Assembly (NCBI RefSeq): GCF_028368935.1
Contig: NZ_JAQNDK010000001.1
Span: 2,790,001-2,854,000, forward strand
DNA from: Sorangium aterium
Lineage (GTDB): Bacteria; Myxococcota_A; Polyangia; Polyangiales; Polyangiaceae
Length of the DNA stretch: 64,000 bases
Reading direction: 5' to 3'
Shown here: piece by piece, positions 1-64,000 of the stretch
Numbering within the stretch: the first letter of the stretch is position 1
Layout of the letters: every line of letters starts with the position of its first letter
Program-made: the position numbers and the translations under genes
Notes under the pieces: model-generated
Told to the model about the DNA's origin: nothing
What the model saw: the letters and a program-made list of their open reading frames with translations, nothing else
Databases searched by the model: none

Positions 1-711
1 CGCGTACTCGACGGCCCGTGCGACGTGGTGGCGCTCTCTGGGAACATCGCGCTCCAGCAGGGCGAGACCTCGCTTCGGCTGTCGGCCACGCTCGCCCGCG
101 AGTCGGGCGTCGGCCTCCAGCTCGCCGCCGGCGAGCTCGTCTGGGCGCGCGTCTACGGGCTCGAGCTCCGCGTCACGGCGTTCGACGATCTGCCCCTGGT
201 GCGGGTGTTCGACGATCGAACGGGCACGATGCAGCTAGCAACCCAGTCGTCGGCCCTCCCCGCGCTCGCGGGCGAGCCACCCCGCCTGGCGCCTCCGGTG
301 CACGCCGCGGAGCTGCCGCGCGCGACGCCTCCGGCGCCCGCCGCGGAGCCGCCGCGCGCGACGCCTCCGGCGCCCGCCGCGGAGCCGCCGCGCGCGACGC
401 CCCCGGCGCCCGCCGCGGAGCCGCCGCGCGCGGCCTCATCGGGCTCCGCGGAGCTCGCCGCCGCCCCGCTACCGCAGCGCCCGACCCGTCCTCGCCAGGA
501 GGACGAGCCCTATCCGGAAGTGGGCGACAACGTGACCCACTTTCACTTCGGCGACTGTATTGTGATCAGCTCGGATGGCGAGCGGATCCGCCTCCGCCAG
601 GAGCGCGACGGCCGCGTGCGCGAGGTCTCGCTGACGATGCTCCGCATCGAGCCTCCCACCGTCGACGCGGCGACAGGCAAGAAGCAGTTCCGCCTCGCAC
701 GGAAGAACTGA
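1..711 (+). CDS. PPC/DUF296-like domain protein, 5'-truncated by window edge
   Basis: The frame is open from the first base, so the gene starts outside the window; the GTG at 25 is only the first internal start. The visible N-terminal part (VALSGNIALQQG, then SATLARESG and LELRVTAFDDLPLVR) resembles the second half of the PPC/DUF296 fold found in plant AT-hook proteins and bacterial homologues. A Pro/Ala-rich linker follows, with about three copies of the 12-residue unit ATPPAPAAEPPR. The C-terminal 80 residues (from VGDNVTHFHFGDCIVISSDGERIRL) look like a small beta-rich domain. Myxobacterial proteins of this type are generally uncharacterised; a DNA- or ligand-binding regulatory role is inferred from the fold only. 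It converges on the export operon, with a hairpin between them. Confidence 0.6.
   Translation, partial: RVLDGPCDVVALSGNIALQQGETSLRLSATLARESGVGLQLAAGELVWARVYGLELRVTAFDDLPLVRVFDDRTGTMQLATQSSALPALAGEPPRLAPPVHAAELPRATPPAPAAEPPRATPPAPAAEPPRATPPAPAAEPPRAASSGSAELAAAPLPQRPTRPRQEDEPYPEVGDNVTHFHFGDCIVISSDGERIRLRQERDGRVREVSLTMLRIEPPTVDAATGKKQFRLARKN
322..432 (+). repeat. In-frame 36-bp tandem repeat, about 3 copies
   Basis: A 36-bp unit repeats about three times with few mismatches and encodes the Pro/Ala/Glu linker of the PPC-like protein. Because it is a multiple of three, copy-number change would lengthen or shorten the linker without breaking the frame. Confidence 0.75.
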
Positions 712-727
712 GAGCGACAGCGCCCGC

Positions 728-749
728 GCCACCTCGGTCGGGAGGTGGC
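728..749. terminator. Stem-loop between convergent genes
   Basis: GCCACCTC (728-735) pairs perfectly with GAGGTGGC (742-749) across a 6-nt loop, between the converging stops at 711 and 767. It has no T-tract, as is common in GC-rich genomes, so it is a candidate bidirectional terminator only. Confidence 0.5.
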
Positions 750-766
750 AGACGGCGCCTCGGCGC

Positions 767-1360
767 TCAGAAGACGCGCTGGGCGATGTGGATCGAGTCC
801 CCTGCCTGGAGCGGCACATCGGGGATCTTGTTGTCGATGATGTCCTCGACCGAGACGGTGGCAAACACCGTCTTGCCCTGAGACTTCCTGCGGATCGTGA
901 CCCGATCCTTGTCCGCGATGCTGTTGAACCCTCCCGCCATCGAGATGGCGCGGAGCAGCGTCATGCCGGGCTGGAGCGGCAGGGATCCGGGTTTCTGCAC
1001 CTCGCCGAGCACCTCGACCCGCTTCGAGTTGTACTCTTTGATGCTCACGCTCACGCTGGGATCGGTGAGGATCTGCCCCTCCATGAGCTTCGCCCGCACG
1101 AGCTCCGCGACTTCCTGAGGCTCGAGGCCCGACACCTTGAGCCGCTTCACATAGGGGAAGTCGACGGTGCCATCCGGCGCGACGGTGAACGTCGAGGGGA
1201 GCTTGTCTTCTCCGACGATGCGGAGGTCGAACACGTCGCCGACCCCGATGGTCGTCGCCTCCACCGGCGGAGGCAGGTTCACTGGCTGGGGCTTTCGCGC
1301 TGAGCACGCAGCGAGGGCCAGCGCGAGCACGGCGGCGGTCCACCGACCAGGACGCCGCAT
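767..1360 (-). CDS. Short OPX-type polysaccharide export lipoprotein
   Basis: A 197-aa outer-membrane polysaccharide export (Wza/OPX family) protein. Residues 1-19 form a lipoprotein signal ending in LAAC (Cys19). Residues about 35-120 match the poly-export domain (IGVGDVFDLRIVGE, VAPDGTVDFPYV, then DPSVSVSIKEYNSKRVEVLGEV). A SLBB segment follows (GSLPLQPGMTLLRAISMAGGF to LQAGDSIHI). The protein stops straight after this, so it lacks the C-terminal alpha-helical barrel with which full-length Wza crosses the outer membrane. Its ATG overlaps the stop of the upstream beta-barrel gene by one base (TGATG), implying translational coupling. Such short OPX proteins are known to pair with a separate beta-barrel, as seen here. 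Confidence 0.9.
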   Translation of the reverse strand: MRRPGRWTAAVLALALAACSARKPQPVNLPPPVEATTIGVGDVFDLRIVGEDKLPSTFTVAPDGTVDFPYVKRLKVSGLEPQEVAELVRAKLMEGQILTDPSVSVSIKEYNSKRVEVLGEVQKPGSLPLQPGMTLLRAISMAGGFNSIADKDRVTIRRKSQGKTVFATVSVEDIIDNKIPDVPLQAGDSIHIAQRVF

Positions 1361-2745
1361 CACATGAACCAGCGCACGCCCAGGTAGGCTTCGAACTGCT
1401 GCCATCCGAGGTAGTTCGGCGTCGCCTCGCCGGGAGGCAGCAGAGATGTGCTGCTGATGTTGTTGCCGTAACGCAGCGTCGAGTTGATCCCCAGCGAGTC
1501 CCCTATCCGGTACTCGCCGAAGAGAGACGCGTCGACGCGGACGTCTGTCCAGGCATCCGCAGACGTGGAGTTTGCCCCGTTCCCCGGAATCGCGGGATAC
1601 ACATGGGCCGCCACGCCGCCGTCGGCGATCAGCAGAAAGCGCCCGCCGAAGAAGTAGGTCAGCTTGAGGTAACCGCGATCGCGCTCGTAGTAGCTCGCGA
1701 GATAGCTGTCGTGGAAATCGCGCGTGAAGCCGGCCGACAGCGACGACAGCGCGAGCGTCGCCGCCTCGGGATCGGCCGACGGGTTCGGCGTCAGGTACCA
1801 CTTCAGCTCGAGCTGACCGATGACGCTGTCGAAGTCGTGCACCTCGGCCTGCCTGTCTGACGTGTAGAAGCTCGCGCCCCAGCCCGCCATCGCGAGGAGG
1901 CCAAATGACGACGTCACGAGGCCGTTGATGCCGAGCTGCGCGCGCAGGGGATGAGACGAGAGCTGCGCAGCCGGATTCGGGTAGTTCACGAACCCGAGCG
2001 ACGCGTCGTAGATGAGCGCGGTGCGGGGCAAGAAGCGCCAGCGACCCCGCGTCCGGATCGTGTGGTGCAAGTTCGTCAGGCTGTCGAACTCATCGACCTC
2101 GAAGAACGTGCCCAGGAAGCGATAGCCGAGCCGCCAGTCGAGCAGCCCGCCGCCCGGCGTCCACACCAGCTCCGCCCCCGCGTCGGCGTGGAGGCGCCGA
2201 AAGCTCTGGTTGGAAATCCCGAGATCCGAAGAGGCGATGGTCCGGCCGAGCGACGCGTCGAGGATCCCGGACCAGGGGCGTCGGGGCAAGATCGTCAGCT
2301 TGGCGTCGAGCAGGCCGCCGATGTTCCGCTGATCGCTCAGCCGCTCCCGTCCTACCTCGTTGCCGGATACCGGGAAGAACTCTTCATAGGTCGCGGCGAT
2401 GCCGGCGCGAAACTCGACGTCTGGCGGCGACGCGTCGGGCGTCACCTCCTGGCGCTGCTGGCTCAGCGTCGAGAGCGAAAACGACGGTGTGATCCGGAGC
2501 CGCAACGAGCCGACAGGCCCGATATCACCCCGGCTGGCGTCGTCTTTCTCGTCTCGGCGGAAGAAGTTGGAGTCATAGCCGAACTCCGCAGCCACCCCGG
2601 GATGCAGCTCGAGATCTCCGGTGCGTATCCCGATGCCCTCGGTGTAGCGCCGATCCTTGAGCCACGGCTGATCCTGCGCCAGGGCCAACGCCGGGGACAG
2701 AGTGAGTGTGACTGCAGCAGCGGCTATGGTTTCACGAAGTTTCAT
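1360..2745 (-). CDS. Outer-membrane beta-barrel, probable partner of the OPX protein
   Basis: A 461-aa protein with a clear signal peptide (MKLRETIAAAAVTLTLSPALALA). The rest has alternating hydrophobic/polar strands separated by charged turns (FGYDSNFFRRD, LRLRITPSFSLS, GYLKLTYFFGGRFLLIADGG, GVRWFM at the end), as in a porin-like barrel of about 18 strands (BBP2-type). In Myxococcus xanthus, short OPX proteins form composite translocons with such barrels (the EpsX/EpsY type). The coupling to the downstream OPX gene is the main reason for this assignment. It follows the upstream coiled-coil gene after 38 nt. The barrel assignment is visible in the sequence; the exported polysaccharide cannot be told. 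Confidence 0.8.
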   Translation of the reverse strand: MKLRETIAAAAVTLTLSPALALAQDQPWLKDRRYTEGIGIRTGDLELHPGVAAEFGYDSNFFRRDEKDDASRGDIGPVGSLRLRITPSFSLSTLSQQRQEVTPDASPPDVEFRAGIAATYEEFFPVSGNEVGRERLSDQRNIGGLLDAKLTILPRRPWSGILDASLGRTIASSDLGISNQSFRRLHADAGAELVWTPGGGLLDWRLGYRFLGTFFEVDEFDSLTNLHHTIRTRGRWRFLPRTALIYDASLGFVNYPNPAAQLSSHPLRAQLGINGLVTSSFGLLAMAGWGASFYTSDRQAEVHDFDSVIGQLELKWYLTPNPSADPEAATLALSSLSAGFTRDFHDSYLASYYERDRGYLKLTYFFGGRFLLIADGGVAAHVYPAIPGNGANSTSADAWTDVRVDASLFGEYRIGDSLGINSTLRYGNNISSTSLLPPGEATPNYLGWQQFEAYLGVRWFM

Positions 2746-2783
2746 CGCCTATTGGGCAGTGGCAATCCGAGAGAGGCGGTCGC

Positions 2784-3359
2784 CTACCGAAAACAGCTAC
2801 TGCACGCAGGCGGCTCGATGATGATCTGGCTGACGGGATACTCGGAAGGATCGTCCTTGGGGAGGTTCGGATCGATCGTGGCCGTCACGGCGCTATCGCC
2901 GATAAAGCCTGCTTCCTGTCCGATGCACTGGTTGGCCTCAGCCGTCAGTTGCTCGGTCCGCTGTCGCAGCACCGTCAGGATCGTGAACTCATGGTTGGAG
3001 AGATCGACGTCACGCCGATTCACGGCGAGCTCCAGGCCCTGCCGCCGCTCGCGCGCGGAGCGGATGGCGACGTCGATCTGATTCAGCTTGTCGTCAAGAC
3101 AGAGCGTCTTCACGACGTCGCGCTGCGACCGGGCCGTCTCCAGCTGGCGACGAACCGACGTGCGGGCGCCGTCCATCCGGGCGAGGTAGGTCTCGCTCTG
3201 CGCGAGCTGCTCCGCAGGCGAGAGCGTCACCTGCCGCGCGAGGCCGGCGGAGGCGTCCGGCGGAGGCGCCGTCTGCGCCTGCGCAGCGGCGATCCCGTGG
3301 CCGATCACGACCGAGATCAGCGCCACTGCGGCGAAGCCAGGGATCTGTTCACGCTTCAT
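2784..3359 (-). CDS. Secreted coiled-coil protein, first gene of export operon
   Basis: A 191-aa protein with a signal peptide (cleavage likely after AAAQA, about residue 28). A long amphipathic helical region rich in Arg, Glu and Gln follows (about residues 45-150) and suggests a periplasmic coiled coil. The C-terminus is short and contains three Cys (CSSC plus Cys143 in NQCIG). No known domain was recognised. A strong RBS (GGAGG, read from CCTCC at 3365-3369) lies about 8 nt before the ATG, and a near-consensus promoter lies just upstream. As first gene of the operon it is probably a periplasmic accessory or scaffold for the barrel/OPX pair; that role is inferred from context only. Confidence 0.75.
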   Translation of the reverse strand: MKREQIPGFAAVALISVVIGHGIAAAQAQTAPPPDASAGLARQVTLSPAEQLAQSETYLARMDGARTSVRRQLETARSQRDVVKTLCLDDKLNQIDVAIRSARERRQGLELAVNRRDVDLSNHEFTILTVLRQRTEQLTAEANQCIGQEAGFIGDSAVTATIDPNLPKDDPSEYPVSQIIIEPPACSSCFR

Positions 3360-3386
3360 CGAAGCCTCCGGAAGTCAGACCCGCGC

Positions 3387-3416
3387 AGTATAGGTGCGGG
3401 CAGACGTAATTGTCAA
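3387..3416 (-). promoter_or_regulatory. Sigma-70-like promoter of the export operon
   Basis: On the minus strand TTGACA (3411-3416) is followed after 18 bp by TATACT (3387-3392). This is an exact -35 and a 5/6 -10, placed about 30 nt before the ATG at 3359. Such a strong match is rare in this GC-rich sequence. Confidence 0.8.
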
Positions 3417-3568
3417 AACGCAATGAACATGCCGAGCAGCAGCGCGCGTCCGTCGGGAGCACCCGTACGGCGCTCTTCCCGTTTCGATGCGCGACATCAC
3501 CACGCCATTCACGTTCAAGCGAGGAGAGAGGATTGCGTCTTGTCCACGGATCCGGGAAGCATCGGGGG

Positions 3569-5017
3569 CTATTGGCTCACGAAAGTGACAGGAATCACAA
3601 CCGTCGCGCCGCCGCCCTCGGGCGGCGCAAACTGCGCGCTCTGGACGCGCGCGACGACGCACGAGACCACCGTGCCGGACAGCCCGCCGCCGCCGGAGGG
3701 GGTCGCCGAGAGCACCTCGCCGTTGGGGCCGATCTTCGCGGTGATCCGGACCGAGCCCTTCATGCTCGGGTCCTCTTGAAGACCTTTGTTGTAGCAACGA
3801 CGGAAGCCGGCGGTCATCCCGGCCACGACGGAGGGCGCGTTCGAGACGCTCCCGCCGGAGACCGCGGCGCCGCCCACCTGGGCGTTGCCGACCGGCCCCT
3901 TGACCGTCTGTGCCGAGCCGGCCGTCGCAGGGCCGCTGGTCCCGGTGTTGCCAATCGTGGCGAGGCCACCACCGCCGGCCGCGCCAGGTCGCACAGTGCC
4001 ACCCCCGGCGCCGCCCATGTTCAATCCCGCCACACCGCCCTTGCCGACGCCGGCCCCTGAGGCGGCCGCATTCTCGAGCAAGCCGGTGGGCACGTCGCCC
4101 GAGCTCAGGACGCTGGCGGTCGCGTTCCCGCTCGAGTTGAGCGCGCCCAGCATCTGCATGTCGAGCTGCGCGAGCTCGTTGGTGAGCGCCGACGCGCGGG
4201 CGTCGTTCATCCCGCCAGAGCCCTTCCCCGGGCTGGCAGCCGCCGCGCCCTTGTTCCCTCCGCCGGCGGCCTTCGGCGCTTCGGCAGCAGGCGCCGCCGT
4301 CGCGGCCGGCGTCTCGGCGTCCTCCTTCGGCGGCAGCTCCACCGGCGGCGGGGGCAGCTGCTTCACGGACTCGAGCAGCTGCGCGACGTCGAGCTCATCG
4401 TCGACCACCGGGTCCATCCAGTCCGAGTAGATCGACCCCACGGCGCCGAAGTGGAACAGGAACGAGAACGCGGCGATGATCGTGGTCGTCCAGTCGATGT
4501 CGTTCGCGATCCCCGACCTCACCGAGACGGGCAGCTGCGGCTTGGGCTGTACCGGCGGCGGCGCGACGAACTGGAAGAGGAACGTCGTCTCCCCCACGAC
4601 GAGCTTGCCGCGCGCCTCCTCGGTGAGCTGGACCTGGTAGGCCTGGACATTGCCGACCGCCACACGCTTGGCGGATGACTTGAGCGCGGAGAGCTCGGAG
4701 ACGCCGGCCTTGAAGGCGACCCGACCGGTCATCCCGTCCAGGAAGTTGAGGAAGTACTCGCCCCCCACGAGCTCGAACACCCGGAAATTCGGCGGGATGT
4801 TCTTGCTCGGGATGACGAACATGCTCTTTTCGCTGGGGCCGATGGTGACGTGGGTGCGCTGCTTGATGACGCGCTCCTCGATCACCTTTCCCCCCTGAAC
4901 CAGGCCGATCCTGAGGACCTTCGGGCCGGTCACCGGTGCGACCGCCCGCATGACCGCGGTCATCTGCCCGGGCTGCCCGGGGCGCGACGGGGTGGGTTGC
5001 GGGTGCTGCTGGGTCAT
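3569..5017 (-). CDS. GltG/NfsG-like membrane protein: FHA-like domain, TM, AgmX/PglI C-terminal domain
   Basis: A 482-aa protein. Residues 33-150 look like an FHA-type beta sandwich (LRIGLVQGGKVIEERVI, THVTIGPSEKS, VGETTFLFQF). One membrane helix lies at about 176-196. A long Pro/Ala/Gly-rich periplasmic linker follows (about 220-395). The last 86 residues (GMTAGFRRCYNKGLQ, GSVRITAKIGPNGEV, SAQFAPPEGG) match the TonB-like AgmX/PglI C-terminal domain with its conserved Cys pair. This architecture is that of GltG (PglI) in the Myxococcus gliding complex and of NfsG in spore-coat assembly, which span the inner membrane to link cytoplasm and periplasm. It is the last gene of the operon, separated from the rest by 190 nt and a GC-rich hairpin. 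The ATG at 5017 was chosen because residues upstream of it look like out-of-frame sequence. Confidence 0.8.
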   Translation of the reverse strand: MTQQHPQPTPSRPGQPGQMTAVMRAVAPVTGPKVLRIGLVQGGKVIEERVIKQRTHVTIGPSEKSMFVIPSKNIPPNFRVFELVGGEYFLNFLDGMTGRVAFKAGVSELSALKSSAKRVAVGNVQAYQVQLTEEARGKLVVGETTFLFQFVAPPPVQPKPQLPVSVRSGIANDIDWTTTIIAAFSFLFHFGAVGSIYSDWMDPVVDDELDVAQLLESVKQLPPPPVELPPKEDAETPAATAAPAAEAPKAAGGGNKGAAAASPGKGSGGMNDARASALTNELAQLDMQMLGALNSSGNATASVLSSGDVPTGLLENAAASGAGVGKGGVAGLNMGGAGGGTVRPGAAGGGGLATIGNTGTSGPATAGSAQTVKGPVGNAQVGGAAVSGGSVSNAPSVVAGMTAGFRRCYNKGLQEDPSMKGSVRITAKIGPNGEVLSATPSGGGGLSGTVVSCVVARVQSAQFAPPEGGGATVVIPVTFVSQ

Positions 5018-5089
5018 TCCAAAGGGCTCCGGGAGAGGGGGGACGAAGCGGGCGCCGATCGCGATCGCGCGCCGCTGGCGGGGCCGCGC

Positions 5090-5112
5090 CCCGGGGCCCG
5101 GCAGGCCCCGGG
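5090..5112. terminator. Strong GC hairpin between the small membrane gene and the FHA/TonB gene
   Basis: CCCGGGGCC (5090-5098) pairs with GGCCCCGGG (5104-5112) over a 5-nt loop, in the 190-nt gap before the last gene of the Glt/Nfs-like operon. It may attenuate read-through or protect the upstream mRNA end; either is inferred. Confidence 0.4.
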
Positions 5113-5207
5113 CCCGGATCCGCGAGCGACGCGCCGCGCAGCGGAGGGCACCATAATTTGCGAGGGTACACGGACATCTCGGGGCGGTCCAGGAGAGCGC
5201 GCCGCGC

Positions 5208-5828
5208 TCACCTGGGCGCCCGTCGAGAGCGTCGAGGTGTTCCGGAAGGGGCCCCTGGGCCCCCGACGCCATCGGCGTCATCGGCGCTATCGGCGCCATC
5301 GAGTGGTTCCAGGGCGATCCGTACGAGCGCGTCGATCGCCTCGCGCCCTCGCGCGGCGGCGGCGCGGCCGGCCCGCCCAGCGGCCGCGGACGCGATCGCG
5401 CCGGCGCCCCCCGCGCCCAAAACGAGCGCGAGGACCGAGGGCCCGGCCTGCGCGAGGTACGAGAGCGTGGCCAGGAGCAGCGCGGCGAGCGCCGACAGGC
5501 GCGCCGCCGCGCGCGGCCACCCCGCGCCGACGTCGAGCCGCTGCTCGACCTCGGCGAGGAGCTCGTTCGCCGCCGCGATCTTCGCGCGCGGGTCGGCGGC
5601 GGCCATGACCTCGATCGCGAGGCGGCGCTCCCAGCTCTCCGGCGGCGACCGCCTCGCGAGCTCCGCCAGCCGCGCCTCGCCGGGCAGCGCGCGGAGCGAG
5701 CGCGCGAGCGACATCAGGTCGCCGCCGGTCACGCGCGCGACCTGCGCAGGGTGCTTCCACGAGATCGCGGCGCAGGCGGCGCTCGACGCGATCGACAGCG
5801 CGCTCAAGAGCAGGGCGACGGCGGACAC
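5208..5828 (-). CDS. Small membrane protein in Glt/Nfs-like operon, unknown family
   Basis: A 206-aa protein with a hydrophobic N-terminus (residues about 3-22) and a long hydrophobic stretch at about 105-155 that may form two helices. In between lies a charged helical segment (LARSLRALPGEARLAELARRSP, about 40-100), and the tail is Arg-rich. The start is a GTG 9 nt after the upstream stop, preceded by a G-rich RBS. I do not recognise the family. The two-helix layout superficially recalls TolQ/MotA partners, but none of their motifs is evident. It lies between a small exported protein and the FHA/TonB-like protein, so an inner-membrane role in the same machine is likely. Confidence 0.6.
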   Translation of the reverse strand: MSAVALLLSALSIASSAACAAISWKHPAQVARVTGGDLMSLARSLRALPGEARLAELARRSPPESWERRLAIEVMAAADPRAKIAAANELLAEVEQRLDVGAGWPRAAARLSALAALLLATLSYLAQAGPSVLALVLGAGGAGAIASAAAGRAGRAAAARGREAIDALVRIALEPLDGADSADDADGVGGPGAPSGTPRRSRRAPR

Positions 5829-5837
5829 GCCCCCCGC

Positions 5838-6092
5838 CTAGAACGGCTCCTTGAAGATCGCCTGCTCGATGCGGTCCAGGAACGGCTGACGCAGCTCGGC
5901 GAGCGTGAGCTTCGGCTGGATCCGGCTGACGTCGACGGCCGCGATCGGCTTCTGGATGCGGCCCGTGATCGTCACCTCCGCGAGCGTGATGACCCCGCGC
6001 TGCTTGCCCTTCTCCTGCGCGCTCGCCGGCGCGCCGTGGCCGAGGATCGCGAGCAGGACCGAACCCAGCGCAAGTGCCTTGTACATGCTCAT
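5838..6092 (-). CDS. Small exported protein in Glt/Nfs-like operon (GltF position)
   Basis: An 84-aa protein. A signal peptide ends about ASAQE (residue 26), leaving a mature domain of about 58 residues (VITLAEVTITGRIQKP, then LAELRQPFLDRIEQAIFKEPF). The ATG at 6092 was preferred to the GTG at 6104, which overlaps the preceding stop, because GAGGGAG lies just before it. Its place after the TPR lipoprotein matches that of small GltF in Myxococcus, but similarity cannot be shown here. The ITGRIQKP/FKEPF elements suggest a beta strand plus helix that could dock to a TonB-like domain; this is inference. Confidence 0.6.
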   Translation of the reverse strand: MSMYKALALGSVLLAILGHGAPASAQEKGKQRGVITLAEVTITGRIQKPIAAVDVSRIQPKLTLAELRQPFLDRIEQAIFKEPF

Positions 6093-6100
6093 GGTCTCCC

Positions 6101-7453
6101 TCACGTGTCGGTCGCGGCGTCGGCGACGCCTCCATCCGGCGCGGCGGCAGGAGGAGGAGCCGCGGGCTGAGCCGCGGCGGCAGCCGCGTTGAGCTCCCCT
6201 TCCTTGAGCTTGGCGCGGTTCAGGAGCTCCTCCGAGTCGTCGCGCTGGCCCTTGTTGCGCAGCTCCTGGAACCTCGTCAGCGATTTGATCGCCTCCGCCA
6301 CCTGCTGCTTCGGCGTCATGCCGGGGACGGCGGGGGCGAACAGGTAGAGCAGGCCGAGGTCGTAGTGGACCTGAGCCAGGTTCGGGTCGCGGGCGAGCAC
6401 CCAGTCGAACTCGCGCTTCGCGTCGGCGTAGCGCTCGAGCAGGCGGTAAGCGTCCCCGAGGTTGAGGTGCGCGGCGACGTGCTCGGAATCGAAGCGAACG
6501 GCGCCCTCGAGGAGCGGCAGCGCCTCCTGGGCGTTGCCCGCCTCGAGCAGGTAGGTCGCGAGCTGCACCCGCGCCTCGACGAGATCGGGGCGGCGCGTCA
6601 CCGCCTTGCGGAACTCCTCCAGCGCCGCGGCGCGCTGCCCCTGCTCCCGGTAAATCAGGCCGCGGAGCAGCAGCGCCTCGGCGTTGTCCCTGTCGCGCGG
6701 CGGGTTCTCGCTGACCGGCTCGAACCCGTCCAGGATCGCCTGGAGCGCGTACAGCGCGAGATCGAGGCGCCGGTTCCTGTAGTGATCGCGGGCGATGATC
6801 ACCATCGCCGGCCGGTAGTCGGGGTTGATCTTCAGCGCCTCCTGCGCGATCCGCTGGGCAGAGCCGGTATCCCGCTGGAGCGACTTGATCTCCGCGAGCG
6901 TCGCCGCGACGGCCGCCGACTTCGGCATCTGGCCGCGCTTCTCGTTCAGGAGCCGCTCGGCCTCGCCGAGCTGGCTCTTCCTGGCGAGGAGCATCGCGTA
7001 CGCGACGATGGCGGGCTCGTAGTCCGGCACGAGCGTGAAGGCCTGGCGGTAGCTCGCGCCGGCGCCCGCGTCGCGGAGCCGCTCCTGCACCACGCCGAGC
7101 GAATAGTAGGCCTGGTGCGCGCGCGGATCGGCCTGCGTCGCCTGCCCGAACTGGGCCCTCGCGTTGACGAGATCGCCGGTCGCGAACGCCTGCAGGCCGC
7201 TTTGATAGAACGCCGCCGCCCGGGCGTTCATGGCCGGCGCAGCCGTCTGGGCGGGCAGATCGTAGGGGCGCGCCGAGCTCGGCGTGTCGTTCATGCCGTA
7301 CGGCGTCTGGACGGGCGCGGTCGCGGCGGGCCCCGCTGGAACCGTGGGCGCCTTCGGCGGCGGCGTCGCCTCCTCGCCGCAGGACGCGAGGGCGAACGGC
7401 GAGGTGACCGCGAGCAGGCTGGCGAAGAGGGTGACAGGGAGGCGGCGCTTCAT
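6101..7453 (-). CDS. TPR outer-membrane lipoprotein, GltE/AglT/NfsE-like
   Basis: A 450-aa protein with a lipoprotein signal ending in LASC (Cys25). A Pro/Thr-rich linker follows, then about eight tetratricopeptide units between residues 80 and 410. Clear examples include AFYQSGLQAFATGDLVNARA, ALLLRGLIYREQGQRAAALE, AHLNLGDAYRLLERYADAK and VHYDLGLLYLFAP. Lipoprotein plus TPR arrays is the hallmark of GltE (AglT) and NfsE, which anchor the gliding or spore-coat machinery at the outer membrane. The ATG overlaps the stop of the upstream 1,474-aa gene (ATGA), so the two are translationally coupled. The C-terminal tail is Ala/Pro-rich. Confidence 0.8.
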   Translation of the reverse strand: MKRRLPVTLFASLLAVTSPFALASCGEEATPPPKAPTVPAGPAATAPVQTPYGMNDTPSSARPYDLPAQTAAPAMNARAAAFYQSGLQAFATGDLVNARAQFGQATQADPRAHQAYYSLGVVQERLRDAGAGASYRQAFTLVPDYEPAIVAYAMLLARKSQLGEAERLLNEKRGQMPKSAAVAATLAEIKSLQRDTGSAQRIAQEALKINPDYRPAMVIIARDHYRNRRLDLALYALQAILDGFEPVSENPPRDRDNAEALLLRGLIYREQGQRAAALEEFRKAVTRRPDLVEARVQLATYLLEAGNAQEALPLLEGAVRFDSEHVAAHLNLGDAYRLLERYADAKREFDWVLARDPNLAQVHYDLGLLYLFAPAVPGMTPKQQVAEAIKSLTRFQELRNKGQRDDSEELLNRAKLKEGELNAAAAAAQPAAPPPAAAPDGGVADAATDT

Positions 7454-10400
7454 GGGACGACCGGCAGGGGCAGGGGGAGGCCGTCGGGCGCGAGCGGCGG
7501 AGTCATGCCGGGCCGCGTCCGGAGGAAGAGGCCATCCTTGTACTCGAACGGGCGCTTCGTCTCGGGATCGATGACCCCCTGGCTCCACTCGCGGAGCTTG
7601 GCGTCGCCGAGGATGTCCGTGAAGAACGCGAGCCGCTGGATCGCGAGGTCGACCGCCGGATTCCGGACCTTCCACGCCTTCGCCCAGACGACGGACTCGA
7701 CGTAGAACTTGACCATGGCCTTGTCGGCGTCGTTGAGGAGCCGCTCGCGCGCGGCGCGCCACTGCTCGCGCCGGTTCTGCCGGAGCGCGTCGGCCGTCTC
7801 CTGGAGATCCTCGCGATCGCTCGTCTCGGCGAGCTTGAGCAGCTTCTCTTCCTTGTCCGTGTAGAGCCTCAGCCCCGGCGGGCGAGCGTTGTAGAGGCCG
7901 GTGCGGCAGGAGTCGTAGAGCGAGCCCTGACGCGCCCGCGCGGCCACCGACCACGGCCGCGACTCATAGGCAGTGATGACCTCCTGGAGCTCCTTCCAGT
8001 ACCTGTCGTTGGCCTTCGTGATGTCCGCCTCGAAGGCCCGCTTCACCTGGTCGATGACGCCCTCGTAGCGGTGGTGGCCGGTGTCGTAGTCGAACTCGGC
8101 CTTGATGCGATCGTCGATGGCCTTGTAGGCGCACTCCGCCGCCATATCGGCCTGCACCGAACCGAGGGCCTTCACCTTGTCGCCGGTCGCTGAATTCCGG
8201 AAGGACGTGAACGCCGTCATGGTGTTCTTGCACCAGTCCCGGGCCTTCGGATCGCCGCCGGCGGCGCGCATCTTGGACGCGTGGTACGCTGCCTGGACGA
8301 CATACCCGCTCGCGGCCGGGTTGTTCTTGTTGGCCGCGTAATACGCCTCCATCGACTGCGTGGCCTTGGTCCGCGCGGCGCGGTTCGGCCCCTCGTCGGC
8401 CCCCCGCTCGTCCCAGGCCTTCAGGTCCGCCGAGGCGACGAGGAAGTCGATGTCGGCCTTCTGCTCGGGGGGCGGGTTCAGGCTCATGAACGTGGCGCGC
8501 GAGGCGGTCATCTTGTCGCGCTCCCCGATGTTCGCGTAGAGCAGCACCGAGTTCCTGGCGGCGTCCCGGCGCGCCGCCTGCTCGAACCGACCGTTGCGAG
8601 CGATGGTGTCGTAGGTCTCGGCTGCGCTGCGGTAGTTGAAGAAGAGGACGTACGCGGCGGAGAGCGCGTCGTAGGCCTGCTTCAGGTACTTCACCCGCTC
8701 GGCGTAGCGCTTCGGATCGGGGTTCTTCGGAGGGTTCGCGCCCGGATCGCCCTTCTCGAGCTTCGAGAGGTTCTCCTCGCTGCCGTACTCCTTGATGAAC
8801 AGGGAGTACATCTCGATGGCCTGGTCGTAGTCGCCCACCTGCTTGTAGCAGTAAGCGCCGTTCATGGCGGCCTCCGGCGCCTCGTCGCGGGCCGGCGCCT
8901 TCTCGAGCGCGACCTTGTAGAGCGCCGCGGCCTCGCGCCAGGCGGCGACGCGCGCGGGGCCGTCCGGCATCTTCTCGGCCTTCTCGAAGGCCCGGGCCGC
9001 GTCGATGTAATAGCCGCGAGAGATCGTCGGCCGGGCGATGTCGCCCTCCTTCAGCTTCTGCTCCTCGCTGACGGCGCAGCTCCGCGTGAGCGCCGCCTCG
9101 GCGAGCTTGCGGCTCTGCTCGACGTTGTTCTCGAGGTTCGACATCGTCGTGAGCCGCTCCCACGCCTTGTAGCCGAACTCGGTCTTGCCGCACTGCGCTT
9201 CGTAGATGGGCTCCATCCGCTTGCGCGCCTCGGCGAACTGGCCGTAGAGGAAGTAGTAGTCGGCCGCCTGGAACGCGTAGAGGTCGAGGTTCTTCGGGGC
9301 GTCGAGCGCGGGAGGGACGCGCTGGATGTACTCGTCCCGCGCGGTGACAGCCGCCTGGACCTGGGGGGGCAGCGGCTCGGCGACCACGCGCTGCTGATCG
9401 CCCTCGCCGACGATCTTGACCTTCTCGCGCGGCTCGATCCCCTCGGCGCCGCTCGTCCGCTGGAAGAGCTTGTGTCGATCCAGGAGCGCCTGGTGGGCGG
9501 TGTCGACGACCATGTACGCAGCGGGCTGCAGGTACTTGTCGTCCTCGTTGGAGTCCCGCACGCCGACCGCCGAGCTCCTCGCCTGCTCGATCTCGTGCGT
9601 CGCGGGCGAGCGATCCATCGCCACCGTGATGACCACGACCATGTGGTGCGCGTCGGCGAGCCAGTACCGGCTCTCGTACGCGTCCGGGGCGTTCTCGTCC
9701 TGGGCCAGGTAGCCGGCCCAGCCCTGCGCGGCGAGGCGGTACTCGCCGAGCGCCCGCTCGAAGATCGGGTCGCGCGTCTCCTTGTCGCCGACCGTCAGCG
9801 CCTGCTGCACGAGCGCGCTGCCGGCGTTGGTGTGATCGGCGGCGGCCCGGCGCAGCCCGCCGCGCACGAGCCGCTCGGCGGTCTGGATCGCCTCGGGATC
9901 GTCCTTGTTCGCCTCGACCCACGGGGTCGTCCCGACGTACTGGGCGAGCTTCGTGCGCGCCTCGAGCGCCTTCGCCGAGTTCATCGCCCGCTCCGCCGTC
10001 CCCTCGCGCGACTGCGAGGTGAGCGTGTCGTAGATGTCCGCGATCTGGTTCTGGACGACGGGCGCGTCGCGGTGCATCGGCCACTTCTTGAGGAGGATCT
10101 CGCTCACCTCGATCGTGTTCCGATACTGATTGAGCTCCTTGAACTCCAGCGCGAGCGCCTTGTAGATCTCGACCGTCCACTTCTGATCCTGCGGGATCAG
10201 CTTGGGATCCTGGACGCGATCGATGGCGATCCGCATCTTCTGCTCGGCCATGCGCGGGTCGGTCTCGACGTCGAGGACGTCGTTCCGCGGGACGTAGGGC
10301 TCGTCCGGTCCGGGGCCGACGAAGTCGAGGTACGTGAGCGAGCCGGCGATGTAGGTGTACGCCTCGGCGCGGAAATCCGCGCCAGGATCGCCCGTCAGCT

Positions 10401-11874
10401 TCTCCTGTTCGTCGGTGTAGCGGAGCAGCTCGATGAACTGGCGTACCGAGGTCTCGTATCGCTGCTGCTTGAAGTACGTCCAGGCGAGCTTGTACATCGC
10501 GACGCCGTGGACGGGGGGCTTCTTGTACTTGATGGACTGCCGGTACGCCGACTCCGCCCTGTTGTAGTTGAACGGGCCGCCGGCGCGGTCGATCTCGTTG
10601 AAATGGTAGTCGCCGATCTGCCACCAGACCTCGGCGACGTAGCGGGGCTCCGCGCCGAGCGCCGTCTTCTGCGGGATCGGCTGGCAATCGTCCGTATACG
10701 GATCGACGTACGCCGTCTCGTCCTCGGTGACGGGCGCCCGCCCCCGCGCGCCCTTGCGCGCCTGGAGCGCCCGGCCGCCCGGCGTGGACCCGATGGGCGT
10801 CGGGTGGCGCGCCTCCCAGCCGGTCCAGTAATCGTTGTCGTGGTCCTGCGGGAGCTTGCCGACGATGTCGCGCGTCGGATCCTTCGGGTCGGTCTCGACG
10901 GGATAGGGATACTTGTTGTGGCACACGAGCGAGCGCCACACCTGCTGCGCCTCGGGGAACCGGACCGAATCGTTCAGCGCATGGCCGAGGTAGTAATAGA
11001 TCCCGGCGAGCTCACGGTACTGGGGGAACTCGCGGATGACGCGCTTGTAGAGCGCGATGGCCGGGAGCAGCGCGACGCTGAGATCCTCGCTCGCGTCGTT
11101 GTCGGTGCGCGCGCGCTCCTCGTAGAGCGCGGCCAGGCGGAACATCGCGTCGGGCGTGTTCTCGGGGTGGGCGTTGGGGCCGCTGTAGCGCTCGACGAAC
11201 ACCTCGAGCCGGCGGATCGCCTCTTCCCGGGCGTCGCGGAGCCCCTTCCTCTCGATCTCGATCTCGCGGTCGAGCGACGAGAGGATGCGGCGGCGCCTGT
11301 CCTCGTAGTGGTGCTGCACGATGCGCGTGATGGCGCTCCGGTAGTCGCGCGCCGCCTTCTCGTAGGCGGACGCCTCCTTCTCGAGCGCGGCGAGCGCCGC
11401 CAGCTGGGCCGGCGTCGGAGGAGGAGGCGGCGGCGCCTGCTTGCGCCCGACCGACATCGGCGGCGCGAAGGGTTGCACCGCTGGCGCAGCCGGCGCCGTG
11501 ACGCCAGGCGCAGCCGTCGTCGGCGCAGCCGTGGCGCTGGGCGCGGCCGTCGTCGGTGCAGCCGTGGCGCCGGGCGCAGCCGTCGTCGGCGCAGCCGTGG
11601 CGCTGGGCGCAGACGTTGTCGGCGCGGCCGCGGGAACGGCAGACGCCGCCGGCGCTGGCTGGCCGCCCGGCTGGGAGAGCGCGAGCGGCGCGACCGCCAG
11701 CACCAGCGCAAGGCTGGCAAACCCGAGCGCGCCGCGCGGGCGACGGCGCCCCGGTCGCACGACGCCGCCGAGCGGCCCGCGCGCGCCCGCCGGTCCGAGG
11801 ATCTGCGCCCCTGCTCCTCCTCGCGACGCGCCAGAGATCTGCGGCGCGCTCGCGCCGCCACGCTCCTTGCTCAC
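7450..11874 (-). CDS. Giant periplasmic TPR protein, GltD/AgmU/NfsD-like
   Basis: A 1,474-aa protein. The N-terminus is Arg/Gly-rich and cytoplasmic-looking, followed by a hydrophobic signal or anchor (about residues 48-67, ASLALVLAVAPLALSQP). Next comes an Ala/Pro/Thr tandem-repeat linker (about 75-135) and a coiled-coil start (AQLAALAALEKEASAYEKAARDY). The remainder is a long helical-repeat solenoid with recognisable TPR pairs, such as VAMYKLAWTYFKQQRYETSVRQF, AAMNGAYCYKQVGDYDQAIEMY and AYVLFFNYRSAAETYDTI. Size, order and neighbours fit GltD (AgmU) or NfsD, the large periplasmic TPR component. It starts with GTG overlapping the preceding TGA (GTGA). It is longer than the roughly 1,200 aa I recall for AgmU. 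Confidence 0.75.
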   Translation of the reverse strand: MSKERGGASAPQISGASRGGAGAQILGPAGARGPLGGVVRPGRRRPRGALGFASLALVLAVAPLALSQPGGQPAPAASAVPAAAPTTSAPSATAAPTTAAPGATAAPTTAAPSATAAPTTAAPGVTAPAAPAVQPFAPPMSVGRKQAPPPPPPTPAQLAALAALEKEASAYEKAARDYRSAITRIVQHHYEDRRRRILSSLDREIEIERKGLRDAREEAIRRLEVFVERYSGPNAHPENTPDAMFRLAALYEERARTDNDASEDLSVALLPAIALYKRVIREFPQYRELAGIYYYLGHALNDSVRFPEAQQVWRSLVCHNKYPYPVETDPKDPTRDIVGKLPQDHDNDYWTGWEARHPTPIGSTPGGRALQARKGARGRAPVTEDETAYVDPYTDDCQPIPQKTALGAEPRYVAEVWWQIGDYHFNEIDRAGGPFNYNRAESAYRQSIKYKKPPVHGVAMYKLAWTYFKQQRYETSVRQFIELLRYTDEQEKLTGDPGADFRAEAYTYIAGSLTYLDFVGPGPDEPYVPRNDVLDVETDPRMAEQKMRIAIDRVQDPKLIPQDQKWTVEIYKALALEFKELNQYRNTIEVSEILLKKWPMHRDAPVVQNQIADIYDTLTSQSREGTAERAMNSAKALEARTKLAQYVGTTPWVEANKDDPEAIQTAERLVRGGLRRAAADHTNAGSALVQQALTVGDKETRDPIFERALGEYRLAAQGWAGYLAQDENAPDAYESRYWLADAHHMVVVITVAMDRSPATHEIEQARSSAVGVRDSNEDDKYLQPAAYMVVDTAHQALLDRHKLFQRTSGAEGIEPREKVKIVGEGDQQRVVAEPLPPQVQAAVTARDEYIQRVPPALDAPKNLDLYAFQAADYYFLYGQFAEARKRMEPIYEAQCGKTEFGYKAWERLTTMSNLENNVEQSRKLAEAALTRSCAVSEEQKLKEGDIARPTISRGYYIDAARAFEKAEKMPDGPARVAAWREAAALYKVALEKAPARDEAPEAAMNGAYCYKQVGDYDQAIEMYSLFIKEYGSEENLSKLEKGDPGANPPKNPDPKRYAERVKYLKQAYDALSAAYVLFFNYRSAAETYDTIARNGRFEQAARRDAARNSVLLYANIGERDKMTASRATFMSLNPPPEQKADIDFLVASADLKAWDERGADEGPNRAARTKATQSMEAYYAANKNNPAASGYVVQAAYHASKMRAAGGDPKARDWCKNTMTAFTSFRNSATGDKVKALGSVQADMAAECAYKAIDDRIKAEFDYDTGHHRYEGVIDQVKRAFEADITKANDRYWKELQEVITAYESRPWSVAARARQGSLYDSCRTGLYNARPPGLRLYTDKEEKLLKLAETSDREDLQETADALRQNRREQWRAARERLLNDADKAMVKFYVESVVWAKAWKVRNPAVDLAIQRLAFFTDILGDAKLREWSQGVIDPETKRPFEYKDGLFLRTRPGMTPPLAPDGLPLPLPVVP
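11500..11640 (-). repeat. 33-bp tandem repeat in the large TPR gene
   Basis: Units encoding (S/G)ATAAPTTAAP repeat about four times (11 aa, 33 bp), alternating Ser/Gly with a 66-bp super-period. They form the flexible linker after the signal/anchor. Confidence 0.75.
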
Positions 11875-14279
11875 TTCTCGTCCTCCGGATCGCCGCTGTC
11901 GTCGAGGACCTCGTTGAGCTCCTCCTTGAGGACCCGATCCTCACGGGCGCGCTCGACCTGCAGGCTGCGAACGCGCGTCATCTGCTCCTCGCGGACCTCC
12001 CACGCCTCCTCGGTGATGCCGACGTCGGCGCGCAGGATGATGTTCTTCAGCCGGTCGCGGACGAGGCCGAAGTTTCGCATCGCGACCTCGCCGACGACGA
12101 GGCGCGCCTCCCTGTCGAGCGCGTCGAGCTGCACCGAGTAGTGAACGACGTTCGCCGTCTCCCGGCCGACGATCTGCCGGAGCCCCGAGGACTTCTGGGC
12201 GACCTCTCCCTCGATGTCGCGGAGCGCCGCCTCGACCTTCGCGTCCGCCGCGTCGCCGGCGCGGAGCACCGGCAGGATCCGCTGCGCGTACGCCGCGAGA
12301 TCCGCGCCGCCGGCGCCCGCCGCGGCCAGCTCCGCCTCGCGGGTCAAGGCGTCGCGGTGGGCCTTGCGCGTCTGCGCGTCCTCGATGAAGCGCTGGTCGC
12401 CGAAGCCGACCTGGACCCGGCCCGCGCTGACCTGCTTGCGGAGCACGTCGGTCTGCTGGCGGTAGAGCGCGAGGTCGCGCTCGTTCTGCGCGAGCTCGAT
12501 CTCGAACCGGGCGATGCTCGCGGGATCCCGGACGACCCCGGCGTGCGGCCCCTCGCGGAGCAGCCGCCTGAGCCCGTTGATCGTCGCCTGCAGCGAGTCG
12601 GTCTGCAGCGTGAGCTGCTGCAGGCGCTGCGACTGGGTGTTCCACTGCTTGAGCGCCTGCGCCTCGCGATCCTGGAAGTCGGCGTCCGTGACGGGCACCC
12701 GCGCGAGGCGCTTCTCCAGCGCCCTACGCCTCGCGCGCGCGCTGCCGATCTCGCCCGAGAGCGAGTCGTCCTCCACGTCGTCCATACCCTGGCCGAGCGC
12801 GAGGCGCGCCAGCGCGACCCGGTTGAGCAGCGCGAGCGCCTTCTCCTCGCCGGCCTTGAGCTCCGGGAAGGCGCGCACCCGGTTGGGCGAGCTGAGCACG
12901 GCGTTCAGCTTCTCGATGAGCTCGTTCGACTGCTTGATCAGCTCGCGGCAGTGGTTGATGTCGTCGATCACCGCGAACGCGGCCGGGCCGTCCTCGGCCT
13001 CGCGCGCCCACTGCACCGCTAGCGGCGGGAGCGAGGTGGTCGTGTCGAGCGCCTCGAGCTGCTCCTGGCTCAGCTTGTCGTAGTAGACCGCGGGATCGCT
13101 CGTCGAGCCGAGGAAGGCGTCCACGCGCGCGCGCATCGGGTCGTACGTGGCGCGGACCCCCTCGTACACCTTCAGCGCCTTCTCGAAGCGGCCCGCGCGC
13201 AGCATCAGGTCGCCGCGGAGCAGCGAGCCGTCCGCGATGTTCTGGCTGTCCGGCTCGGCGATCGCGAGGATCTCGAGCGATCGCTGGGCGCGATCCACGT
13301 CGCCCAGGCGGACATACACCCACGCGAGCTCGTAGAGCATCGTCCCGAACTCGGGCGAGACGCGGTCGATGTGGCCGTAGGCCTGCACGGCCTGGGACCA
13401 CTGGTCGGCCTCGTAGAAGAGCCGCCCGATCGCGAGCCACGCGAGGTCGATGACGCGCCGGTGCTCCGCGGTGTCGGCCGGGAGCTGCGTCACCTTCTGG
13501 AACAGATCGATCGCGGCGACGTAGCGGGTCTTGGGCACCGCCGGGGGCGCATCGCCCTCCTTGAGCGGCTCGGGCGGGGGCGTCGCCTCCTTCACCGCGA
13601 TCAGGCCGAGCAGGTACCTCGCCTGGTGGAAGTACTCGCTCTGCGGGTCGACCGCGCCGAGCGAGGCCTTCGCGCCGCCGAAGTCCTTCTTCACGTAGAG
13701 GCCCTTGCCGCGCGCGTACGCGAGGGCGCTCCCCGCCGTGGAGGCCGGGACGCTGTTCATCGACGCGAAGACGGCGTCGAGCGCGTCGTAGTCCTTGATC
13801 CGGAGGCAGATGTCCACGAGCCGGCCGAGCGCCTTCGCCTGGTAGGCGGCGAAGCGCGGCTCGGCGCTGCTCGCGACGATCCGCAGAAAGACCCGGCGGG
13901 CCGAGAGGTACTGCTTCGAGCGGAAGTACGTCTCCCCGAGCAGCGTGAGCGCGTCCGGGAACGCCGTCGGATGGTCGGGGTACTTCTCGACCACCTGGTT
14001 CAGCACGTTCGCCGCCCGCTCGTAATCCCTGGAGCCCATCAGGAGCTGGGCGTCAGCGATGCGCTGGGCCGGCGTGCGCTGCTCGCCGCGGGACTTGTGG
14101 ATCGCCGCCTGGATGGCGCCCAGCCCGGACGTGACGCTGCCGATCTGCTGAGAGGCGCTCGTGTAGGCGCGCTCGGAGTCCAGGGCCCACGCTCCGGCGG
14201 GGGCCGCGGTCGTGGCCGCGCCGAGCACGAGCAGGCCAAGCAAGGCAGGGAGTCCCCGCGATCCGGTGTCCCAGGTCAT
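11871..14279 (-). CDS. Periplasmic TPR/coiled-coil protein, GltC/NfsC-like position
   Basis: An 802-aa protein with a signal peptide (cleavage about AGAWA, residue 32). The N-terminal half is TPR-like (ADAQLLMGSRDYERAANVLNQVVEKYPDHP, ALTLLGETYFRSKQYLSARRVF, LAWVYVRLGDVDRAQRSLEIL). The C-terminal half is a long charged coiled coil (about 430-790) with repeated RRLLREG, QNERDLALYRQQTDVLRKQ and ALDREARL segments. In Myxococcus the nfs order is C-D-E-G, and this gene sits in the C position. The assignment rests on order and TPR content, not on a diagnostic motif. The 14-kb group of overlapping genes implies one long transcript. Confidence 0.7.
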   Translation of the reverse strand: MTWDTGSRGLPALLGLLVLGAATTAAPAGAWALDSERAYTSASQQIGSVTSGLGAIQAAIHKSRGEQRTPAQRIADAQLLMGSRDYERAANVLNQVVEKYPDHPTAFPDALTLLGETYFRSKQYLSARRVFLRIVASSAEPRFAAYQAKALGRLVDICLRIKDYDALDAVFASMNSVPASTAGSALAYARGKGLYVKKDFGGAKASLGAVDPQSEYFHQARYLLGLIAVKEATPPPEPLKEGDAPPAVPKTRYVAAIDLFQKVTQLPADTAEHRRVIDLAWLAIGRLFYEADQWSQAVQAYGHIDRVSPEFGTMLYELAWVYVRLGDVDRAQRSLEILAIAEPDSQNIADGSLLRGDLMLRAGRFEKALKVYEGVRATYDPMRARVDAFLGSTSDPAVYYDKLSQEQLEALDTTTSLPPLAVQWAREAEDGPAAFAVIDDINHCRELIKQSNELIEKLNAVLSSPNRVRAFPELKAGEEKALALLNRVALARLALGQGMDDVEDDSLSGEIGSARARRRALEKRLARVPVTDADFQDREAQALKQWNTQSQRLQQLTLQTDSLQATINGLRRLLREGPHAGVVRDPASIARFEIELAQNERDLALYRQQTDVLRKQVSAGRVQVGFGDQRFIEDAQTRKAHRDALTREAELAAAGAGGADLAAYAQRILPVLRAGDAADAKVEAALRDIEGEVAQKSSGLRQIVGRETANVVHYSVQLDALDREARLVVGEVAMRNFGLVRDRLKNIILRADVGITEEAWEVREEQMTRVRSLQVERAREDRVLKEELNEVLDDSGDPEDEK

Positions 14280-14305
14280 GGTGGCTTGTCCTAACGAGCT
14301 CGAAC

Positions 14306-15226
14306 CTACTTCCCACCCGCGGCAGCGGACGGCTGCCCGGGAGCATCCGAGAGGCCGCTCACGATCTTCTCGACGAAGCGGACGGCTGGCCGCTCTTCGA
14401 GCGGGGTGGTGACGCCGCCCTTCTCGAACGCGACCGCCTGGAGGTTGATGGTCTTGCCCTCGACCGCCGTAAAGGAATGGCTGGAGCGCACCTCGAAGCG
14501 GTAGCCCCGGAGGTAGGAGAACACCCCGTAGCCGTTGCCCTGCAGGTTCACGAGCACCTGGAGCGTGTGATCTCCCGGCGGAACGGAGCCGTTGAAGATC
14601 GGGATCTCGGTCTGCTCGGCGAGGGCGCCCGACTGATCGGTCTTGTTGTACTGGACCGCGCCATCCAGGACGATCAGCACGCGCGTGACGCGGAACGCGG
14701 ACGACAGCTCGTTGTTGAATCGGATCGAGGCGCGCGAGCCGGCGCCGCCGCCGGAGAGGATCGTGTCGCTGAGGAGCGAGAGCCGCGTGTGGCTGCGTCG
14801 GATCTGCTCCTTGAGTTCGTCGATGCGTTGCTCCAGATCGCGCAGCCGCACCGCATAGGTCGGACCGTCCATCGCCGGAGCGGCGGCCGCGCCTGCAGCC
14901 GGTGCGCTCGTTGAGGCAGGAGGCGCCGCCGGGGCGGCCGTCGCGCCGGGCGCCGCCGCTCCCGCAGCGGGGGCGACCGTCGCGGCAGGCGCCGCCGCGC
15001 CCGCAGCCGGCGCGACCGTCGCGGAAGCAGGCGCAGGAGCCGCTTGCGCTCCGTTGACAGGCGCGGGCGCTGCGGGGACAGCCGGTGCTGCGGAGGCCCC
15101 CGGCGCCACAGAGGCGGCGGGAGCAGCGGCCTTGCCCGCCGCGCCGCCCGGGGCCTGCGCGAAGGCGGGCATCGACATCAAGAACGAGGCTCCCACCCCC
15201 ACAGCCAGCATCCTGATAAGTCGCAT
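14306..15226 (-). CDS. Secreted Ala/Pro-rich protein with coiled coil, first gene of Glt/Nfs-like operon
   Basis: A 306-aa protein with a signal peptide (MRLIRMLAVGVGASFLMSMPAFA). An Ala/Pro/Val low-complexity linker (about 25-120, units like VAPAAGAAAPAAT) is followed by a short coiled coil (VRLRDLEQRIDELKEQIRRS). The C-terminal beta-rich domain is about 150 aa (FRVTRVLIVLDGAVQY, GSVPPGDHTLQVLVNLQGN, GYRFEVRSSHSFTAVEG). The last domain reads like an Ig/PEGA-type periplasmic fold (PGDHTLQV). Ala/Pro-rich proteins like this are often mis-annotated as dihydrolipoamide acetyltransferase; no lipoyl or catalytic motif is present. It heads the operon, so it is probably a periplasmic part of the same machine. 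Confidence 0.7.
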   Translation of the reverse strand: MRLIRMLAVGVGASFLMSMPAFAQAPGGAAGKAAAPAASVAPGASAAPAVPAAPAPVNGAQAAPAPASATVAPAAGAAAPAATVAPAAGAAAPGATAAPAAPPASTSAPAAGAAAAPAMDGPTYAVRLRDLEQRIDELKEQIRRSHTRLSLLSDTILSGGGAGSRASIRFNNELSSAFRVTRVLIVLDGAVQYNKTDQSGALAEQTEIPIFNGSVPPGDHTLQVLVNLQGNGYGVFSYLRGYRFEVRSSHSFTAVEGKTINLQAVAFEKGGVTTPLEERPAVRFVEKIVSGLSDAPGQPSAAAGGK

Positions 15227-15760
15227 CGAAAGGTAACCTCGTGGTTGAACCCTCGTCAGCAGAGGGAGGGGCGACCTCTCGCCCGGTGCCGGGGAGTCTA
15301 GTGGCGGCGGGCTTCCGAGCGCAACGACCTGGACACCTGCCTCCTCCCCCGGCGCAGGCTCCCGTCGCTCACGGCGCAATGACAGCGCGGCGCGGCCGAA
15401 ATCGTGTGAGGCCCCTCCCGTAGCCGGCGCCGCGGCGTCCTCAGCCGGTCCGCAGGGCGCTGCCCCGAGAACGTCACGCGACCGCGACCGGCTCTCCCCG
15501 CCGGCGGCGCGCGGCGCGCGCAGAGATCTGCGCACGCCCGTCCCCCTGCCCTTCCCCGGCCTCGGGCGCTGCGGGCGAAGGGGGCTCGCTCGCTCGGGGG
15601 CGGATCCGCTAAGGTGCGCTTGTGTCAGGGGAAGGAGTGCTTCTCAGATCTTCGAGCCGCGCTGCGCGTCCGATCCGACGCCGCGGTCGCCGCCGCGAAC
15701 ACTCCGCCGCCCGGGCCGCCGAAGGAGCGCCGCAGAGGCTCGGCCGCTCCGGGAGCTAGG
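15227..15760. other. Intergenic region between the divergent Glt/Nfs-like and ECF sigma genes
   Basis: This 534-nt stretch separates two divergent transcription units, so both promoters should lie here. I see no close match to a -10/-35 pair, no TetR- or LexA-like site and no RNA gene. It contains GC-rich short inverted repeats but nothing decisive. A promoter recognised by an alternative sigma factor, perhaps the neighbouring one, would fit but cannot be shown. Confidence 0.5.
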
Positions 15761-16381
15761 ATGGTCCCGATTTCTCGAGAGGAGGTCACGGACGAAGCGC
15801 TGATGATGCGCTTCCAGGGCGGCGACCGCGCGGCGTTCGCCGGGCTCGTCCGGCGGCACAAAACGTCCATCTACAACTTCATCCTGCGACAGGTCCGCGG
15901 GCCTGCGATCGCCGAGGATCTGGTGCAGGATGTGTTCGTGAAGATCGTGCAGAGCGCCTCCGACTTCAAGCACGAGGCCAGGTTCACCACCTGGGCGTTC
16001 GCCATCGCGCGCAACGTCTGCATCGATCACCTGCGCAAGATGTCGCTCCGGCGCCACCCGTCGCTCGACCAGGGCTCCGGGGAGGGCGGCGACGGCCCGA
16101 CGCTCGGCGAGCGGACCGCGGACCCGGCGCCCCAGGCCGCGGTGGACCGCGTCGCGATCGGGACCGAGATGGGGCAGCGCATCGTCCGCGCGGTCGAGGG
16201 CCTCCCGCACGAGCAGCGGGAGGTCTTCCTGCTCCGGGAGATCGGGCACGTGCCCTTCAAGGACATCGCCCACATCGTGGGGGTGCCCGAGAACACGGTG
16301 AAGAGCCGGATGCGCTACGCCCTGGAGCGGCTCCAGGAGGCCCTCTCGGAGTACGAGGATTACGCGAGGGCGCTGCGCTAG
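15761..16381 (+). CDS. ECF-family RNA polymerase sigma factor
   Basis: A 206-aa sigma-70 family protein. Region 2 is clear: YNFILRQVRGPAIAEDLVQDVFVKIVQ, then TTWAFAIARNVCIDHLR. Region 4 ends the protein: LPHEQREVFLLREIGHVPFKDIAHIVGVPENTVKSRMRYALERL, a typical helix-turn-helix. There is no region 1 or 3, as expected of an ECF factor. The ATG was chosen because GGGAG lies about 7 nt before it; in-frame sequence upstream lacks family similarity. It is followed after 19 nt by a zinc-finger anti-sigma gene, so the pair should form a membrane-controlled switch. The signal it answers to is unknown. Confidence 0.9.
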   Translation: MVPISREEVTDEALMMRFQGGDRAAFAGLVRRHKTSIYNFILRQVRGPAIAEDLVQDVFVKIVQSASDFKHEARFTTWAFAIARNVCIDHLRKMSLRRHPSLDQGSGEGGDGPTLGERTADPAPQAAVDRVAIGTEMGQRIVRAVEGLPHEQREVFLLREIGHVPFKDIAHIVGVPENTVKSRMRYALERLQEALSEYEDYARALR

Positions 16382-16400
16382 CGCTCCGGAAGAGCTGTCT

Positions 16401-17384
16401 ATGGACTGCGAGAAGTTCGACCAGCACGTGATGGACGCGCTCTACGACGAGCTCGACGAGCTGACGTATGCGGCCATGAAACGGCACATGGACGGCTGCG
16501 CCCGGTGCGCGTCGGCGTTCGCCGGGCTGCGCGCGGCCCGCGACGTCGGCGCCTTGCCGTTCGAGGAGCCGAGCGAGGAGCTCGAGGCGCGGATCCTCGA
16601 CGCCGTCGAGGTCGCGCAGAAGAAGACGCCGTTCCGGCGCAAGGCGCTCCGCGCGCTGGCCTGGGCCGGCAGCCACGCGATGCGGCCGCAGCTGGCGATG
16701 GCGGCGCTGTTCGTGCTCGTCATCGGATCGAGCCTGCTCCTGCTGCGGCCGAAGACGGGCGTGGCGCCGGTGCGGGTCACCGAGTGGGGCCAGCCCGCGT
16801 CGGATCAGCACGAGGCGCCCCGCAGCGTCGCGCCTGCCCCCGCGACCGCCGCGATGGAGGAAGGCGACGGCCGGCGCTCGGCCGAGGCCAAGGCGAACGA
16901 CGCGCCCAAGGCGGAGGCCGCGAAGGAGAAGAGCGCGCGTGCGTCCGCGTCCCCGGACGACGGCGCGAGCGCCGCGTTGCACGAGGCGCAAGCGCTGCAA
17001 CGCAAGTCAGGCTGCGCGGCCGCCGTCGGCAAGCTCGACCAGGTCGGCGCGCAGTACCCGGGCACGCCGTCCGCGCACGCCGCGATGTGGGAGGCGGCCC
17101 GGTGCTACCAGGCCTCGGGGGACACGGAGAAGGCGCGCGAGCTGCTGCTCGCGCTGCGCTCCGCGAAGGGTTACGGCGACCGCGCCGAGCAGCAGCTCGC
17201 GGGCCTCGAGGCGAACGCCGCCGGCGCGCAGGCGCAGAACTCGGCGCCGGCGGCCGCCGCCGCGGCGGCGCGGCGCGCTGTGCCCAAGGCGGCGATGCCC
17301 GCGGCGCCGCCGCGCGACGCCGAGGAGCCAGGGGCCGCGGGCTCCTCGCGGGCGGCGCCCGCCGATGCCACGATGTCGCGCTGA
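16401..17384 (+). CDS. Zinc-finger transmembrane anti-sigma factor with TPR-like tail
   Basis: A 327-aa protein. Residues 29-36 carry the anti-sigma zinc motif HxxxCxxC (His29, Cys33, Cys36), with Cys3 as a possible fourth ligand. A membrane helix lies at about 96-115. Beyond it is a Lys/Ala/Glu-rich linker, then a TPR-like outer domain at about 190-270 (ALHEAQALQRKSGCAAAVGKLDQV, AMWEAARCYQASGDTEKARELLLAL), and an Ala/Pro tail. The cytoplasmic N-terminus should hold the preceding sigma factor inactive, and the periplasmic TPR part could sense a protein partner. The cognate relationship is inferred from adjacency and spacing. Confidence 0.85.
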   Translation: MDCEKFDQHVMDALYDELDELTYAAMKRHMDGCARCASAFAGLRAARDVGALPFEEPSEELEARILDAVEVAQKKTPFRRKALRALAWAGSHAMRPQLAMAALFVLVIGSSLLLLRPKTGVAPVRVTEWGQPASDQHEAPRSVAPAPATAAMEEGDGRRSAEAKANDAPKAEAAKEKSARASASPDDGASAALHEAQALQRKSGCAAAVGKLDQVGAQYPGTPSAHAAMWEAARCYQASGDTEKARELLLALRSAKGYGDRAEQQLAGLEANAAGAQAQNSAPAAAAAAARRAVPKAAMPAAPPRDAEEPGAAGSSRAAPADATMSR

Positions 17385-17479
17385 CACGGGTCGCGGGCGC
17401 CGACACGGCCCGCGCCTCCGCCGTCCCCGGCGCCGCGCATCGACCTCACCGCGCGCGCCGCGCTGCGGTGGCGCCAGCG

Positions 17480-17980
17480 TCAGTTCGATCTCACCGGCGC
17501 CTCGCGGATGTAGGCGATCGTCCTGATCGTGCCGACGATGCGCTCGCGATCGTCCGGCGTGAGATCGACGAAGCGGATCCCCATGCCCGGGTTCGGGTTG
17601 TCGTGGAGGGGGCGCACCTCGTTGATCCACTGCACCGTCCCCTCGAGCACGTACGATCCGTCGGCCCCCGGCGGCGAGAAGCGGAGCGTCAGCCGCGTGC
17701 CGATCGAGAGGGGCTGCGTCGTGCGGACGAAGATGCCCATCTCCGAGATGTTCGTGATGGACGCGTAGAGGAACGTGTCATCGGTCTCGCAGTCCACGAG
17801 CCAGGTGACGTCGAGGCGCTCGGACGAGCGTCGGTCGAGCGAATCCGGGGCGGGGATCTCGTGCTCGGCGTCCTCGCCGGAGCCTTGCGTGTCGCCGTAG
17901 GCGCCGGCCTGCGCGCACGAGGGCGACGTACCGCCAGGCGTGTCGGGCGGATGGTTCGAGTCACCACGGCCCCCGGTCAT
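17480..17980 (-). CDS. PilZ-domain c-di-GMP-binding protein
   Basis: A 166-aa protein. The first 48 residues are disordered-looking (Gly/Pro/Asp-rich). A PilZ domain follows with the RxxxR element in RRSSERLDV and the second signature NISEMG (N-x-S-x-x-G), then FVRTTQPLSIGTRLTLRF and GMGIRFVDLTPDDR. Both binding motifs are intact, so c-di-GMP binding is likely. Myxobacteria carry many such stand-alone PilZ proteins, often tied to motility or polysaccharide, but the partner is not evident here. The ATG at 17980 was chosen because upstream in-frame sequence is Arg-rich and unlike the family. Confidence 0.85.
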   Translation of the reverse strand: MTGGRGDSNHPPDTPGGTSPSCAQAGAYGDTQGSGEDAEHEIPAPDSLDRRSSERLDVTWLVDCETDDTFLYASITNISEMGIFVRTTQPLSIGTRLTLRFSPPGADGSYVLEGTVQWINEVRPLHDNPNPGMGIRFVDLTPDDRERIVGTIRTIAYIREAPVRSN

Positions 17981-18109
17981 GAGTCTGCGACTAGCCGCTT
18001 TCCGCACGCGCGTCGAGGGCGCTCGACGAGGAGAAGCACGCGTGCGTCGCCAGGCCGCGCAACAGGAGCCGCGCGGCGCGGCATGCGTCGGGAGCCCCAC
18101 GATGGCAGC

Positions 18110-20839
18110 TCACCGCACGCGGATGACACCGCCGCGGACGCGGTCCTCGTGTTCCGGCCCACGCGTCACCTGAAAGCGCGTCTCACCAGCGAAGAGGCCA
18201 AAGTAGAGCGTGTAGTCGCCCGGGGTGAAGTTGGGCTCGAGCTGGAGCTCGTGGTCGTCCACGACGACGTCGCCCGGCTGCCACAGGCTGAGCGGGTAAC
18301 GCCCCTCGATCACGGGATGGTCGCCGTTGTACCGGCGCTGGAACCCGTCGATGTGAACGAACATCTTCCAGTTGCCGGTGACCGGCCGGTGGACCCGGAA
18401 GTACGTCCGCAGGTGGTAGCTCTTCTGAGGGACGACGCTCGATACCTTCTGGCCGTCGTCGTCGGTCAACTCCCAGCCGAGCACCTCCAGCTGATCCTCG
18501 AACATCGCGTCGAGCGGGTTCTCGGGAGCGGCGGGCTCATCGAGGACGACACGGCCGAGCCAGCTCTCGTTCGGCCTGCCTCCGAGCTCGTTCGACGCAA
18601 GGAGGATCTGGCTGGAGCGGCCGTCGAGGACGGGCAGGTTGCGCTGGTAGCGCTTGCGAAAGAGGCTGTTCAACCGGGGCAGATCGTCGGACTTCACGAC
18701 GAGCCAGCGGCGAGCGGCGGGAGCGTCCGGAACGGCGGTGCCGTCCACGGAGCTCCCCGCGGCGGTGAGCCAGTCGAACGCCTGCAGGACATCGGTGAAC
18801 GAGGTGACCTCGCCGCCCTGGTAATAAGCCGCCGTGCGGCTCCGGACGCCGAGCGTCGCGAGCGGCTCGCCGGGCTTGCGAAGGGACTCGTAGGACGCGA
18901 AGACCTCCTTCGGCGAGAGCTGTGCCGCGAGCGCCGGGTAGTACCAGAAGCTCAGCGCGAAGCCGGCGACGAGGCCGGCGAGCGGCGTGCCGATGGCGCG
19001 TGGGACGGAAGCGCGCGCGACGGCGTGGCGGAACGCGTCGCGCGCCACGAGCAGCAGCACGGGGCTCGCCGCGAGCAGCAGGGGCAGCGCCCACCAGGCG
19101 TTCATCCCGTACGCGGCGAGGTGGTTCGGCATCCTCGCCACGGTTCCCCACCCGATGCGCTTGCCGACGAAGAGCATCGCGCCGACACCGACGAGCGCGG
19201 CCTCGATGACGATCAGCAGGAAGAGCAGGTTGCCGTTCCAGATGCGGGCGAGCTCCGCGGCGCCGGCGTGCACCTCGTCGAGCAGGCGCCGCGCCCACGC
19301 GCCGAAGCTGCGATCGAGGTCGCGGGGCTGCTCTTCGAACCAGGTGAGCGAGACGAGGCCGGCGAACGCGAGCAGGACGAAGCGCATCGCCGATGCCGCT
19401 TCGCCCTCGAAGCTCTTCGGGAAGACGGGCTTGTCGACCGAGAAGACGCTGAGCGCCCTGTCCGGTGAGGTGACGAGATCGCGGTAGAGGACGAAGGCGA
19501 GCACGGCGCAGCCGACGGCGAGCGCTCGCGAGGAGGGAGCGCCGCGCTCGAGATCGCGGATGGCGAGCGCGGCGATGGCGGCGAGGAGCGCGGGGCCGCT
19601 GAACGGGAGCGCCCCGGCGTGCGGCGCGAGGAGCGCAAACGCGCCGTAGGCGAGCGCAGACGTGACGATCAGGGCGATCCGGACGCCGGCCTCGCGATCG
19701 AGGCGAGGGGCGACGCCCTCGCCCGCCCGGTCCGCGGCGGGGGCCCGGAAGAGCCGGCCGACGGCGAACGGCAGGAAGGCGCTCCACGGGAAGAGGGCAT
19801 GGCCGAGCTGGCGCAGCGTGAGATCGAACGTGGACTCGACAGGCGGCTTCTTGAGGAGCGCCACGCCGAGGGCGCGGGGGAGCGGCTCGCCGGCGCTCGA
19901 GCTCGCGAGCACGAGGGCGCCCTGCGCCGTCGCCGCGACGCCGAGCACCAGCGCGGCGGCGCCCACGAGGTCGCCCAGCGTGGGCCCCCGGCCTTCCGGC
20001 TCGGGCCAGGCGCCGGACGTCCGGAGCAGGACCCAGGTCAGGCCGGCGCCGAGCGCGGGGACGGCGACCCCGATCAGCAGGCCGCGGCTGAGGTATCCGG
20101 CGACGACGCCGAGGATCCCCACGGCGAACCACGCGGCCGACGCGAGCCGGGCGCCGCGCTGCGCCCCTCGCCCGCCCTCGAGCAGCGCGCCGATCAGCCC
20201 GCAGAACGCCATCGTGAGCGCGGCCATCGTGACGATGTCGCCGAGCAGGGTGCGCGCCTGCATGACGTAGAGCGGCATCGTCACGAGCACCGCGACGCCG
20301 TACAGGCCGGCCCTTCGATCGACGAGGCGGGCGAGGAACTCGTAGAGCACGAGCGCGCCGGCGAGCCCCCACAGCGCGAGCGGGAGGCGCCCGGCCCAGT
20401 CGTGCAGACCGAACACGCGGAAGCCGAGCGCCATCGAGGTGAACCCGAGCTCGCCCATGCCGAGATCGGTCAGGGTCGGCAGCTGCCCGGAAGCGTCCGC
20501 GAGATCCAGGCCGCGCGCGCCGAAGACGTGGATGGCGATGCGGCGGGCCAGGTCGGCCCGGTCGAGCTCGTAGGGGTCCCAGATGCCGCTCTTGCCGACG
20601 AGGGGCAGCAGCGCGAGGGCCGCGAGCGCGAGGGCCGCGAGCCTCGCGAGGCCGGCGCGCCCGCTCCCGGCGGCCATGCGGTCGCGATCCATGGCCGGCG
20701 CGTCACCGATCTCAGCCGAGCGCGCCTCGAGAGGGGGTACCTCGGCGCGGGGCGGGGCTCCGCTCGCGTGCGGGTCGGGGGCGGCGGGCGGGGCTCCGCT
20801 CTGTGGGTCCCCTCGGTGGACGCTCGACATGCAGGGCAT
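18110..20839 (-). CDS. GT-C superfamily (ArnT/PMT-like) membrane glycosyltransferase
   Basis: About 909 aa. After a Pro/Ala-rich 55-residue head, the first helix ends in SGIWDPYELDRADLARRIA. This is the acidic first-loop motif typical of GT39/GT83 polyprenyl-phosphate-sugar transferases. At least twelve hydrophobic helices follow (to about residue 640), including LPLALWGLAGALVLYEFLARL and PLYVMQARTLLGDIVTMAALTMAF. The C-terminal 270 residues are soluble, with a beta-sandwich-like end (YHLRTYFRVHRPVTGNWKMFVHIDG, FTPGDYTLYFGLFAG). The start could also be the ATG at 20830, which has AAGGGG 9 nt upstream. It should transfer sugar from a lipid carrier to an envelope acceptor; substrate unknown. 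It is divergent from era. Confidence 0.8.
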   Translation of the reverse strand: MPCMSSVHRGDPQSGAPPAAPDPHASGAPPRAEVPPLEARSAEIGDAPAMDRDRMAAGSGRAGLARLAALALAALALLPLVGKSGIWDPYELDRADLARRIAIHVFGARGLDLADASGQLPTLTDLGMGELGFTSMALGFRVFGLHDWAGRLPLALWGLAGALVLYEFLARLVDRRAGLYGVAVLVTMPLYVMQARTLLGDIVTMAALTMAFCGLIGALLEGGRGAQRGARLASAAWFAVGILGVVAGYLSRGLLIGVAVPALGAGLTWVLLRTSGAWPEPEGRGPTLGDLVGAAALVLGVAATAQGALVLASSSAGEPLPRALGVALLKKPPVESTFDLTLRQLGHALFPWSAFLPFAVGRLFRAPAADRAGEGVAPRLDREAGVRIALIVTSALAYGAFALLAPHAGALPFSGPALLAAIAALAIRDLERGAPSSRALAVGCAVLAFVLYRDLVTSPDRALSVFSVDKPVFPKSFEGEAASAMRFVLLAFAGLVSLTWFEEQPRDLDRSFGAWARRLLDEVHAGAAELARIWNGNLLFLLIVIEAALVGVGAMLFVGKRIGWGTVARMPNHLAAYGMNAWWALPLLLAASPVLLLVARDAFRHAVARASVPRAIGTPLAGLVAGFALSFWYYPALAAQLSPKEVFASYESLRKPGEPLATLGVRSRTAAYYQGGEVTSFTDVLQAFDWLTAAGSSVDGTAVPDAPAARRWLVVKSDDLPRLNSLFRKRYQRNLPVLDGRSSQILLASNELGGRPNESWLGRVVLDEPAAPENPLDAMFEDQLEVLGWELTDDDGQKVSSVVPQKSYHLRTYFRVHRPVTGNWKMFVHIDGFQRRYNGDHPVIEGRYPLSLWQPGDVVVDDHELQLEPNFTPGDYTLYFGLFAGETRFQVTRGPEHEDRVRGGVIRVR

Positions 20840-20923
20840 CCCCTTACCGCCTTCGCGCGCGCGTGACCACGGATCGTGGGGAAGCGTTTGTAGCCCCCTT
20901 GGGCGTCTGCTATCGCGCGCGGC

Positions 20924-22435
20924 GTGGTGAAAGCCCGTCCCCAGAGCGCGCCCCAGGGCGCGAAAGCGCGCCCGCAGGCGCCGAAGCCCGCCTCGGCTTC
21001 CCGCGGCCCCCGTCCTGCCGAGAAAGACAGCCGAGGCAGCCGTCGAGGAGCGCAATCCAGCGAAGCCCCCCGGGCGAGCGACGCGGCGATCCCGCGAGGT
21101 CGCCCCCCCCGGCGCGAAAATCAGGCTCACGCCGACGACAAGTCGCGACGTGCGAGCGAGCAGGGCGGCGCGACGCGCGCTGCCGAGCCGGGCAAGGAGC
21201 GGCGGGCCGGCGCGACGCACGCTGCCGAGCCGGGCAAGGAGCGGAAGGCCGGCGCGACGCGCGCTGCCGAGCGGGGCGAGGGGGAGAAGACGGCCAAGCA
21301 GAGGGGCTCCGCGGCGCGCTCCTCCGGCGCGGCCCGCGGCCGGGCAGGGCGTGGGCCCCGCGCGGGCGGTGGCGCGGAGGGTCGACCGCTCCCGGACGGG
21401 AGGGCCGCCGGCCGAGGCGCCACGCAGCACCGGCGCAAGAAGGCCGCCGAGCCGAGGCGGACGGAGGAGGCCGACGCCGCGCTGCCGAAGCGATCCGGGC
21501 GCGTGGCCCTGGTCGGGCGCCCCAACGTCGGCAAATCGACGCTGCTGAACGCGGCGCTCGGCCATCCGCTCGCGATCGTCTCGCCGACGCCTCAGACGAC
21601 GCGCGACGCGATCCTCGGGGTCGTGCACCACGGCCCGGCGGAGATCGCGCTGCTCGACACGCCCGGCCTTCACCGGCCGCGCACGGAGCTCGGGCGCGTG
21701 ATGAACCAGGCGGCGCGCGAGGCGGCGCGGGGCGCCGACGTGATCGTGTTCGTGACCGAAGCGCCGGATCCCGCGCGCCTGCCGAGGCGCGTGAAGGAGG
21801 ACGAGGACGGCCCGCCGCTCGCGCCGCACCCGGGCGATCTGACGTTGCTCGCGGACCTGGGGAGCGAAGCGCCGGTGGTGTTCGTGCTCAACAAGGTCGA
21901 CAGGATGCGGGACAAGGCGCTGCTCTTGCCGCTCCTCGACGCGTTCGCCAAGCTCCGGGATTTCGCGGCGATCGTCCCCGTCTCGGCGCTGCGCGAGGAC
22001 GGCGTCCAGCGCGTGCTCGACGAGGTGGCGAAGCTCTGCCCCGAGCGGGACTGGGGCTTCGCGCCCGATGAGCTCACCGACAGGCCGACGCGCTTCTTCG
22101 CCGCCGAGTACGTGCGCGAGCAGATCCTGCGCGCGACGAAGGCCGAGGTGCCCCACGCGAGCGCCGTGCAGATCGAGCGCTACGTCGAGCCGACAGGCGA
22201 GGGCGCGCTGCACATCGACGCGACCATCCACGTGGAGCGGCCCGGGCAGAAGAAGATCCTGATCGGCGCGGGCGCGGAGCAGCTGAAGCGCATCGGCACG
22301 GAGGCTCGGCTCCGGATAGAGGAGCTCGTCGGCCGGCAGGTGAACCTCAAGCTCTGGGTTCGGGTGACGCCGGAGTGGCGTGAGTCGCGGGAGCGGCTGG
22401 ACGAGCTCGGTTACAACAAGGGAGAGACCTCGTGA
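20924..22435 (+). CDS. era: GTPase Era with long basic N-terminal extension
   Basis: 503 aa against about 300 for typical Era. The C-terminal 310 residues are a complete Era: G1 GRPNVGKST, G2 region TPQTTRDAI, G3 DTPGLH, G4 NKVD and the KH domain ending GRQVNLKLWVRV. Era binds 16S rRNA during 30S assembly. The N-terminal roughly 190 residues are Lys/Arg/Ala/Pro-rich and contain three 14-residue tandem units (GATRAAEPGKERRA-like). No internal start sits just before the G domain without cutting its first strand, so the tail is probably translated, although the GTG at 20924 has no good RBS. The stop overlaps the GTG of der. Confidence 0.9.
   Translation: MVKARPQSAPQGAKARPQAPKPASASRGPRPAEKDSRGSRRGAQSSEAPRASDAAIPRGRPPRRENQAHADDKSRRASEQGGATRAAEPGKERRAGATHAAEPGKERKAGATRAAERGEGEKTAKQRGSAARSSGAARGRAGRGPRAGGGAEGRPLPDGRAAGRGATQHRRKKAAEPRRTEEADAALPKRSGRVALVGRPNVGKSTLLNAALGHPLAIVSPTPQTTRDAILGVVHHGPAEIALLDTPGLHRPRTELGRVMNQAAREAARGADVIVFVTEAPDPARLPRRVKEDEDGPPLAPHPGDLTLLADLGSEAPVVFVLNKVDRMRDKALLLPLLDAFAKLRDFAAIVPVSALREDGVQRVLDEVAKLCPERDWGFAPDELTDRPTRFFAAEYVREQILRATKAEVPHASAVQIERYVEPTGEGALHIDATIHVERPGQKKILIGAGAEQLKRIGTEARLRIEELVGRQVNLKLWVRVTPEWRESRERLDELGYNKGETS
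21167..21292 (+). repeat. 42-bp tandem repeat (3 copies) in the era N-terminal tail
   Basis: Units start at 21167, 21209 and 21251 with the same GGCGCGACG beginning. They are in frame and encode 14-residue basic units. The third copy is more diverged. Confidence 0.8.
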
Positions 22436-24246
22436 GCGCGGCAAAGCCAGCCCTTTCCAGATCGAACAAGCGCAGCCAGGGAGCTGCCGGACGCGGGCGG
22501 ACAGCGAAGAAGGGCGACGCCCCCGAGAAGAGGGGCGGCGTCGCTCCCAGGAAGGGCGCGGCCGCCTCCGGCAAGGGCGCTGCCGCTCCCGGAAAGCGCG
22601 CTGCGGCGCCCGGCAAGGGCGCTGCCGCTCCCGGAAAGCGCGCTGCGGCGCCCGGCAAGGGCGCTGCTGCTCGCGGAAAGAGCGCAGCGGCGCCCGGCAA
22701 GGGCGCTGCCGCTCGCGGAAAGAGCGAAGCGGCGCCCGGCAAGAGCGCCGCCGGAACGAAGAAGGGCAGCAAATCCGCCCCGGGCAAGGGCCGCGCTCTC
22801 TCCGAGCCGATCAGCCACGAGGCGGCGGAGGAGAGGGAGGAGTTCGCGGCGGAGCTCGCCGAGGAGGTCATCGCGGCCGCCGAGGACGCCGCGGCCGATG
22901 CGCCTGCGCTGCCCCCGTCGGCCGGGATCGTGGCGCTGGTCGGGCGGCCCAACACCGGCAAGAGCACGCTGTTCAACCGGCTGATCGGCAAGCGCATCGC
23001 GATCGTGCACGACGAGCCCGGGGTGACCCGCGATCGCCACTACGGCGACGTCACCTCGCGGGGACGGCGCTTCACGCTCGTCGACACGGGCGGGTTCGAC
23101 CCCGAGAGCGATGATCCCATGCGGCAGGGGATCAAGCGGCAGATCGACCTCGCCATCGCCGAGGCCGACGTCATCGTGTGCGTGCTCGACGCCGTGACGC
23201 CGGTCACGCCGTCCGAGCACGCCGAGCTCGGCCTGCTGCGCCGCGCGGGAAAGCCCGTGATCTACGTCGCCAACAAGGCGGACTCGCCGAAGGCCGAGGT
23301 GGAGGCGGCGGAGCTGTACCGCCTCGGGATGGAGCGGCTCATCCCGATCAGCGCCCTCCATGGCCGCGGCATCTCGGATCTGGAGATGGCCATCGAGGCG
23401 GCGCTCCCCGCGAAGCCCGCGGCGCCCGAGGAGTCGGCCGAGGGGGCGCTCCGCATCGCCATCATCGGGCGGCCCAACGCGGGGAAGTCGTCCCTCGTCA
23501 ACCGCATCGCGGGCGAGGAGCGCATGCTGGTCGACGCGACGCCCGGCACGACGCGCGATCCGATCGACACGCTGGCCGAGCGCGACGGGAAGCGGTTCTT
23601 GCTCATCGACACGGCCGGCATCCGGCGCAAGTCGAAGGTGGCGAAGGAGGACAGCGCCGTCGAGGCGGTCAGCGTGATCCACGCGATCCGCGCCATGGAG
23701 CGGGCGGAGGTCGTGCTCCTGCTCTGCGACGCGGCCGAGGGCGTGGCCGAGCAGGACGCCAAGATCCTCGGCCTCGCGGTCGATCGCGGGTGCGGCGTCG
23801 TGATCGGCCTCAACAAGATCGATCTCCTCGACCGCAAGACGCTCGCCAAGGCGGAGCAGGACGCCCGCGACAAGCTCTCGTTCGTGCCGTGGGCGCCGAT
23901 CGCGCACGTGAGCGCGCGCAGCGGGCGCGGCGTGGCGAAGCTCATCGAGACCGCGGCCCAGGTGGCCGACGCCTACCGCAAGCGCGTGCCCACCGGGGAG
24001 CTCAACCGCTTCTTCGAGCAGATCCTGCTCACGCACCCGCCGCCCACGCACGGCGGGCGCGCGCCCCGCCTGTTCTTCGTCACGCAAGCCGAGACGTCGC
24101 CGCCGCTGTTCGTCGTCGTCGCGAGCGATCCCGACAAGCTCCACTTCAGCTACAGGCGCTACGTGGCGAACCAGCTCCGGCAGGCGTTCGGGCTGGAGGG
24201 CGTGCCGGTCCGTGTGAAGTACAAGGAGCGCAGGCGGCGAGGGTAG
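22432..24246 (+). CDS. der: Ribosome-assembly GTPase Der (EngA) with repeat-rich basic tail
   Basis: 604 aa; typical Der is 440-490. Two consecutive G domains are complete. The first has GRPNTGKST, DTGGF and NKAD; the second has GRPNAGKSS, DTAGIRR and NKID. A C-terminal KH domain ends GVPVRVKYKERRRRG. Der acts in 50S subunit maturation. The first 160 residues are a Lys/Ala/Gly/Pro tail with four 14-residue units, followed by an acidic helix (EEREEFAAELAEEV). The GTG start overlaps era's stop (GTGA) and has GGGAG about 8 nt upstream, so the two GTPases are coupled. Confidence 0.93.
   Translation: MSAAKPALSRSNKRSQGAAGRGRTAKKGDAPEKRGGVAPRKGAAASGKGAAAPGKRAAAPGKGAAAPGKRAAAPGKGAAARGKSAAAPGKGAAARGKSEAAPGKSAAGTKKGSKSAPGKGRALSEPISHEAAEEREEFAAELAEEVIAAAEDAAADAPALPPSAGIVALVGRPNTGKSTLFNRLIGKRIAIVHDEPGVTRDRHYGDVTSRGRRFTLVDTGGFDPESDDPMRQGIKRQIDLAIAEADVIVCVLDAVTPVTPSEHAELGLLRRAGKPVIYVANKADSPKAEVEAAELYRLGMERLIPISALHGRGISDLEMAIEAALPAKPAAPEESAEGALRIAIIGRPNAGKSSLVNRIAGEERMLVDATPGTTRDPIDTLAERDGKRFLLIDTAGIRRKSKVAKEDSAVEAVSVIHAIRAMERAEVVLLLCDAAEGVAEQDAKILGLAVDRGCGVVIGLNKIDLLDRKTLAKAEQDARDKLSFVPWAPIAHVSARSGRGVAKLIETAAQVADAYRKRVPTGELNRFFEQILLTHPPPTHGGRAPRLFFVTQAETSPPLFVVVASDPDKLHFSYRRYVANQLRQAFGLEGVPVRVKYKERRRRG
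22570..22737 (+). repeat. 42-bp tandem repeat (4 copies) in the der N-terminal tail
   Basis: Four in-frame copies begin with GGCAAGGGC at 22570, 22612, 22654 and 22696. The first two are nearly identical and encode GKGAAAPGKRAAAP; the last two change Arg to Ser and Pro to Arg. The sequence is unrelated to the era repeat although the period is equal. Confidence 0.85.
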
Positions 24247-24252
24247 GCCGGG

Positions 24253-24323
24253 GGCAGCCCAGCTGCCTCCTCCAGACCGTTTCCGAGTACCGCAGGGCAG
24301 CCAGAAGAACGGCCGAGCTGCCC
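24253..24323. terminator. Two stem-loops between convergent der and the ArsA-like gene
   Basis: GGCAGC/GCTGCC (24253-24258 and 24262-24267) forms a short tight hairpin, and GGGCAGC/GCTGCCC (24295-24301 and 24317-24323) a second one. They lie between the stops at 24246 and 24328. No T-tract is present. Confidence 0.45.
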
Positions 24324-24327
24324 GTGG

Positions 24328-25554
24328 CTACCCCGCCGCCCCGGGCAGCGGCGCCAGCACGTCGGCGATCCTCGCGAGGCCGGCCACGTCGTGGATGTCG
24401 TACGGGAACGCCGGGACGTCGACGCGGACGCTGCCGCCGCTCTGCTCGTCCTCGAGCGCCGTCTCGAGGGCGATCAGGTTCAGCTGATCGAGCTTGCCCA
24501 TGCGGCTCTCATCCTTCGCGGCCTGAAGCAGGCGCGCCGCGGCGCCGGACGCGAGCGCAAGGCTGCTCCCGTCGAGCGCGGCGGCGATCTCGCCGACGCC
24601 CGGGAGCGCGCCGTACACCGGGTGGACGCGGTTCACGACGAACGCGTCGCGACGCATCTGCTGCTCGCGCAGACGATCGGCGAAGTACAGCACCTCGCGC
24701 ACGCAGAGCGGATCGGGCGTCGTGACGAGCACGTAGGCCACGTCGGGGCCGCGGAGCGCCGACGCCACCGCGTCCGCCCGCTGCTTCCAGCCGCCGAAGA
24801 CCGCGTTCATCTCGCTGATGAACGCCGCGATCTGCTCGAGGAAGCCGCTGCCGGTCAGCTTGCCGATGCCCCGCAGCACCGCGGCGGTCGAGCGCGCCAG
24901 CAGGTTGAGCGAGAGCTTGCCGGAGCTCTGGAAGGCCTGCACGAACCACCGCGTCGCCGCGCCGTCGATGGCGCCGACGAGGCGCTCCGGCGCGTCGAGG
25001 AAATCCAGCGCGTTCGCCGTGGGCGGCGTGTCGAGCAGGACGAGGTCGTAGCTCGGGTCGCTCCTGACGGCGTAGAGCTTCTCCATCGCCATGTACTCCT
25101 GCGTGCCCGCGAGCGACGTGGAGATGTACTTGTAGAGGACGTTGCCGAGGATCCGGTCGCGCTGCTCGGGCGTGGGGGCGAGCGACGCGACGAGGCCATC
25201 GAAGGTCGACTTCGTGTCGAGCATCATGACCGTCATCGAGCCGGGCACGTCGACCCCCGCCCTGGCGAAGCGGGCGGGCTCGATCGTCTGCGCCTCGGTC
25301 GTCATCTCCTCGAGCCCGAGGCTCTGGGACAGCCGGCGCGCCGGATCGATCGTCAGGCAAAGGACGCGCTTGCCGCGGCGGGCGGCGGCGAGGCCGAGCG
25401 CTGCAGTCGTGGTCGTCTTGCCGACGCCGCCGCAGCCGACGCAGAGGATCACCCTGCGGGAGGCGAGCAGCGGGGCCAGACCGGCGTGGTCTGCCTGGAG
25501 GGACGCGTCGGCGGCGGGCGGGCTGTTCCGAGGGGGTGCGAGCGAGCCGGGCAT
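24328..25554 (-). CDS. ArsA/GET3-family ATPase
   Basis: A 408-aa single-domain member of the anion-transporting/tail-anchored-protein ATPase family. The P-loop is GCGGVGKTTTT (about residues 40-50, deviant Walker A). It is followed by CLTIDPARRL (switch-like), LVLLDTPPTANALDFLDAP (switch II), and VTTPDPLCVREVLYFADRL with VVNRVHP for nucleotide binding. Arsenical efflux seems unlikely, since no arsB or arsR is nearby. Myxobacteria have several such proteins of unknown cargo. There are no obvious partners here; it ends convergent with der. The ATG has no strong RBS. Confidence 0.85.
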   Translation of the reverse strand: MPGSLAPPRNSPPAADASLQADHAGLAPLLASRRVILCVGCGGVGKTTTTAALGLAAARRGKRVLCLTIDPARRLSQSLGLEEMTTEAQTIEPARFARAGVDVPGSMTVMMLDTKSTFDGLVASLAPTPEQRDRILGNVLYKYISTSLAGTQEYMAMEKLYAVRSDPSYDLVLLDTPPTANALDFLDAPERLVGAIDGAATRWFVQAFQSSGKLSLNLLARSTAAVLRGIGKLTGSGFLEQIAAFISEMNAVFGGWKQRADAVASALRGPDVAYVLVTTPDPLCVREVLYFADRLREQQMRRDAFVVNRVHPVYGALPGVGEIAAALDGSSLALASGAAARLLQAAKDESRMGKLDQLNLIALETALEDEQSGGSVRVDVPAFPYDIHDVAGLARIADVLAPLPGAAG

Positions 25555-25702
25555 TGCGCGCGACCTGAGGCCGCGGCCCCTTGTAGCACGAACCGGAGGG
25601 GGGCGAGCGCCCAGCCTGCGGCGTCGTGACCGTTCGGCCTGCGGCGAAGCGACTGCTCAGCTTGCGGCGCAGCGACCGCTCAGCCTGCGGCGTCGCGATC
25701 GC

Positions 25703-26245
25703 TCAGGCGGCGGCGCGAAGAATGCGCAAGCACCCCGCAGCGGCCCGGGCAATGGAGACGCCACGCTCCGACGTGCCGCCACGGCCGCAGAGCAGCACCT
25801 CGCCGCCTTCCACCGAGAGGCTCTGGACCTCGACCTCGGCGGTGAGCGTGGCGATGCGCGAGCCGACCGCCGCGCTCTGCACGGCGTCCGGGTTGGCGAG
25901 GAGCGGGGCGTAGGCGGCGAGCTCCTCGCACGCCGGCCACGCGCCCGCCCCGGCGACGAGGCAGCCGCTGTCGTCCACGAGGACCACGACGTCCAGGTTC
26001 GCCTCGGCGCGGGTCGTCGAGAGCTGATAGTGCAGCGCGGTGACCGGATCGTCGCTGCGGCGGCGCCGGCGCTCGGAGGTGGGGATCCCCTCATCCAGGG
26101 CCGACGTGCCCTGCTCGATCGAGGGCGCGCCGGGATCGACCGGGCGCTCTGCGCGCCCTCCCGGCCTGCCGCCGCGCTGGGCGCCAGCGCAGCCGTCCGA
26201 CACGGGCTGAGGCACAAGCTGCTGGTTCGATAACGAGAGCGACAC
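25703..26245 (-). CDS. Roadblock/LC7-like small regulator
   Basis: About 180 aa. The N-terminal 65 residues are polar and probably disordered. The rest reads like a roadblock/profilin fold: LDVVVLVDDSGCLVAGAGAWPACEELAAYAPLLAN, RIATLTAEVEVQSLSVEGGEVLLCGRGG, then an amphipathic last helix. Roadblock proteins often regulate small GTPases such as MglA; no GTPase partner lies beside it. I chose the GTG at 26245 rather than 26251 because AGGAGG sits directly before 26251, which leaves a normal 5-6 nt spacing only to 26245. It is divergent from the CpsB-like phosphatase. Confidence 0.7.
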   Translation of the reverse strand: MSLSLSNQQLVPQPVSDGCAGAQRGGRPGGRAERPVDPGAPSIEQGTSALDEGIPTSERRRRRSDDPVTALHYQLSTTRAEANLDVVVLVDDSGCLVAGAGAWPACEELAAYAPLLANPDAVQSAAVGSRIATLTAEVEVQSLSVEGGEVLLCGRGGTSERGVSIARAAAGCLRILRAAA

Positions 26246-26316
26246 GAACACCTCCTCGACGCGAAGGATGGTCGCAGCGCACGAGGGCGGCCAACTTTGC
26301 TAAGTTCGGATCGACG

Positions 26317-27051
26317 ATGCGCGGCTTCATCGATCTGCACTCCCACTGGGTCGCGGGCGTCGACGACGGCGCCCGCTCCGTCGAGGAGAGCCTCGCCCTC
26401 CTCACCGCGCTCCGCGGCGCCGGGTTCGACACCGTCGTGGCGACGCCGCACATGCGCCCCGGGATGTTCGACAACACCCGGCAGGGCCTCCAGGCCGCCT
26501 ACGACGCGACCTGCGCCGCGCTGCGGGCCGCCGCCGGCGCGCGCGACCTGCCCGCGCTCGAGCTCTCGTCGGAGCACTTCTTCGACGACATCGTCTTCCA
26601 GCGCCTCCTCGACGGCAGCGCCCTCCCCTTCCCGGGCGGCCGCGCTGCGCTCGTCGAGTTCCCGACCCGGAGCTTCCCCGCCCGGGCCGCGGAGCGGATC
26701 TTCGACCTCAGCCGCCGCAAGCTCCGCCCCGTCATCGCCCACCCGGAGCGCTACGAGCCCGTCTTCGACGACATCTCCTCGCTCGATCCGCTGCTCGACG
26801 CGGGCGCGGTGCTCCTCCTCGACGTCGCGGCGCTCACCGGCAAATACGGGCGCACCCCCCGCCGGGCCGCCGAGCAGCTGCTCGAGGCCGGCTACTACTA
26901 CGCCGCGTGCAGCGACGCCCACGCCGCAAAGGACGTCCCCGACGTCCGCGACGGCATCAAGGCCCTCTTCGCCAGGGTCGGCGAGGAGGAGGCGACCTTC
27001 ATGCTCCTCGACGGCCCGCGCGCGATCCTCGAAGGCACCGTCGACCCCTGA
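26317..27051 (+). CDS. PHP-type protein-tyrosine phosphatase, CpsB/YwqE-like
   Basis: A 244-aa PHP-domain protein. The metal-binding signature DLHSHWVAGVDDGA is at residues 5-18, with further ligands in ATPHMRPG, ELSSEHFFDD, IAHPERY and CSDAHAA. This is the CpsB/CapC/YwqE family of manganese-dependent tyrosine phosphatases, which dephosphorylate the BY-kinase that controls polysaccharide chain length. No BY-kinase or Wzz gene is next to it, so it is an orphan here. The ATG is well defined because the family starts a few residues before DLHSH. The 71-nt divergent gap with the roadblock-like gene should hold both promoters. Confidence 0.85.
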   Translation: MRGFIDLHSHWVAGVDDGARSVEESLALLTALRGAGFDTVVATPHMRPGMFDNTRQGLQAAYDATCAALRAAAGARDLPALELSSEHFFDDIVFQRLLDGSALPFPGGRAALVEFPTRSFPARAAERIFDLSRRKLRPVIAHPERYEPVFDDISSLDPLLDAGAVLLLDVAALTGKYGRTPRRAAEQLLEAGYYYAACSDAHAAKDVPDVRDGIKALFARVGEEEATFMLLDGPRAILEGTVDP

Positions 27052-27072
27052 GGCCGTGATCCGCCCGCTCGC

Positions 27073-27100
27073 TTGACGGGCCGGCGCCCATCGCTATAAG
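27073..27100 (+). promoter_or_regulatory. Sigma-70-like promoter of the TetR gene
   Basis: TTGACG (27073-27078) and TATAAG (27095-27100) are separated by 16 bp. The predicted transcription start falls inside the adjoining palindrome, leaving a very short leader before the ATG at 27125. Confidence 0.65.
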
Positions 27101-27116
27101 CGAACGACACGTTCAC
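27100..27116. promoter_or_regulatory. Probable TetR operator 1 (palindrome)
   Basis: GCGAACGACACGTTCAC is a 17-bp imperfect palindrome (half-site GYGAACG) directly after the -10 of the TetR gene. It matches the site at 27764-27780 at 13 of 17 positions. Its location suggests autorepression. Confidence 0.7.
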
Positions 27117-27124
27117 TATTCACC

Positions 27125-27739
27125 ATGGCGCAGTACCTCAAGGACGACGTCCAGGAGAGCATCACCTCCGCCGCGCTGACGATCTTCGCGCGGAAGGGGT
27201 ACGAGAGCGCGACGATGGCCGAGATCGCCCGTGCGGCCGGCGTCTCGACGGGCAACATCTACCGGTACTTCGCGAACAAGGACGCGCTCTTCTACGGGAT
27301 CGTCGACGACGGCTTCGCCCGCGCCTTCACGATCCTGCTCCGCCGCCGCGTGAAGGCGCTCGACGGCGTGGAGGACGCCCGGGCGCTCCCGCCGACGGCC
27401 GCCTACCACCTGATCTCCGAGGAGTTCCTCCGCTTCTGCATCGAGAACAGGCTGCGCGTCGTGATCCTCCTGGGCCGGGCCGGCGGCTCCAGGTACGAGC
27501 GGTTCTCCGAGGACACCGCCGAACGCCTCATCGCGCTGGCGATCGAGCACTTCCGCAACCTCGACCCATGCCTCTCGGTGACCGACGCGATGCGGTTCAA
27601 CCTGGACCAGATCTACCAGGGCTTCATCAGGACGATGGTGAACGCGCTCGCCCGCTTCGAGGACGAGACCGCCATCCGAGAAGCGGTCCACGGTTACTCG
27701 AAATACCACCTTGCCGGACTCAGGAGCTTCTTCGTGTAA
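27125..27739 (+). CDS. TetR-family transcriptional regulator
   Basis: A 204-aa protein. The N-terminal helix-turn-helix is textbook: AALTIFARKGYESATMAEIARAAGVSTGNIYRYFANKDALF (residues 16-56). The rest is an all-helical ligand/dimer domain with VVILLGRAGGSRYERF and FNLDQIYQGFIRTMVNAL. It sits directly upstream of a HelD-like helicase gene on the same strand. Nearly matching palindromes precede both genes, so it probably represses itself and the helicase. The inducer is unknown; an RNA-polymerase-targeting drug would fit a HelD partner, but that is speculation. There is no evident RBS, consistent with the short leader. Confidence 0.9.
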   Translation: MAQYLKDDVQESITSAALTIFARKGYESATMAEIARAAGVSTGNIYRYFANKDALFYGIVDDGFARAFTILLRRRVKALDGVEDARALPPTAAYHLISEEFLRFCIENRLRVVILLGRAGGSRYERFSEDTAERLIALAIEHFRNLDPCLSVTDAMRFNLDQIYQGFIRTMVNALARFEDETAIREAVHGYSKYHLAGLRSFFV

Positions 27740-27763
27740 GCTTCGCTTCGCCTCGCCTCAAAA

Positions 27764-27780
27764 GTGAACGAACCATTCAC
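27764..27780. promoter_or_regulatory. Probable TetR operator 2 before the helicase gene
   Basis: GTGAACGAACCATTCAC has the same GYGAAC...TTCAC arms and spacing as the site before the TetR gene. It lies 50 nt before the helicase ATG. It argues against the in-frame GTG at 27764, which would put the operator inside the coding region. Confidence 0.7.
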
Positions 27781-27829
27781 CCATCGAGCTCGACCCCTCG
27801 CGGAGGCGAGGGGCGCAAGGAGGCCCATC

Positions 27830-29950
27830 ATGCTGGAGAGCACGCTTGATCTGCCCGTCGAGGCGCGCGCCGTCCTCGAAGAAGAGGCCGCGCTCCTCGA
27901 GCGCGTGCGCGCCGCGCTGGACCGGGCGCAGGAGCGCGCCGCGCGCGCCTTCGGGCGCGCGCCGCGCGAGCTCAGGTCCGTCGCGGCGCTCCGGGAGCTC
28001 CGCGACGAGGCCGCCGCGGCCTCCGTCGACGATCTGCCGGCGGTGCTCCTCGAGATGAGCGTGCGGCAGCGCCTCATCGAGCAGGAGCCCAGGGAGGCGC
28101 TGCCCGACCCGCTCTGCCCGTACCTCGCCCACCTCCGGGTCGACGAGGGCAAAGGGGCGAAGGACTACCTGCTCGGCCACGCGACGTTCCTGGATCCGTC
28201 GGCCGACGTGCGCATCCTCGACTGGCGCGTCGCACCGGTGGCGCAGATCTTCTACCGGTACCGCGAGGGCGACGAGTACGAGGAGACCTTCCCGGGGCGC
28301 GTGGCCGAGGGCGTGGTGAAGGCGCGCCGCATCGTCGTCGTGGAGCGCGGCGCCCTCACCCGGATCGTCGGCGACGGCCTCGTCCTGACGCGGCGGGGCG
28401 ACGGGCGATGGATCCTCGCGGAGCGCGCGGCGCTCGCCATGCAGCCGGGCGGCGCGGGCACGGCCGCCCGCCCCGGGAGCCTCGGCGTCGGCGCCGGCGC
28501 CACGGACCAGGCGAAGGCCGCGGAGGTCACCGCCCTGCTCGACGCCGACCAGTACGCCGCCGTGTGCGCGCCCCCCGAGCAGCCGCTCCTCGTGCTCGGC
28601 AGCGCCGGGAGCGGCAAGACGACCGTCGCGCTGCACCGCCTCGCCAGGATCGCCGCGCTGGATCCAGCGCGCAGCCCGCTCTCGGCCATGAACGTCGTCG
28701 TCCCCGAGGAGGGCCTCGCGCGGCTGTCGCGCCGCCTGCTCTCGCCGCTCGGCGCGGGGGAGGCCCAGGTGAAGACGCTCGACGCCTGGTCGTCGGCGAC
28801 CGCGCGCGAGGTCTTCGGCAAGCCGATCGCCCTGTGCGACGATCCCCCGGCGCTCGTCTCCAGCCTCAAGCGCCACCCGGCGCTCTACCGCGCGCTGCGC
28901 GAGCGGTTCGCCAGGCTCGCCCCGGCGAGCACGACGCTCCCGCGGCTGCGCCGCCGCCTCGCCGACGTCTTCACCGATCGAGGGTTCCTCGAGGGTGTCG
29001 TCGCCGCCTCGGGCGGGGACCTCCCCCGGAGCGCGATCGAAGAGACCGTCCGGCACACCCTGCTGCAGATCGCCGAGCCGCTCGACCGGCAGCTCGCCTC
29101 GATCACCGTGGCCTCGATGAAGCGGGCGCTCGACGGCCGCGCCGTCGCGGAAGGGACGCCGGACGAGCTCGCGGGGACGCTCGACGTCGACGATCTGCCG
29201 ATCCTGCTCTTCCTTCGCGCCGCTCGCCGCGGCCTGGACGGGGCGGGGTGGTCGCACCTCGTCCTCGACGAGGCCGAGGACTTCTCGCTGTTCGAGCTGT
29301 TCGTCCTGGGGAAGCTCCTTGGCGAGACGCGCAGCGTCACGCTCGCCGGCGACGAGGCGCAGCAGACCTCCTCGAGCTTCGCCGGGTGGGACGCGGCGCG
29401 AGCGGCGCTCGGCGTGGGCGACGCGGCGACCTGCCGCCTCGCGGTGTCGTACCGTTGCCCGCGGCCGGTGGCGGAGCTCGCGCGGCGGCTCCTCGGCGAG
29501 CTCGCGCCCGAGGCGCCCGCGCGCGCGGCCCGGGACGGCGCGCCGGTCGGGCTCTTCCGCTTCCCGAGCGAGGCGCAGGCCCACCTGTTCCTCGCCGGCG
29601 CGCTCCGCGACCTCGTCGGGCGGGAGCCCCGCGCCTCGGTGGCCGTCATCGCGCGGGACGCGGGCGCCGCGCGGGAGCTCCACGCGCTGATCGCGGAGCT
29701 GCCGGAGGCGAGGCTCGTGCTGGAGGGGGCGTTCTCGTTCGAGCCGGGCATCGACGTCACCGACGTGGACAGCGCGAAGGGGCTCGAGTTCGACTACGTC
29801 GTCGTGCCCGACGCGACCGCGGCGGCGTACCCGATGAACCACGAGGCCCGCCGGCGGCTCCACGTCGCGGTGACGCGGACGTCGCACCAGCTCTGGCTCA
29901 TCTCCGGAGCGGCGTGGTCGCCGCTCCTCGGCGACGTGGCGGTGAGCTGA
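27830..29950 (+). CDS. HelD/UvrD-superfamily helicase
   Basis: A 706-aa SF1 ATPase. An N-terminal coiled coil (residues 10-65, EARAVLEEEAALLERVRAALDRAQ) leads to a small beta domain (DWRVAPVAQIFYRY). Walker A is GSAGSGKTT at about 257, Walker B LVLDEAEDFS at about 477, followed by TLAGDEAQQ and a C-terminal VDSAKGLEFDYVVVP and VAVTRTSHQLWL. The long N-terminal coiled coil plus the FYRYREGDEYEETFPG region is the HelD layout; HelD proteins remove or recycle stalled RNA polymerase, and some protect against rifampicin. The ATG has a perfect AAGGAGG (27817-27823). Its last 53 nt overlap the converging kinase gene. Confidence 0.85.
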   Translation: MLESTLDLPVEARAVLEEEAALLERVRAALDRAQERAARAFGRAPRELRSVAALRELRDEAAAASVDDLPAVLLEMSVRQRLIEQEPREALPDPLCPYLAHLRVDEGKGAKDYLLGHATFLDPSADVRILDWRVAPVAQIFYRYREGDEYEETFPGRVAEGVVKARRIVVVERGALTRIVGDGLVLTRRGDGRWILAERAALAMQPGGAGTAARPGSLGVGAGATDQAKAAEVTALLDADQYAAVCAPPEQPLLVLGSAGSGKTTVALHRLARIAALDPARSPLSAMNVVVPEEGLARLSRRLLSPLGAGEAQVKTLDAWSSATAREVFGKPIALCDDPPALVSSLKRHPALYRALRERFARLAPASTTLPRLRRRLADVFTDRGFLEGVVAASGGDLPRSAIEETVRHTLLQIAEPLDRQLASITVASMKRALDGRAVAEGTPDELAGTLDVDDLPILLFLRAARRGLDGAGWSHLVLDEAEDFSLFELFVLGKLLGETRSVTLAGDEAQQTSSSFAGWDAARAALGVGDAATCRLAVSYRCPRPVAELARRLLGELAPEAPARAARDGAPVGLFRFPSEAQAHLFLAGALRDLVGREPRASVAVIARDAGAARELHALIAELPEARLVLEGAFSFEPGIDVTDVDSAKGLEFDYVVVPDATAAAYPMNHEARRRLHVAVTRTSHQLWLISGAAWSPLLGDVAVS

Positions 29951-31280
29951 CGCTCGCAGCGGCGCCCTGCGGGCGCGGCCCGGCCGGCGCGGAGACGGCG
30001 GCGGGAGGGAGCGGGCTGTCCCTCACCGCCGCGGTCCCGGCGAGCGCGACCCCGAGGACGGCGGCCCCGAACACCAGCAGCGCCTGCAGCCAGCGCCGTG
30101 GGGCGCGCGGAGGCTCCACCTCGTCGTCGGCCGAGCGGTCCCCGGGATCGAGCGACTCGAGCGCGGCGCGCAGCTGCTGCGTGCGGAGGTGGGACGCATC
30201 GCCCAGGATCTGTCCGAGCCAGCTCGCGACGAGCGCGTCGTTGCCCGGGTTCGCGGCGCCCGGGATCGCCTCCTCGAGCGCGCGCATGAGCTGCGCGGCC
30301 GTCGCCGTGCGCGCGGTGGGCGACTTGGCGAGCGCCTCGGAGACGAGGCGATCGAGCGCAGGCGGGATCGGCTCGGGCGGCGGCGGCGCGCTCAGGCGCT
30401 CCGCGAACCCGCGCCGGGACGGGACCGCGCGCGACGACAGCGGCGCGGCAGGCCGCTCGCTCGCGATGTGGGTCATCGTGCTCTCGCTGTCGTCGGCCTG
30501 GAAGGGATGAGCGCCCGACAGCAGCTCGTAGAGGAGCACTCCGACCCCGAAGAGATCGGACCGCCGATCGCACGGCTGCCCCCGGATGTGCTCCGGCGCC
30601 ATGTACGGCGCGCTGCTCCGGAACAGGAACGCGCCCCCCTCGCCGCCCGCCGCGCCCGCCGCGCCCACCGCCAAAGCGCGGCCGCCGTCGCCGCGCAGCG
30701 CCGAAGGCCGTCGCTCGGACATCCGCCCTTCCTCGAGCCTCGCGATCCCGAAATCGACCATGCGGACGAGCCCCTCGGACGTGATGAGGACGTTGTCCGG
30801 CGAGACGTCGTAGTGCAGGAGCTCCCGGGGGTTTCCGCCCTCGTCCCGCAGCTCGTGCGCGGCGTCGAGGGCCGCGCAGATCTGGTAGGCGAGCCTCGCG
30901 GCGACGAGCACGGGCGCCGGGCGCCCGCGCGCGGCGCGCAGCACCGACGAGAGCGGCTCCCCGCTCACCCACTCCATGGCGTAGAAGAACGTGCCGTCCG
31001 TCTCGCCCAGATCCACGACGGGCACCACGTTCGGGTGCCTGATGCGCGCGGCCAGCGCGGCTTCGTCGAGAAATGTCCGAACGGCGTCGGGATCGGGCGA
31101 GAGCTCCGGGCGAAGCACCTTGATCGCGAAGAGCCGCTGAAACCCGTGCTCCCGCCTGAGCCGCGCAGCCCAGACCTCGCCCACGTCGCCTGCGGCCACC
31201 CGCAGGACGAGCTCGTACCGGCCCAGGGAAAACCCCGGGAAATAGCGCCCCCCGCCCCCCACGCGGAAGATGTGGCCCAC
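29898..31280 (-). CDS. Ser/Thr protein kinase (Pkn-type) with HYD catalytic loop
   Basis: A 460-aa kinase. The nucleotide-binding Lys is Lys54 in FAIKVL; the Gly loop is degenerate (VAAGDVGEVWAA). The catalytic loop reads HYDVSPDN (156-163) instead of HRDxxxxN, with DFG intact (176-178) and an APE-like SAPYMAPEH. The catalytic Asp is kept, so activity is possible; loss of the Arg suggests no activation-loop phosphorylation control. A Gly/Ala-rich insert lies in the activation segment (about 195-215). A membrane helix is at about 402-425, then a short Pro-rich outside tail. GTG start; an internal GTG at residue 7 is possible. The 3' end overlaps the helicase gene by 53 nt. Confidence 0.85.
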   Translation of the reverse strand: MGHIFRVGGGGRYFPGFSLGRYELVLRVAAGDVGEVWAARLRREHGFQRLFAIKVLRPELSPDPDAVRTFLDEAALAARIRHPNVVPVVDLGETDGTFFYAMEWVSGEPLSSVLRAARGRPAPVLVAARLAYQICAALDAAHELRDEGGNPRELLHYDVSPDNVLITSEGLVRMVDFGIARLEEGRMSERRPSALRGDGGRALAVGAAGAAGGEGGAFLFRSSAPYMAPEHIRGQPCDRRSDLFGVGVLLYELLSGAHPFQADDSESTMTHIASERPAAPLSSRAVPSRRGFAERLSAPPPPEPIPPALDRLVSEALAKSPTARTATAAQLMRALEEAIPGAANPGNDALVASWLGQILGDASHLRTQQLRAALESLDPGDRSADDEVEPPRAPRRWLQALLVFGAAVLGVALAGTAAVRDSPLPPAAVSAPAGPRPQGAAASVSSPPRRRGAATTPLRR

Positions 31281-31330
31281 GGTTGAAGAGCCCGCCAGTG
31301 CTCCCTGTGTGCGACGATCACGATTGTTGC

Positions 31331-31359
31331 CCTGGTTGTGAGACTCGACCTCAACCAGG
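31331..31359. promoter_or_regulatory. Inverted repeat in the kinase/recA intergenic region
   Basis: CCTGGTTG (31331-31338) and CAACCAGG (31352-31359) form a perfect 8-bp inverted repeat with 13 bp between, in the 293-nt divergent region. It could be an operator or an mRNA hairpin; no function is assigned. Confidence 0.4.
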
Positions 31360-31460
31360 AACTACTTCCGACCGCGACATCACCGCGCTCCGGAGCGCCT
31401 GCCGGGCCGACGCGTCGCGCGGACATTTTCGGTCCTATCCGGGATGCGGGGGTCTTGATT

Positions 31461-31477
31461 CCTGAACAGCCGGACAG
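31461..31477 (+). promoter_or_regulatory. Probable LexA (SOS) box of recA
   Basis: CCTGAACAGCCGGACAG is the reverse complement of a site fitting the Myxococcus xanthus LexA consensus as I recall it (CTRHAMRYBYGTTCAGS) at 15 of 17 positions, including the GTTCAG core. It lies about 100 nt before the recA ATG, next to TTGATT (31455-31460), a possible -35. The consensus is quoted from memory. Confidence 0.6.
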
Positions 31478-31573
31478 TAAAGCTGCCGGAAACTGTTGCC
31501 CCGCGCGGCGTGGGTCCACCTCCGCGGTCCCCCCGTCGTCGCCCCCCTCCCATCGCTCCCTCCCGAGGTACGC

Positions 31574-32752
<1,179 letters not shown>

Positions 32753-32772
32753 CGCCGGCCGCCACCGACGCC

Positions 32773-33282
32773 ATGCACCTCTACGTGATGCGGCACGGCC
32801 CGGCGGAGGAGCGGGCGACCAGCGGGCGCGACGCGGACCGGAGGCTCACCCCCGAGGGCCGCGAGCGCGTGGCGCGGGTCTCGCGCGAGCTCCACCGCCT
32901 CCGGGGAGGCGCCCCGCTGCCGCTGGTGCTCGCGAGCCCCCTCGCGCGCGCGAGGGAGACCGCCGAGATCGCGGCGCCGATCTGCGGCGCGCCGGAGGTC
33001 GAGCTCCGGGACGAGCTCGCGCTCGACGCCGGGCTCCCGACATCGCTGGTCGCCGCGCTCGCCCGAGGCGGCGCCGATGCGCTGCTCGTCGGGCACCAGC
33101 CGAACGTGGAGCACCTCGTCCGTACGCTCCTCGACACGCCCGGCCGGGGCGCGACAGCGCTGCTCCCCGCCGGCTTCTGTACTGCCCTGGTCGTCGCCCT
33201 CGAGCCGGAGCCTTCCCAGCGCGCGCAGGGCCGCTGGCGCATGGCGCAGATCCTCGATCCCCGGGCGCTCACCTCGCGATGA
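32773..33282 (+). CDS. sixA: SixA-like phosphohistidine phosphatase
   Basis: A 169-aa histidine-phosphatase-superfamily protein. It has MRHGPAEE (RHG catalytic His at about residue 8), [12 protein letters not shown] with the second Arg, and [12 protein letters not shown] with the second His. The size and GHQP motif are those of SixA, which dephosphorylates phosphohistidine in phosphotransfer domains. It lies 20 nt after recA and is probably co-transcribed, though no functional tie is known. A GTG just inside could also start the protein, but the ATG at 32773 fits the family. Confidence 0.85.
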
Positions 33283-33531
33283 GGGAGGCGCTGCGCACGC
33301 GCCGTCTCATGGCGGGAGAGAGAGCAGGAGCAGAAGACGCGCGTCCGAGGCGGAAGGCGGACCGACTGGAGCATGCGCTCGTGGCCTTCACTACAAACAC
33401 ATGAATTTGCAGAGGAAATCCAGATCACCGGCGAGCGGCGGCCGGGGCGCCCTCCCTCTCCCTCCGGAGGGGCCGGCCACCCGCTTACATAGTCACAAAT
33501 CCGAATGATTTCGATGTTCTCGGCCGCTCGC

Positions 33532-33557
33532 TTGACAAGGATCCCACCCGAGAATAC
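33532..33557 (+). promoter_or_regulatory. Possible promoter of the SprT-like gene
   Basis: TTGACA (33532-33537) is an exact -35. The best -10 candidate, GAATAC (33552-33557), has only a 14-bp spacer, so the pair is imperfect. A strong RBS (TAAGGAGG, 33565-33572) follows, 6 nt before the ATG. The rest of the 296-nt gap upstream shows no gene. Confidence 0.4.
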
Positions 33558-33578
33558 GCCCAAATAAGGAGGATTGAG

Positions 33579-34439
33579 ATGGCGGGACAGATGGCCTTCC
33601 CCTTCGCTCAACCCCCTCCAGGCCGTCTGTCGCGCAGCGGTGGGAAGGGCGCGGCGCGTACTTCCCTGCTGCCACGTGTCTCCCGGGCGGTCGTCCGGGT
33701 GCCGGACCCACGCCATCATCCGATCGACATCGATCTGCCGCCGGGGCAGCCGCACATCTACGTGCACGAGGGGGCGCGCCAGGCGCTCATCCGGCGGCTG
33801 GAGCTGGCCCAGAAGCGGCCGGTCCTCCTCTCGGTGACCGACAACTACCGGCAGATGATCTCCTCCTCCCTGCGGGAGGGCATCCTGCAGGCGCGCGTCC
33901 ACCACATGTTCCTGGATGCGCCGGCGCTCGTTCAGGAGGCGCTCGTCCGGTACGTCGTGACGCAGGACCGGGCCGCCTCGCTCGTGGTCGGCCAGTACAT
34001 CGACGAGAACGGCCATCGCATCCGGGCGAGCCGGCCGGTGAGCACGCCGCTCTCGACGCAGGGGCGGACGCACGACCTGCTGCTCCTGTTCCAGAAGCTG
34101 AACCACGGCTACTTCGGCGGCGGGGTCGACGCGCTGATCACCTGGGGCAAGCGGACCAAGGCGCGGAAGCCGCGGCGCACCATCAAGCTCGGGAGCTACT
34201 CGGCGGTCGAGCGGCTGATCCGCATCCACCCGGTGCTCGACCGGCCCTGGGTCCCCCGCTACTTCATCTGTTACGTCATCTACCACGAGATGATCCACCA
34301 CGTGATGCCGGCGAGCCACGGCAACGGGCGCCGGATGCTCCATCCGCCCCATTTCCTCGCCCGCGAGCGGCTCTTCCGCGACTACGAGCGCGCCCTCGCG
34401 TGGGAGAAGGACCACGTGGGGCGGCTCCTCCGCACCTGA
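33579..34439 (+). CDS. SprT-like zinc metalloprotein
   Basis: A 286-aa protein. The C-terminal part carries HEMIH (about 236-240, HExxH) in an otherwise hydrophobic helix (YFICYVIYHEMIHHVM), followed by HPPHFLARERLF with likely further metal ligands. The domain is preceded by FGGGVDALITWGKRTK and TIKLGSYSAVERLIRIHPVLD, the usual SprT/SprT-like beta strands and helix. The N-terminal 110 residues (HIYVHEGARQALIRRLELAQKRPVLLSVTDNYRQM) are not in SprT and are unassigned. The conserved family role is unclear; eukaryotic SPRTN cleaves DNA-protein crosslinks. Expression should be good given the near-perfect RBS. Confidence 0.75.
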   Translation: MAGQMAFPFAQPPPGRLSRSGGKGAARTSLLPRVSRAVVRVPDPRHHPIDIDLPPGQPHIYVHEGARQALIRRLELAQKRPVLLSVTDNYRQMISSSLREGILQARVHHMFLDAPALVQEALVRYVVTQDRAASLVVGQYIDENGHRIRASRPVSTPLSTQGRTHDLLLLFQKLNHGYFGGGVDALITWGKRTKARKPRRTIKLGSYSAVERLIRIHPVLDRPWVPRYFICYVIYHEMIHHVMPASHGNGRRMLHPPHFLARERLFRDYERALAWEKDHVGRLLRT

Positions 34440-34510
34440 CGCATCCATCGCCTGCGGACGCACGGCATCCGGCGGCGCCGAGCGACGAGCGCGACGAACG
34501 CGAGGAACCA

Positions 34511-35584
<1,074 letters not shown>

Positions 35585-35613
35585 GGGCGTAACGCAGAGC
35601 AGGGGCGCGTGGG

Positions 35614-35637
35614 GGGGGGCCGACTGCCCGGCCCCCC
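35614..35637. terminator. Strong stem-loop between convergent genes
   Basis: GGGGGGCCG (35614-35622) and CGGCCCCCC (35629-35637) form a perfect 9-bp stem with a 6-nt loop between the stops at 35584 and 35648. It is probably a bidirectional terminator. Confidence 0.6.
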
Positions 35638-35647
35638 GGGGGAGCGC

Positions 35648-36382
35648 TCAGCGCAATGGGGCTTCGCAGGTGAGGCAGCGCTGGGGGACGCCTTCCTTGT
35701 GGTAGTGCTCGCCGCAACGGCCGCAGAGACGGGCGTCGGCCTCGAAGGCGATCAGCTTGTCGGTCGCCTTGCAGCGAAGGCCGGCGACCTGCGGCGGCTC
35801 CAGCGAGCGCACCTCGCCGGCGGCATCGTCGGGCGGAGGCAGCGCGCCTTCCTTGATGTCGGCCGCGCGGGCGGGGATACGCACCCTCGCCTCGGCCAGC
35901 ACGCGCGCGGCCGCCGGGAGGTGCGATCGCAGCGGGATGGCGATCGCCGTGCCGCTGCCCTGGACCGTGAGCGCAGTCTCCGTGAGCAACAGGCCCGTGA
36001 CATCGTGCCAGCCGATGCGCTCGATCTCACCAGGTCCGCTCTCGATCCCCACCCCGGCATCACCGACACGAAGCGACTTCATCGACCACTGACCGAAGAG
36101 CCCCACCGCCGCCCCGAGGAGCAAGGCGCCGAGGAGCAGGTACGTGGCCGCCGGGTGCGCGCCCGCGTCCTCGCCCCGGAACCACTGGCCATAGACACCC
36201 GCCCCGGCCAGCAGCGCCGCGACGGACATGCCGAGCATCGTGAGGCCGAGCTCGAGCGATGCCTTCGGCTCGAAACGTCGCTCGCTCCGCGGATCGGTCC
36301 GCTGTCGCAACACGACCTCACCGCCCTGCCCCGTGGTCCCTGAACCCTTGCGCCTGCGCTTCCCCGGTCTGTCGGCTGCCAT
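35648..36382 (-). CDS. Two-helix membrane protein with C-terminal zinc ribbon
   Basis: A 244-aa protein. A Lys/Arg-rich head precedes two adjacent membrane helices (about 43-63 and 80-100; LGLTMLGMSVAALLAGAGVY and YLLLGALLLGAAVGLFG). A PH-like beta region follows (VGDAGVGIESGPGEIERIGWHDVTGLLLTETALTV), of the kind seen in bPH membrane proteins. The end is a zinc ribbon of two Cys pairs, CGRCGE and CLTCEA. The ATG at 36382 has AGGAAG 6-7 nt upstream. The family is not recognised; the TM-PH-zinc-ribbon layout suggests a membrane sensor or scaffold. It is divergent from the next gene by 131 nt. Confidence 0.65.
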   Translation of the reverse strand: MAADRPGKRRRKGSGTTGQGGEVVLRQRTDPRSERRFEPKASLELGLTMLGMSVAALLAGAGVYGQWFRGEDAGAHPAATYLLLGALLLGAAVGLFGQWSMKSLRVGDAGVGIESGPGEIERIGWHDVTGLLLTETALTVQGSGTAIAIPLRSHLPAAARVLAEARVRIPARAADIKEGALPPPDDAAGEVRSLEPPQVAGLRCKATDKLIAFEADARLCGRCGEHYHKEGVPQRCLTCEAPLR

Positions 36383-36513
36383 CGGCGGCTTCCTATCGGA
36401 GGAGACGCCCGGACGCAAAGGGGCTCAGCCCAGACCACCGCTCCGCACGAGCAGCCAGACGGGAGCCGCACCCCGCCCGCGCCGCAAGGACGGAGAGGTA
36501 TGCTGGGAGCGCG

Positions 36514-37944
36514 ATGCCCTCGATGCCCAACGCAGCGACGTACGTCCTGCCAGCGCTGGGCATCGGGCTCGCAGCCCTCGCGATCCTGGGGCCAGGCTCG
36601 CCACGCATGGCCACCGGCGTGCGGGTGTGGGGGACGCCCGTCGCCGGAAGCGAGGCGCTGGCGCTCCGCATCGAAGGGGTGCGCCGCCTCCACGGCGCCG
36701 ACGATCCGGCGGCAATCCCGCAGATCGAGGTGAGCGCCACCTCCGCAGGGGAGCCGCTCGAGCGATGGACCGGCTCGCTCGACAAGGACGGCACCGGCGA
36801 GGCGCTGCTGCGCGCGCCGGCAGGGCTGCAGGAGCCGGTGACTGCGCGGATCGCGCTGGGCAGCGTCACGCTCCTGGAGCGGCAGCTCCCGCTGTTGCCT
36901 CCGCTCCCAGCGGCGGAGACGACCGCCCTGCCAGGCGCGGCGAACGCGACCGCGCTGCCAGGCGCGGCGCACGGGGAGCTCCGCCTGCAGGTCACGGTGG
37001 CGCGGGGAGCCCTGGCAGCGCCGTTTCCGGAGCGGGTGCGGGTCGCGATCGAGGCGCAGGACGGAACGCCCGCGGCAGGGGCGCGCCTCGAGGTGAGCAC
37101 CGTCGGGGCGGAGCTCGTGGAGCACGGCAGCGGTCCGGCGCAGATCAAGGCCGATGCGCGCGGCGCCGCGGAGCTCACGCTCAAGCCGCTGGCGCACACG
37201 GTCGAGCTCACGCTCCGCGCGACCCACCCGGGGAGCACACCGCCGGGGACACGGAGCGCGAGTGGCACGTGGGAAGGGAAGCTGCCCGTGATCCCGGGAG
37301 CCGTCTGGCTCGATCCGGGCGGACTCGATGGCGAACGGCCCGAGCTCCGGTTGATCTCCCCGGCGCCGAGGCCGCGCGCCTACGTCTCGATCGGAGGTGC
37401 GCGCGGCCGTGCGCTCGGGGCGATCGTCCCCCTCGCGGCCGATGGGGCGGGCTTCTTCTCGGGGAGGGTGACGCTCCCGGACAGCCTCGCGCCCGGGGAG
37501 GCGGACTGGGCGGTGGTCGCGAGCGACCCCTACGAGCAGGGCGCGGGCACGGTGGCCTGGCCGATCGCGTCAGCGGCGGCGTCCGCCTCGCCGCGGCGCG
37601 TGGAGCTGCTCGCGGACGGGATGCCGGCGGCCGAGGCGCGCGAGCGGGCGCGCGCCTCGCATGCGCGGCGCGCTGGCCTCCTGGTCCTCGCCGCGTCCGC
37701 TGTGGTCCAGGTGCTCCTGCTCGCGCTGCGATCCCGGACCGCGCGGCGCCGCCTGGAGGCGCACGTCGCCGACGCCTCGGGCGACGAGGGCAAGGACGGA
37801 ACGCATGGCGCGCCGCTGTCGAGGGAAGATCGCGACCGGCTGCTCGCCGCCGTGCGGGCGGAGCCGCTGCTGTCGGTGCTCGCCCTCGCCGCGCTCGTCG
37901 GGCTCTCCTTCGCGGCGGTCGCGGCGCTCGCCACCTTCCGATGA
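36514..37944 (+). CDS. Membrane-anchored extracytoplasmic Ig-like protein, unknown
   Basis: A 476-aa protein. A hydrophobic N-terminus (VLPALGIGLAALAILGPG) is followed by about 370 residues of beta-rich sequence (RVWGTPVAGSEALALRIEGVRRL, ELRLQVTVARGALAAPFPERVRVAIEAQDG, AELTLKPLAHTVELTLRAT) that reads like two or three Ig or carboxypeptidase-regulatory-like domains. Two membrane helices lie near the C-terminus (about 387-405 and 450-470). An ALPGAAN/ALPGAAH duplication sits in the middle. No enzyme motif is visible. It could be an envelope-stress or surface protein. The start could also be the ATG three codons later. Confidence 0.6.
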   Translation: MPSMPNAATYVLPALGIGLAALAILGPGSPRMATGVRVWGTPVAGSEALALRIEGVRRLHGADDPAAIPQIEVSATSAGEPLERWTGSLDKDGTGEALLRAPAGLQEPVTARIALGSVTLLERQLPLLPPLPAAETTALPGAANATALPGAAHGELRLQVTVARGALAAPFPERVRVAIEAQDGTPAAGARLEVSTVGAELVEHGSGPAQIKADARGAAELTLKPLAHTVELTLRATHPGSTPPGTRSASGTWEGKLPVIPGAVWLDPGGLDGERPELRLISPAPRPRAYVSIGGARGRALGAIVPLAADGAGFFSGRVTLPDSLAPGEADWAVVASDPYEQGAGTVAWPIASAAASASPRRVELLADGMPAAEARERARASHARRAGLLVLAASAVVQVLLLALRSRTARRRLEAHVADASGDEGKDGTHGAPLSREDRDRLLAAVRAEPLLSVLALAALVGLSFAAVAALATFR

Positions 37945-38045
37945 CCCGCGGGGGCGCGCCGCCTCGTGGATTTGATCCGCGGCGGGCCCCGAGCCGCTAG
38001 ACTGGACGGCCAGGCGGCACGGGGCGGGAGGACGACAGACAGGGC

Positions 38046-39254
38046 ATGTCCGAGCAGCAGCGGTACCGGGTCATCAAGCGCCTCGCCTCCGGAGGCATGG
38101 CGGAGGTCTTCGTCGCCGAGAGCGCGGGGATCGAAGGGTTCAAGAAGCAGGTCGCGATCAAGCGCGTCCTGCCGCAGCTCAGCAAGAAGGAGCAGTTCAT
38201 CGCGATGTTCCTCGACGAGGCGCGCCTCTCGGCGCACCTCTCGCACTCGAACGTCGTGTCGGTGTTCGACATCGGCGTCGGCGACGGCACCTACTTCATC
38301 GTCATGGAGTACGTGGACGGCGCCGACCTGAGAGCGCTCCTCGATCACCAGAAGAAGGTGGGCCGGCCGATGACCGTCGAGGTCGCCGCCTTCATGGCCG
38401 CGAAGATGTGCCAGGGCCTCGCCTACGCGCACGATCTTGCGACCGCGGACGGAAAGCCGCTCCAGATCGTGCACCGGGACATCACCCCGGCCAACGTGCT
38501 CATCACCCGCTACGGCGAGGTGAAGATCGTGGACTTCGGGCTCGCGAAGGCGTCGAGCCAGCTCGCCGAGAGCGACGCGGGCATCATCAAGGGGAAGTTC
38601 GGCTACCTCGCGCCCGAGACGGTGCTCGAGCAGGGCGTCGACCAGCGCGTCGACATCTTCGCGCTCGGGATCATCCTCTGGGAGATGCTCGCCGGGCGCC
38701 GGCTGTTCCTCGGCGACTCCGACTACATCACGGTGCGGCTCGTGCGCGACGCGGTGATCCCGTCGCTCCAGCAGATCAACAGCGATGTGCCGCGCGAGCT
38801 GGAGCAGATCATCCGCCGCGCGCTCGCCCGCGACCCGGCGGCCCGCTACCTGTCGGCGCGCGAGCTCGGCCGCGACCTGACCCGCTTCCTCTACCGCTAC
38901 GGCCGCCCGGTGAGCGAGGACGACGTCGCCTCGCTCGTGGAGCGCGCCAAGGGCGGGCCGGCGCGGGCGGTCGACGGGACGCAGAAGATCGCCGAGCTCA
39001 TCGACATGATGCTCCTCGAGTTCAAATCGCTCACGAAGGAGCCGACCGCCGGCGGCAGCGGCCTGAGCCTGCTGCCCACCCTGGAGGGCGCCCCGATCCT
39101 GATGCACGGGGAGGAGCACCCGAGCTCGCCGCCCCCGCGCAGCGAGGGGCCGCTCGGGGGGCTCGCCGACGAGCTGGAAGGCCCCGACTCGCTCCACCAG
39201 GACGAGTCCTCTTCCTCGGTGACGGCCTGGTTCCGAGGGCTCATCCCGCGCTAG
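38046..39254 (+). CDS. Ser/Thr protein kinase (Pkn-type), soluble
   Basis: A 402-aa kinase with all catalytic motifs intact: ATP loop LASGGMAEVF, Lys39 in VAIKRV, HRDITPAN (about 141-148), DFGLA (about 163), and FGYLAPE with ALGIILWEM after it. The catalytic domain ends near residue 285. The C-terminal 115 residues are Ser/Pro/Gly-rich without a membrane helix, so this is a cytoplasmic Hanks-type kinase. The C-terminal WFRGLIPR end is unlike Myxococcus Pkn proteins I can recall. It is followed after 115 nt by the peroxiredoxin gene; there are no clues to substrates. Confidence 0.9.
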   Translation: MSEQQRYRVIKRLASGGMAEVFVAESAGIEGFKKQVAIKRVLPQLSKKEQFIAMFLDEARLSAHLSHSNVVSVFDIGVGDGTYFIVMEYVDGADLRALLDHQKKVGRPMTVEVAAFMAAKMCQGLAYAHDLATADGKPLQIVHRDITPANVLITRYGEVKIVDFGLAKASSQLAESDAGIIKGKFGYLAPETVLEQGVDQRVDIFALGIILWEMLAGRRLFLGDSDYITVRLVRDAVIPSLQQINSDVPRELEQIIRRALARDPAARYLSARELGRDLTRFLYRYGRPVSEDDVASLVERAKGGPARAVDGTQKIAELIDMMLLEFKSLTKEPTAGGSGLSLLPTLEGAPILMHGEEHPSSPPPRSEGPLGGLADELEGPDSLHQDESSSSVTAWFRGLIPR

Positions 39255-39369
39255 ATCCCGCACCGGGAGGCCAGCGACGTGACGTCCGCGCCGCTGCGCC
39301 GTCCCCTCCCATGACCCGTCACCGGCCAGGGGGAGCCTTCCTCCGGCCCACAGCAAAGGCAAAGAGAAG

Positions 39370-39837
39370 ATGAGCCTCGAGATTGGAAAGCCGTTTCCGC
39401 GCTTCGCGCTGCCGAACCAGGACGGCAAGACCGTGAAGCTCGAGGATTTCGCGGGCCAATGGCTCGTGCTCTACGTCTATCCGAAGGACGACACGCCGGG
39501 TTGCACGATCCAGGGCAAGTCGTTCACGGCCTCCAAGGCAGATTTCGACGAGGCCAACATCGCCGTGGTCGGCGTCAGCGCGGACGACGTCGCGTCGCAC
39601 AAGAGCTTCTGCGACAAGTTCTCGTTCACCATCGACCTGCTCGCCGACACGGGCCACGAGCTGCTCAAGGCCGCGGGCGTCGGGCAGAGCGAGTGGAAAG
39701 GCACCCTGTACTGGGACCGGACGACATTCGTCATCGATCCGTCGGGCGTGCTGCGAAGGACCTACCTGAAGGTGAAGCCGGACGGGCACGAGCAGGCCCT
39801 CCTCAACGACATCGCGGAGCTCAAGGCCCAGGCCTGA
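39370..39837 (+). CDS. bcp: Peroxiredoxin PrxQ/Bcp
   Basis: A 155-aa thiol peroxidase. Peroxidatic Cys45 is in DDTPGCT. The Cys five residues later that resolves in E. coli Bcp is replaced (GCTIQGKS); instead Cys81 (SFCDKF) lies 36 residues on, matching the alpha-3 type of atypical 2-Cys PrxQ. Arg116 in YWDRTTFVIDPSG is conserved. It reduces hydroperoxides with thioredoxin. The RBS region AGAGAAG precedes the ATG. No regulator is adjacent. Confidence 0.93.
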   Translation: MSLEIGKPFPRFALPNQDGKTVKLEDFAGQWLVLYVYPKDDTPGCTIQGKSFTASKADFDEANIAVVGVSADDVASHKSFCDKFSFTIDLLADTGHELLKAAGVGQSEWKGTLYWDRTTFVIDPSGVLRRTYLKVKPDGHEQALLNDIAELKAQA

Positions 39838-39947
39838 AAGCCGCGACCGCCTGCGGCGGGCAGAGCGCAGGGAAGAGGACACTCCACCTGCGCAAAAACT
39901 TGCTCACGCTGGATTTGCTGGCATGTCGCCCCTACCCTGTCGCCCTT

Positions 39948-40493
39948 GTGGCACCACGCCTTCCTTTTGCTCCCGGTCGAATCGTATCGCTCACGGCCTT
40001 CACGGCGATCACCGCGGTGGCGCTCGCGACCGCTGCCGCGGTGGGCGCCTGTAAAGGCTCGGGGGGCGGCGGATCCGTCGGATCGAGTACGGGCGATGCC
40101 AGCGGCTGTCCGATGGGGCCGAGACAGGCGCTGTTCACCATCACCGTGCGCGCGAGAGGCGCCACCGTCCCGCCGGACACCACCGTTCACATCGCGTGGA
40201 GCGCCGCGGACGAGCCGATCTTCGTCCTGAGCGATCCGACCACCTGGAAGACGCTCGACGAGGCCAACCTTGTGTGCGCCGTCGATCGCGCTCAGCCTCC
40301 TCCCGAAGCGCTGGAGGCGCTCGTCTGCGAGCTGTGGACGGCCGGGGTGACGTGGGTGAAGATCTCGGGGACAGGCTACGACGACTTCGAGCAGACGCTC
40401 GCGCCCGTCATGAACGACGAGTGCGAGACCTTCCTGCCTCAGAACGTCGATATCGAGCTCGTCCCGGCGGTCGACGCGGGCACGGGCGAGTAA
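39948..40493 (+). CDS. Putative lipoprotein, unknown function
   Basis: A 181-aa protein. A long hydrophobic signal ends in AVGAC (Cys35), followed by a Gly/Ser spacer (KGSGGGGSVGSSTGDASG). The rest is a compact, Cys-containing beta domain (FTITVRARGATVPPDTTVHIAWSA, FVLSDPTTWKTL, VCELWTAGVTWVKISGTGYDDFEQTL) ending in an acidic stretch. Four more Cys (LVCAV, LVCEL, DECET, SGCPM) could form disulfides. The start is uncertain; GTG at 39948 gives a normal signal but has no RBS. It is probably an outer-membrane lipoprotein of the secreted kind common in Sorangium. Confidence 0.6.
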   Translation: MAPRLPFAPGRIVSLTAFTAITAVALATAAAVGACKGSGGGGSVGSSTGDASGCPMGPRQALFTITVRARGATVPPDTTVHIAWSAADEPIFVLSDPTTWKTLDEANLVCAVDRAQPPPEALEALVCELWTAGVTWVKISGTGYDDFEQTLAPVMNDECETFLPQNVDIELVPAVDAGTGE

Positions 40494-40566
40494 CCGGTAG
40501 CCGGAGGGCGCACCAGGGCGAGGTGATCGCTGCCAAGCCCGGGCGCCCTCTCCTGTCGAAGGCAGC

Positions 40567-40938
40567 ATGCGCCCCCAGCTCCTCTTTCCCCTGCTCGTTC
40601 CAGCCTTCCTCTCCGCCTGCAGCTCAGCTCCCGAGGCGAAGGCCCCGGCCCCCGGCGGGCAGACGTTCCCCGAGGCGGTCGCGATGATGTGCGATGTCGA
40701 CAGGAGAGCCGGGCTCGACCCGGAGGCCGATCCGATCAGCGTCGGGCAGATGCGGTCGGCGTGGATCGCAGAGCACGTGGAGAGCCCCGATGGAATCGAG
40801 CTCCGCACGATGCTCAGCGTGAAAGGGGCCGCGGAGCAGGGCGTGATGCTGCGCGAGGAGGCCAAGAAGGCAGGGATCGCGCGCTGCGCGCTCGCGGACT
40901 CGCTGGAGGCGGACGGGACAGGGGGGCTATCGCCATGA
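40567..40938 (+). CDS. Small lipoprotein, unknown
   Basis: A 123-aa protein with signal MRPQLLFPLLVPAFLSAC (Cys18). A short Pro/Ala linker leads to a helical domain of about 85 residues with two Cys (Cys42 in AMMCDVDRR and the Cys in ARCALAD). The sequence AGLDPEADPISVGQMRSAWIAEHVESPDGIELRTMLS is typical of a small helical lipoprotein found repeatedly in Polyangiaceae; no known function. It lies 73 nt after the previous lipoprotein on the same strand and may share its transcript. Confidence 0.7.
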   Translation: MRPQLLFPLLVPAFLSACSSAPEAKAPAPGGQTFPEAVAMMCDVDRRAGLDPEADPISVGQMRSAWIAEHVESPDGIELRTMLSVKGAAEQGVMLREEAKKAGIARCALADSLEADGTGGLSP

Positions 40939-41138
40939 CGCCGTGAATGCACAGGATCGGCAGCGACGCACAGCCATCGGCGACCGGGCGCAGCTGGCCG
41001 GAACGTGCGACGGGGGATGAGAGAGGTGGAGGGAGATGGCCGAAGCGGAAAAGAGGAGCCGAAGAGAGAGGACGAGAGGGCGGCCCCTTTGAAGCCAGGT
41101 TGACGTGGGTGACGAAGCTCTGGATTTGTACCTCTCCG

Positions 41139-41726
41139 TCAGGAGAGCACTTCCGTGGCATCCTTCGCCCCGAGAACGTTGTCGATCCAGCGGTCGAGGG
41201 TCGTGATGTCCGTGCATGCCTGGATGCGCGCGCTATCGCACTCGGCGAGCACGATCCCTGCGCGCGCGAGCAGCCGGAGCAGCGTCCCCCTCTTGGCCTT
41301 GAGCTCGCCCTCACGCAAGCCCTCGAGCTTGCCGCGATCGATGAGCTTCTGCGCGAACGGGGGGAAAGCTGCCTCGCCTTTGATCTGCCGTTCCATGACC
41401 AACGCCTCCAGCGCCCGCCGCATGGGCTCACGCAACCCGTTCCAGATGACTTGAAAATAGACCGCCGCGTGCTCCTGGTCGAGCCGACCGAGGGCGGCGA
41501 GCGCGGCCTGGACCACGGTGAGCCCGTTCGGCCCGTTGCCGTGCACCACGGCCGAGAGCACCGCGAGCTCGAGCTCTTTCTCAGCTTGGTCAGGGTCGGT
41601 GATCTCGGGGACGACCGCTGGACCGAGCACCAGCGGCTCGATGTGGCCCAGCCCCAGACCGAGGTCGATGTTCTCCGCCGCCCAGGTGGCCACGCCCTCG
41701 CCGCCGCCGACAAGGAGCACCCTCAC
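41139..41726 (-). pseudogene. C-terminal remnant of an Rpn/PD-(D/E)XK-like nuclease family protein
   Basis: 195 codons. The tail RGTLLRLLARAGIVLAECDSARIQACTDITTLDRWIDNVLGAKDATEV, together with LVLGPAVVPEITDPDQAEKELELAVLSAVVHGNG, matches a paralogous family common in Sorangium. The N-terminal 100 or so residues with the nuclease core (usually ending VVxVQL before this) are absent. The remaining part starts at a GTG whose upstream DNA is occupied by the divergent metallophosphoesterase gene. It is therefore an N-terminally truncated copy, probably non-functional. The RELK-rich helical middle is intact. A short functional protein cannot be excluded. Confidence 0.6.
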
Positions 41727-41800
41727 TTCGCCGCGTGGCGCGCTTCCTGCTCTCGCGCCACCTCGCAGGCGCCCTCTCCCCTTCCCCCTATCCTGACCTC

Positions 41801-42616
41801 ATGGCCGCGCCGACCGCGCTCCGCCTCGCCTGGGCGACCGACGTCCACCTCAACTTCCTCTCCCGCGAAGAACTCGCCGCCTTCTGCTCCACCCTCGCCG
41901 CAACCGCCTCCGATGCGGTCCTCTTCACCGGCGACATCGCCGAAGCCGAGAGCCTCCGCCCCCTCCTCGAGACCGTCGCCGAGGCCATCGAGCGCCCGCT
42001 CTACTTCGTCCTCGGCAACCACGATTTCTACCGCGGGAGCATCGCCGCCGTACGCGCGATGGCCGCCGAGCTCTCGGCCACCTCCCCCTGGCTCAGGTGG
42101 CTCCCGTCGATCCCCCACGTCGAGCTCGGCCCGGACACCGCCCTCGTCGGCCACGACGGCTGGGCCGACGCCCGCTTCGGCGACTACGAGAGATCGCCCG
42201 TCATGCTCAACGATTACGTGCTCATCCAGGAGCTCGCCTCCCTCGACCGGCGCGGCCGGAGAGAGGCCTTGCACCGCCTCGGCGACGAGGCCGCGGAATA
42301 CCTGCGCCGCGTCTTGCCACAGGCCCTCGAGCGGTACCGGCGCGTCATCGTCGCCACGCACGTCCCCCCGTTCAAGGAGGCCTGCTGGCACGAAGGCCAG
42401 ATCTCCAACGACGATTGGCTCCCCCATTTCACCTGCAAGGCCACAGGCGAGGCGATCCGCGAGGCCGCCGTGCGGCACCCGGACCGGCGGGTCGAGGTGC
42501 TCTGCGGCCACACCCACGGCGCCGGCGTGGCGGAGATCCTCCCGAACCTCGTCGTGCAGACCGGCGGCGCCGAGTACGGCGAGCCCGCGGTGCAAGGCGT
42601 CATCGGGACCGCGTAG
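41801..42616 (+). CDS. Calcineurin-like metallophosphoesterase
   Basis: A 271-aa protein with all five metal motifs: ATDVHL, FTGDIAE, LGNHDFYRG, VATHVPPF and CGHTHG. It is a cytoplasmic single-domain phosphoesterase. The substrate (nucleotide, phospholipid or protein) cannot be told. The ATG at 41801 gives a start just before the first beta strand. It is divergent from the Rpn remnant. Confidence 0.88.
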   Translation: MAAPTALRLAWATDVHLNFLSREELAAFCSTLAATASDAVLFTGDIAEAESLRPLLETVAEAIERPLYFVLGNHDFYRGSIAAVRAMAAELSATSPWLRWLPSIPHVELGPDTALVGHDGWADARFGDYERSPVMLNDYVLIQELASLDRRGRREALHRLGDEAAEYLRRVLPQALERYRRVIVATHVPPFKEACWHEGQISNDDWLPHFTCKATGEAIREAAVRHPDRRVEVLCGHTHGAGVAEILPNLVVQTGGAEYGEPAVQGVIGTA

Positions 42617-42751
42617 GCCACCATCGCGCCGCGCGCCCCGGCTCGCCGCCGCCCACCGCCCTCGCGGGCGTCCATCCCACGGACCTTCCGGCCCCGACAC
42701 GATGTATCCTGCGCGCCACGACCTCCGCCGACCTCGGCAGAACGGTGAGCC

Positions 42752-43573
42752 ATGCCGACGAACGACCCCGACAGCCAGCTCGACGAGCTCCTTCGCGCGC
42801 TCGACGCAAACCCTCGCGCCACCGACGTCTTCTATCCCAGGCAAGTGAACACGAGCCCCCCCGCCGGCGCGACGGACTACGACATCCCCGTGGCCCCCGG
42901 GGTGACGCTCGGCGCGCGCTGGCACCTGTCCGATCCGGGCAATCCGACCGTGCTCGCGTTCCACGGCAATGGTGAGACCGTCCCCGACTACGACGACATC
43001 GCCGAGGGCTGGCACGACATCGGGCTCAACCTCTTCATGGTCGATTACCGCGGCTATGGCTGGAGCCGCGGACAGCCGACGATGCGCTCGCTCCATGAAG
43101 ATCCCTTGAAGGTCTCCGACTTCTTCCAGCGCGAGCTCGCCGAGAAGAGCCGCGCTTCAGGCCTCGACCGGCCGCCGGTGCCGGTGCTCTTCGGCCGCTC
43201 GCTCGGCAGCTCCCCGGCGTCGCGCATCGCCGCGCACCGCGGCGACGCGTACCGCGCGCTCCTCCTCGAGAGCGGGTTCAGCGACGTTCGGCACCTGCTC
43301 GCCCTCTTCGAGATCGACCTCGGCGATCTGCGCGACGAGGCGCACCGCAGCTTCTCGAACCCGGAGCTCCTGAGGAACGTCGAGATCCCGGTCCTCGTCC
43401 TGCACGGCGCGCGCGACACGCTGCTCCCGCCGGACCACGCCCGCGAGAACCATGCCGCCGTCCGCCACGAGAGGAAGGCCCTGCACCTCATCGACGGCGC
43501 CGGGCACAACGATATCCTCCTCTTCGCGTCCGCCTATTTCGGAGCGATACGGGCCTTCCTGCAGAAGCACTGA
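42752..43573 (+). CDS. Alpha/beta hydrolase, ABHD17/BEM46-like
   Basis: A 273-aa hydrolase. It has the oxyanion loop FHGNGE, YRGYGWSRG, the nucleophile elbow GRSLGS (Ser at about 149), the acid in HGARDTLLPP and the catalytic His in GAGHND. The first 50 residues are extra and include no signal peptide, so it is cytoplasmic. Substrates of this subgroup are unknown, probably acyl esters or thioesters. It lies 135 nt after the phosphoesterase and converges on the next operon. Confidence 0.88.
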   Translation: MPTNDPDSQLDELLRALDANPRATDVFYPRQVNTSPPAGATDYDIPVAPGVTLGARWHLSDPGNPTVLAFHGNGETVPDYDDIAEGWHDIGLNLFMVDYRGYGWSRGQPTMRSLHEDPLKVSDFFQRELAEKSRASGLDRPPVPVLFGRSLGSSPASRIAAHRGDAYRALLLESGFSDVRHLLALFEIDLGDLRDEAHRSFSNPELLRNVEIPVLVLHGARDTLLPPDHARENHAAVRHERKALHLIDGAGHNDILLFASAYFGAIRAFLQKH

Positions 43574-43583
43574 GCGAAGGCGC

Positions 43584-43596
43584 CGAGCGGCGCTCG
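43584..43596. terminator. Small stem-loop between convergent genes
   Basis: CGAGC (43584-43588) and GCTCG (43592-43596) with a 3-nt loop lie between stops at 43573 and 43602. It is weak and could be chance. Confidence 0.25.
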
Positions 43597-43601
43597 CCCG
43601 C

Positions 43602-44351
43602 TCACACCTCGAACAGCAGAAACGACTTCCCCGTCAGCTTCCTGAGCAGCGGCATCGCCACATTGTAAACCGGAGTCCCGTTCGACATGCGCCCCTCGAG
43701 CGCCCCGTGGTGCGCGTGGCCGTGGAAGACCACGTCGGCGCCGTACAGATCGATCGGCGCGGCCAGGCGGCTCGTCCCAAGGAAGGGCCTTATCTCCACG
43801 TTCTCGCCGACGGTCGTCTCGAGGATCGGCGTGTAATGCATGATCACGATCTTCTTCTCGCTGTCGAGCTGGGACAGCGCCGCCTCGAGCTTCAGCGCCT
43901 CGGTCACGGCCTCCTGCACGAAAGCCTTGAGCGGGCCCTCGCCGAACGCCTGGAGCGTCGCGCTCCCGAAGCCGCCCATGAAGCCCTTCACGCCGGCAAC
44001 CCCGATGTCGTCGCGCAAGATCAGGTGATCCCCGTCGAGCACCTCGACGCCCGCGTCGCCCAGGAGCTTCGCGATCTCGGCGCCCGCCCCCCGGTCGAGA
44101 TCGTGGTTGCCGAACACGGCGGCGCACGGCACGGAGAGCCCGGCGAGCGCGTCCGCCAGCACCTTCGCCTCCTCGGGATGGCCGCGATCGGTGAGATCGC
44201 CGCACAGCACGAGCAGCTCCGCCTCGGCGTTCACCGCCTTCACGATCTCGCGCATCCTGGCGCCGTGCTCCGGCCGGCAGTGCAGATCCGAGGACGCCGC
44301 GACGCGGCGCTTGCGCGGCTCCCCGTTCCCTCCGGCGACGGCGGCGCTCAT
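43602..44351 (-). CDS. Metallophosphoesterase (3',5'-cNMP-phosphodiesterase-like)
   Basis: A 249-aa calcineurin-fold phosphatase: SSDLHC, LCGDLTDRG, FGNHDLDRG, IMHYTPI and VFHGHAHHG with GT(P)VYNVAM. Compared with the neighbouring phosphoesterase it is shorter, and it belongs to the YfcE/cpdA-like branch (GNHD plus GHAH). The ATG overlaps the stop of the nucleotidyltransferase gene (ATGA), so the two are coupled. Its substrate may be the product of that gene, but this is inference. Confidence 0.88.
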   Translation of the reverse strand: MSAAVAGGNGEPRKRRVAASSDLHCRPEHGARMREIVKAVNAEAELLVLCGDLTDRGHPEEAKVLADALAGLSVPCAAVFGNHDLDRGAGAEIAKLLGDAGVEVLDGDHLILRDDIGVAGVKGFMGGFGSATLQAFGEGPLKAFVQEAVTEALKLEAALSQLDSEKKIVIMHYTPILETTVGENVEIRPFLGTSRLAAPIDLYGADVVFHGHAHHGALEGRMSNGTPVYNVAMPLLRKLTGKSFLLFEV

Positions 44352-45379
44352 GATCCCGGCTTGCGGACCCGCGCCGCCTCGACCTCCACACCCGGCTCCT
44401 CCGCGTCGCCCGGAGCCCCGTCGCGGCCCGGCCTCTCCTTGCCAAGATTGCCGAGATTGCCGAGATTGCCGAGGCGAGGCCGCCCCGCCGCAGACCGCCG
44501 GCGCTTCCGGCCCAGCGCCCCCCGCGCCGCCTCGGGCGCGGCCCCAGGGGGCCCCGCCACGAGCCCGAGCTTCTCGTAATCGTGCGCGTACTGCCGCCTG
44601 CTGATCAGGTTCCCCCGGCAGACCCGGAGCGGCGCGTCGCCGGCCCGCATCTGCTCCAGCGTGCGCCGGCAGAGCTCGTCGATGAGCCACCCGGGCACCC
44701 GGCTCCGCGCGCCCGGATAGACGAAGCGGTACAGCGTCAGGTGCGCGAACAGGACCTCCCAGTAGGGGCCGAACCGGGCGAGGAGCCTCTCCCAGTCCAT
44801 CTCGTCTCCGCACGCGTAGATGAGGTGGTTCACGTCGGCGCCGTCGTACCGCTCCCGCTCGTCCACGAACGCCTTCGTGAAGATGATCTCCTCCACCGGC
44901 GCGATCAGGCAAGAGTGCCCCAGGATCGTGGCCGGACGCGCGTGCTCGAACCAGCCGCCATCCACCACGGCCAGGCCGTTGCTCGACGAGAAGATGAGAT
45001 CGATGAAGCGATCGCCCGCGTAGGCCTTCCCGATCCACAGCGGATCGATGAGCTCCGTCGCGAAGCCGGCCCGCTCCAGCGCCCTGAACGCCGCCGGCAC
45101 CTCGCGCTCGTCCAGCATCACGTCGAGATCCTTCGTGTCCCGGAAAATGCCCGTGTACGCGAAGAAGGCATACGCCCCCGCCACCATGAACGGCACGCCG
45201 GCGCAGAGGAGGGCTTCCATCGCCCTCACCCTCACCTCCAGCTCGCCCGCGCGGGAGAGCTGGCCGGCGGGGTCGTCGAAGGCCGGAGGAGCGAGCGCCG
45301 CGCGCTCGCCTGCGCGTGTCGCCCGGGCTGAAAGCGCGTGCTCCGCGTCGCCTGCGACAGGGGATCCGCTGCGGACCAT
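44348..45379 (-). CDS. Nucleotidyltransferase-fold protein, MNT-like
   Basis: A 343-aa protein. The nucleotidyltransferase signature is FMVAGAYAFFAYTGIFRDTKDLDVMLDE (G-A-Y...DLDV), with a further Asp in AVVDGGWFEHAR and an HPN-type tail (PVEEIIFTKAFVDERERYDGADV). The C-terminal 90 residues are Arg/Pro-rich and contain three NLG repeats. Members like this are often antitoxin-like or modify RNA. No HEPN toxin lies beside it; the coupled downstream gene is a phosphoesterase. The start is uncertain (ATG at 45379 has AGAGGGG too close); an ATG further inside at MEALLCAG is an alternative. Confidence 0.7.
   Translation of the reverse strand: MVRSGSPVAGDAEHALSARATRAGERAALAPPAFDDPAGQLSRAGELEVRVRAMEALLCAGVPFMVAGAYAFFAYTGIFRDTKDLDVMLDEREVPAAFRALERAGFATELIDPLWIGKAYAGDRFIDLIFSSSNGLAVVDGGWFEHARPATILGHSCLIAPVEEIIFTKAFVDERERYDGADVNHLIYACGDEMDWERLLARFGPYWEVLFAHLTLYRFVYPGARSRVPGWLIDELCRRTLEQMRAGDAPLRVCRGNLISRRQYAHDYEKLGLVAGPPGAAPEAARGALGRKRRRSAAGRPRLGNLGNLGNLGKERPGRDGAPGDAEEPGVEVEAARVRKPGS
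44441..44473 (-). repeat. 9-bp tandem repeat encoding NLG
   Basis: GATTGCCGA recurs about four times in frame and encodes (N-L-G) near the C-terminus of the nucleotidyltransferase. Copy-number variation would keep the frame. Confidence 0.7.
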
Positions 45380-45642
45380 CCCCCTCTGCGTAATGAACAG
45401 GACGTGCGATGGCGACCCCCCTCCCCCCTCACGCGCCCGGAACATGCGTGGAGACGTGGACACGTGGACGCGTGGTCCACGCCGGAACGACGCGAACGAG
45501 GGAAGAGAAGCGGGCTCGTCCTCGCTGACCATTGCACGACGAGGCGGGTCTGGCTCAAGCTCGCCTGCCGGGGCCGCTCGGCGCGCCCCGAGCTGGCAGG
45601 CGACGAGCCGCGGCCCCCGACGCTCGAAGAGGAGGCACATCC

Positions 45643-47049
45643 GTGAACACCGCCATCGCGACGATCAATCCAGCGACCGGAGAGACGATCGAGACGTTCG
45701 AACCCCTCTCGTCAGCGGCGCTGGAGCAGAAGGTGGCGCGCGCGCACGCCGCGTTCCGCAGCTTCCGGCAGACCCCGATCGCCGAGCGGGCCCAGAAGCT
45801 GCGCCGGGCAGCCGACATCCTCGACGGCGAGAAGGAGCAGCTCGGGCAGCTCATGACGCTCGAGATGGGGAAGACCATCGGCTCCGCCATCGCCGAGGCC
45901 CAGAAGTGCGCGACCGCGTGCCGCTACTACGCCGACAACGCCGAGCGCCTGCTCGCCCCCGAAGAGGTCGCCACCGACGCGGGCAGGAGCTACGTGGCCT
46001 TCCATCCGCTCGGCGTGGTGCTCGCGATCATGCCGTGGAACTTCCCGTTCTGGCAGGTCTTCCGCTTCGCCGCGCCGGCGCTCGTCGCAGGCAACGTCGG
46101 CCTCCTCAAGCACGCCTCGAACGTCCCCCGCTGCGCGCTCGCCATCGAGGACATCCTCCGCCGGGCCGGCTTTCCGGAGGGGGTCTTCCAGGCGCTGCTC
46201 GCGGGGACCGACGTCGTGCCGCGCCTCCTCGCCGACCCGCGCGTCGCGGCCGCGACGCTCACCGGCAGCGAGAACGCGGGGCGCAGCGTCGGCGCCCACG
46301 CCGGAAAGCACCTCAAGAAGGTGGTGCTCGAGCTCGGCGGCAGCGATCCGTTCATCGTCCTGCCGAGCGCCGACCTCAACGCCGCCGTGGGGACCGCGAT
46401 CCGCGCGCGCATCATCAACAACGGCCAGTCCTGCATCGCGGCGAAGCGCTTCATCGTGCACGAGTCGATCGCGCCCGAGTTCGAGCAGCGCTTCGTCGCG
46501 ACCATGCGGCGCCTGCGGGTCGGCGACCCGATGGATCCGTCGGTCGACGTCGGGCCGCTCGCCACCCCGCAGATCGCCGCGGAGCTCGAGGAGCAGGTGC
46601 GGGCGTCGGTGGCCGCGGGCGCGCTCCTCCTCACCGGAGGCAAGCGGCTGAAGGGGCCGGGCAACTACTTCCCGCCGACCGTGCTCACCGACGTCCAGCG
46701 CCCCTCCCCCGCCGCCGACGACGAGCTCTTCGGCCCGGTCGCGGCGGTCTTCCGCGTCACCGACCTCGACGAGGCCATCCACATGGCGAACTCCACCCGG
46801 TTCGGCCTCGGGGCGAGCGTCTGGACCCGCGACGCCGACGAGCGCGAGCGCCTCATCAACGAGCTCGACGCCGGCCAGGTGTTCGTCAACGGGATGGTCG
46901 TGTCCGATCCCCGGCTGCCGTTCGGCGGCGTCAAGATGTCCGGCTACGGCCGCGAGCTCTCCTCGTACGGCCTGCGCGAGTTCGTGAACGTCAAGACCGT
47001 CTGGATCGCCAAGGACGAGCGGCCGAGGGGCCTGCCTGCGTCCGAGTGA
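45643..47049 (+). CDS. NAD(P)-dependent aldehyde dehydrogenase, succinate-semialdehyde type
   Basis: 468 aa. It has MPWNFPFWQ and LELGGSDPFIV (catalytic Glu), NNGQSCIAAKRF (nucleophile Cys) and the C-terminal PFGGVKMSGYGRELSSYGLREF. The residues around IATINPATGETIETF and FGPVAAVFRVTD fit the succinate-semialdehyde dehydrogenase (Sad/GabD) group rather than betaine or fatty-aldehyde enzymes. It starts with GTG after AGAGGAGG (about 7 nt). No GABA aminotransferase is nearby, so the in vivo substrate is open. Confidence 0.87.
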   Translation: MNTAIATINPATGETIETFEPLSSAALEQKVARAHAAFRSFRQTPIAERAQKLRRAADILDGEKEQLGQLMTLEMGKTIGSAIAEAQKCATACRYYADNAERLLAPEEVATDAGRSYVAFHPLGVVLAIMPWNFPFWQVFRFAAPALVAGNVGLLKHASNVPRCALAIEDILRRAGFPEGVFQALLAGTDVVPRLLADPRVAAATLTGSENAGRSVGAHAGKHLKKVVLELGGSDPFIVLPSADLNAAVGTAIRARIINNGQSCIAAKRFIVHESIAPEFEQRFVATMRRLRVGDPMDPSVDVGPLATPQIAAELEEQVRASVAAGALLLTGGKRLKGPGNYFPPTVLTDVQRPSPAADDELFGPVAAVFRVTDLDEAIHMANSTRFGLGASVWTRDADERERLINELDAGQVFVNGMVVSDPRLPFGGVKMSGYGRELSSYGLREFVNVKTVWIAKDERPRGLPASE

Positions 47050-47168
47050 TCCGAGGAACGGAGCGGCCGAAGGACGGCGAGCTCGAGCGATCGAGCGGCC
47101 GAGCGATCGCCGGGTGAGCCGCTCGGCCGCCGTCCGGCCGCCGCTTCCCCGGCGTCCTGCGAAGGGCG

Positions 47169-47963
47169 ATGATGGTGGCCATGTCGCTCCCCGGCTTCGC
47201 GGAAACGCAGTTCTCGCACGGCGGCGTGGCGCGGGTGGTCTACCGCCGCGGCGCGGGCCCGGGTGTCGTCGTCATGCACGAGATCCCGGGCATCACCCCG
47301 TCGGTCGCGGCGTTCGCCGAGCGCGTGGCGGACGCCGGCTTCACCGTCTTCGTGCCGCACCTCTTCGGGACGCCCGGCAAGCCGGACACGCCCCCCTACA
47401 TCGTCGAGCAGGTGGCCCGCGCCTGCATCAGCCGCGAGTTCCACGTGCTCGCGTCCAGGCAGGCGAGCCCGATCACCGACTGGCTGCGCGCGCTCTGCCG
47501 CGACGTCCACGCGGAGCTCGGGGGCAAGGGCGTCGGCGCGATCGGCATGTGCCTGACCGGCAACTTCGCGCTGGCGCTGATGGTCGACCCTGCCATCGCG
47601 GCGCCCGTGCTGAGCCAGCCGTCGCTGCCCTTCCCGCTCTCGCGCGAGCGCCGGGCCGGGCTCCACCTCTCCGACGACGCCCTCCGCACCGTCAAGGAGC
47701 GCGTCGCCGCCGGCACCCCGGTGCTCGGGCTCCGCTTCACCCACGATCCGATGTGCCCGAAGGAGCGGTTCGACCGGCTCCGGGCCGAGCTCGGCGACGG
47801 CTTCGAGGGGATCGAGATCGACTCGTCCGCAGGCAACCCCCACGGGATCCGGCGCACCGCCCATTCGGTCCTGACCCGCGATCTGGTCGACCGCGAGGGC
47901 CACCCGACGCGCGAGGCGCTCACGCGCGTCCTCGCCTTCTTCCGCGAGCGACTCCACCCCTGA
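47169..47963 (+). CDS. Dienelactone hydrolase-like protein
   Basis: A 264-aa hydrolase of the DLH family. It has VVMHEIPGITPSV (Glu of the family triad), a Cys nucleophile in GIGMCLTGNFAL, and a C-terminal AGNPHGIRRTAH that could supply the His. The Cys nucleophile favours DLH over esterases. No chlorocatechol genes are nearby. It is likely active on lactones or esters, but the substrate is unknown. It starts 119 nt after the aldehyde dehydrogenase, with a cluster of ATGs at the start (47169, 47181). Confidence 0.8.
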   Translation: MMVAMSLPGFAETQFSHGGVARVVYRRGAGPGVVVMHEIPGITPSVAAFAERVADAGFTVFVPHLFGTPGKPDTPPYIVEQVARACISREFHVLASRQASPITDWLRALCRDVHAELGGKGVGAIGMCLTGNFALALMVDPAIAAPVLSQPSLPFPLSRERRAGLHLSDDALRTVKERVAAGTPVLGLRFTHDPMCPKERFDRLRAELGDGFEGIEIDSSAGNPHGIRRTAHSVLTRDLVDREGHPTREALTRVLAFFRERLHP

Positions 47964-48049
47964 CCGCCCGGCGCGAACGCGCGAACGCGAGAACGCGAGA
48001 GCGCCCAAGCCGGAACGTCACGGGACGATGCACGGCCGGTTGCGTCTCC

Positions 48050-48448
48050 GTGAACGTCGACTTACCGTCATTGATTGTGTCGGACGATCCGGCCGTGGCC
48101 GCACTGCTGAGCGAGTATCCTCCTTCAGCGCAACAGCTGACCTTGCGCGTGCGCAAGCTGCTCCTCCGCATCATTCCCGACGTCCACGAGCACGTCTATC
48201 CAAGCTGGCGGCTCATCAGCTTCCGAATGGGCAGCGGCGACCAACACAAGATCTGCTGGCTCGCCCCGCAGCGCTTCGGCGTGACCCTCGGCTTCGAGCG
48301 CGGGGCCGAGCTGCCGGATCCGAACGGCCTGCTCACCGGCGAGGCCAAGCAGGCCAGGAACGTCCATGTCCGCTCCGCCAAGGACGTGGACGTCCCCGCG
48401 ATCGCCGCGCTGGTCGCGGCCGCCGTCGCGCTCCACCGGGACCGGTGA
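48050..48448 (+). CDS. DUF1801-like protein
   Basis: A 132-aa protein of the YdhG/DUF1801 type. It has LTLRVRKLLLRIIPDVHEHVYPSWRLISFRMG, HKICWLAPQRFGVTLGFERGAELPDP and HVRSAKDVDVPAIAALVAAAVAL, the family pattern of a conserved EXXXPXW-like helix and CYI-like strand. Function is unknown in general. The start is a GTG at 48050 without a strong RBS; a GTG at about 48077 is also possible. It ends convergent with the STAS regulator. Confidence 0.75.
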   Translation: MNVDLPSLIVSDDPAVAALLSEYPPSAQQLTLRVRKLLLRIIPDVHEHVYPSWRLISFRMGSGDQHKICWLAPQRFGVTLGFERGAELPDPNGLLTGEAKQARNVHVRSAKDVDVPAIAALVAAAVALHRDR

Positions 48449-48455
48449 CGATCGC

Positions 48456-48490
48456 GCGGAGCCCCGGCGCGAGGGCCTCGGGCTCCGCGG
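48456..48490. terminator. Long stem-loop between convergent genes
   Basis: CGCGGAGCCC (48456-48465) pairs perfectly with GGGCTCCGCG (48481-48490) over a 15-nt loop between stops at 48448 and 48495. A bidirectional terminator is likely. Confidence 0.6.
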
Positions 48491-48494
48491 CGGC

Positions 48495-50960
48495 TCAGCG
48501 GCGCCCCTGGACGACCCGCCCGCCCGTCTTGCCGAGCGCGTACGAGAACCCGAGCTCCAGCGTGGAGCGGGTGACGATCGCCCCGAGATCGAGCCCCTGC
48601 TCCACCATGAGCCGCGCCGTCTCGGGCGCGATCCCGACGAGCACAACCTCGGCCCCGAGCAGCCCGGCGGCGCGCGCCGCCTGAGCGAGGTGGTTCGCCG
48701 CGCTCGCGTCGACCACCGCCATGCCGGTGACGTCGATGATCACGACGCGCGCCTGGTGCTCGGAGATCTCCTTCAGCATCGCCTCGATGAAGCGGCCGGA
48801 GCGGTGCGTGTCCAGCGCGCCCACGATCGGCATGACGAGGACGCCGCGCGCGATCGGCACCACCGGGCTCGACATCGCGGCGATCGTCTCGAGGAGCGCC
48901 TCCTGGCGGCTGCTCAGCGACTCGAGCGCCCTCGTCCGCTCCTTGATCCGCGACAAGAGCCGCGCGTTCTCGATGGCGACGGCGGCCACCGCGGCCACGC
49001 GCTCGATGAGCGCCAGGTCGGTCGCCGAGCACGCGTCGGGCTGCGGGCTGGCCAGGACGAGGACCCCGAGGACCGCCTCGCGGGAGAGCAGCGGCACGCC
49101 GACCAGCGTGCGCGCGCCGCTCCGGCGCGCCTCGGCGACGTCGCGGAAGCGCTGGTGCTCGCTCGACGCGGTGTCGATGACGAGCGAGCTGCACGAGCGC
49201 ATCACCCGGCCCACCAGCGAGTCGTCCGTGACGGGCGCGCGCTCGTCGTCGACGAGGCTCTCGCGCTGGGCCATGCCGATCACCAGGAACTCGAGCGCGC
49301 GCTCGCGCCCCCCCGCGCCCAGCCTGCGGTTCGCGATCCTGCGGGCGGAGCTCAAGGCGAGGTGATCCGAGAGGGCGCTCGAGAAGGGCGTGCGCTCGAG
49401 GGTCACGAGGTCGACCCCCGTGTCGATGCAGCGCGACGCCGGCAGATCCGCGAGGGCCTCCGGGACGCCGCGCGTGGCCATCTCGTAGAGCGCCTGCACG
49501 CCGCGGTACCCCATGTCGTACTCGCGCTGCACGATCGCCGCGTGGATCACGCCGTCCTGGAGCATCGCGACCGTCGAGGTGACGAGATCGAAGGCGACCA
49601 CCTTGAGATCGCCGGCTCGCCCGAGCCGCATCGAGGCAAGCCCCAGGCTGGGGCCGTTCTCGCTGCACACCCCCAGGGCGCCGGCGAGGCCGGGGTTCGA
49701 CCGCACCACGTCGACGGCGAGCGCGATCGCGCTCTCCACATTGAACAGGTTCTCCGAGAGCGACGCCACGCGGACCGACGAGCCGGCGATCGCCTCGCGG
49801 AGCCCCTCGATGCGCCCCTGGGCGTTCGGCACGGCGAAGGACTCCGCCTGGACGGTGATCTCGCCTCCCTGCGGCATGAGCCGCAGCATCGCCTCGCCCG
49901 CGATCCTCCCGGCGGCCCGGTTGTCGGTCCCGACGTAGAGCAACGACCGGCTGCCTGGGGCGGCCGGCGTGTCGATCGTGATGACCGGGATACCCGCCGC
50001 CATCGCGCGGTCGATGGCCGGCTCGAGCGCCACGGGGTCGATGGGCGCGATCGCGATCCCGTCCACCCGCCGGCGGATCCCTTCCTCGAGGAGCGCCTCC
50101 TGAGCCGCGGCGGCGGCGGACATGACGCTCCTGAACTCGACCCCGACCCGGAGATCGCGCCCCGCCGCCAGCGCGCCGTCCCGCAGGTTGTTCCAGTACG
50201 CCGTCAACGGCCGGCGGGGAGCCTTGTAGACGCGGATCATCGGCTGGCCTCGCGCGCCGCCCGCGTCGTGGGATCCGCGCCATCCATCGGCGACGCGCCC
50301 CTCGCCCCCGGCATCCTCCAGGATGACGAGGTCGATCGCGCTCCAGCGCGGGCCGGTCTGCACGCTCCGGATCCCGTCCGCGAGCGTCTCGATGAGCTGG
50401 AGGAGATCGACCGACTCGGCGACGGAGCTCAGCACCTCCTCGAGCAGGCGCAGCTCCTGGGCGCTCTGCGCCTTCTCCTTGAAGAGGCCGCGCCGCTCGA
50501 GCACGACGCCCACGCTCACCGCGATCGACTCCACGAGCGCGCGCCACGGGCCCGAGAGCGGCGCCGCGTCCGGCTGCTCCAGGGCGAGGTAAGCGCCAGG
50601 CGCGCCGAACATGGGCACCGGTACGACGTGGACGTGGACGCCGTCGAGCGGCCAGCCAGGCGCTTCCGCGAGCTCGGGAAGGTGCGCCCGGTACCACGCG
50701 GCCGCGGGGACGAGGCACGGGCCGTGCGCCGCCTCGGGCGCCGCGGCGGGGCCGAACGGAGCCGATTCGCTGAGCACCCCGCCGTCGGACGGCATGTTCC
50801 CCTGGCCCGCCAGGAGGCCGTCGAGCCCGACGATCGCTCTGTAGGAGAGTCGTCGGCCTGTGCGAATCAGCAGGCTCCCGCGCCGCGCGCCGGGGAGGCC
50901 CTCCATGGCTCGTCGCACGAGGTCGTGGAGGGTCGAGAAAACGTCCAGTCCGGTGGTCAT
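48495..50960 (-). CDS. Multi-domain regulator: GAF, periplasmic-binding-protein-like, GAF, STAS
   Basis: An 821-aa protein without a signal peptide. Residues 5-158 resemble a GAF domain, and a coiled-coil linker follows (160-200). Residues about 240-520 are a sugar-binding type-I periplasmic-binding domain (VDGIAIAPIDPVALEPAIDRAMAAGIPVITID, YVGTDNRAAGRIAG, VVAFDLVTSTVAMLQDGVIHAAIVQ). Residues 540-675 are a second GAF (LVGVPLLSREAVLGVLVLASP). Residues 690-815 are an RsbR/RsbS-type STAS domain (VVIIDVTGMAVVDASAANHLAQAARAAGLLGAEVVLVGI). Ser753 aligns with the phosphorylated Thr171 of RsbR; the second site is not Thr. A cytoplasmic sugar-binding fold feeding a STAS output is unusual. It is divergent from the tyrosine operon. 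Confidence 0.85.
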   Translation of the reverse strand: MTTGLDVFSTLHDLVRRAMEGLPGARRGSLLIRTGRRLSYRAIVGLDGLLAGQGNMPSDGGVLSESAPFGPAAAPEAAHGPCLVPAAAWYRAHLPELAEAPGWPLDGVHVHVVPVPMFGAPGAYLALEQPDAAPLSGPWRALVESIAVSVGVVLERRGLFKEKAQSAQELRLLEEVLSSVAESVDLLQLIETLADGIRSVQTGPRWSAIDLVILEDAGGEGRVADGWRGSHDAGGARGQPMIRVYKAPRRPLTAYWNNLRDGALAAGRDLRVGVEFRSVMSAAAAAQEALLEEGIRRRVDGIAIAPIDPVALEPAIDRAMAAGIPVITIDTPAAPGSRSLLYVGTDNRAAGRIAGEAMLRLMPQGGEITVQAESFAVPNAQGRIEGLREAIAGSSVRVASLSENLFNVESAIALAVDVVRSNPGLAGALGVCSENGPSLGLASMRLGRAGDLKVVAFDLVTSTVAMLQDGVIHAAIVQREYDMGYRGVQALYEMATRGVPEALADLPASRCIDTGVDLVTLERTPFSSALSDHLALSSARRIANRRLGAGGRERALEFLVIGMAQRESLVDDERAPVTDDSLVGRVMRSCSSLVIDTASSEHQRFRDVAEARRSGARTLVGVPLLSREAVLGVLVLASPQPDACSATDLALIERVAAVAAVAIENARLLSRIKERTRALESLSSRQEALLETIAAMSSPVVPIARGVLVMPIVGALDTHRSGRFIEAMLKEISEHQARVVIIDVTGMAVVDASAANHLAQAARAAGLLGAEVVLVGIAPETARLMVEQGLDLGAIVTRSTLELGFSYALGKTGGRVVQGRR

Positions 50961-51097
50961 GCAGATCCGTTCAGCCGCTCGCTCGCTCGCTGCCAAGGGC
51001 GCACGCGAGCACATGCTGGTAGCAGGCGTGAGCGGGCTCGTGCTTGTCAAGCAGAGACGATGAGACCACCGTAGGACCACGAGGAGCTCGCACCCGC

Positions 51098-52075
51098 ATG
51101 AAGCTCGCCTCTCTCCGCGGCCCCGGCCGTGACGGCACGCTCGTCGTCGTCCGCCGCGACGGCCTCGCCTACGCGCCCGCCGGCGCGGCCTTCCCCACGC
51201 TCCAGGCCGCGCTGGACGACTGGGAGCGCGCCGAGCCCGCGCTCCGCCGCATCGCGGCCGACGTCGAGCTCGGCGAGGCGGCCGTGGCGCCGCTGGTCAC
51301 GGAAGAGCTCGCTGCGCCGCTTCCGCGCGCCTACGAGTGGATCGACGGCTCGGCGTACATCCACCACATCGTGCTCGTGCGCAAGGCGCGCGGCGCCGAG
51401 CCCCCCGAGACGCTGACGACCGATCCGCTTGTGTACCAGGGCGGCTCCGGCGTCCTCCTCGGCCCGACCGACGACATCGTCCTGCGCGACGAGGCGTGGG
51501 GCCTGGATTTCGAGGCCGAGGTCTGCGTCGTCCTCGGCGACACGCCGCAGGGCACGCGCCGCGAAGAGGCCCACCGGCACGTCCGCCTGTTCCTGCTGGC
51601 CAACGACGTGACGCTGCGCAACCTCGTGCCCGCCGAGCTCGCGAAGGGGTTCGGGTTCTTCTGCTCCAAGCCCGCCACCGCGTTCTCGCCGTTCGCGATC
51701 ACGCCCGACGAGCTCGGGGACGCGCTCCGCGACGGGCGCGTCCACCTGCGGCTCCGCTCGATTTACAACGGCGCGCTCATCGGCGATCCCGAGGCCGGCC
51801 CGGAGATGCACTTCTCGTTCTTCGATCTGATCGCGCACGTCACCAGGACCCGCAGCCTCACGGCGGGGACCCTCCTCGGCAGCGGCACCGTCTCCAACGA
51901 GGACCCGGCGCGCGGCGTGTCTTGCCTCGCCGAGCGGCGCATGCTCGAGATCCTCTCGGACGGGGCGGCCAGGACGCCGTTCATGAAGCCAGGAGACACG
52001 ATCATGATCGAGATGCTGAATCACGCGGGAGAGAGCCTGTTCGGGCGCATCGCGCAGCGGGTGGTGGCCGGATGA
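51098..52075 (+). CDS. fahA: Fumarylacetoacetate hydrolase family protein (homogentisate pathway)
   Basis: A 325-aa member of the FAH family. The metal-binding acidic residues lie in LDFEAEVCVVLGD and NDVTLRNL. The C-terminal LGSGTVSNEDPARG and PFMKPGDTIMIEML complete the fold. In this operon it should split 4-fumarylacetoacetate into fumarate and acetoacetate. The N-terminal domain of long eukaryotic-type FAH is short here. GAGGAG lies about 11 nt before the ATG. It is the first gene of the operon; the next gene overlaps its stop (ATGA). Confidence 0.88.
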   Translation: MKLASLRGPGRDGTLVVVRRDGLAYAPAGAAFPTLQAALDDWERAEPALRRIAADVELGEAAVAPLVTEELAAPLPRAYEWIDGSAYIHHIVLVRKARGAEPPETLTTDPLVYQGGSGVLLGPTDDIVLRDEAWGLDFEAEVCVVLGDTPQGTRREEAHRHVRLFLLANDVTLRNLVPAELAKGFGFFCSKPATAFSPFAITPDELGDALRDGRVHLRLRSIYNGALIGDPEAGPEMHFSFFDLIAHVTRTRSLTAGTLLGSGTVSNEDPARGVSCLAERRMLEILSDGAARTPFMKPGDTIMIEMLNHAGESLFGRIAQRVVAG

Positions 52076-52737
52076 GCGCCGCAGTCCAGGGGCTCACGCT
52101 CTACGGTTACTGGCGCAGCTCGTGCAGCTGGCGCGTGCGCATCGCCCTGGCCCACAAGGGCATCGAGCACGCGTACCGGCCGGTGAGCCTCGTCCGGGAC
52201 GGCGGCGAGCAGCTCCGCGACGACTACCGGGCCAAGAACCCGATGGCGCAGGTGCCCCTGCTCGAGTTCGAGCAGGGCGGCGCCGTCCGGCGTGTGTCCC
52301 AGTCGGTGGCCATCATCGAGCTGCTCGAGGACCTCTTCCCCGCGCCGCCGCTCCTGCCCGCGGATCCGTACCTGCGCGCCAGGGCGCGGCAGCTCGTGGA
52401 GATGATCAACTCCGGCACGCAGCCGATGCAGAACACCGCCACGCTGAAGTACGTGAGGGACGAGCTCGGCGGCGACGAGAAGGCCTTCGGGCGGCGCTTC
52501 ATCGCCGCGGGCCTCGCCGCGTTCCAGGCGGCGGCGGGCGAGCTCTCCGGGCGGTTCTGCGTCGGCGACCACGTCACGGTTGCGGACGTGTTCCTCGTGC
52601 CCCAGCTCTACAACGCGCGGCGCTACGAGGTCGACCTCGCGCCGCTCTCGACCCTCACGCGGATCGAGGCCGCGTGCATGGAGCTGCCTGTGTTCCAGGC
52701 GGCCCACGCCGACCGCCAGGTCGACGCGGTCGCCTAG
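52072..52737 (+). CDS. maiA: Maleylacetoacetate isomerase, zeta-class GST
   Basis: 221 aa. It has the GSTZ1 active-site signature SSCSWRVRIAL (residues about 16-26), a QVPLLEFEQGG thioredoxin-like strand, SQSVAIIELLEDLFP for glutathione binding, and QPMQNTATLKYV in the helical domain. It isomerises maleylacetoacetate to fumarylacetoacetate with glutathione. The ATG overlaps fahA's stop, and 36 nt separate it from hpd. The C-terminal VADVFLVPQLYNARRYEVDL is typical. Confidence 0.93.
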   Translation: MSAAVQGLTLYGYWRSSCSWRVRIALAHKGIEHAYRPVSLVRDGGEQLRDDYRAKNPMAQVPLLEFEQGGAVRRVSQSVAIIELLEDLFPAPPLLPADPYLRARARQLVEMINSGTQPMQNTATLKYVRDELGGDEKAFGRRFIAAGLAAFQAAAGELSGRFCVGDHVTVADVFLVPQLYNARRYEVDLAPLSTLTRIEAACMELPVFQAAHADRQVDAVA

Positions 52738-52773
52738 CTCGCCCTGCGTTACCCCTCGCGACGGAGGACCCGG

Positions 52774-53922
52774 ATGGCCAAGGTGGAGTCGATCGGCATC
52801 AAGCGGGTGGAGGCGCTGCACTACTACGTGCACGACCTCGAGCGGAGCCGTAGGTTCTACACGGAGCGGCTCGACTTCGCGGAGATCGCCGCGAGCTCGC
52901 CGGAGCTCACGGCGGCGGCGGCGCAGCGCTCGGTCGTCTTCCAGGCCGGCGAGTGCGTCGTCGTCTGCTCGCAGCCCGCCGGCGAGGGCGGGCGGGCGTG
53001 GCGCTACCTGCGCAAGCACCCGGACGGCGTGGGCACGGTCATCTTCGAGGTGGAGGACATCGACCGCGCCTTCCGGCTGCTCGACGGCCGCGGGGGCACG
53101 CCGATCGACGAGATCCATCGGGTGACCGAGGCCGGCGGCACCTTCGCCTCGTTCTCGATCACGACCCCGTTCGGCGACACCACCTTCCGCTTCGTGGAGC
53201 GGCGCGGCTACCCCGCGCTGTTCCCCGGCTGCGCGGCCTACGACGCGCCGCGCGGCGGCGCGAACCGCTTCGGGATCACCCGGTTCGATCACATCACCTC
53301 GAACTTCCAGACGATGGCGCCCGCGCTGCTCTGGATGGAGCACGTGCTCGGGCTCGAGCCCTTCTGGCAGATCGCGTTCCACACGAACGACGTCGCGAAG
53401 GACGCGGACCACGGCTCGGGCCTGCGCTCGGCCGTGATGTGGGACCCGGCCTCGGGCGTGAAGTTCGCGAACAACGAGCCCTACCGGCCGCACTTCAAGA
53501 GCTCGCAGATCAACGTCTTCAACGAGGAGCACCGCGGCGACGGCGTGCAGCACGTGGCGCTCGCCGTGGAGGACATCCTCACCGCCGTGCGCGCGATGCG
53601 CGGCCGGGGCGTGGAGTTCATGCCGACCCCGGCCGCCTATTACGACATGCTGCCCGAGCGCCTGCAGCGGCTCGGCATCGGGCAGATCGACGAGGACGTG
53701 GCGGAGCTGCGCGATCTCGAGGTGCTCGTCGACGGCGACGGCGCGCGGTCCTACCTCCTCCAGATCTTTCTGAAGGAGTCGTCGGGCACGCACCGCGATC
53801 CCGAGGCCGGGCCGTTCTTCTTCGAGCTCATCCAGCGCAAGGGGGACCGCGGCTTCGGCGCCGGCAATTTCCGGGCGCTGTTCGAGAGCATCGAGCGGCA
53901 GCAGAAGGCGGGGCACGGCTGA
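52774..53922 (+). CDS. hpd: 4-hydroxyphenylpyruvate dioxygenase
   Basis: 382 aa, normal length. There are two vicinal-oxygen-chelate halves. Iron ligands appear as His in TRFDHITSNF (about 172), His in GVQHVALAVEDI (about 259) and Glu in PFFFELIQRKGDRGFGAGNF (about 351). It converts 4-hydroxyphenylpyruvate to homogentisate. The ATG has GGAGG about 8 nt upstream. The stop overlaps the hmgA start (TGATG), so the pathway enzyme and its next step are coupled. Confidence 0.96.
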   Translation: MAKVESIGIKRVEALHYYVHDLERSRRFYTERLDFAEIAASSPELTAAAAQRSVVFQAGECVVVCSQPAGEGGRAWRYLRKHPDGVGTVIFEVEDIDRAFRLLDGRGGTPIDEIHRVTEAGGTFASFSITTPFGDTTFRFVERRGYPALFPGCAAYDAPRGGANRFGITRFDHITSNFQTMAPALLWMEHVLGLEPFWQIAFHTNDVAKDADHGSGLRSAVMWDPASGVKFANNEPYRPHFKSSQINVFNEEHRGDGVQHVALAVEDILTAVRAMRGRGVEFMPTPAAYYDMLPERLQRLGIGQIDEDVAELRDLEVLVDGDGARSYLLQIFLKESSGTHRDPEAGPFFFELIQRKGDRGFGAGNFRALFESIERQQKAGHG

Positions 53923-55082
53923 TGCTCGATCGCGTCGTCGCCGGGATCGTCCCGCCGAAGCACCACATCGCTCTCCGGAGCGAGGCGGGGGATCTCCGCT
54001 ACGAGGAGTGCCTGACGCGGGCGGGCTTCGACGGCCCCTACACGATCGCCTACCACGAGCGCCGGCCGCACGAGCACCGGGTCGCGGAGGCCGCGCACGG
54101 CTTCACGCTGCCGGTCGCCGCGGCGGCGCGCCCGCTCGCCAAGCGGCACTACCGGTCGCAGGATCTGCCGCGGCGGGGCGGGCCCGCTGTCGATTGCCGC
54201 GTGCCGCTGCTCTTCAACGACGACGTGGTGATCGGGCTCGTCCAGCCGGACGCGGCCGATCCTGTGTACTTCGCGAACGCCGACGCCGACGAGCTGTTCT
54301 TCATCTTCCACGGGGGCGGCGTCCTGCGCACGATGCTCGGCGATCTGCGCTTCGAGCAGGACGACTACGTCGTCATCCCGAAGGGGCTCTTCTACCGCTT
54401 CCTCCCGGACGCCGCGCCCCAGCGCTGGCTCTCGATCGAGGCCGAGGACATCCACCTCCCGCGCAAGTGGCGCAACGAGGTCGGCCAGCTGCGGATGGAC
54501 GCGCCGTACTCGCACCGCGATTTCCGGCGGCCCACGTTCGTCGGCCCTCTCGACGAGGGCATCCGCGCGCTCGTCGTGAAGCGCGGCGGCGCCTTCCACG
54601 GCTTCACCCTCGAGCGCTCGCCGCTCGACGTCGTCGGCTGGGACGGGACGGTGTACCCGTTCGCGTTCCCGATCCTGCGCTTCCAGGCGCGCGTCGGGCT
54701 CGTGCACCTGCCTCCGGACTGGCACGGGACGTTCGCCGCGCGGGGCGCCCTGATCTGCAGCTTCGTGCCGCGCCCGACCGACTTCCACCCGGAGGCGATC
54801 CCGTGCCCGTACCCGCACGCGTCGGTCGATTGCGACGAGTTCCTGTTCTACTGCCGCGGCAACTTCACCTCACGCCGCGGCGTCGGCCCCGGCAGCATCT
54901 CGCACCACCCCGCCGGCGTCCCGCACGGGCCGCACCCCGGCGCGTACGAGGCGAGCCTCGGGGCCCGCGAGACGAGCGAGCTCGCGGTCATGCTCGACAC
55001 GATCCGCCCGCTCTCGGCCACCGCGGCCGCGCTCGCGGTGGAGGACCCGGGCTACCAGGACAGCTTCATCGCGGGCCCATAG
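53922..55082 (+). CDS. hmgA: Homogentisate 1,2-dioxygenase
   Basis: 386 aa of the HmgA cupin family. It has YHERRPHEHRV near the N-terminus, then DELFFIFHGGGVLRTMLGD and DYVVIPKGLFYRF. The C-terminal iron site residues lie in DEFLFYCRGNFTS and SISHHPAGVPHGPHPGAYEASLG. It opens the homogentisate ring to give maleylacetoacetate. It is about 50 residues shorter than typical HmgA (430-445) because N-terminal segments are reduced; the metal site is intact. It is the last gene of the operon, converging on the Cys-rich lipoprotein gene. Confidence 0.93.
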   Translation: MLDRVVAGIVPPKHHIALRSEAGDLRYEECLTRAGFDGPYTIAYHERRPHEHRVAEAAHGFTLPVAAAARPLAKRHYRSQDLPRRGGPAVDCRVPLLFNDDVVIGLVQPDAADPVYFANADADELFFIFHGGGVLRTMLGDLRFEQDDYVVIPKGLFYRFLPDAAPQRWLSIEAEDIHLPRKWRNEVGQLRMDAPYSHRDFRRPTFVGPLDEGIRALVVKRGGAFHGFTLERSPLDVVGWDGTVYPFAFPILRFQARVGLVHLPPDWHGTFAARGALICSFVPRPTDFHPEAIPCPYPHASVDCDEFLFYCRGNFTSRRGVGPGSISHHPAGVPHGPHPGAYEASLGARETSELAVMLDTIRPLSATAAALAVEDPGYQDSFIAGP

Positions 55083-55107
55083 CGGGGTCGAACGAGGGGG
55101 GCTTCCC

Positions 55108-55689
55108 TCAGGGCCCTCCGGGCTGGGGCTCAGAGCCCGCGGGCTGGGGCTTGTTGAAGCAGGCGCTCGTGCACTCGTTGAAGCGCTGCGACTCCTCGAA
55201 ATCGATCCCGTTCAGCCCATTGCAGGACATGCCGATGATGCAGCGGGCGTTGCACACGATCGACCCGATGCAGTCGTCGGGGTTGGTCGAGAACGGGAAT
55301 CCCAGCCCGCACGCCACGAAGACGTCGTTGGCGTCCTCGCAGACGGTGCGGAAGATCGAGATGCCGCAGCCACGGAGGCTGTCTCGCTGGCCGTCGCAGG
55401 CGTCGAACAGGTAATTCTCGTCCTTGCATTCGAGCTCCTCCTCGACGCAGGTCACGTACTCGTCGAAGGAGGCGGTGCAGCTCGCCTCCACCGCGGCCGC
55501 CCGCGCGGTCTCCGCCTTGTCGACGCACTCGAGGTACCTCGCCTCGCTGCAGCCGGAGCAGTCGCAGATGCGGTCGCAGGCGCGCTCCTCGGGCGAGGGG
55601 CAGCCAGCGGACACGAGCGCGCCGGCGGCGGCGGCCAGGGAGAGGAGCAGCCGGTGGGTGAGCGGCGGACGGCGCTTGGGGGCGAGCAC
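55108..55689 (-). CDS. Cys-rich secreted lipoprotein
   Basis: A 193-aa protein. The signal ends in VSAGC (Cys30). The mature part has about 17 Cys, many in short spacings (CDRICDCSGC, SCTASFDEYVTCVEEELEC, CNARCIIGMSCNG), and acidic loops such as ECKDENYLFDACDG. This resembles disulfide-rich surface proteins common in Polyangiaceae. GTG start with GGGAGGAGG 6 nt before. It follows the deoxyhypusine-synthase-like gene after 25 nt, so the two form an operon, but no functional link is clear. Confidence 0.75.
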   Translation of the reverse strand: MLAPKRRPPLTHRLLLSLAAAAGALVSAGCPSPEERACDRICDCSGCSEARYLECVDKAETARAAAVEASCTASFDEYVTCVEEELECKDENYLFDACDGQRDSLRGCGISIFRTVCEDANDVFVACGLGFPFSTNPDDCIGSIVCNARCIIGMSCNGLNGIDFEESQRFNECTSACFNKPQPAGSEPQPGGP

Positions 55690-55714
55690 GGTGACCTCCT
55701 CCCCCTACTTTATT

Positions 55715-56818
55715 TTATTTCGGCATCTTGCCGAGCCGCTCGAGCAGCGCGCGCACGAGGAGCGGCCACGCGACCGTGGCGTCCGCGTACACCTCGGCGA
55801 AGCGCCCGCCCTCCTGCGGCGGGGTGAACTTCCCCCAGCTCACGCCCTCGGAGTACGTGCAGCCGGACAGGCCGCCCCAGTGGACGGGCTCGGGGCAGAT
55901 GCGGACGCCGTACTGGAACCGCGGGTGATCGACCTCGATGTCCAGGCGATCGCCGACGATGTCGTAGAACGGCGCGACCTGCTGGGCCCAGTTGCGCGGC
56001 ACGCCGCCGCCGATGGTGAAGATGCCGAGGCGCTTCTTCTTGCGGACGAGGCGGGCGTAGCTCAGCAGATCGAGGAACGGGTTGTACGGCGGCGGCACGG
56101 CCTCGCGCCACACGTCGAACCCCGGCTTGTCGCCGTGCTGCGCCTTCACCTTGCGCAGCATCCACGTCGCCACGTCGAGGCCCATCTCGCTGTCGGTGAA
56201 GGCCGGCACGTAGACGGGCACGTCGCGGAGGTACGCGCTCCGGAGCACGCCCGGCGAGTCGCCCATGTCCGCCAGCGCCTTGCCGAGCTGGCGGCAGATG
56301 ATCTCGCTCGACCAGGGAGAGCCGGGGTCCAGCTTGTCGAGCTCCTTCCGGACGAAGACCTCGATCGCGTTGAGGTTCTTCTCCATCTCGAGCGTGTCGT
56401 AGACGCGGTTGTACCCCTTCTCGAAGTACGTCTCGTCGGAGATGCCCGGGTTCGCCTTGTAGTGGGTCAGGCCGACCGCCTCGCTCAGCCCGTGCGCCAT
56501 GAGCGCTCCCGTGCTGATGATGCAGTCGATCATGCCGGCCTCGATCATCCGGACGATGACGACGCCCATCTTGGCGACCGTCATCGCGCCGGAGAACGTC
56601 GCCACGACGAGGCAGTCCTCGTCGCGCACCATCGCCTCGAGCACGTCGCACGCCTCGCCGAGCGCACGGCCGCTGAACGCGGTCCTGCTCATCGCGCGGA
56701 GCAGATCGTCGAAAGAGTCAATCTTCAGCGGGTCGAGCGCGGCGAGCGGGACGAGCTGGTCTTCGACGCCGTCGCCGAGCTGGCGGTGCGAGGGACGAGG
56801 ATGCTTCGGAGAGGACAT
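55715..56818 (-). CDS. Deoxyhypusine synthase-like enzyme
   Basis: A 367-aa protein closely following the DHS fold: VATFSGAMTVAKMGVVIVRMIEAGMIDCIISTGALMAHGL (NAD site), IFTIGGGVPRNWAQQ, and SGCTYSEGVSWGKFTPP, where Lys330 corresponds to the catalytic Lys (human Lys329). In eukaryotes and archaea DHS transfers aminobutyl from spermidine to eIF5A; most bacteria lack that target. Bacterial homologues may make homospermidine or related polyamines instead, so the reaction is uncertain. TATATG (56829-56834) just upstream could be a -10, leaving almost no leader. Confidence 0.85.
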   Translation of the reverse strand: MSSPKHPRPSHRQLGDGVEDQLVPLAALDPLKIDSFDDLLRAMSRTAFSGRALGEACDVLEAMVRDEDCLVVATFSGAMTVAKMGVVIVRMIEAGMIDCIISTGALMAHGLSEAVGLTHYKANPGISDETYFEKGYNRVYDTLEMEKNLNAIEVFVRKELDKLDPGSPWSSEIICRQLGKALADMGDSPGVLRSAYLRDVPVYVPAFTDSEMGLDVATWMLRKVKAQHGDKPGFDVWREAVPPPYNPFLDLLSYARLVRKKKRLGIFTIGGGVPRNWAQQVAPFYDIVGDRLDIEVDHPRFQYGVRICPEPVHWGGLSGCTYSEGVSWGKFTPPQEGGRFAEVYADATVAWPLLVRALLERLGKMPK

Positions 56819-56887
56819 AGGGCGCGAACATATACCCGCGCGGGGGGTGGGCCGTCGAGCGCGAAGCTCGCCGCGAGAGCGGCAAAC

Positions 56888-59800
56888 TCAGGGCCGGACG
56901 GCCAGCGAGCACGCGAGGCGGCGCGCGGGTCTGCCCGCTGGTTTGCCCGCTGCTTTACCCTCCGTTGCCTCCGTTGCCGCGGGCTTCCCGGCGCCTTGGC
57001 CGATCCCACGATCGCCGCCTTCGGCGCGGCGGGCCGCGAGATCGGCGCGAACGAACGCGAGCGGGCTCGCGCCGGGCTGGCCGTCGGTCCGCCGCTCCAG
57101 ATCCATCAGCGCGGCGATCTTCGCCACGCAAACGTCACGACCTGACACACGGACGTCATAGACAGCCGTGCTCGCGGGCGCGCGGTGGCCATCGACCGTC
57201 GCGAACGCGCTCGCGCGATCGAGCAGGAAGCGCGCGCCGGGCGGGCGCGCGGCGCACGCCGGCATGCGGGTGAGCTCTGTGCGGACATTCGGGACGATCG
57301 CCCAGCCGTCGAGCGGCAGGAGCGGCGGGGCCTTCGCGGTCGCTCCTTGCCCCGTCGTCGCCGCAGGCGGGATCGGCACCGTCCGGCCGAGCGTCAGGCC
57401 GTGGAAGCTGAGCAAGAGCGGCACGCCGGCGCTCGTCGGCTCCCCCAGCGCGGGCTCGCCGAGGTTCGCGAGCGAGGCGATCGGCCGCGGGGCCTCGCCG
57501 GACGACCACACGACGAGCGACGCGCCGCGGAGCCACGCGACGGGCCCATCCGGCGCCTCGCTGAAGGCGACCTCCGCCTCGGGCATCAGCTCTTGCGGCA
57601 CCTCGGCGACCTCGGCGCCGCGGCCCGGCCTCACCTGGATCAGCACGTCGCGCCCCGAGGCGCGCACCCCGAACAGGATCCGGCCGCCGGACGCCGCGAA
57701 CCGGGCGAGGATCGCGTCCCGGCCGACGCCCTCGGGCGCCGGGCCCGTCCACGAGCGGACCCTGGCCTGGAGCTCGGTCGGGTCGAGCCAGCGCAGCGTC
57801 CAGGTCGCCCGCGGCGCAGCGGAGGCGCCGCGCGGCTGGAGACCGGCGCCGGCGCCCTTGGCAGCAGCGCCGGCGGGCGAGCGCACCTCGAGCGCGGCGA
57901 CGGTGGAGAGCTGGCCCCAGCGCCTGGCGCTCACGGACGAGACGCGCCGCTGGTCGTCCGGTCCGGGCTTCGCGTCGCGGGCGAGCAGCGCGAGCGCCTC
58001 CTGGGCGCTGCGCGGCGGCGGCACGCCCGCCGGCGAGGGCGGCGGCCCCGGCTGTGTCGTGCAGGCGAGCGCGCGCTCCGGCAGCGCCGGGGCCGGCGGC
58101 GGGCGGACCGGCAGGAGCGGCGCGGCCCCGAGCGCAGCACCGCCGGACGGCGCTCCCTGCGCGGGCAGCGGCGGCCCCCAGCCCACGCGGAGGTGGGTCG
58201 CGATCCTCAGGCCGACCTCGTTCACGGCCAGCATCCCGGGCTCGGCGAGCAGATCGCCGCTCTGGGCGATCTCCTCGGCGGCCTGGGGTGGGACCTCGAT
58301 GGGCGACCACGTGCGGCCGGCGTCATCCGAAGCGAGCACCTTCCCTTCCCCGACGGCGATCCCGCGGCCGGCGTGGACCACGGCGTGCGCGGCGCCGGCG
58401 AGGCGAGCCCGCGAGGCCTGGCCGCCGGGGGAGAGGACGACGGCGGTGAGGTCTCCGGCCTCGTCGGCCACAACGAACGACAGCGCGCCGTCCTGCCCCT
58501 CCTCGATGGGGCTGACCACGTTGACGTCGTCGCCCCCGCCGCGCAGCCAGCCGAGCGGGAGCAGCGGAGCCTCCCTGCCGCCGGCGTCGATCACCGCGAC
58601 CTGGGCGCCGGGCGCGGCGCCCTCGCGGCCGTCGCCGCCGCGCGGCGCGGGCTCGTCGCGGGGCGCGACGTCGCTGTCCCAGAGCCCGCGCAGGATCGCG
58701 ATCCGCCCGTCGGCGAGCGCGCCGGCGCCGCGCCAGCGGACGTCCGTGCCCGGGCGGACCGTGCTCCACCGGCCGCTCGGCTGCCGCACGCACACGCTGC
58801 CCTCGTCGTCCGCGTCGCACGGCGCGAGCAGCAGGGCGCCGCCGCTCGGGGACACGCGGAGCTCGGCCTCGCCGCTCCGCACGAGGACGGGCGGTTCGCT
58901 GCCGAGCGGGCGGCCGGGCTTGACCTGGAGCACGCCGAACGGATCGTGGCGGCCGTCCGGCCCGCCCTCGCCGAGCGCGCAGGCCACCCACGCCGCTCGC
59001 CCCGCCCGGCCGACGCCGCAGGCGTTCAGCCAGTCTCCGCGGCCGAAGGGGGCGACCTCCTGGAGCGCGCCGGTGGCGAGATCCAAGCGGGCGAGGACGC
59101 CGTGGCTCGCCGTGATCGCGGTGGACGACCACGCCGCGCCGCTCGAGATCGCCGCCTCGAGCGGGTGACGCCCCGTCGCGCGGATCCAGCGGAGCAGCGG
59201 CGCGCCTGGGCCGGGCTCCGGCGCGTCGTCCGCGGGGGCGGGCCCGAGCCGCGCCTCGGCGACCAGGATCCGCGCCTCGCGCTGCCCGGACGACGAGGCC
59301 CTGCCCTGCGTCACGGCGATCAGCTCGCCGTCGCGCAGACGGACGTCGGCGAGGCGGAGCAGGGCGGCGGGGTCGGCGTCCTCCCCGTCGCCGCCCGGCG
59401 ACGGCGCCACGGGGCGCCACGACGCGCCGCCGTCCGCCGTGACCGCGAGCCCTGCCGCCTCGAAGAGCCCGGCGCCGTGCCGCGCGTCGCGGAACGCGAG
59501 GGCGCGCAGCGGCAGGGCGGGCAAGCCCGGCAGCGTGCGCGGCTGTCCGGTCTCGATGTCGAGGAAGATCGGAACGTCGGAGATGGCGTCCCAGACGGCG
59601 ACGACGGCGGGACCGCCGCCGATGCGCTGGAGGTCCGTCTCGGAGCGGGCGAGGACCGCCGGCGCGCCGAGCGGGTCATCGAACCGGTAGACACCGCGGA
59701 CTCCGCGCCCGACGAGCCGCGGGCCGGTTCCGGACGGAACCAGCACGAGCTCGATCAGGGGCTCGGGGCACGCCGCGGTCTCCTGCCGTGCCACGCCGTC

Positions 59801-60082
59801 GGCCCCGACGAGGACGCGCTGGCCGCCGACCAGCGCGATCGTGCCGCCGGCGACCCGGGGCCCTATCGCGGTCGCGCCGCTCGCGTCGACCCAGCGGGCG
59901 GGCACGGGCGCAGGAGGCGGGGGGAGCGCCGCCGCGGGCGCGCCGCGCTCTTGCGGCGCGGGTCGGGGCGGCGCGCCGCCGCAGCGGGCGAGCGCGAGCG
60001 CAGCGAGGAGCGCGGCCGCGCGCCGCGACCGGCGCGGTGGCGCTGCGAGGCGGGGAGCGCCCGCCGCTCTGGACTGCATCAT
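56888..60082 (-). CDS. Giant beta-propeller lipoprotein with BNR-like repeats
   Basis: A 1,064-aa protein. An Arg-rich start and hydrophobic stretch end in ALARC (Cys34), a plausible lipobox. The mature part is beta-rich with sialidase/BNR-like units (VTADGGASWRPV, LASDDAGRTWSPI) at about 205 and 580, and many strand-turn pairs with Gly/Asp, consistent with one or two beta propellers. The last 60 residues are a low-complexity Lys/Ala/Gly tail (EGKAAGKPAGRPA). No catalytic residues are obvious, so a binding or structural surface role is more likely than sialidase activity. The opposite strand also has a long open frame, but signal peptide and BNR motifs favour this strand. Confidence 0.7.
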   Translation of the reverse strand: MMQSRAAGAPRLAAPPRRSRRAAALLAALALARCGGAPPRPAPQERGAPAAALPPPPAPVPARWVDASGATAIGPRVAGGTIALVGGQRVLVGADGVARQETAACPEPLIELVLVPSGTGPRLVGRGVRGVYRFDDPLGAPAVLARSETDLQRIGGGPAVVAVWDAISDVPIFLDIETGQPRTLPGLPALPLRALAFRDARHGAGLFEAAGLAVTADGGASWRPVAPSPGGDGEDADPAALLRLADVRLRDGELIAVTQGRASSSGQREARILVAEARLGPAPADDAPEPGPGAPLLRWIRATGRHPLEAAISSGAAWSSTAITASHGVLARLDLATGALQEVAPFGRGDWLNACGVGRAGRAAWVACALGEGGPDGRHDPFGVLQVKPGRPLGSEPPVLVRSGEAELRVSPSGGALLLAPCDADDEGSVCVRQPSGRWSTVRPGTDVRWRGAGALADGRIAILRGLWDSDVAPRDEPAPRGGDGREGAAPGAQVAVIDAGGREAPLLPLGWLRGGGDDVNVVSPIEEGQDGALSFVVADEAGDLTAVVLSPGGQASRARLAGAAHAVVHAGRGIAVGEGKVLASDDAGRTWSPIEVPPQAAEEIAQSGDLLAEPGMLAVNEVGLRIATHLRVGWGPPLPAQGAPSGGAALGAAPLLPVRPPPAPALPERALACTTQPGPPPSPAGVPPPRSAQEALALLARDAKPGPDDQRRVSSVSARRWGQLSTVAALEVRSPAGAAAKGAGAGLQPRGASAAPRATWTLRWLDPTELQARVRSWTGPAPEGVGRDAILARFAASGGRILFGVRASGRDVLIQVRPGRGAEVAEVPQELMPEAEVAFSEAPDGPVAWLRGASLVVWSSGEAPRPIASLANLGEPALGEPTSAGVPLLLSFHGLTLGRTVPIPPAATTGQGATAKAPPLLPLDGWAIVPNVRTELTRMPACAARPPGARFLLDRASAFATVDGHRAPASTAVYDVRVSGRDVCVAKIAALMDLERRTDGQPGASPLAFVRADLAARRAEGGDRGIGQGAGKPAATEATEGKAAGKPAGRPARRLACSLAVRP

Positions 60083-60130
60083 CGCGGCTGAGACTACCGT
60101 GATTCGCAGGCCGCCGCGGCGCCGAGAGGC

Positions 60131-61210
60131 TCAGTGGACGGCCGAGCTCACCGGGACCGGGGCGGCCTCGTCCGCCAGCGCGGCCGACCTGCGGGCGAGG
60201 AGAGCCATGAGCCCTCTGGCGCCGACCACGGCATGGTCGGACACGCAGTTGTTGAAGATCGCGTGGACCTGCTCCGCCTCCTGGGAGATCCGCGCGACGG
60301 TCTCCGCCCACGGAGCGAGCTCCACGGGATCGTAAACGTACCTGAACTTCTCGTTCACGCCGACGGGCGCATCCCAGGTCTCCTCGCGCCGGCCGTGGAA
60401 GCGCACAACGGCGAGGCGAGGATCGGCGACGAGGGCCGTGGGAGGCATGCTGTTCTGCTTGCCCTGCGGCTCATCGACGATGACGTAGAATGCGCCGAGG
60501 TCCCGGAGGAGATCCACGACGCGCTCGATGCGGCCGGGCATACCCCAGGATCCGTGCCTGAGCTCGACGGCGAACGGGAGCCCTTCCATGCGCCTCCGGC
60601 ACTCCTCGATGACACGCACGTTGCCGCGCGTCGCCGTGAACCACGGAGGGAACTGGAAGAGCACGTACCCGAGCTTGCCCGCCTGGCGCAGCGGATCGAC
60701 CGCCATCCGGAAGCGCTCCCAGAGCGCGTCTCGGGTCTCGGCCGGCAGGTCTGCCGGGTAGAGGCGCCGCCGGTCGAAGAGCGAGGCCGGCAGCGCGCCC
60801 TGGACGTCCGGGGGGAGGCGGGCGGGCTCCACGGGGTGCTGGGTGAGCGGCGCGAACGCCTTCACGTTGAACACGAAATCAGGCGGAGTCCGCTCGATCC
60901 ACTGCGCCACCATCCCCGGACGCGGGAGGGCGTAATAGCTCGAGTTGACCTCGACCACGGGGAACTGGGACGCGTAGAACTTCAGCCGTTCTGCCGGGCT
61001 CGACACGCCCTTCGGGTAGAATCTATGGCTCTTCACCAGGGTCGGGTCCGTCCACCCGGCGGTCCCGGCGAGGGCGTTGCCGATGCGGGCGGGCACAGGC
61101 GCGCACGCCGCGAGGGCCGCGGCGCGCGCGAGACGCTGCTCCTCCTGGTCCTGGTGTGGAGTCTCCTCTGAAGGCGACCGCGGCGGATCGCGCAGGGCTT
61201 CTTCGTGCAT
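60131..61210 (-). CDS. DUF72 (YecE-like) protein
   Basis: A 359-aa protein of the DUF72 TIM-barrel family: GTAGWTDPTLVKSHRFYPKGVSSPAERLKFYASQFPVVEVNSSYY near the N-terminus, then YVLFQFPPWFT, FAVELRHGSW and VRFHGRREETWD. The function is not established; some members are suspected nucleases or sugar-related enzymes. An extra Gln/Arg-rich 40-residue head precedes the domain, and a downstream start is possible. It is on the same strand as the giant lipoprotein, 48 nt upstream. Confidence 0.85.
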   Translation of the reverse strand: MHEEALRDPPRSPSEETPHQDQEEQRLARAAALAACAPVPARIGNALAGTAGWTDPTLVKSHRFYPKGVSSPAERLKFYASQFPVVEVNSSYYALPRPGMVAQWIERTPPDFVFNVKAFAPLTQHPVEPARLPPDVQGALPASLFDRRRLYPADLPAETRDALWERFRMAVDPLRQAGKLGYVLFQFPPWFTATRGNVRVIEECRRRMEGLPFAVELRHGSWGMPGRIERVVDLLRDLGAFYVIVDEPQGKQNSMPPTALVADPRLAVVRFHGRREETWDAPVGVNEKFRYVYDPVELAPWAETVARISQEAEQVHAIFNNCVSDHAVVGARGLMALLARRSAALADEAAPVPVSSAVH

Positions 61211-61278
61211 ATCGGGAGCAACCTAAGATCTCTTTGCGGCGATGGAAGCGCTCGCCCGAGAGATACGGCGACAGTGGC

Positions 61279-61959
61279 TCATTGCCTCTCACGAAGGTCC
61301 GCTCTCCCGTCGTGCGCATATGCTCCTGCTCGCGTCGTGCGCATACGCTCCAGCTCGTTCGCCGCGCTCCTCGACGAATCCCCGGATTGGCAGACCGGCC
61401 GCGCGATCCGCTCGGCGAGCGCCTTTCGGGCGACCTGAAGCCTGCCGGCGGCCGTGGCCGGGTTCAGCCCGTGCGCCCTGGCGTAGGACGTCAAGGGATG
61501 GGGACCTGCCGCGGCGAGGAGAAGATCGCGATGGTGCGCAGGCAGCTCGACGAGCCTGCGGAGCGCTGCGCGGGCAAGCAGCCTGCCGTCCAGATCGACG
61601 CTGCCTTCGTCGACAAGCGCGCGCGGATCGTCGACCGGGACCTCGCGGCGGACGTGGGCGCGCCCCAGGTGATGGCCTGCCTGCCGCCACGTGATGCCAT
61701 GGAGCCAGCCCCGGAGCGCGCGGCGCGGCGCGCTCCGAGGATCAGGGCGGTACCTGCCAGCCTGGATGGCCTTCCAGGCGGCGATGAGCACGTCCTGGAG
61801 CACGTCCTCGCAGTCGCGCGCGTGGACGCCGCACGCGATGAGCCTGGACAGGATCAGGCGCCGCTCCGCGACGAGAGCGTCGAGGGGCGGCGATACCTCG
61901 GGGCGCAGCGACATCGAGAGTCCCGGAGCAGGCGGCGCGCCGCGCTTGCGACGGCTCAT
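61279..61959 (-). CDS. Sigma-70-like (ECF-type) protein, divergent C-terminus
   Basis: A 226-aa protein. Region-2-like sequence is visible (LIACGVHARDCEDVLQDVLIAAWKAIQAGRY and RRALRGWLHGITWRQAGHHLG), and a region-4-like end reads LVELPAHHRDLLLAAAGPHPLTSYARAHGLNPATAAGRLQVARKALAERI. It is shorter and less canonical than the other two sigma proteins here. RBS GGAGAA lies 4-6 nt before the ATG. The last 28 residues are changed by a 25-bp tandem duplication that shifts the frame. It could have regulator-like rather than promoter-directing function. Confidence 0.7.
   Translation of the reverse strand: MSRRKRGAPPAPGLSMSLRPEVSPPLDALVAERRLILSRLIACGVHARDCEDVLQDVLIAAWKAIQAGRYRPDPRSAPRRALRGWLHGITWRQAGHHLGRAHVRREVPVDDPRALVDEGSVDLDGRLLARAALRRLVELPAHHRDLLLAAAGPHPLTSYARAHGLNPATAAGRLQVARKALAERIARPVCQSGDSSRSAANELERMRTTRAGAYAHDGRADLRERQ
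61308..61357. repeat. 25-bp tandem duplication at the end of the sigma-like gene
   Basis: CGTCGTGCGCATATGCTCC-type units at 61308-61332 and 61333-61357 are identical except at two positions. A 25-bp repeat is not a multiple of three, so the duplication moved the reading frame of the last codons. Confidence 0.75.
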
Positions 61960-62147
61960 CGGGTTCTCCGGCGCACCGCGCCTCGGCAGACCGGCGCCAG
62001 GCAGCAGGGAGAGTGTTCGCGACGGTGGGTGGGTGTTCCGACGGCACGCCGCAGCACGCTGGTGTTGCGTTCTACGGTGAGCCGTCGCTCGTCGAATGAC
62101 GCGTCCATGCGCGCGAGTTCTCCAGCGCACCCGCGCTTCGCTGCGAA

Positions 62148-62215
62148 ATCGAGCGAGCACGCTCGTTTGCACGCCCGTGATATCGAGCGAGCACGCTCGT
62201 TTGCACGCCCGTGAT
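62148..62215. repeat. Perfect 34-bp tandem duplication, each with a 6-bp hairpin
   Basis: Copies at 62148-62181 and 62182-62215 are identical. Each contains CGAGCG-AGCA-CGCTCG, a perfect 6-bp stem with a 4-nt loop. Only two copies and no spacers exist, so it is not a CRISPR array. Confidence 0.8.
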
Positions 62216-62256
62216 ACCGACACCGCGCTCGCGCCGGCGTGGTGATGGGTCGAGCG

Positions 62257-62285
62257 CGCTCTCCGGCTGAAGGGGCCGGAGAGCG
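62257..62285 (-). terminator. Strong stem-loop after the sigma-TM fusion gene
   Basis: CGCTCTCCGGC (62257-62267) pairs perfectly with GCCGGAGAGCG (62275-62285) over a 7-nt loop. It lies about 135 nt beyond the stop of the sigma-TM gene at 62420. No T-tract; a Rho-type or processing hairpin is also possible. Confidence 0.5.
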
Positions 62286-62419
62286 CTCGATGGGCTCAGG
62301 GCGCGATGGACGCCGACCGGAGGACGCCGACCGGAGGAGCAGAGCTCCTGGTGCTCATGGCACCTCGACGGCACTCTGTTCCGGCCGAGGGGAGCGGGCT
62401 GGGGCTGGGCTTCACGGAT

Positions 62420-63871
62420 TCACGGAGAGCCGTTCAACGCGTCCTCGATGGCGGGCAGGTATGCGCTGCCGGGGAACGCCTCGCGGAACCGGGCGGCTCG
62501 CGCCGCGGCCTCGACGCGCCGACCGGTCTGCTCGAGGGCCTGTATCGCCAGGGTCTCGCGTTGCTGGGCTCTCGGGCTGCGCGGGTAGCTCCGCGCATGG
62601 CGGTCGAGCGCGCCGAGCGCCTCGCCCGCTCTTCCCGATCCAAGCGCGGCGATCGCGCGCTGGATCAGGGTCAAGTCGGCATCCATCGGTGGGACGGCCG
62701 CCCCCGCGCCGACTGCGGCGGGCGGTGCCGGCGCGGGCGCCGCCGAGGACACCGCCGCCGGGACATCGGCGAGCGCGGCCGGCGCGTCCGAGCCGACCGG
62801 GACCGCCGCGAGCGTGTCGCCGCGAGCGAGGCCGATCTCCGGCGGCGCTGTGCGTGGCAGCGCCGCGTAGAGCGTGCCGGCGCCGGCGCCGGCCCCGCCC
62901 AGGAACAGGGCTGCGCCTGCCGCGACGAGCTTCGCCCGCATGACCTCGATACCACCCCTCGCGAAGCTCGCCGGGGCGCGGCGCGCGTCCCACGCGGGGA
63001 CAGCCTCCGCTGCGCCCTCGCCGGGCGGGAGGACTCGCGCAGCCAGGTCGGCTGACGCGCCCCCGTCGCCCTCCCCGGGGGCGAGCAGCGCCCGGAGCCG
63101 CGCCCAGAGCACCTCGCCGAGGTCTTCCGGCAGGTCGAGCCGGGCGTCCCCGAGCTCGAGCAGCCGCAGCCCGTGGACCAAGGCGAGCGGCGCCAGAGCC
63201 GAACGCGCGCCGTACAGGCCGAGCGCGTCGCGCTCCCGCGCGCCCAGCCGCTTGACCGCGGCCGCGAACTCCTTGCGGGCCCGCCGCAGCCGGTCCCACG
63301 CGGTGTTCTCCGATATCTGGAGCGCCGCGGCGATCTCGCGCATCTCGATGTCCTCGAGCTCGTAGAGGAGGAACACGACGCGCCGGTCGCCCTCGATGCG
63401 CTGGACGAGCCCGCGGACGATCCTCTGCGTCTCGGCCTGCGCGAACCGCTGCTCCGCGTCGTACCCCGGGTCCGCGACGTCGACGCGCTCGCCGTCGGAG
63501 CGCGCGAGCAGCTCCCGCCGGTTCCTGGCGAGCCGCACGTGCCGCAGGGCGAGGTTCGACGCGATGCCCGCCACCCACGCCTTCATGGAGAAGCGGGGGT
63601 CGTACTCTCCGAAGCGGCAGTGGACGACCAGGAACACCTCCTGGGCCACGTCGCGCAGGTGCCGCGCCGGCACCCCCATCCGCCAGAGCACCCGGAGGAC
63701 GTACCGGAGCAGGCCCGTGTACACCTCCTCGAAGGTGGGCCGCGGGGGCGGCTCGGCCGCCGTCCCGGGGGCGGCGTCGGCCGTCAGCCCGGGGTCGGCA
63801 TCAGATGCCGATCCGGGGTCGGTGTCATGGGCGGGGGCCGGCGGAGGCCGGGGGGGTTGAGACGCCGTCAT
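62420..63871 (-). CDS. Sigma-70 family protein fused to a membrane segment and C-terminal helical domain
   Basis: A 483-aa protein. After a Pro/Asp-rich head, region 2 lies at about 50-118 (LLRYVLRVLWRMGVPARHLRDVAQEVFLVVHCRF, SMKAWVAGIASNLALRHVR) and region 4 at about 150-205 (RVVFLLYELEDIEMREIAAALQISENTAWDRLRRARKEF). A single hydrophobic helix follows at about 313-338 (KLVAAGAALFLGGAGAGAGTLYAAL). After an Ala/Pro linker comes a TPR-like helical end (LIQRAIAALGSGRAGEALGALDRH). The layout puts sigma, membrane anchor and a periplasmic binding part in one polypeptide, where the neighbouring pair at 15761-17384 splits them between two proteins. Activation would need proteolysis or an alternative mechanism. 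The ATG has no strong RBS. Confidence 0.85.
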   Translation of the reverse strand: MTASQPPRPPPAPAHDTDPGSASDADPGLTADAAPGTAAEPPPRPTFEEVYTGLLRYVLRVLWRMGVPARHLRDVAQEVFLVVHCRFGEYDPRFSMKAWVAGIASNLALRHVRLARNRRELLARSDGERVDVADPGYDAEQRFAQAETQRIVRGLVQRIEGDRRVVFLLYELEDIEMREIAAALQISENTAWDRLRRARKEFAAAVKRLGARERDALGLYGARSALAPLALVHGLRLLELGDARLDLPEDLGEVLWARLRALLAPGEGDGGASADLAARVLPPGEGAAEAVPAWDARRAPASFARGGIEVMRAKLVAAGAALFLGGAGAGAGTLYAALPRTAPPEIGLARGDTLAAVPVGSDAPAALADVPAAVSSAAPAPAPPAAVGAGAAVPPMDADLTLIQRAIAALGSGRAGEALGALDRHARSYPRSPRAQQRETLAIQALEQTGRRVEAAARAARFREAFPGSAYLPAIEDALNGSP

Positions 63872-64000
63872 CTCTACGTGTTCCGGCGAGATGGGCCGGA
63901 TTGTGGCGAAATCGTACGCGGGTCAGAAAAAGATCGGGCCCCGGTGGCCCCACGTGCGGGGGCGCCCGTGGCCGCCTCGATGACCACCGCCGTTCTGTGT

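Follow-up and report, generated by a model that had tools for sequence, protein, structure and literature searches.

The periplasmic-binding fold is used as a cytoplasmic sensor by AmiC, LacI/GalR and XylR, whose output is DNA binding or antitermination and not a STAS domain. Among the co-antagonists of the stressosome, the sensor of RsbRA is described as a non-heme globin and that of YtvA as a LOV domain (PMC3944199). The signals that activate stressosomes are reported to be still unclear (PMC9237108). An account of Sorangium gave 71 COG1366 proteins and left the reason for so many STAS proteins open, and SpoIIE phosphatases of S. cellulosum carrying the periplasmic-binding domain pfam00532 were noted there in 2010 (PMC2887360). 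Therefore, with fusions of LacI-type domains to SpoIIE already in print, the coupling of binding domains to partner-switch proteins is not entirely without precedent.

The window of this study is the whole stretch of 64,000 nucleotides from the soil bacterium Sorangium aterium. On its minus strand, an open reading frame with Pfam matches at positions 48495-50960 (ATG at 50960, stop codon at 48495-48497) was assigned as a PBP-GAF-STAS regulator gene. The encoded protein of 821 residues has the domain order GAF, type I sugar-binding domain, GAF and RsbR-type STAS. This architecture is real and not due to chance, as 17 Sorangium genes share it; the 16 proteins besides the window protein are 45-79% identical to it. 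The domain-architecture search proposed by the first-pass annotation did not find this order to be common and studied: fusions were present in six of six Sorangium genomes and in two of 400 sampled Chloroflexota genomes, with the best two to five candidates scored per genome (5, 2, 2, 4 and 3 by search), a depth that may have let weaker fusions escape. All 19 fusions fall into a single clade with a support of 100/100, and their whole proteins diverge to 42-47% identity. In a scan of contig collections, the best 80 of 172 confirmed loci included the fusions L090-L103, L104 (broken) and L105, and the other 64 of these 80 covered no more than either the binding domain or the stretch between residue 655 and the STAS end; the open reading frame was 317-391 aa long in the 27 of these partial matches that were checked. 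Long frames at L088 and L089, in two other genomes, were rejected as fusions, being ordinary exported binding proteins preceded by an open frame. The general kind of protein is known, and the GAF/sugar-binding/STAS design was not found in the literature searched, within which the earlier statement that no characterised protein has this order stands.

The window protein appears, on balance, to act in the cytoplasm as a soluble sensor of RsbR type, with partner switching as its presumed output. Kyte-Doolittle hydropathy in 19-residue windows reached a maximum of only 0.56 within the first 60 residues, so the N-terminus is not hydrophobic. Five hydropathy windows at or above 1.6 start at residues 618-620, 698 and 700, and all of them lie inside the Pfam-matched GAF and STAS cores. 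Export of the protein was rejected on these grounds. A DNA-binding output or membership of the LacI/GalR family was also rejected because no DNA-binding domain was found in Pfam (E <= 0.1) and the N-terminus is a GAF domain. The protein has no SpoIIE match in Pfam, and a defence system was rejected in view of the absence of a PADLOC match.

The STAS domain covers residues 699-812 (48525..48866, minus strand). It was matched by Pfam at residues 699-791 (E 4.7e-15) and, among PDB sequences, by the RsbR STAS 9o3z at residues 693-818 (E 7.9e-25). In phmmer it was closer to RsbR (6.8e-26) than to the best RsbS (7.1e-13), in agreement with the RsbR type assigned to it at first. The candidate phosphorylation site Ser753 had to be given up. 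It aligns with a methionine of RsbR and lies at neither of the known RsbR phosphosites, and the position is unconserved, being A, S, T, G, V or N across the 19 homologues. By alignment, the position of RsbR Thr205 is Ala752 (codon 48705..48707, minus strand), which is alanine in 17 of 17 Sorangium copies and threonine in both Chloroflexota copies. The equivalent of RsbR Thr171 is Thr718 in the window protein (codon 48807..48809, minus strand); alanine is found there in 13 of 19 homologues, and serine or threonine in only five. The missing T205-type site and the loss of the T171-type site in most copies suggest that the fusion probably transmits its signal through conformation and binding, not through phosphorylation of the fusion itself. 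In B. subtilis, signalling has been demonstrated in the absence of RsbRA T171 and RsbS S59 phosphorylation (PMC3944199).

The window gene stands by itself on its strand, next to genes of tyrosine catabolism. No other STAS or HATPase_c_2 match was found within the window, so the gene is not linked to rsbS or rsbT. The search for RsbT/RsbX-like partners suggested by the first-pass annotation did yield RsbS-, RsbT- and RsbX-like genes elsewhere in the genome, where one contig (C3) holds an RsbR-S-T-X-like cluster (L188) and an RsbT-X-S-like cluster (L191). It is conceivable, though unlikely, that the STAS domain instead regulates a target outside the rsb type, for example a sugar ABC transporter or a Ser/Thr kinase. 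This explanation is favoured by the surroundings of the So ce26 copies, one of which lies between a sugar ABC operon of the CUT2 importer type and a LacI-type-STAS gene, and another of which adjoins a binding-protein gene. There are precedents in the published MlaFB system, in which the STAS protein MlaB regulates the ABC transporter subunit MlaF (PMC7367683), and in the STAS domains fused to eukaryotic-like kinases of S. cellulosum (PMC2887360). It is also favoured by the absence of serine or threonine at one or both RsbR phosphosites in 31 of the 40 STAS domains examined in the genome; such loss is thus common there and says little that is specific to the fusion family. On the other hand, the window STAS resembles RsbR well above RsbS, and in a Chloroflexota genome (G798) the fusion gene is near genes for a HATPase_c_2-STAS (kinase-STAS) protein and a GAF-SpoIIE phosphatase. 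Moreover, by the window-type copies searched, importer-gene matches were the fusions' own binding domain only. Partner switching is retained as the preferred output.

The type I sugar-binding domain occupies residues 240-526 (49383..50243, minus strand). Peripla_BP_4 matched residues 254-496 (E 3.6e-49), and the glucose-binding protein 3c6q of T. maritima, the nearest relative of solved structure, matched residues 253-523 (E 2.8e-45). Domains of this kind, of the CUT2 importer type, ordinarily capture sugars outside the cell for uptake. The structure prediction called for at the outset gave a periplasmic-binding fold: the model was superposed on the T. maritima glucose-binding protein with a VIA Z of 34.8 and an rmsd of 3.0 over 284 aligned residues, in a fold search whose list was filled by this one domain, GAF folds being absent from it. 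Together with the N-terminus, these matches bear out the domain without signal peptide that had been proposed. The pocket was compared with RbsB using the residue list of PMC2630998. RbsB D89, R141, D215 and Q235 map to D330, R383, D458 and Q478, and these four are present in all 19 fusions and in all 32 lone binding proteins compared. F15 and F16 of RbsB correspond to Y255 and W256 in the window protein, and the position of F164 is aromatic or histidine in every fusion. In total, the window protein is identical to RbsB at only four of ten pocket positions. Fixed residues particular to the fusion clade are N258, P332, R479 and E480.

The invariance of the four sugar-holding residues makes ligand binding by the window protein's domain likely. 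It is rather doubtful that the domain no longer binds a ligand and serves as a scaffold or for dimerisation while the GAF domains sense. The changes at N13, R90 and N190 of RbsB would fit this idea, as would the residues fixed next to pocket positions in the fusions (P332 in 19/19 and L459 in 18/19); however, D330, R383, D458 and Q478 have stayed invariant despite the 42-47% identity of the whole proteins.

In all six Sorangium genomes FAH is the divergent neighbour of the window-type gene, and all four fah-mai-hppD-hmgA genes are present in three of the five other genomes, the contigs ending in the remaining two. The intergenic region between the regulator and these divergent tyrosine/homogentisate catabolism genes (50961..51097) gave nothing in a promoter and terminator scan, and no consensus sigma-70 site was found in it. 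That the gene locally controls the homogentisate genes by sensing an aromatic or organic acid instead of a sugar is very improbable despite this shared neighbourhood, since Pfam finds no DNA-binding domain, the pocket is of a polar sugar type, no match to these genes lies near the other paralogues or the Chloroflexota copies, and neighbours may be co-inherited without function.

The N-terminal GAF domain (residues 1-162; 50475..50960, minus strand) has no Pfam match. It was recognised by profile-profile comparison, in which hhalign against a GAF set scored 59.2 and 20 column shuffles reached at most 16.7, and by the secondary structure of the model, with strands 28-34, 37-44, 82-85, 109-117 and 120-129 between helices. 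Neither of the two Chloroflexota homologues has this N-terminal GAF in full. The second GAF was matched by Pfam GAF families at residues 566-665 (best E 3e-11), within its C-terminal part (residues 548-665; 48966..49319, minus strand). These matches begin only at profile position 41-49 of 129-136. The missing strand beta1 (208-214) was modelled ahead of the inserted domain, with a pLDDT of about 66-74 around the strand, in the putative N-terminal part of the split GAF (residues 163-217, helices and beta1; 50310..50474, minus strand). From this model topology, the sugar-binding domain is probably inserted in the first beta-hairpin of the second GAF, between beta1 and beta2. Therefore, of the first description of a binding domain between two GAFs, the domains themselves were retained and the position was revised to a probably nested one.

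Sequence profiles do not back the insertion. The N-terminal piece was unrecognised by Pfam or hhalign (probability 1.3, score 14.5, with shuffles reaching 15.6), and hhalign scored the joined halves at 101.9 and the C-terminal half at 101.6. The Pfam bit scores of the joined halves versus the C-terminal half were 49.5/49.3 (GAF_2), 47.3/47.3 (GAF) and 40.9/41.8 (GAF_3) for the window protein; 30.0/29.2 (GAF_2), 27.8/26.0 (GAF_3) and 23.5/23.5 (GAF) for L203; and 34.3/32.1 (GAF_3), 30.8/31.6 (GAF_2) and 30.4/30.2 (GAF) for L105. The joined-half alignments extended further forward, at best to profile position 24, 5 and 18, respectively. When 4,173 ORFs were searched with an HMM of the N-terminal half, no hit fell outside the 21 tagged as fusions. 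The model has a mean pLDDT of 76 and a pTM of 0.59, values that do not fix the arrangement of the domains. A long helix resembling the linker helix of RsbR is predicted from the second GAF to the STAS domain (residues 646-697; 48870..49025, minus strand).

A nested allosteric sensor is proposed tentatively, with a little less than even confidence. An intracellular sugar or cyclitol would close the complete two-lobed binding domain, and this closure would pull on the GAF hairpin that holds it. The reshaped GAF would relay the change through the one long helix to an RsbR-type STAS domain signalling without the usual phosphosites, which would alter its hold on RsbS/RsbT-type partners and thereby a partner-switch output. 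With the LacI-type-STAS and LacI-type-SpoIIE fusions of the same genome added, Sorangium would sense sugars within the cell on the antagonist side of its partner switches as well as on the phosphatase side. The recognisable sugar-type pocket gives a stressosome-type sensor a directly testable class of ligand. If true, the natural insertion of a flytrap in a GAF hairpin would also serve as a model on which ligand-controlled switches could be built. The fusion is also relevant to the question of the large number of STAS proteins in Sorangium, with 76 STAS matches found in the source genome.

The window protein can be compared with four known kinds of protein. The CUT2 binding proteins (T. maritima 2h3h/3c6q and E. 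coli RbsB) agree with it in fold across the whole domain (Z 34.8) and share the main polar pocket residues, 2h3h being 36% identical to the window binding domain. However, they are exported lone chains of about 320-390 aa, whereas the window protein has 821 aa, lacks an export signal and is fused into a regulator; R479-E480 and P332 are fixed in the fusions, at positions where Q, P and D prevail in lone binding proteins. The RsbR co-antagonists (RsbRA-D and YtvA) likewise carry a C-terminal RsbR-type STAS domain joined by a long helix to an N-terminal sensor. In contrast to RsbRA and YtvA, the sensor of the window protein is a GAF with a probable sugar-binding insertion, its T205 equivalent is alanine and its gene is unlinked to rsbST. 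The phosphatases in which a LacI-type binding domain is fused to SpoIIE, at least five of which are encoded in the genome, are likewise Sorangium proteins in which a sugar-binding-type domain is joined to a partner-switch protein, but their best match is Peripla_BP_3 and not Peripla_BP_4, their output is a phosphatase and not STAS, and they have no Pfam GAF. Finally, the LacI-type-STAS proteins (Peripla_BP_3...STAS), with at least six in the genome and others in Chloroflexota, combine a sugar-binding-type domain and STAS in one chain as the window protein does. Their binding domain is of the LacI subclass and near the N-terminus, and no Pfam GAF is present; they and the window fusion probably arose by a separate joining of parts.

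The window gene runs on the minus strand from an ATG at 50960 to a stop at 48495-48497 and encodes 821 residues; the genome holding it comprises 13.47 Mb in seven contigs. Pfam matched Peripla_BP_4 at residues 254-496, a second GAF domain at residues 566-665 and STAS at residues 699-791, and gave no match for residues 1-162. A profile of these first 162 residues (GAF1) was compared by hhalign with 26 GAF domains gathered from the loci of the analysis and scored 59.2, with a probability of 96% over almost its full length. As controls, 20 column shuffles reached at most 16.7 and the reversed profile 12.4. A predicted model was built from 16 aligned sequences (the window protein and the homologues at L090-L103 and L105), with a mean pLDDT of 76 and a pTM of 0.59; its domain arrangement should not be trusted. 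Residues 261-520 showed pLDDT of at least 85 in 20 of 26 ten-residue blocks. Foldseek and VIA-align placed residues 252-542 on the glucose-binding protein of T. maritima (Z 34.8, rmsd 3.0, 284 residues aligned, 36% identity), and the next matches were other sugar-binding proteins. The Kyte-Doolittle peak over residues 1-60 was 0.56; therefore, by this measure, an export signal of the usual type appears to be absent. Five 19-residue hydropathy windows reached at least 1.6 (starts 618-620, 698 and 700), all within core strands of GAF and STAS. The first-pass annotation had described a sugar-binding fold between two GAF domains and an RsbR-type STAS domain, and this protein proved real and unusual. 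The fold and architecture are near certain.

Pfam GAF matches C-terminal of the binding domain start at profile positions 41-49 of 129-136, the front of the profile being absent there. In the model, helices and a strand (208-214, pLDDT about 66-74) stand directly ahead of the binding domain; the following GAF strand (557-563) lies on its far side. GAF1 has the same start, with strands 28-34 and 37-44 joined by a two-residue turn. Since the missing front is modelled before the domain, the next strand after it, and GAF1 starts alike, the binding domain is likely inserted in the beta1-beta2 hairpin of the second GAF domain, a placement that rests on topology. However, joining the front and rear pieces hardly altered the Pfam and hhalign scores and lowered some of them, which counts against the insertion. 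It counts against the insertion, too, that neither Pfam nor hhalign recognised the front piece alone.

Among 183 genomes of the order, with five candidates scored per genome, 17 full-length fusions in total were found across the six Sorangium genomes and none outside Sorangium. In the phylum sample of 377 genomes, which overlaps the order set, only the window's own passes 1e-40. The matches listed by the GTDB contig scan include the Sorangium copies, a broken extra copy from So ce26 (L104:7001-9014), in which about residues 433-576 are deleted and the frame is changed, and a Roseiflexaceae (Chloroflexota) copy, L105, in which a full GAF1 is absent. With two candidates scored per genome, the fusion was present in 2 of 400 Chloroflexota genomes (G489, the source of L105, and G798), and ten further genomes matched over one part only. 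In a tree of 51 binding domains, a branch supported at 100/100 set all 19 fusions apart from the others; the tool gave a long-branch warning and the root is unplaced. The simple reading is one origin of the fusion, shared or transferred between the two phyla.

The sugar pocket was examined with the RbsB positions tabulated in PMC2630998 and the E. coli rbsB sequence from MG1655. In a single alignment, RbsB was compared with the 19 fusions and with 32 lone binding proteins, of which the GTDB contig scan supplied 27 and Sorangium loci five. D89, R141, D215 and Q235 of RbsB correspond to D330, R383, D458 and Q478, which are identical in 19/19 fusions and 32/32 lone proteins. In the fusions, F15 corresponds to Y255 (Y in 18, F in one), F16 to W256 (W in 17, F in two) and F164 to F406, where each of the 19 has F, Y, W or H. 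There is no conservation of N13, R90 or N190. N258, P332, R479 and E480 are fixed in 19/19 fusions and characteristic of them; at these positions the lone proteins mostly carry I (25/32), D (32/32), Q (26/32) and P (31/32). From these residues, the pocket reads as a working one with altered specificity, and ligand binding by this domain is quite probable. A cyclitol is a possible ligand, since the best NCBIfam match is a rhizopine-binding protein, far under the cut-off at 68 of 420 bits.

The window gene is convergent with a DUF1801 gene and divergent from a fumarylacetoacetate hydrolase gene. The latter is followed by a GST-fold gene in the position of maleylacetoacetate isomerase and a glyoxalase/dioxygenase-family gene in that of hydroxyphenylpyruvate dioxygenase; the fourth pathway gene is of the homogentisate dioxygenase family. 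The hydrolase and DUF1801 genes flank the orthologue in 5/5 other Sorangium genomes, and all four pathway genes were seen in three of them, the contig ending in the other two. In So ce26, one copy (L086) adjoins CUT2-type binding protein, ABC ATPase and permease genes. A LacI-type-STAS gene lies beside this fusion by Pfam, and a further full-length LacI-type-STAS sequence match lies across the operon. In this region (G164:C1:2515462-2528739), the importer is flanked by the fusion together with the gene at one end and by the match at the other. Another So ce26 copy (L084) adjoins a binding-protein gene. A third paralogue in the window's genome adjoins an 84-residue binding-protein remnant (L087:5397-5648), 81% identical to that of the So ce26 importer. 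In G798, a series of HATPase_c_2-STAS, GAF-SpoIIE and PHB-regulator genes faces the fusion in convergent orientation. A PHB/PHA-accumulation regulator gene is near both Chloroflexota fusions (L203:7191-7715 and L105:4375-4902), a hint of carbon-store control.

The STAS domain aligned best with the RsbR chains of 6qcm, a L. monocytogenes protein (PMC9237128). The RsbR phosphosites T171 and T205, whose roles are treated in PMC3944199 (T205 is T209 in Listeria; PMC9237128), correspond to Thr718 and Ala752. Among the 19 homologues, position 718 is A in 13, T in three, S in two and R in one, and position 752 is A in 17 and T in two; both Chloroflexota copies have S/T at both sites. Ser753, proposed earlier as a candidate phosphosite, did not hold up, as position 753 varies, with A in eight homologues, S in six, T in two and a single case each of G, V and N. 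The window's genome has 76 STAS matches. The 40 distinct domains in the loci examined, including two RsbS-like ones and a few rough alignments, carry S/T at both sites in nine cases, at one in 12 and at neither in 19. Judged by alignment, phosphosite loss is common among the STAS domains of this genome, and so not special to the fusion family. B. subtilis stressosomes without RsbRA T171 and RsbS S59 still signal (PMC3944199); therefore, the loss is compatible with a partner switch. Such an output is fairly probable for the window protein. Two STAS matches near two contig ends (G000:C1:1186-1701 and C3:1895429-1895944) have equal scores, each beside a binding-protein match, and are possibly one place assembled twice.

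The window lies on contig C1, and two rsb-like clusters lie on C3. One (L188:3215-6327; PAS-STAS, STAS, HATPase and small SpoIIE) resembles RsbR-S-T-X, and the other (L191:4711-6471; HATPase, small SpoIIE and STAS) resembles RsbT-X-S. The genome also encodes six LacI-type (Peripla_BP_3)-STAS proteins, at L190:4868-6940, L192:1410-3971 and 4030-6417, L193:867-3044, L194:2422-4569 and L195:3704-5962. The L190 gene comes after the genome's top-scoring HATPase_c_2 match (C5:694106-694540). At 1e-40, LacI-type-STAS matches occur in 5/5 other Sorangium genomes, 1/282 phylum genomes (the window's own) and 5/301 Chloroflexota genomes. Five SpoIIE phosphatases with a LacI-type domain were also found, three within 9.6 kb (L236:1939-11468) and one each at L237:1143-3599 and L238:1295-3751.

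The best account, which we somewhat favour, is an RsbR-like sensor. Its input would be a cytoplasmic sugar or cyclitol, and a captured binding domain of the importer type, probably nested in a GAF domain, would read it. Literature searches limited to open-licence papers found no paper on a binding-domain-STAS fusion. S. cellulosum is reported to have 71 COG1366 proteins, the highest number known to the authors of that study, which also describes SpoIIE phosphatases that carry a periplasmic binding domain in this species (PMC2887360).
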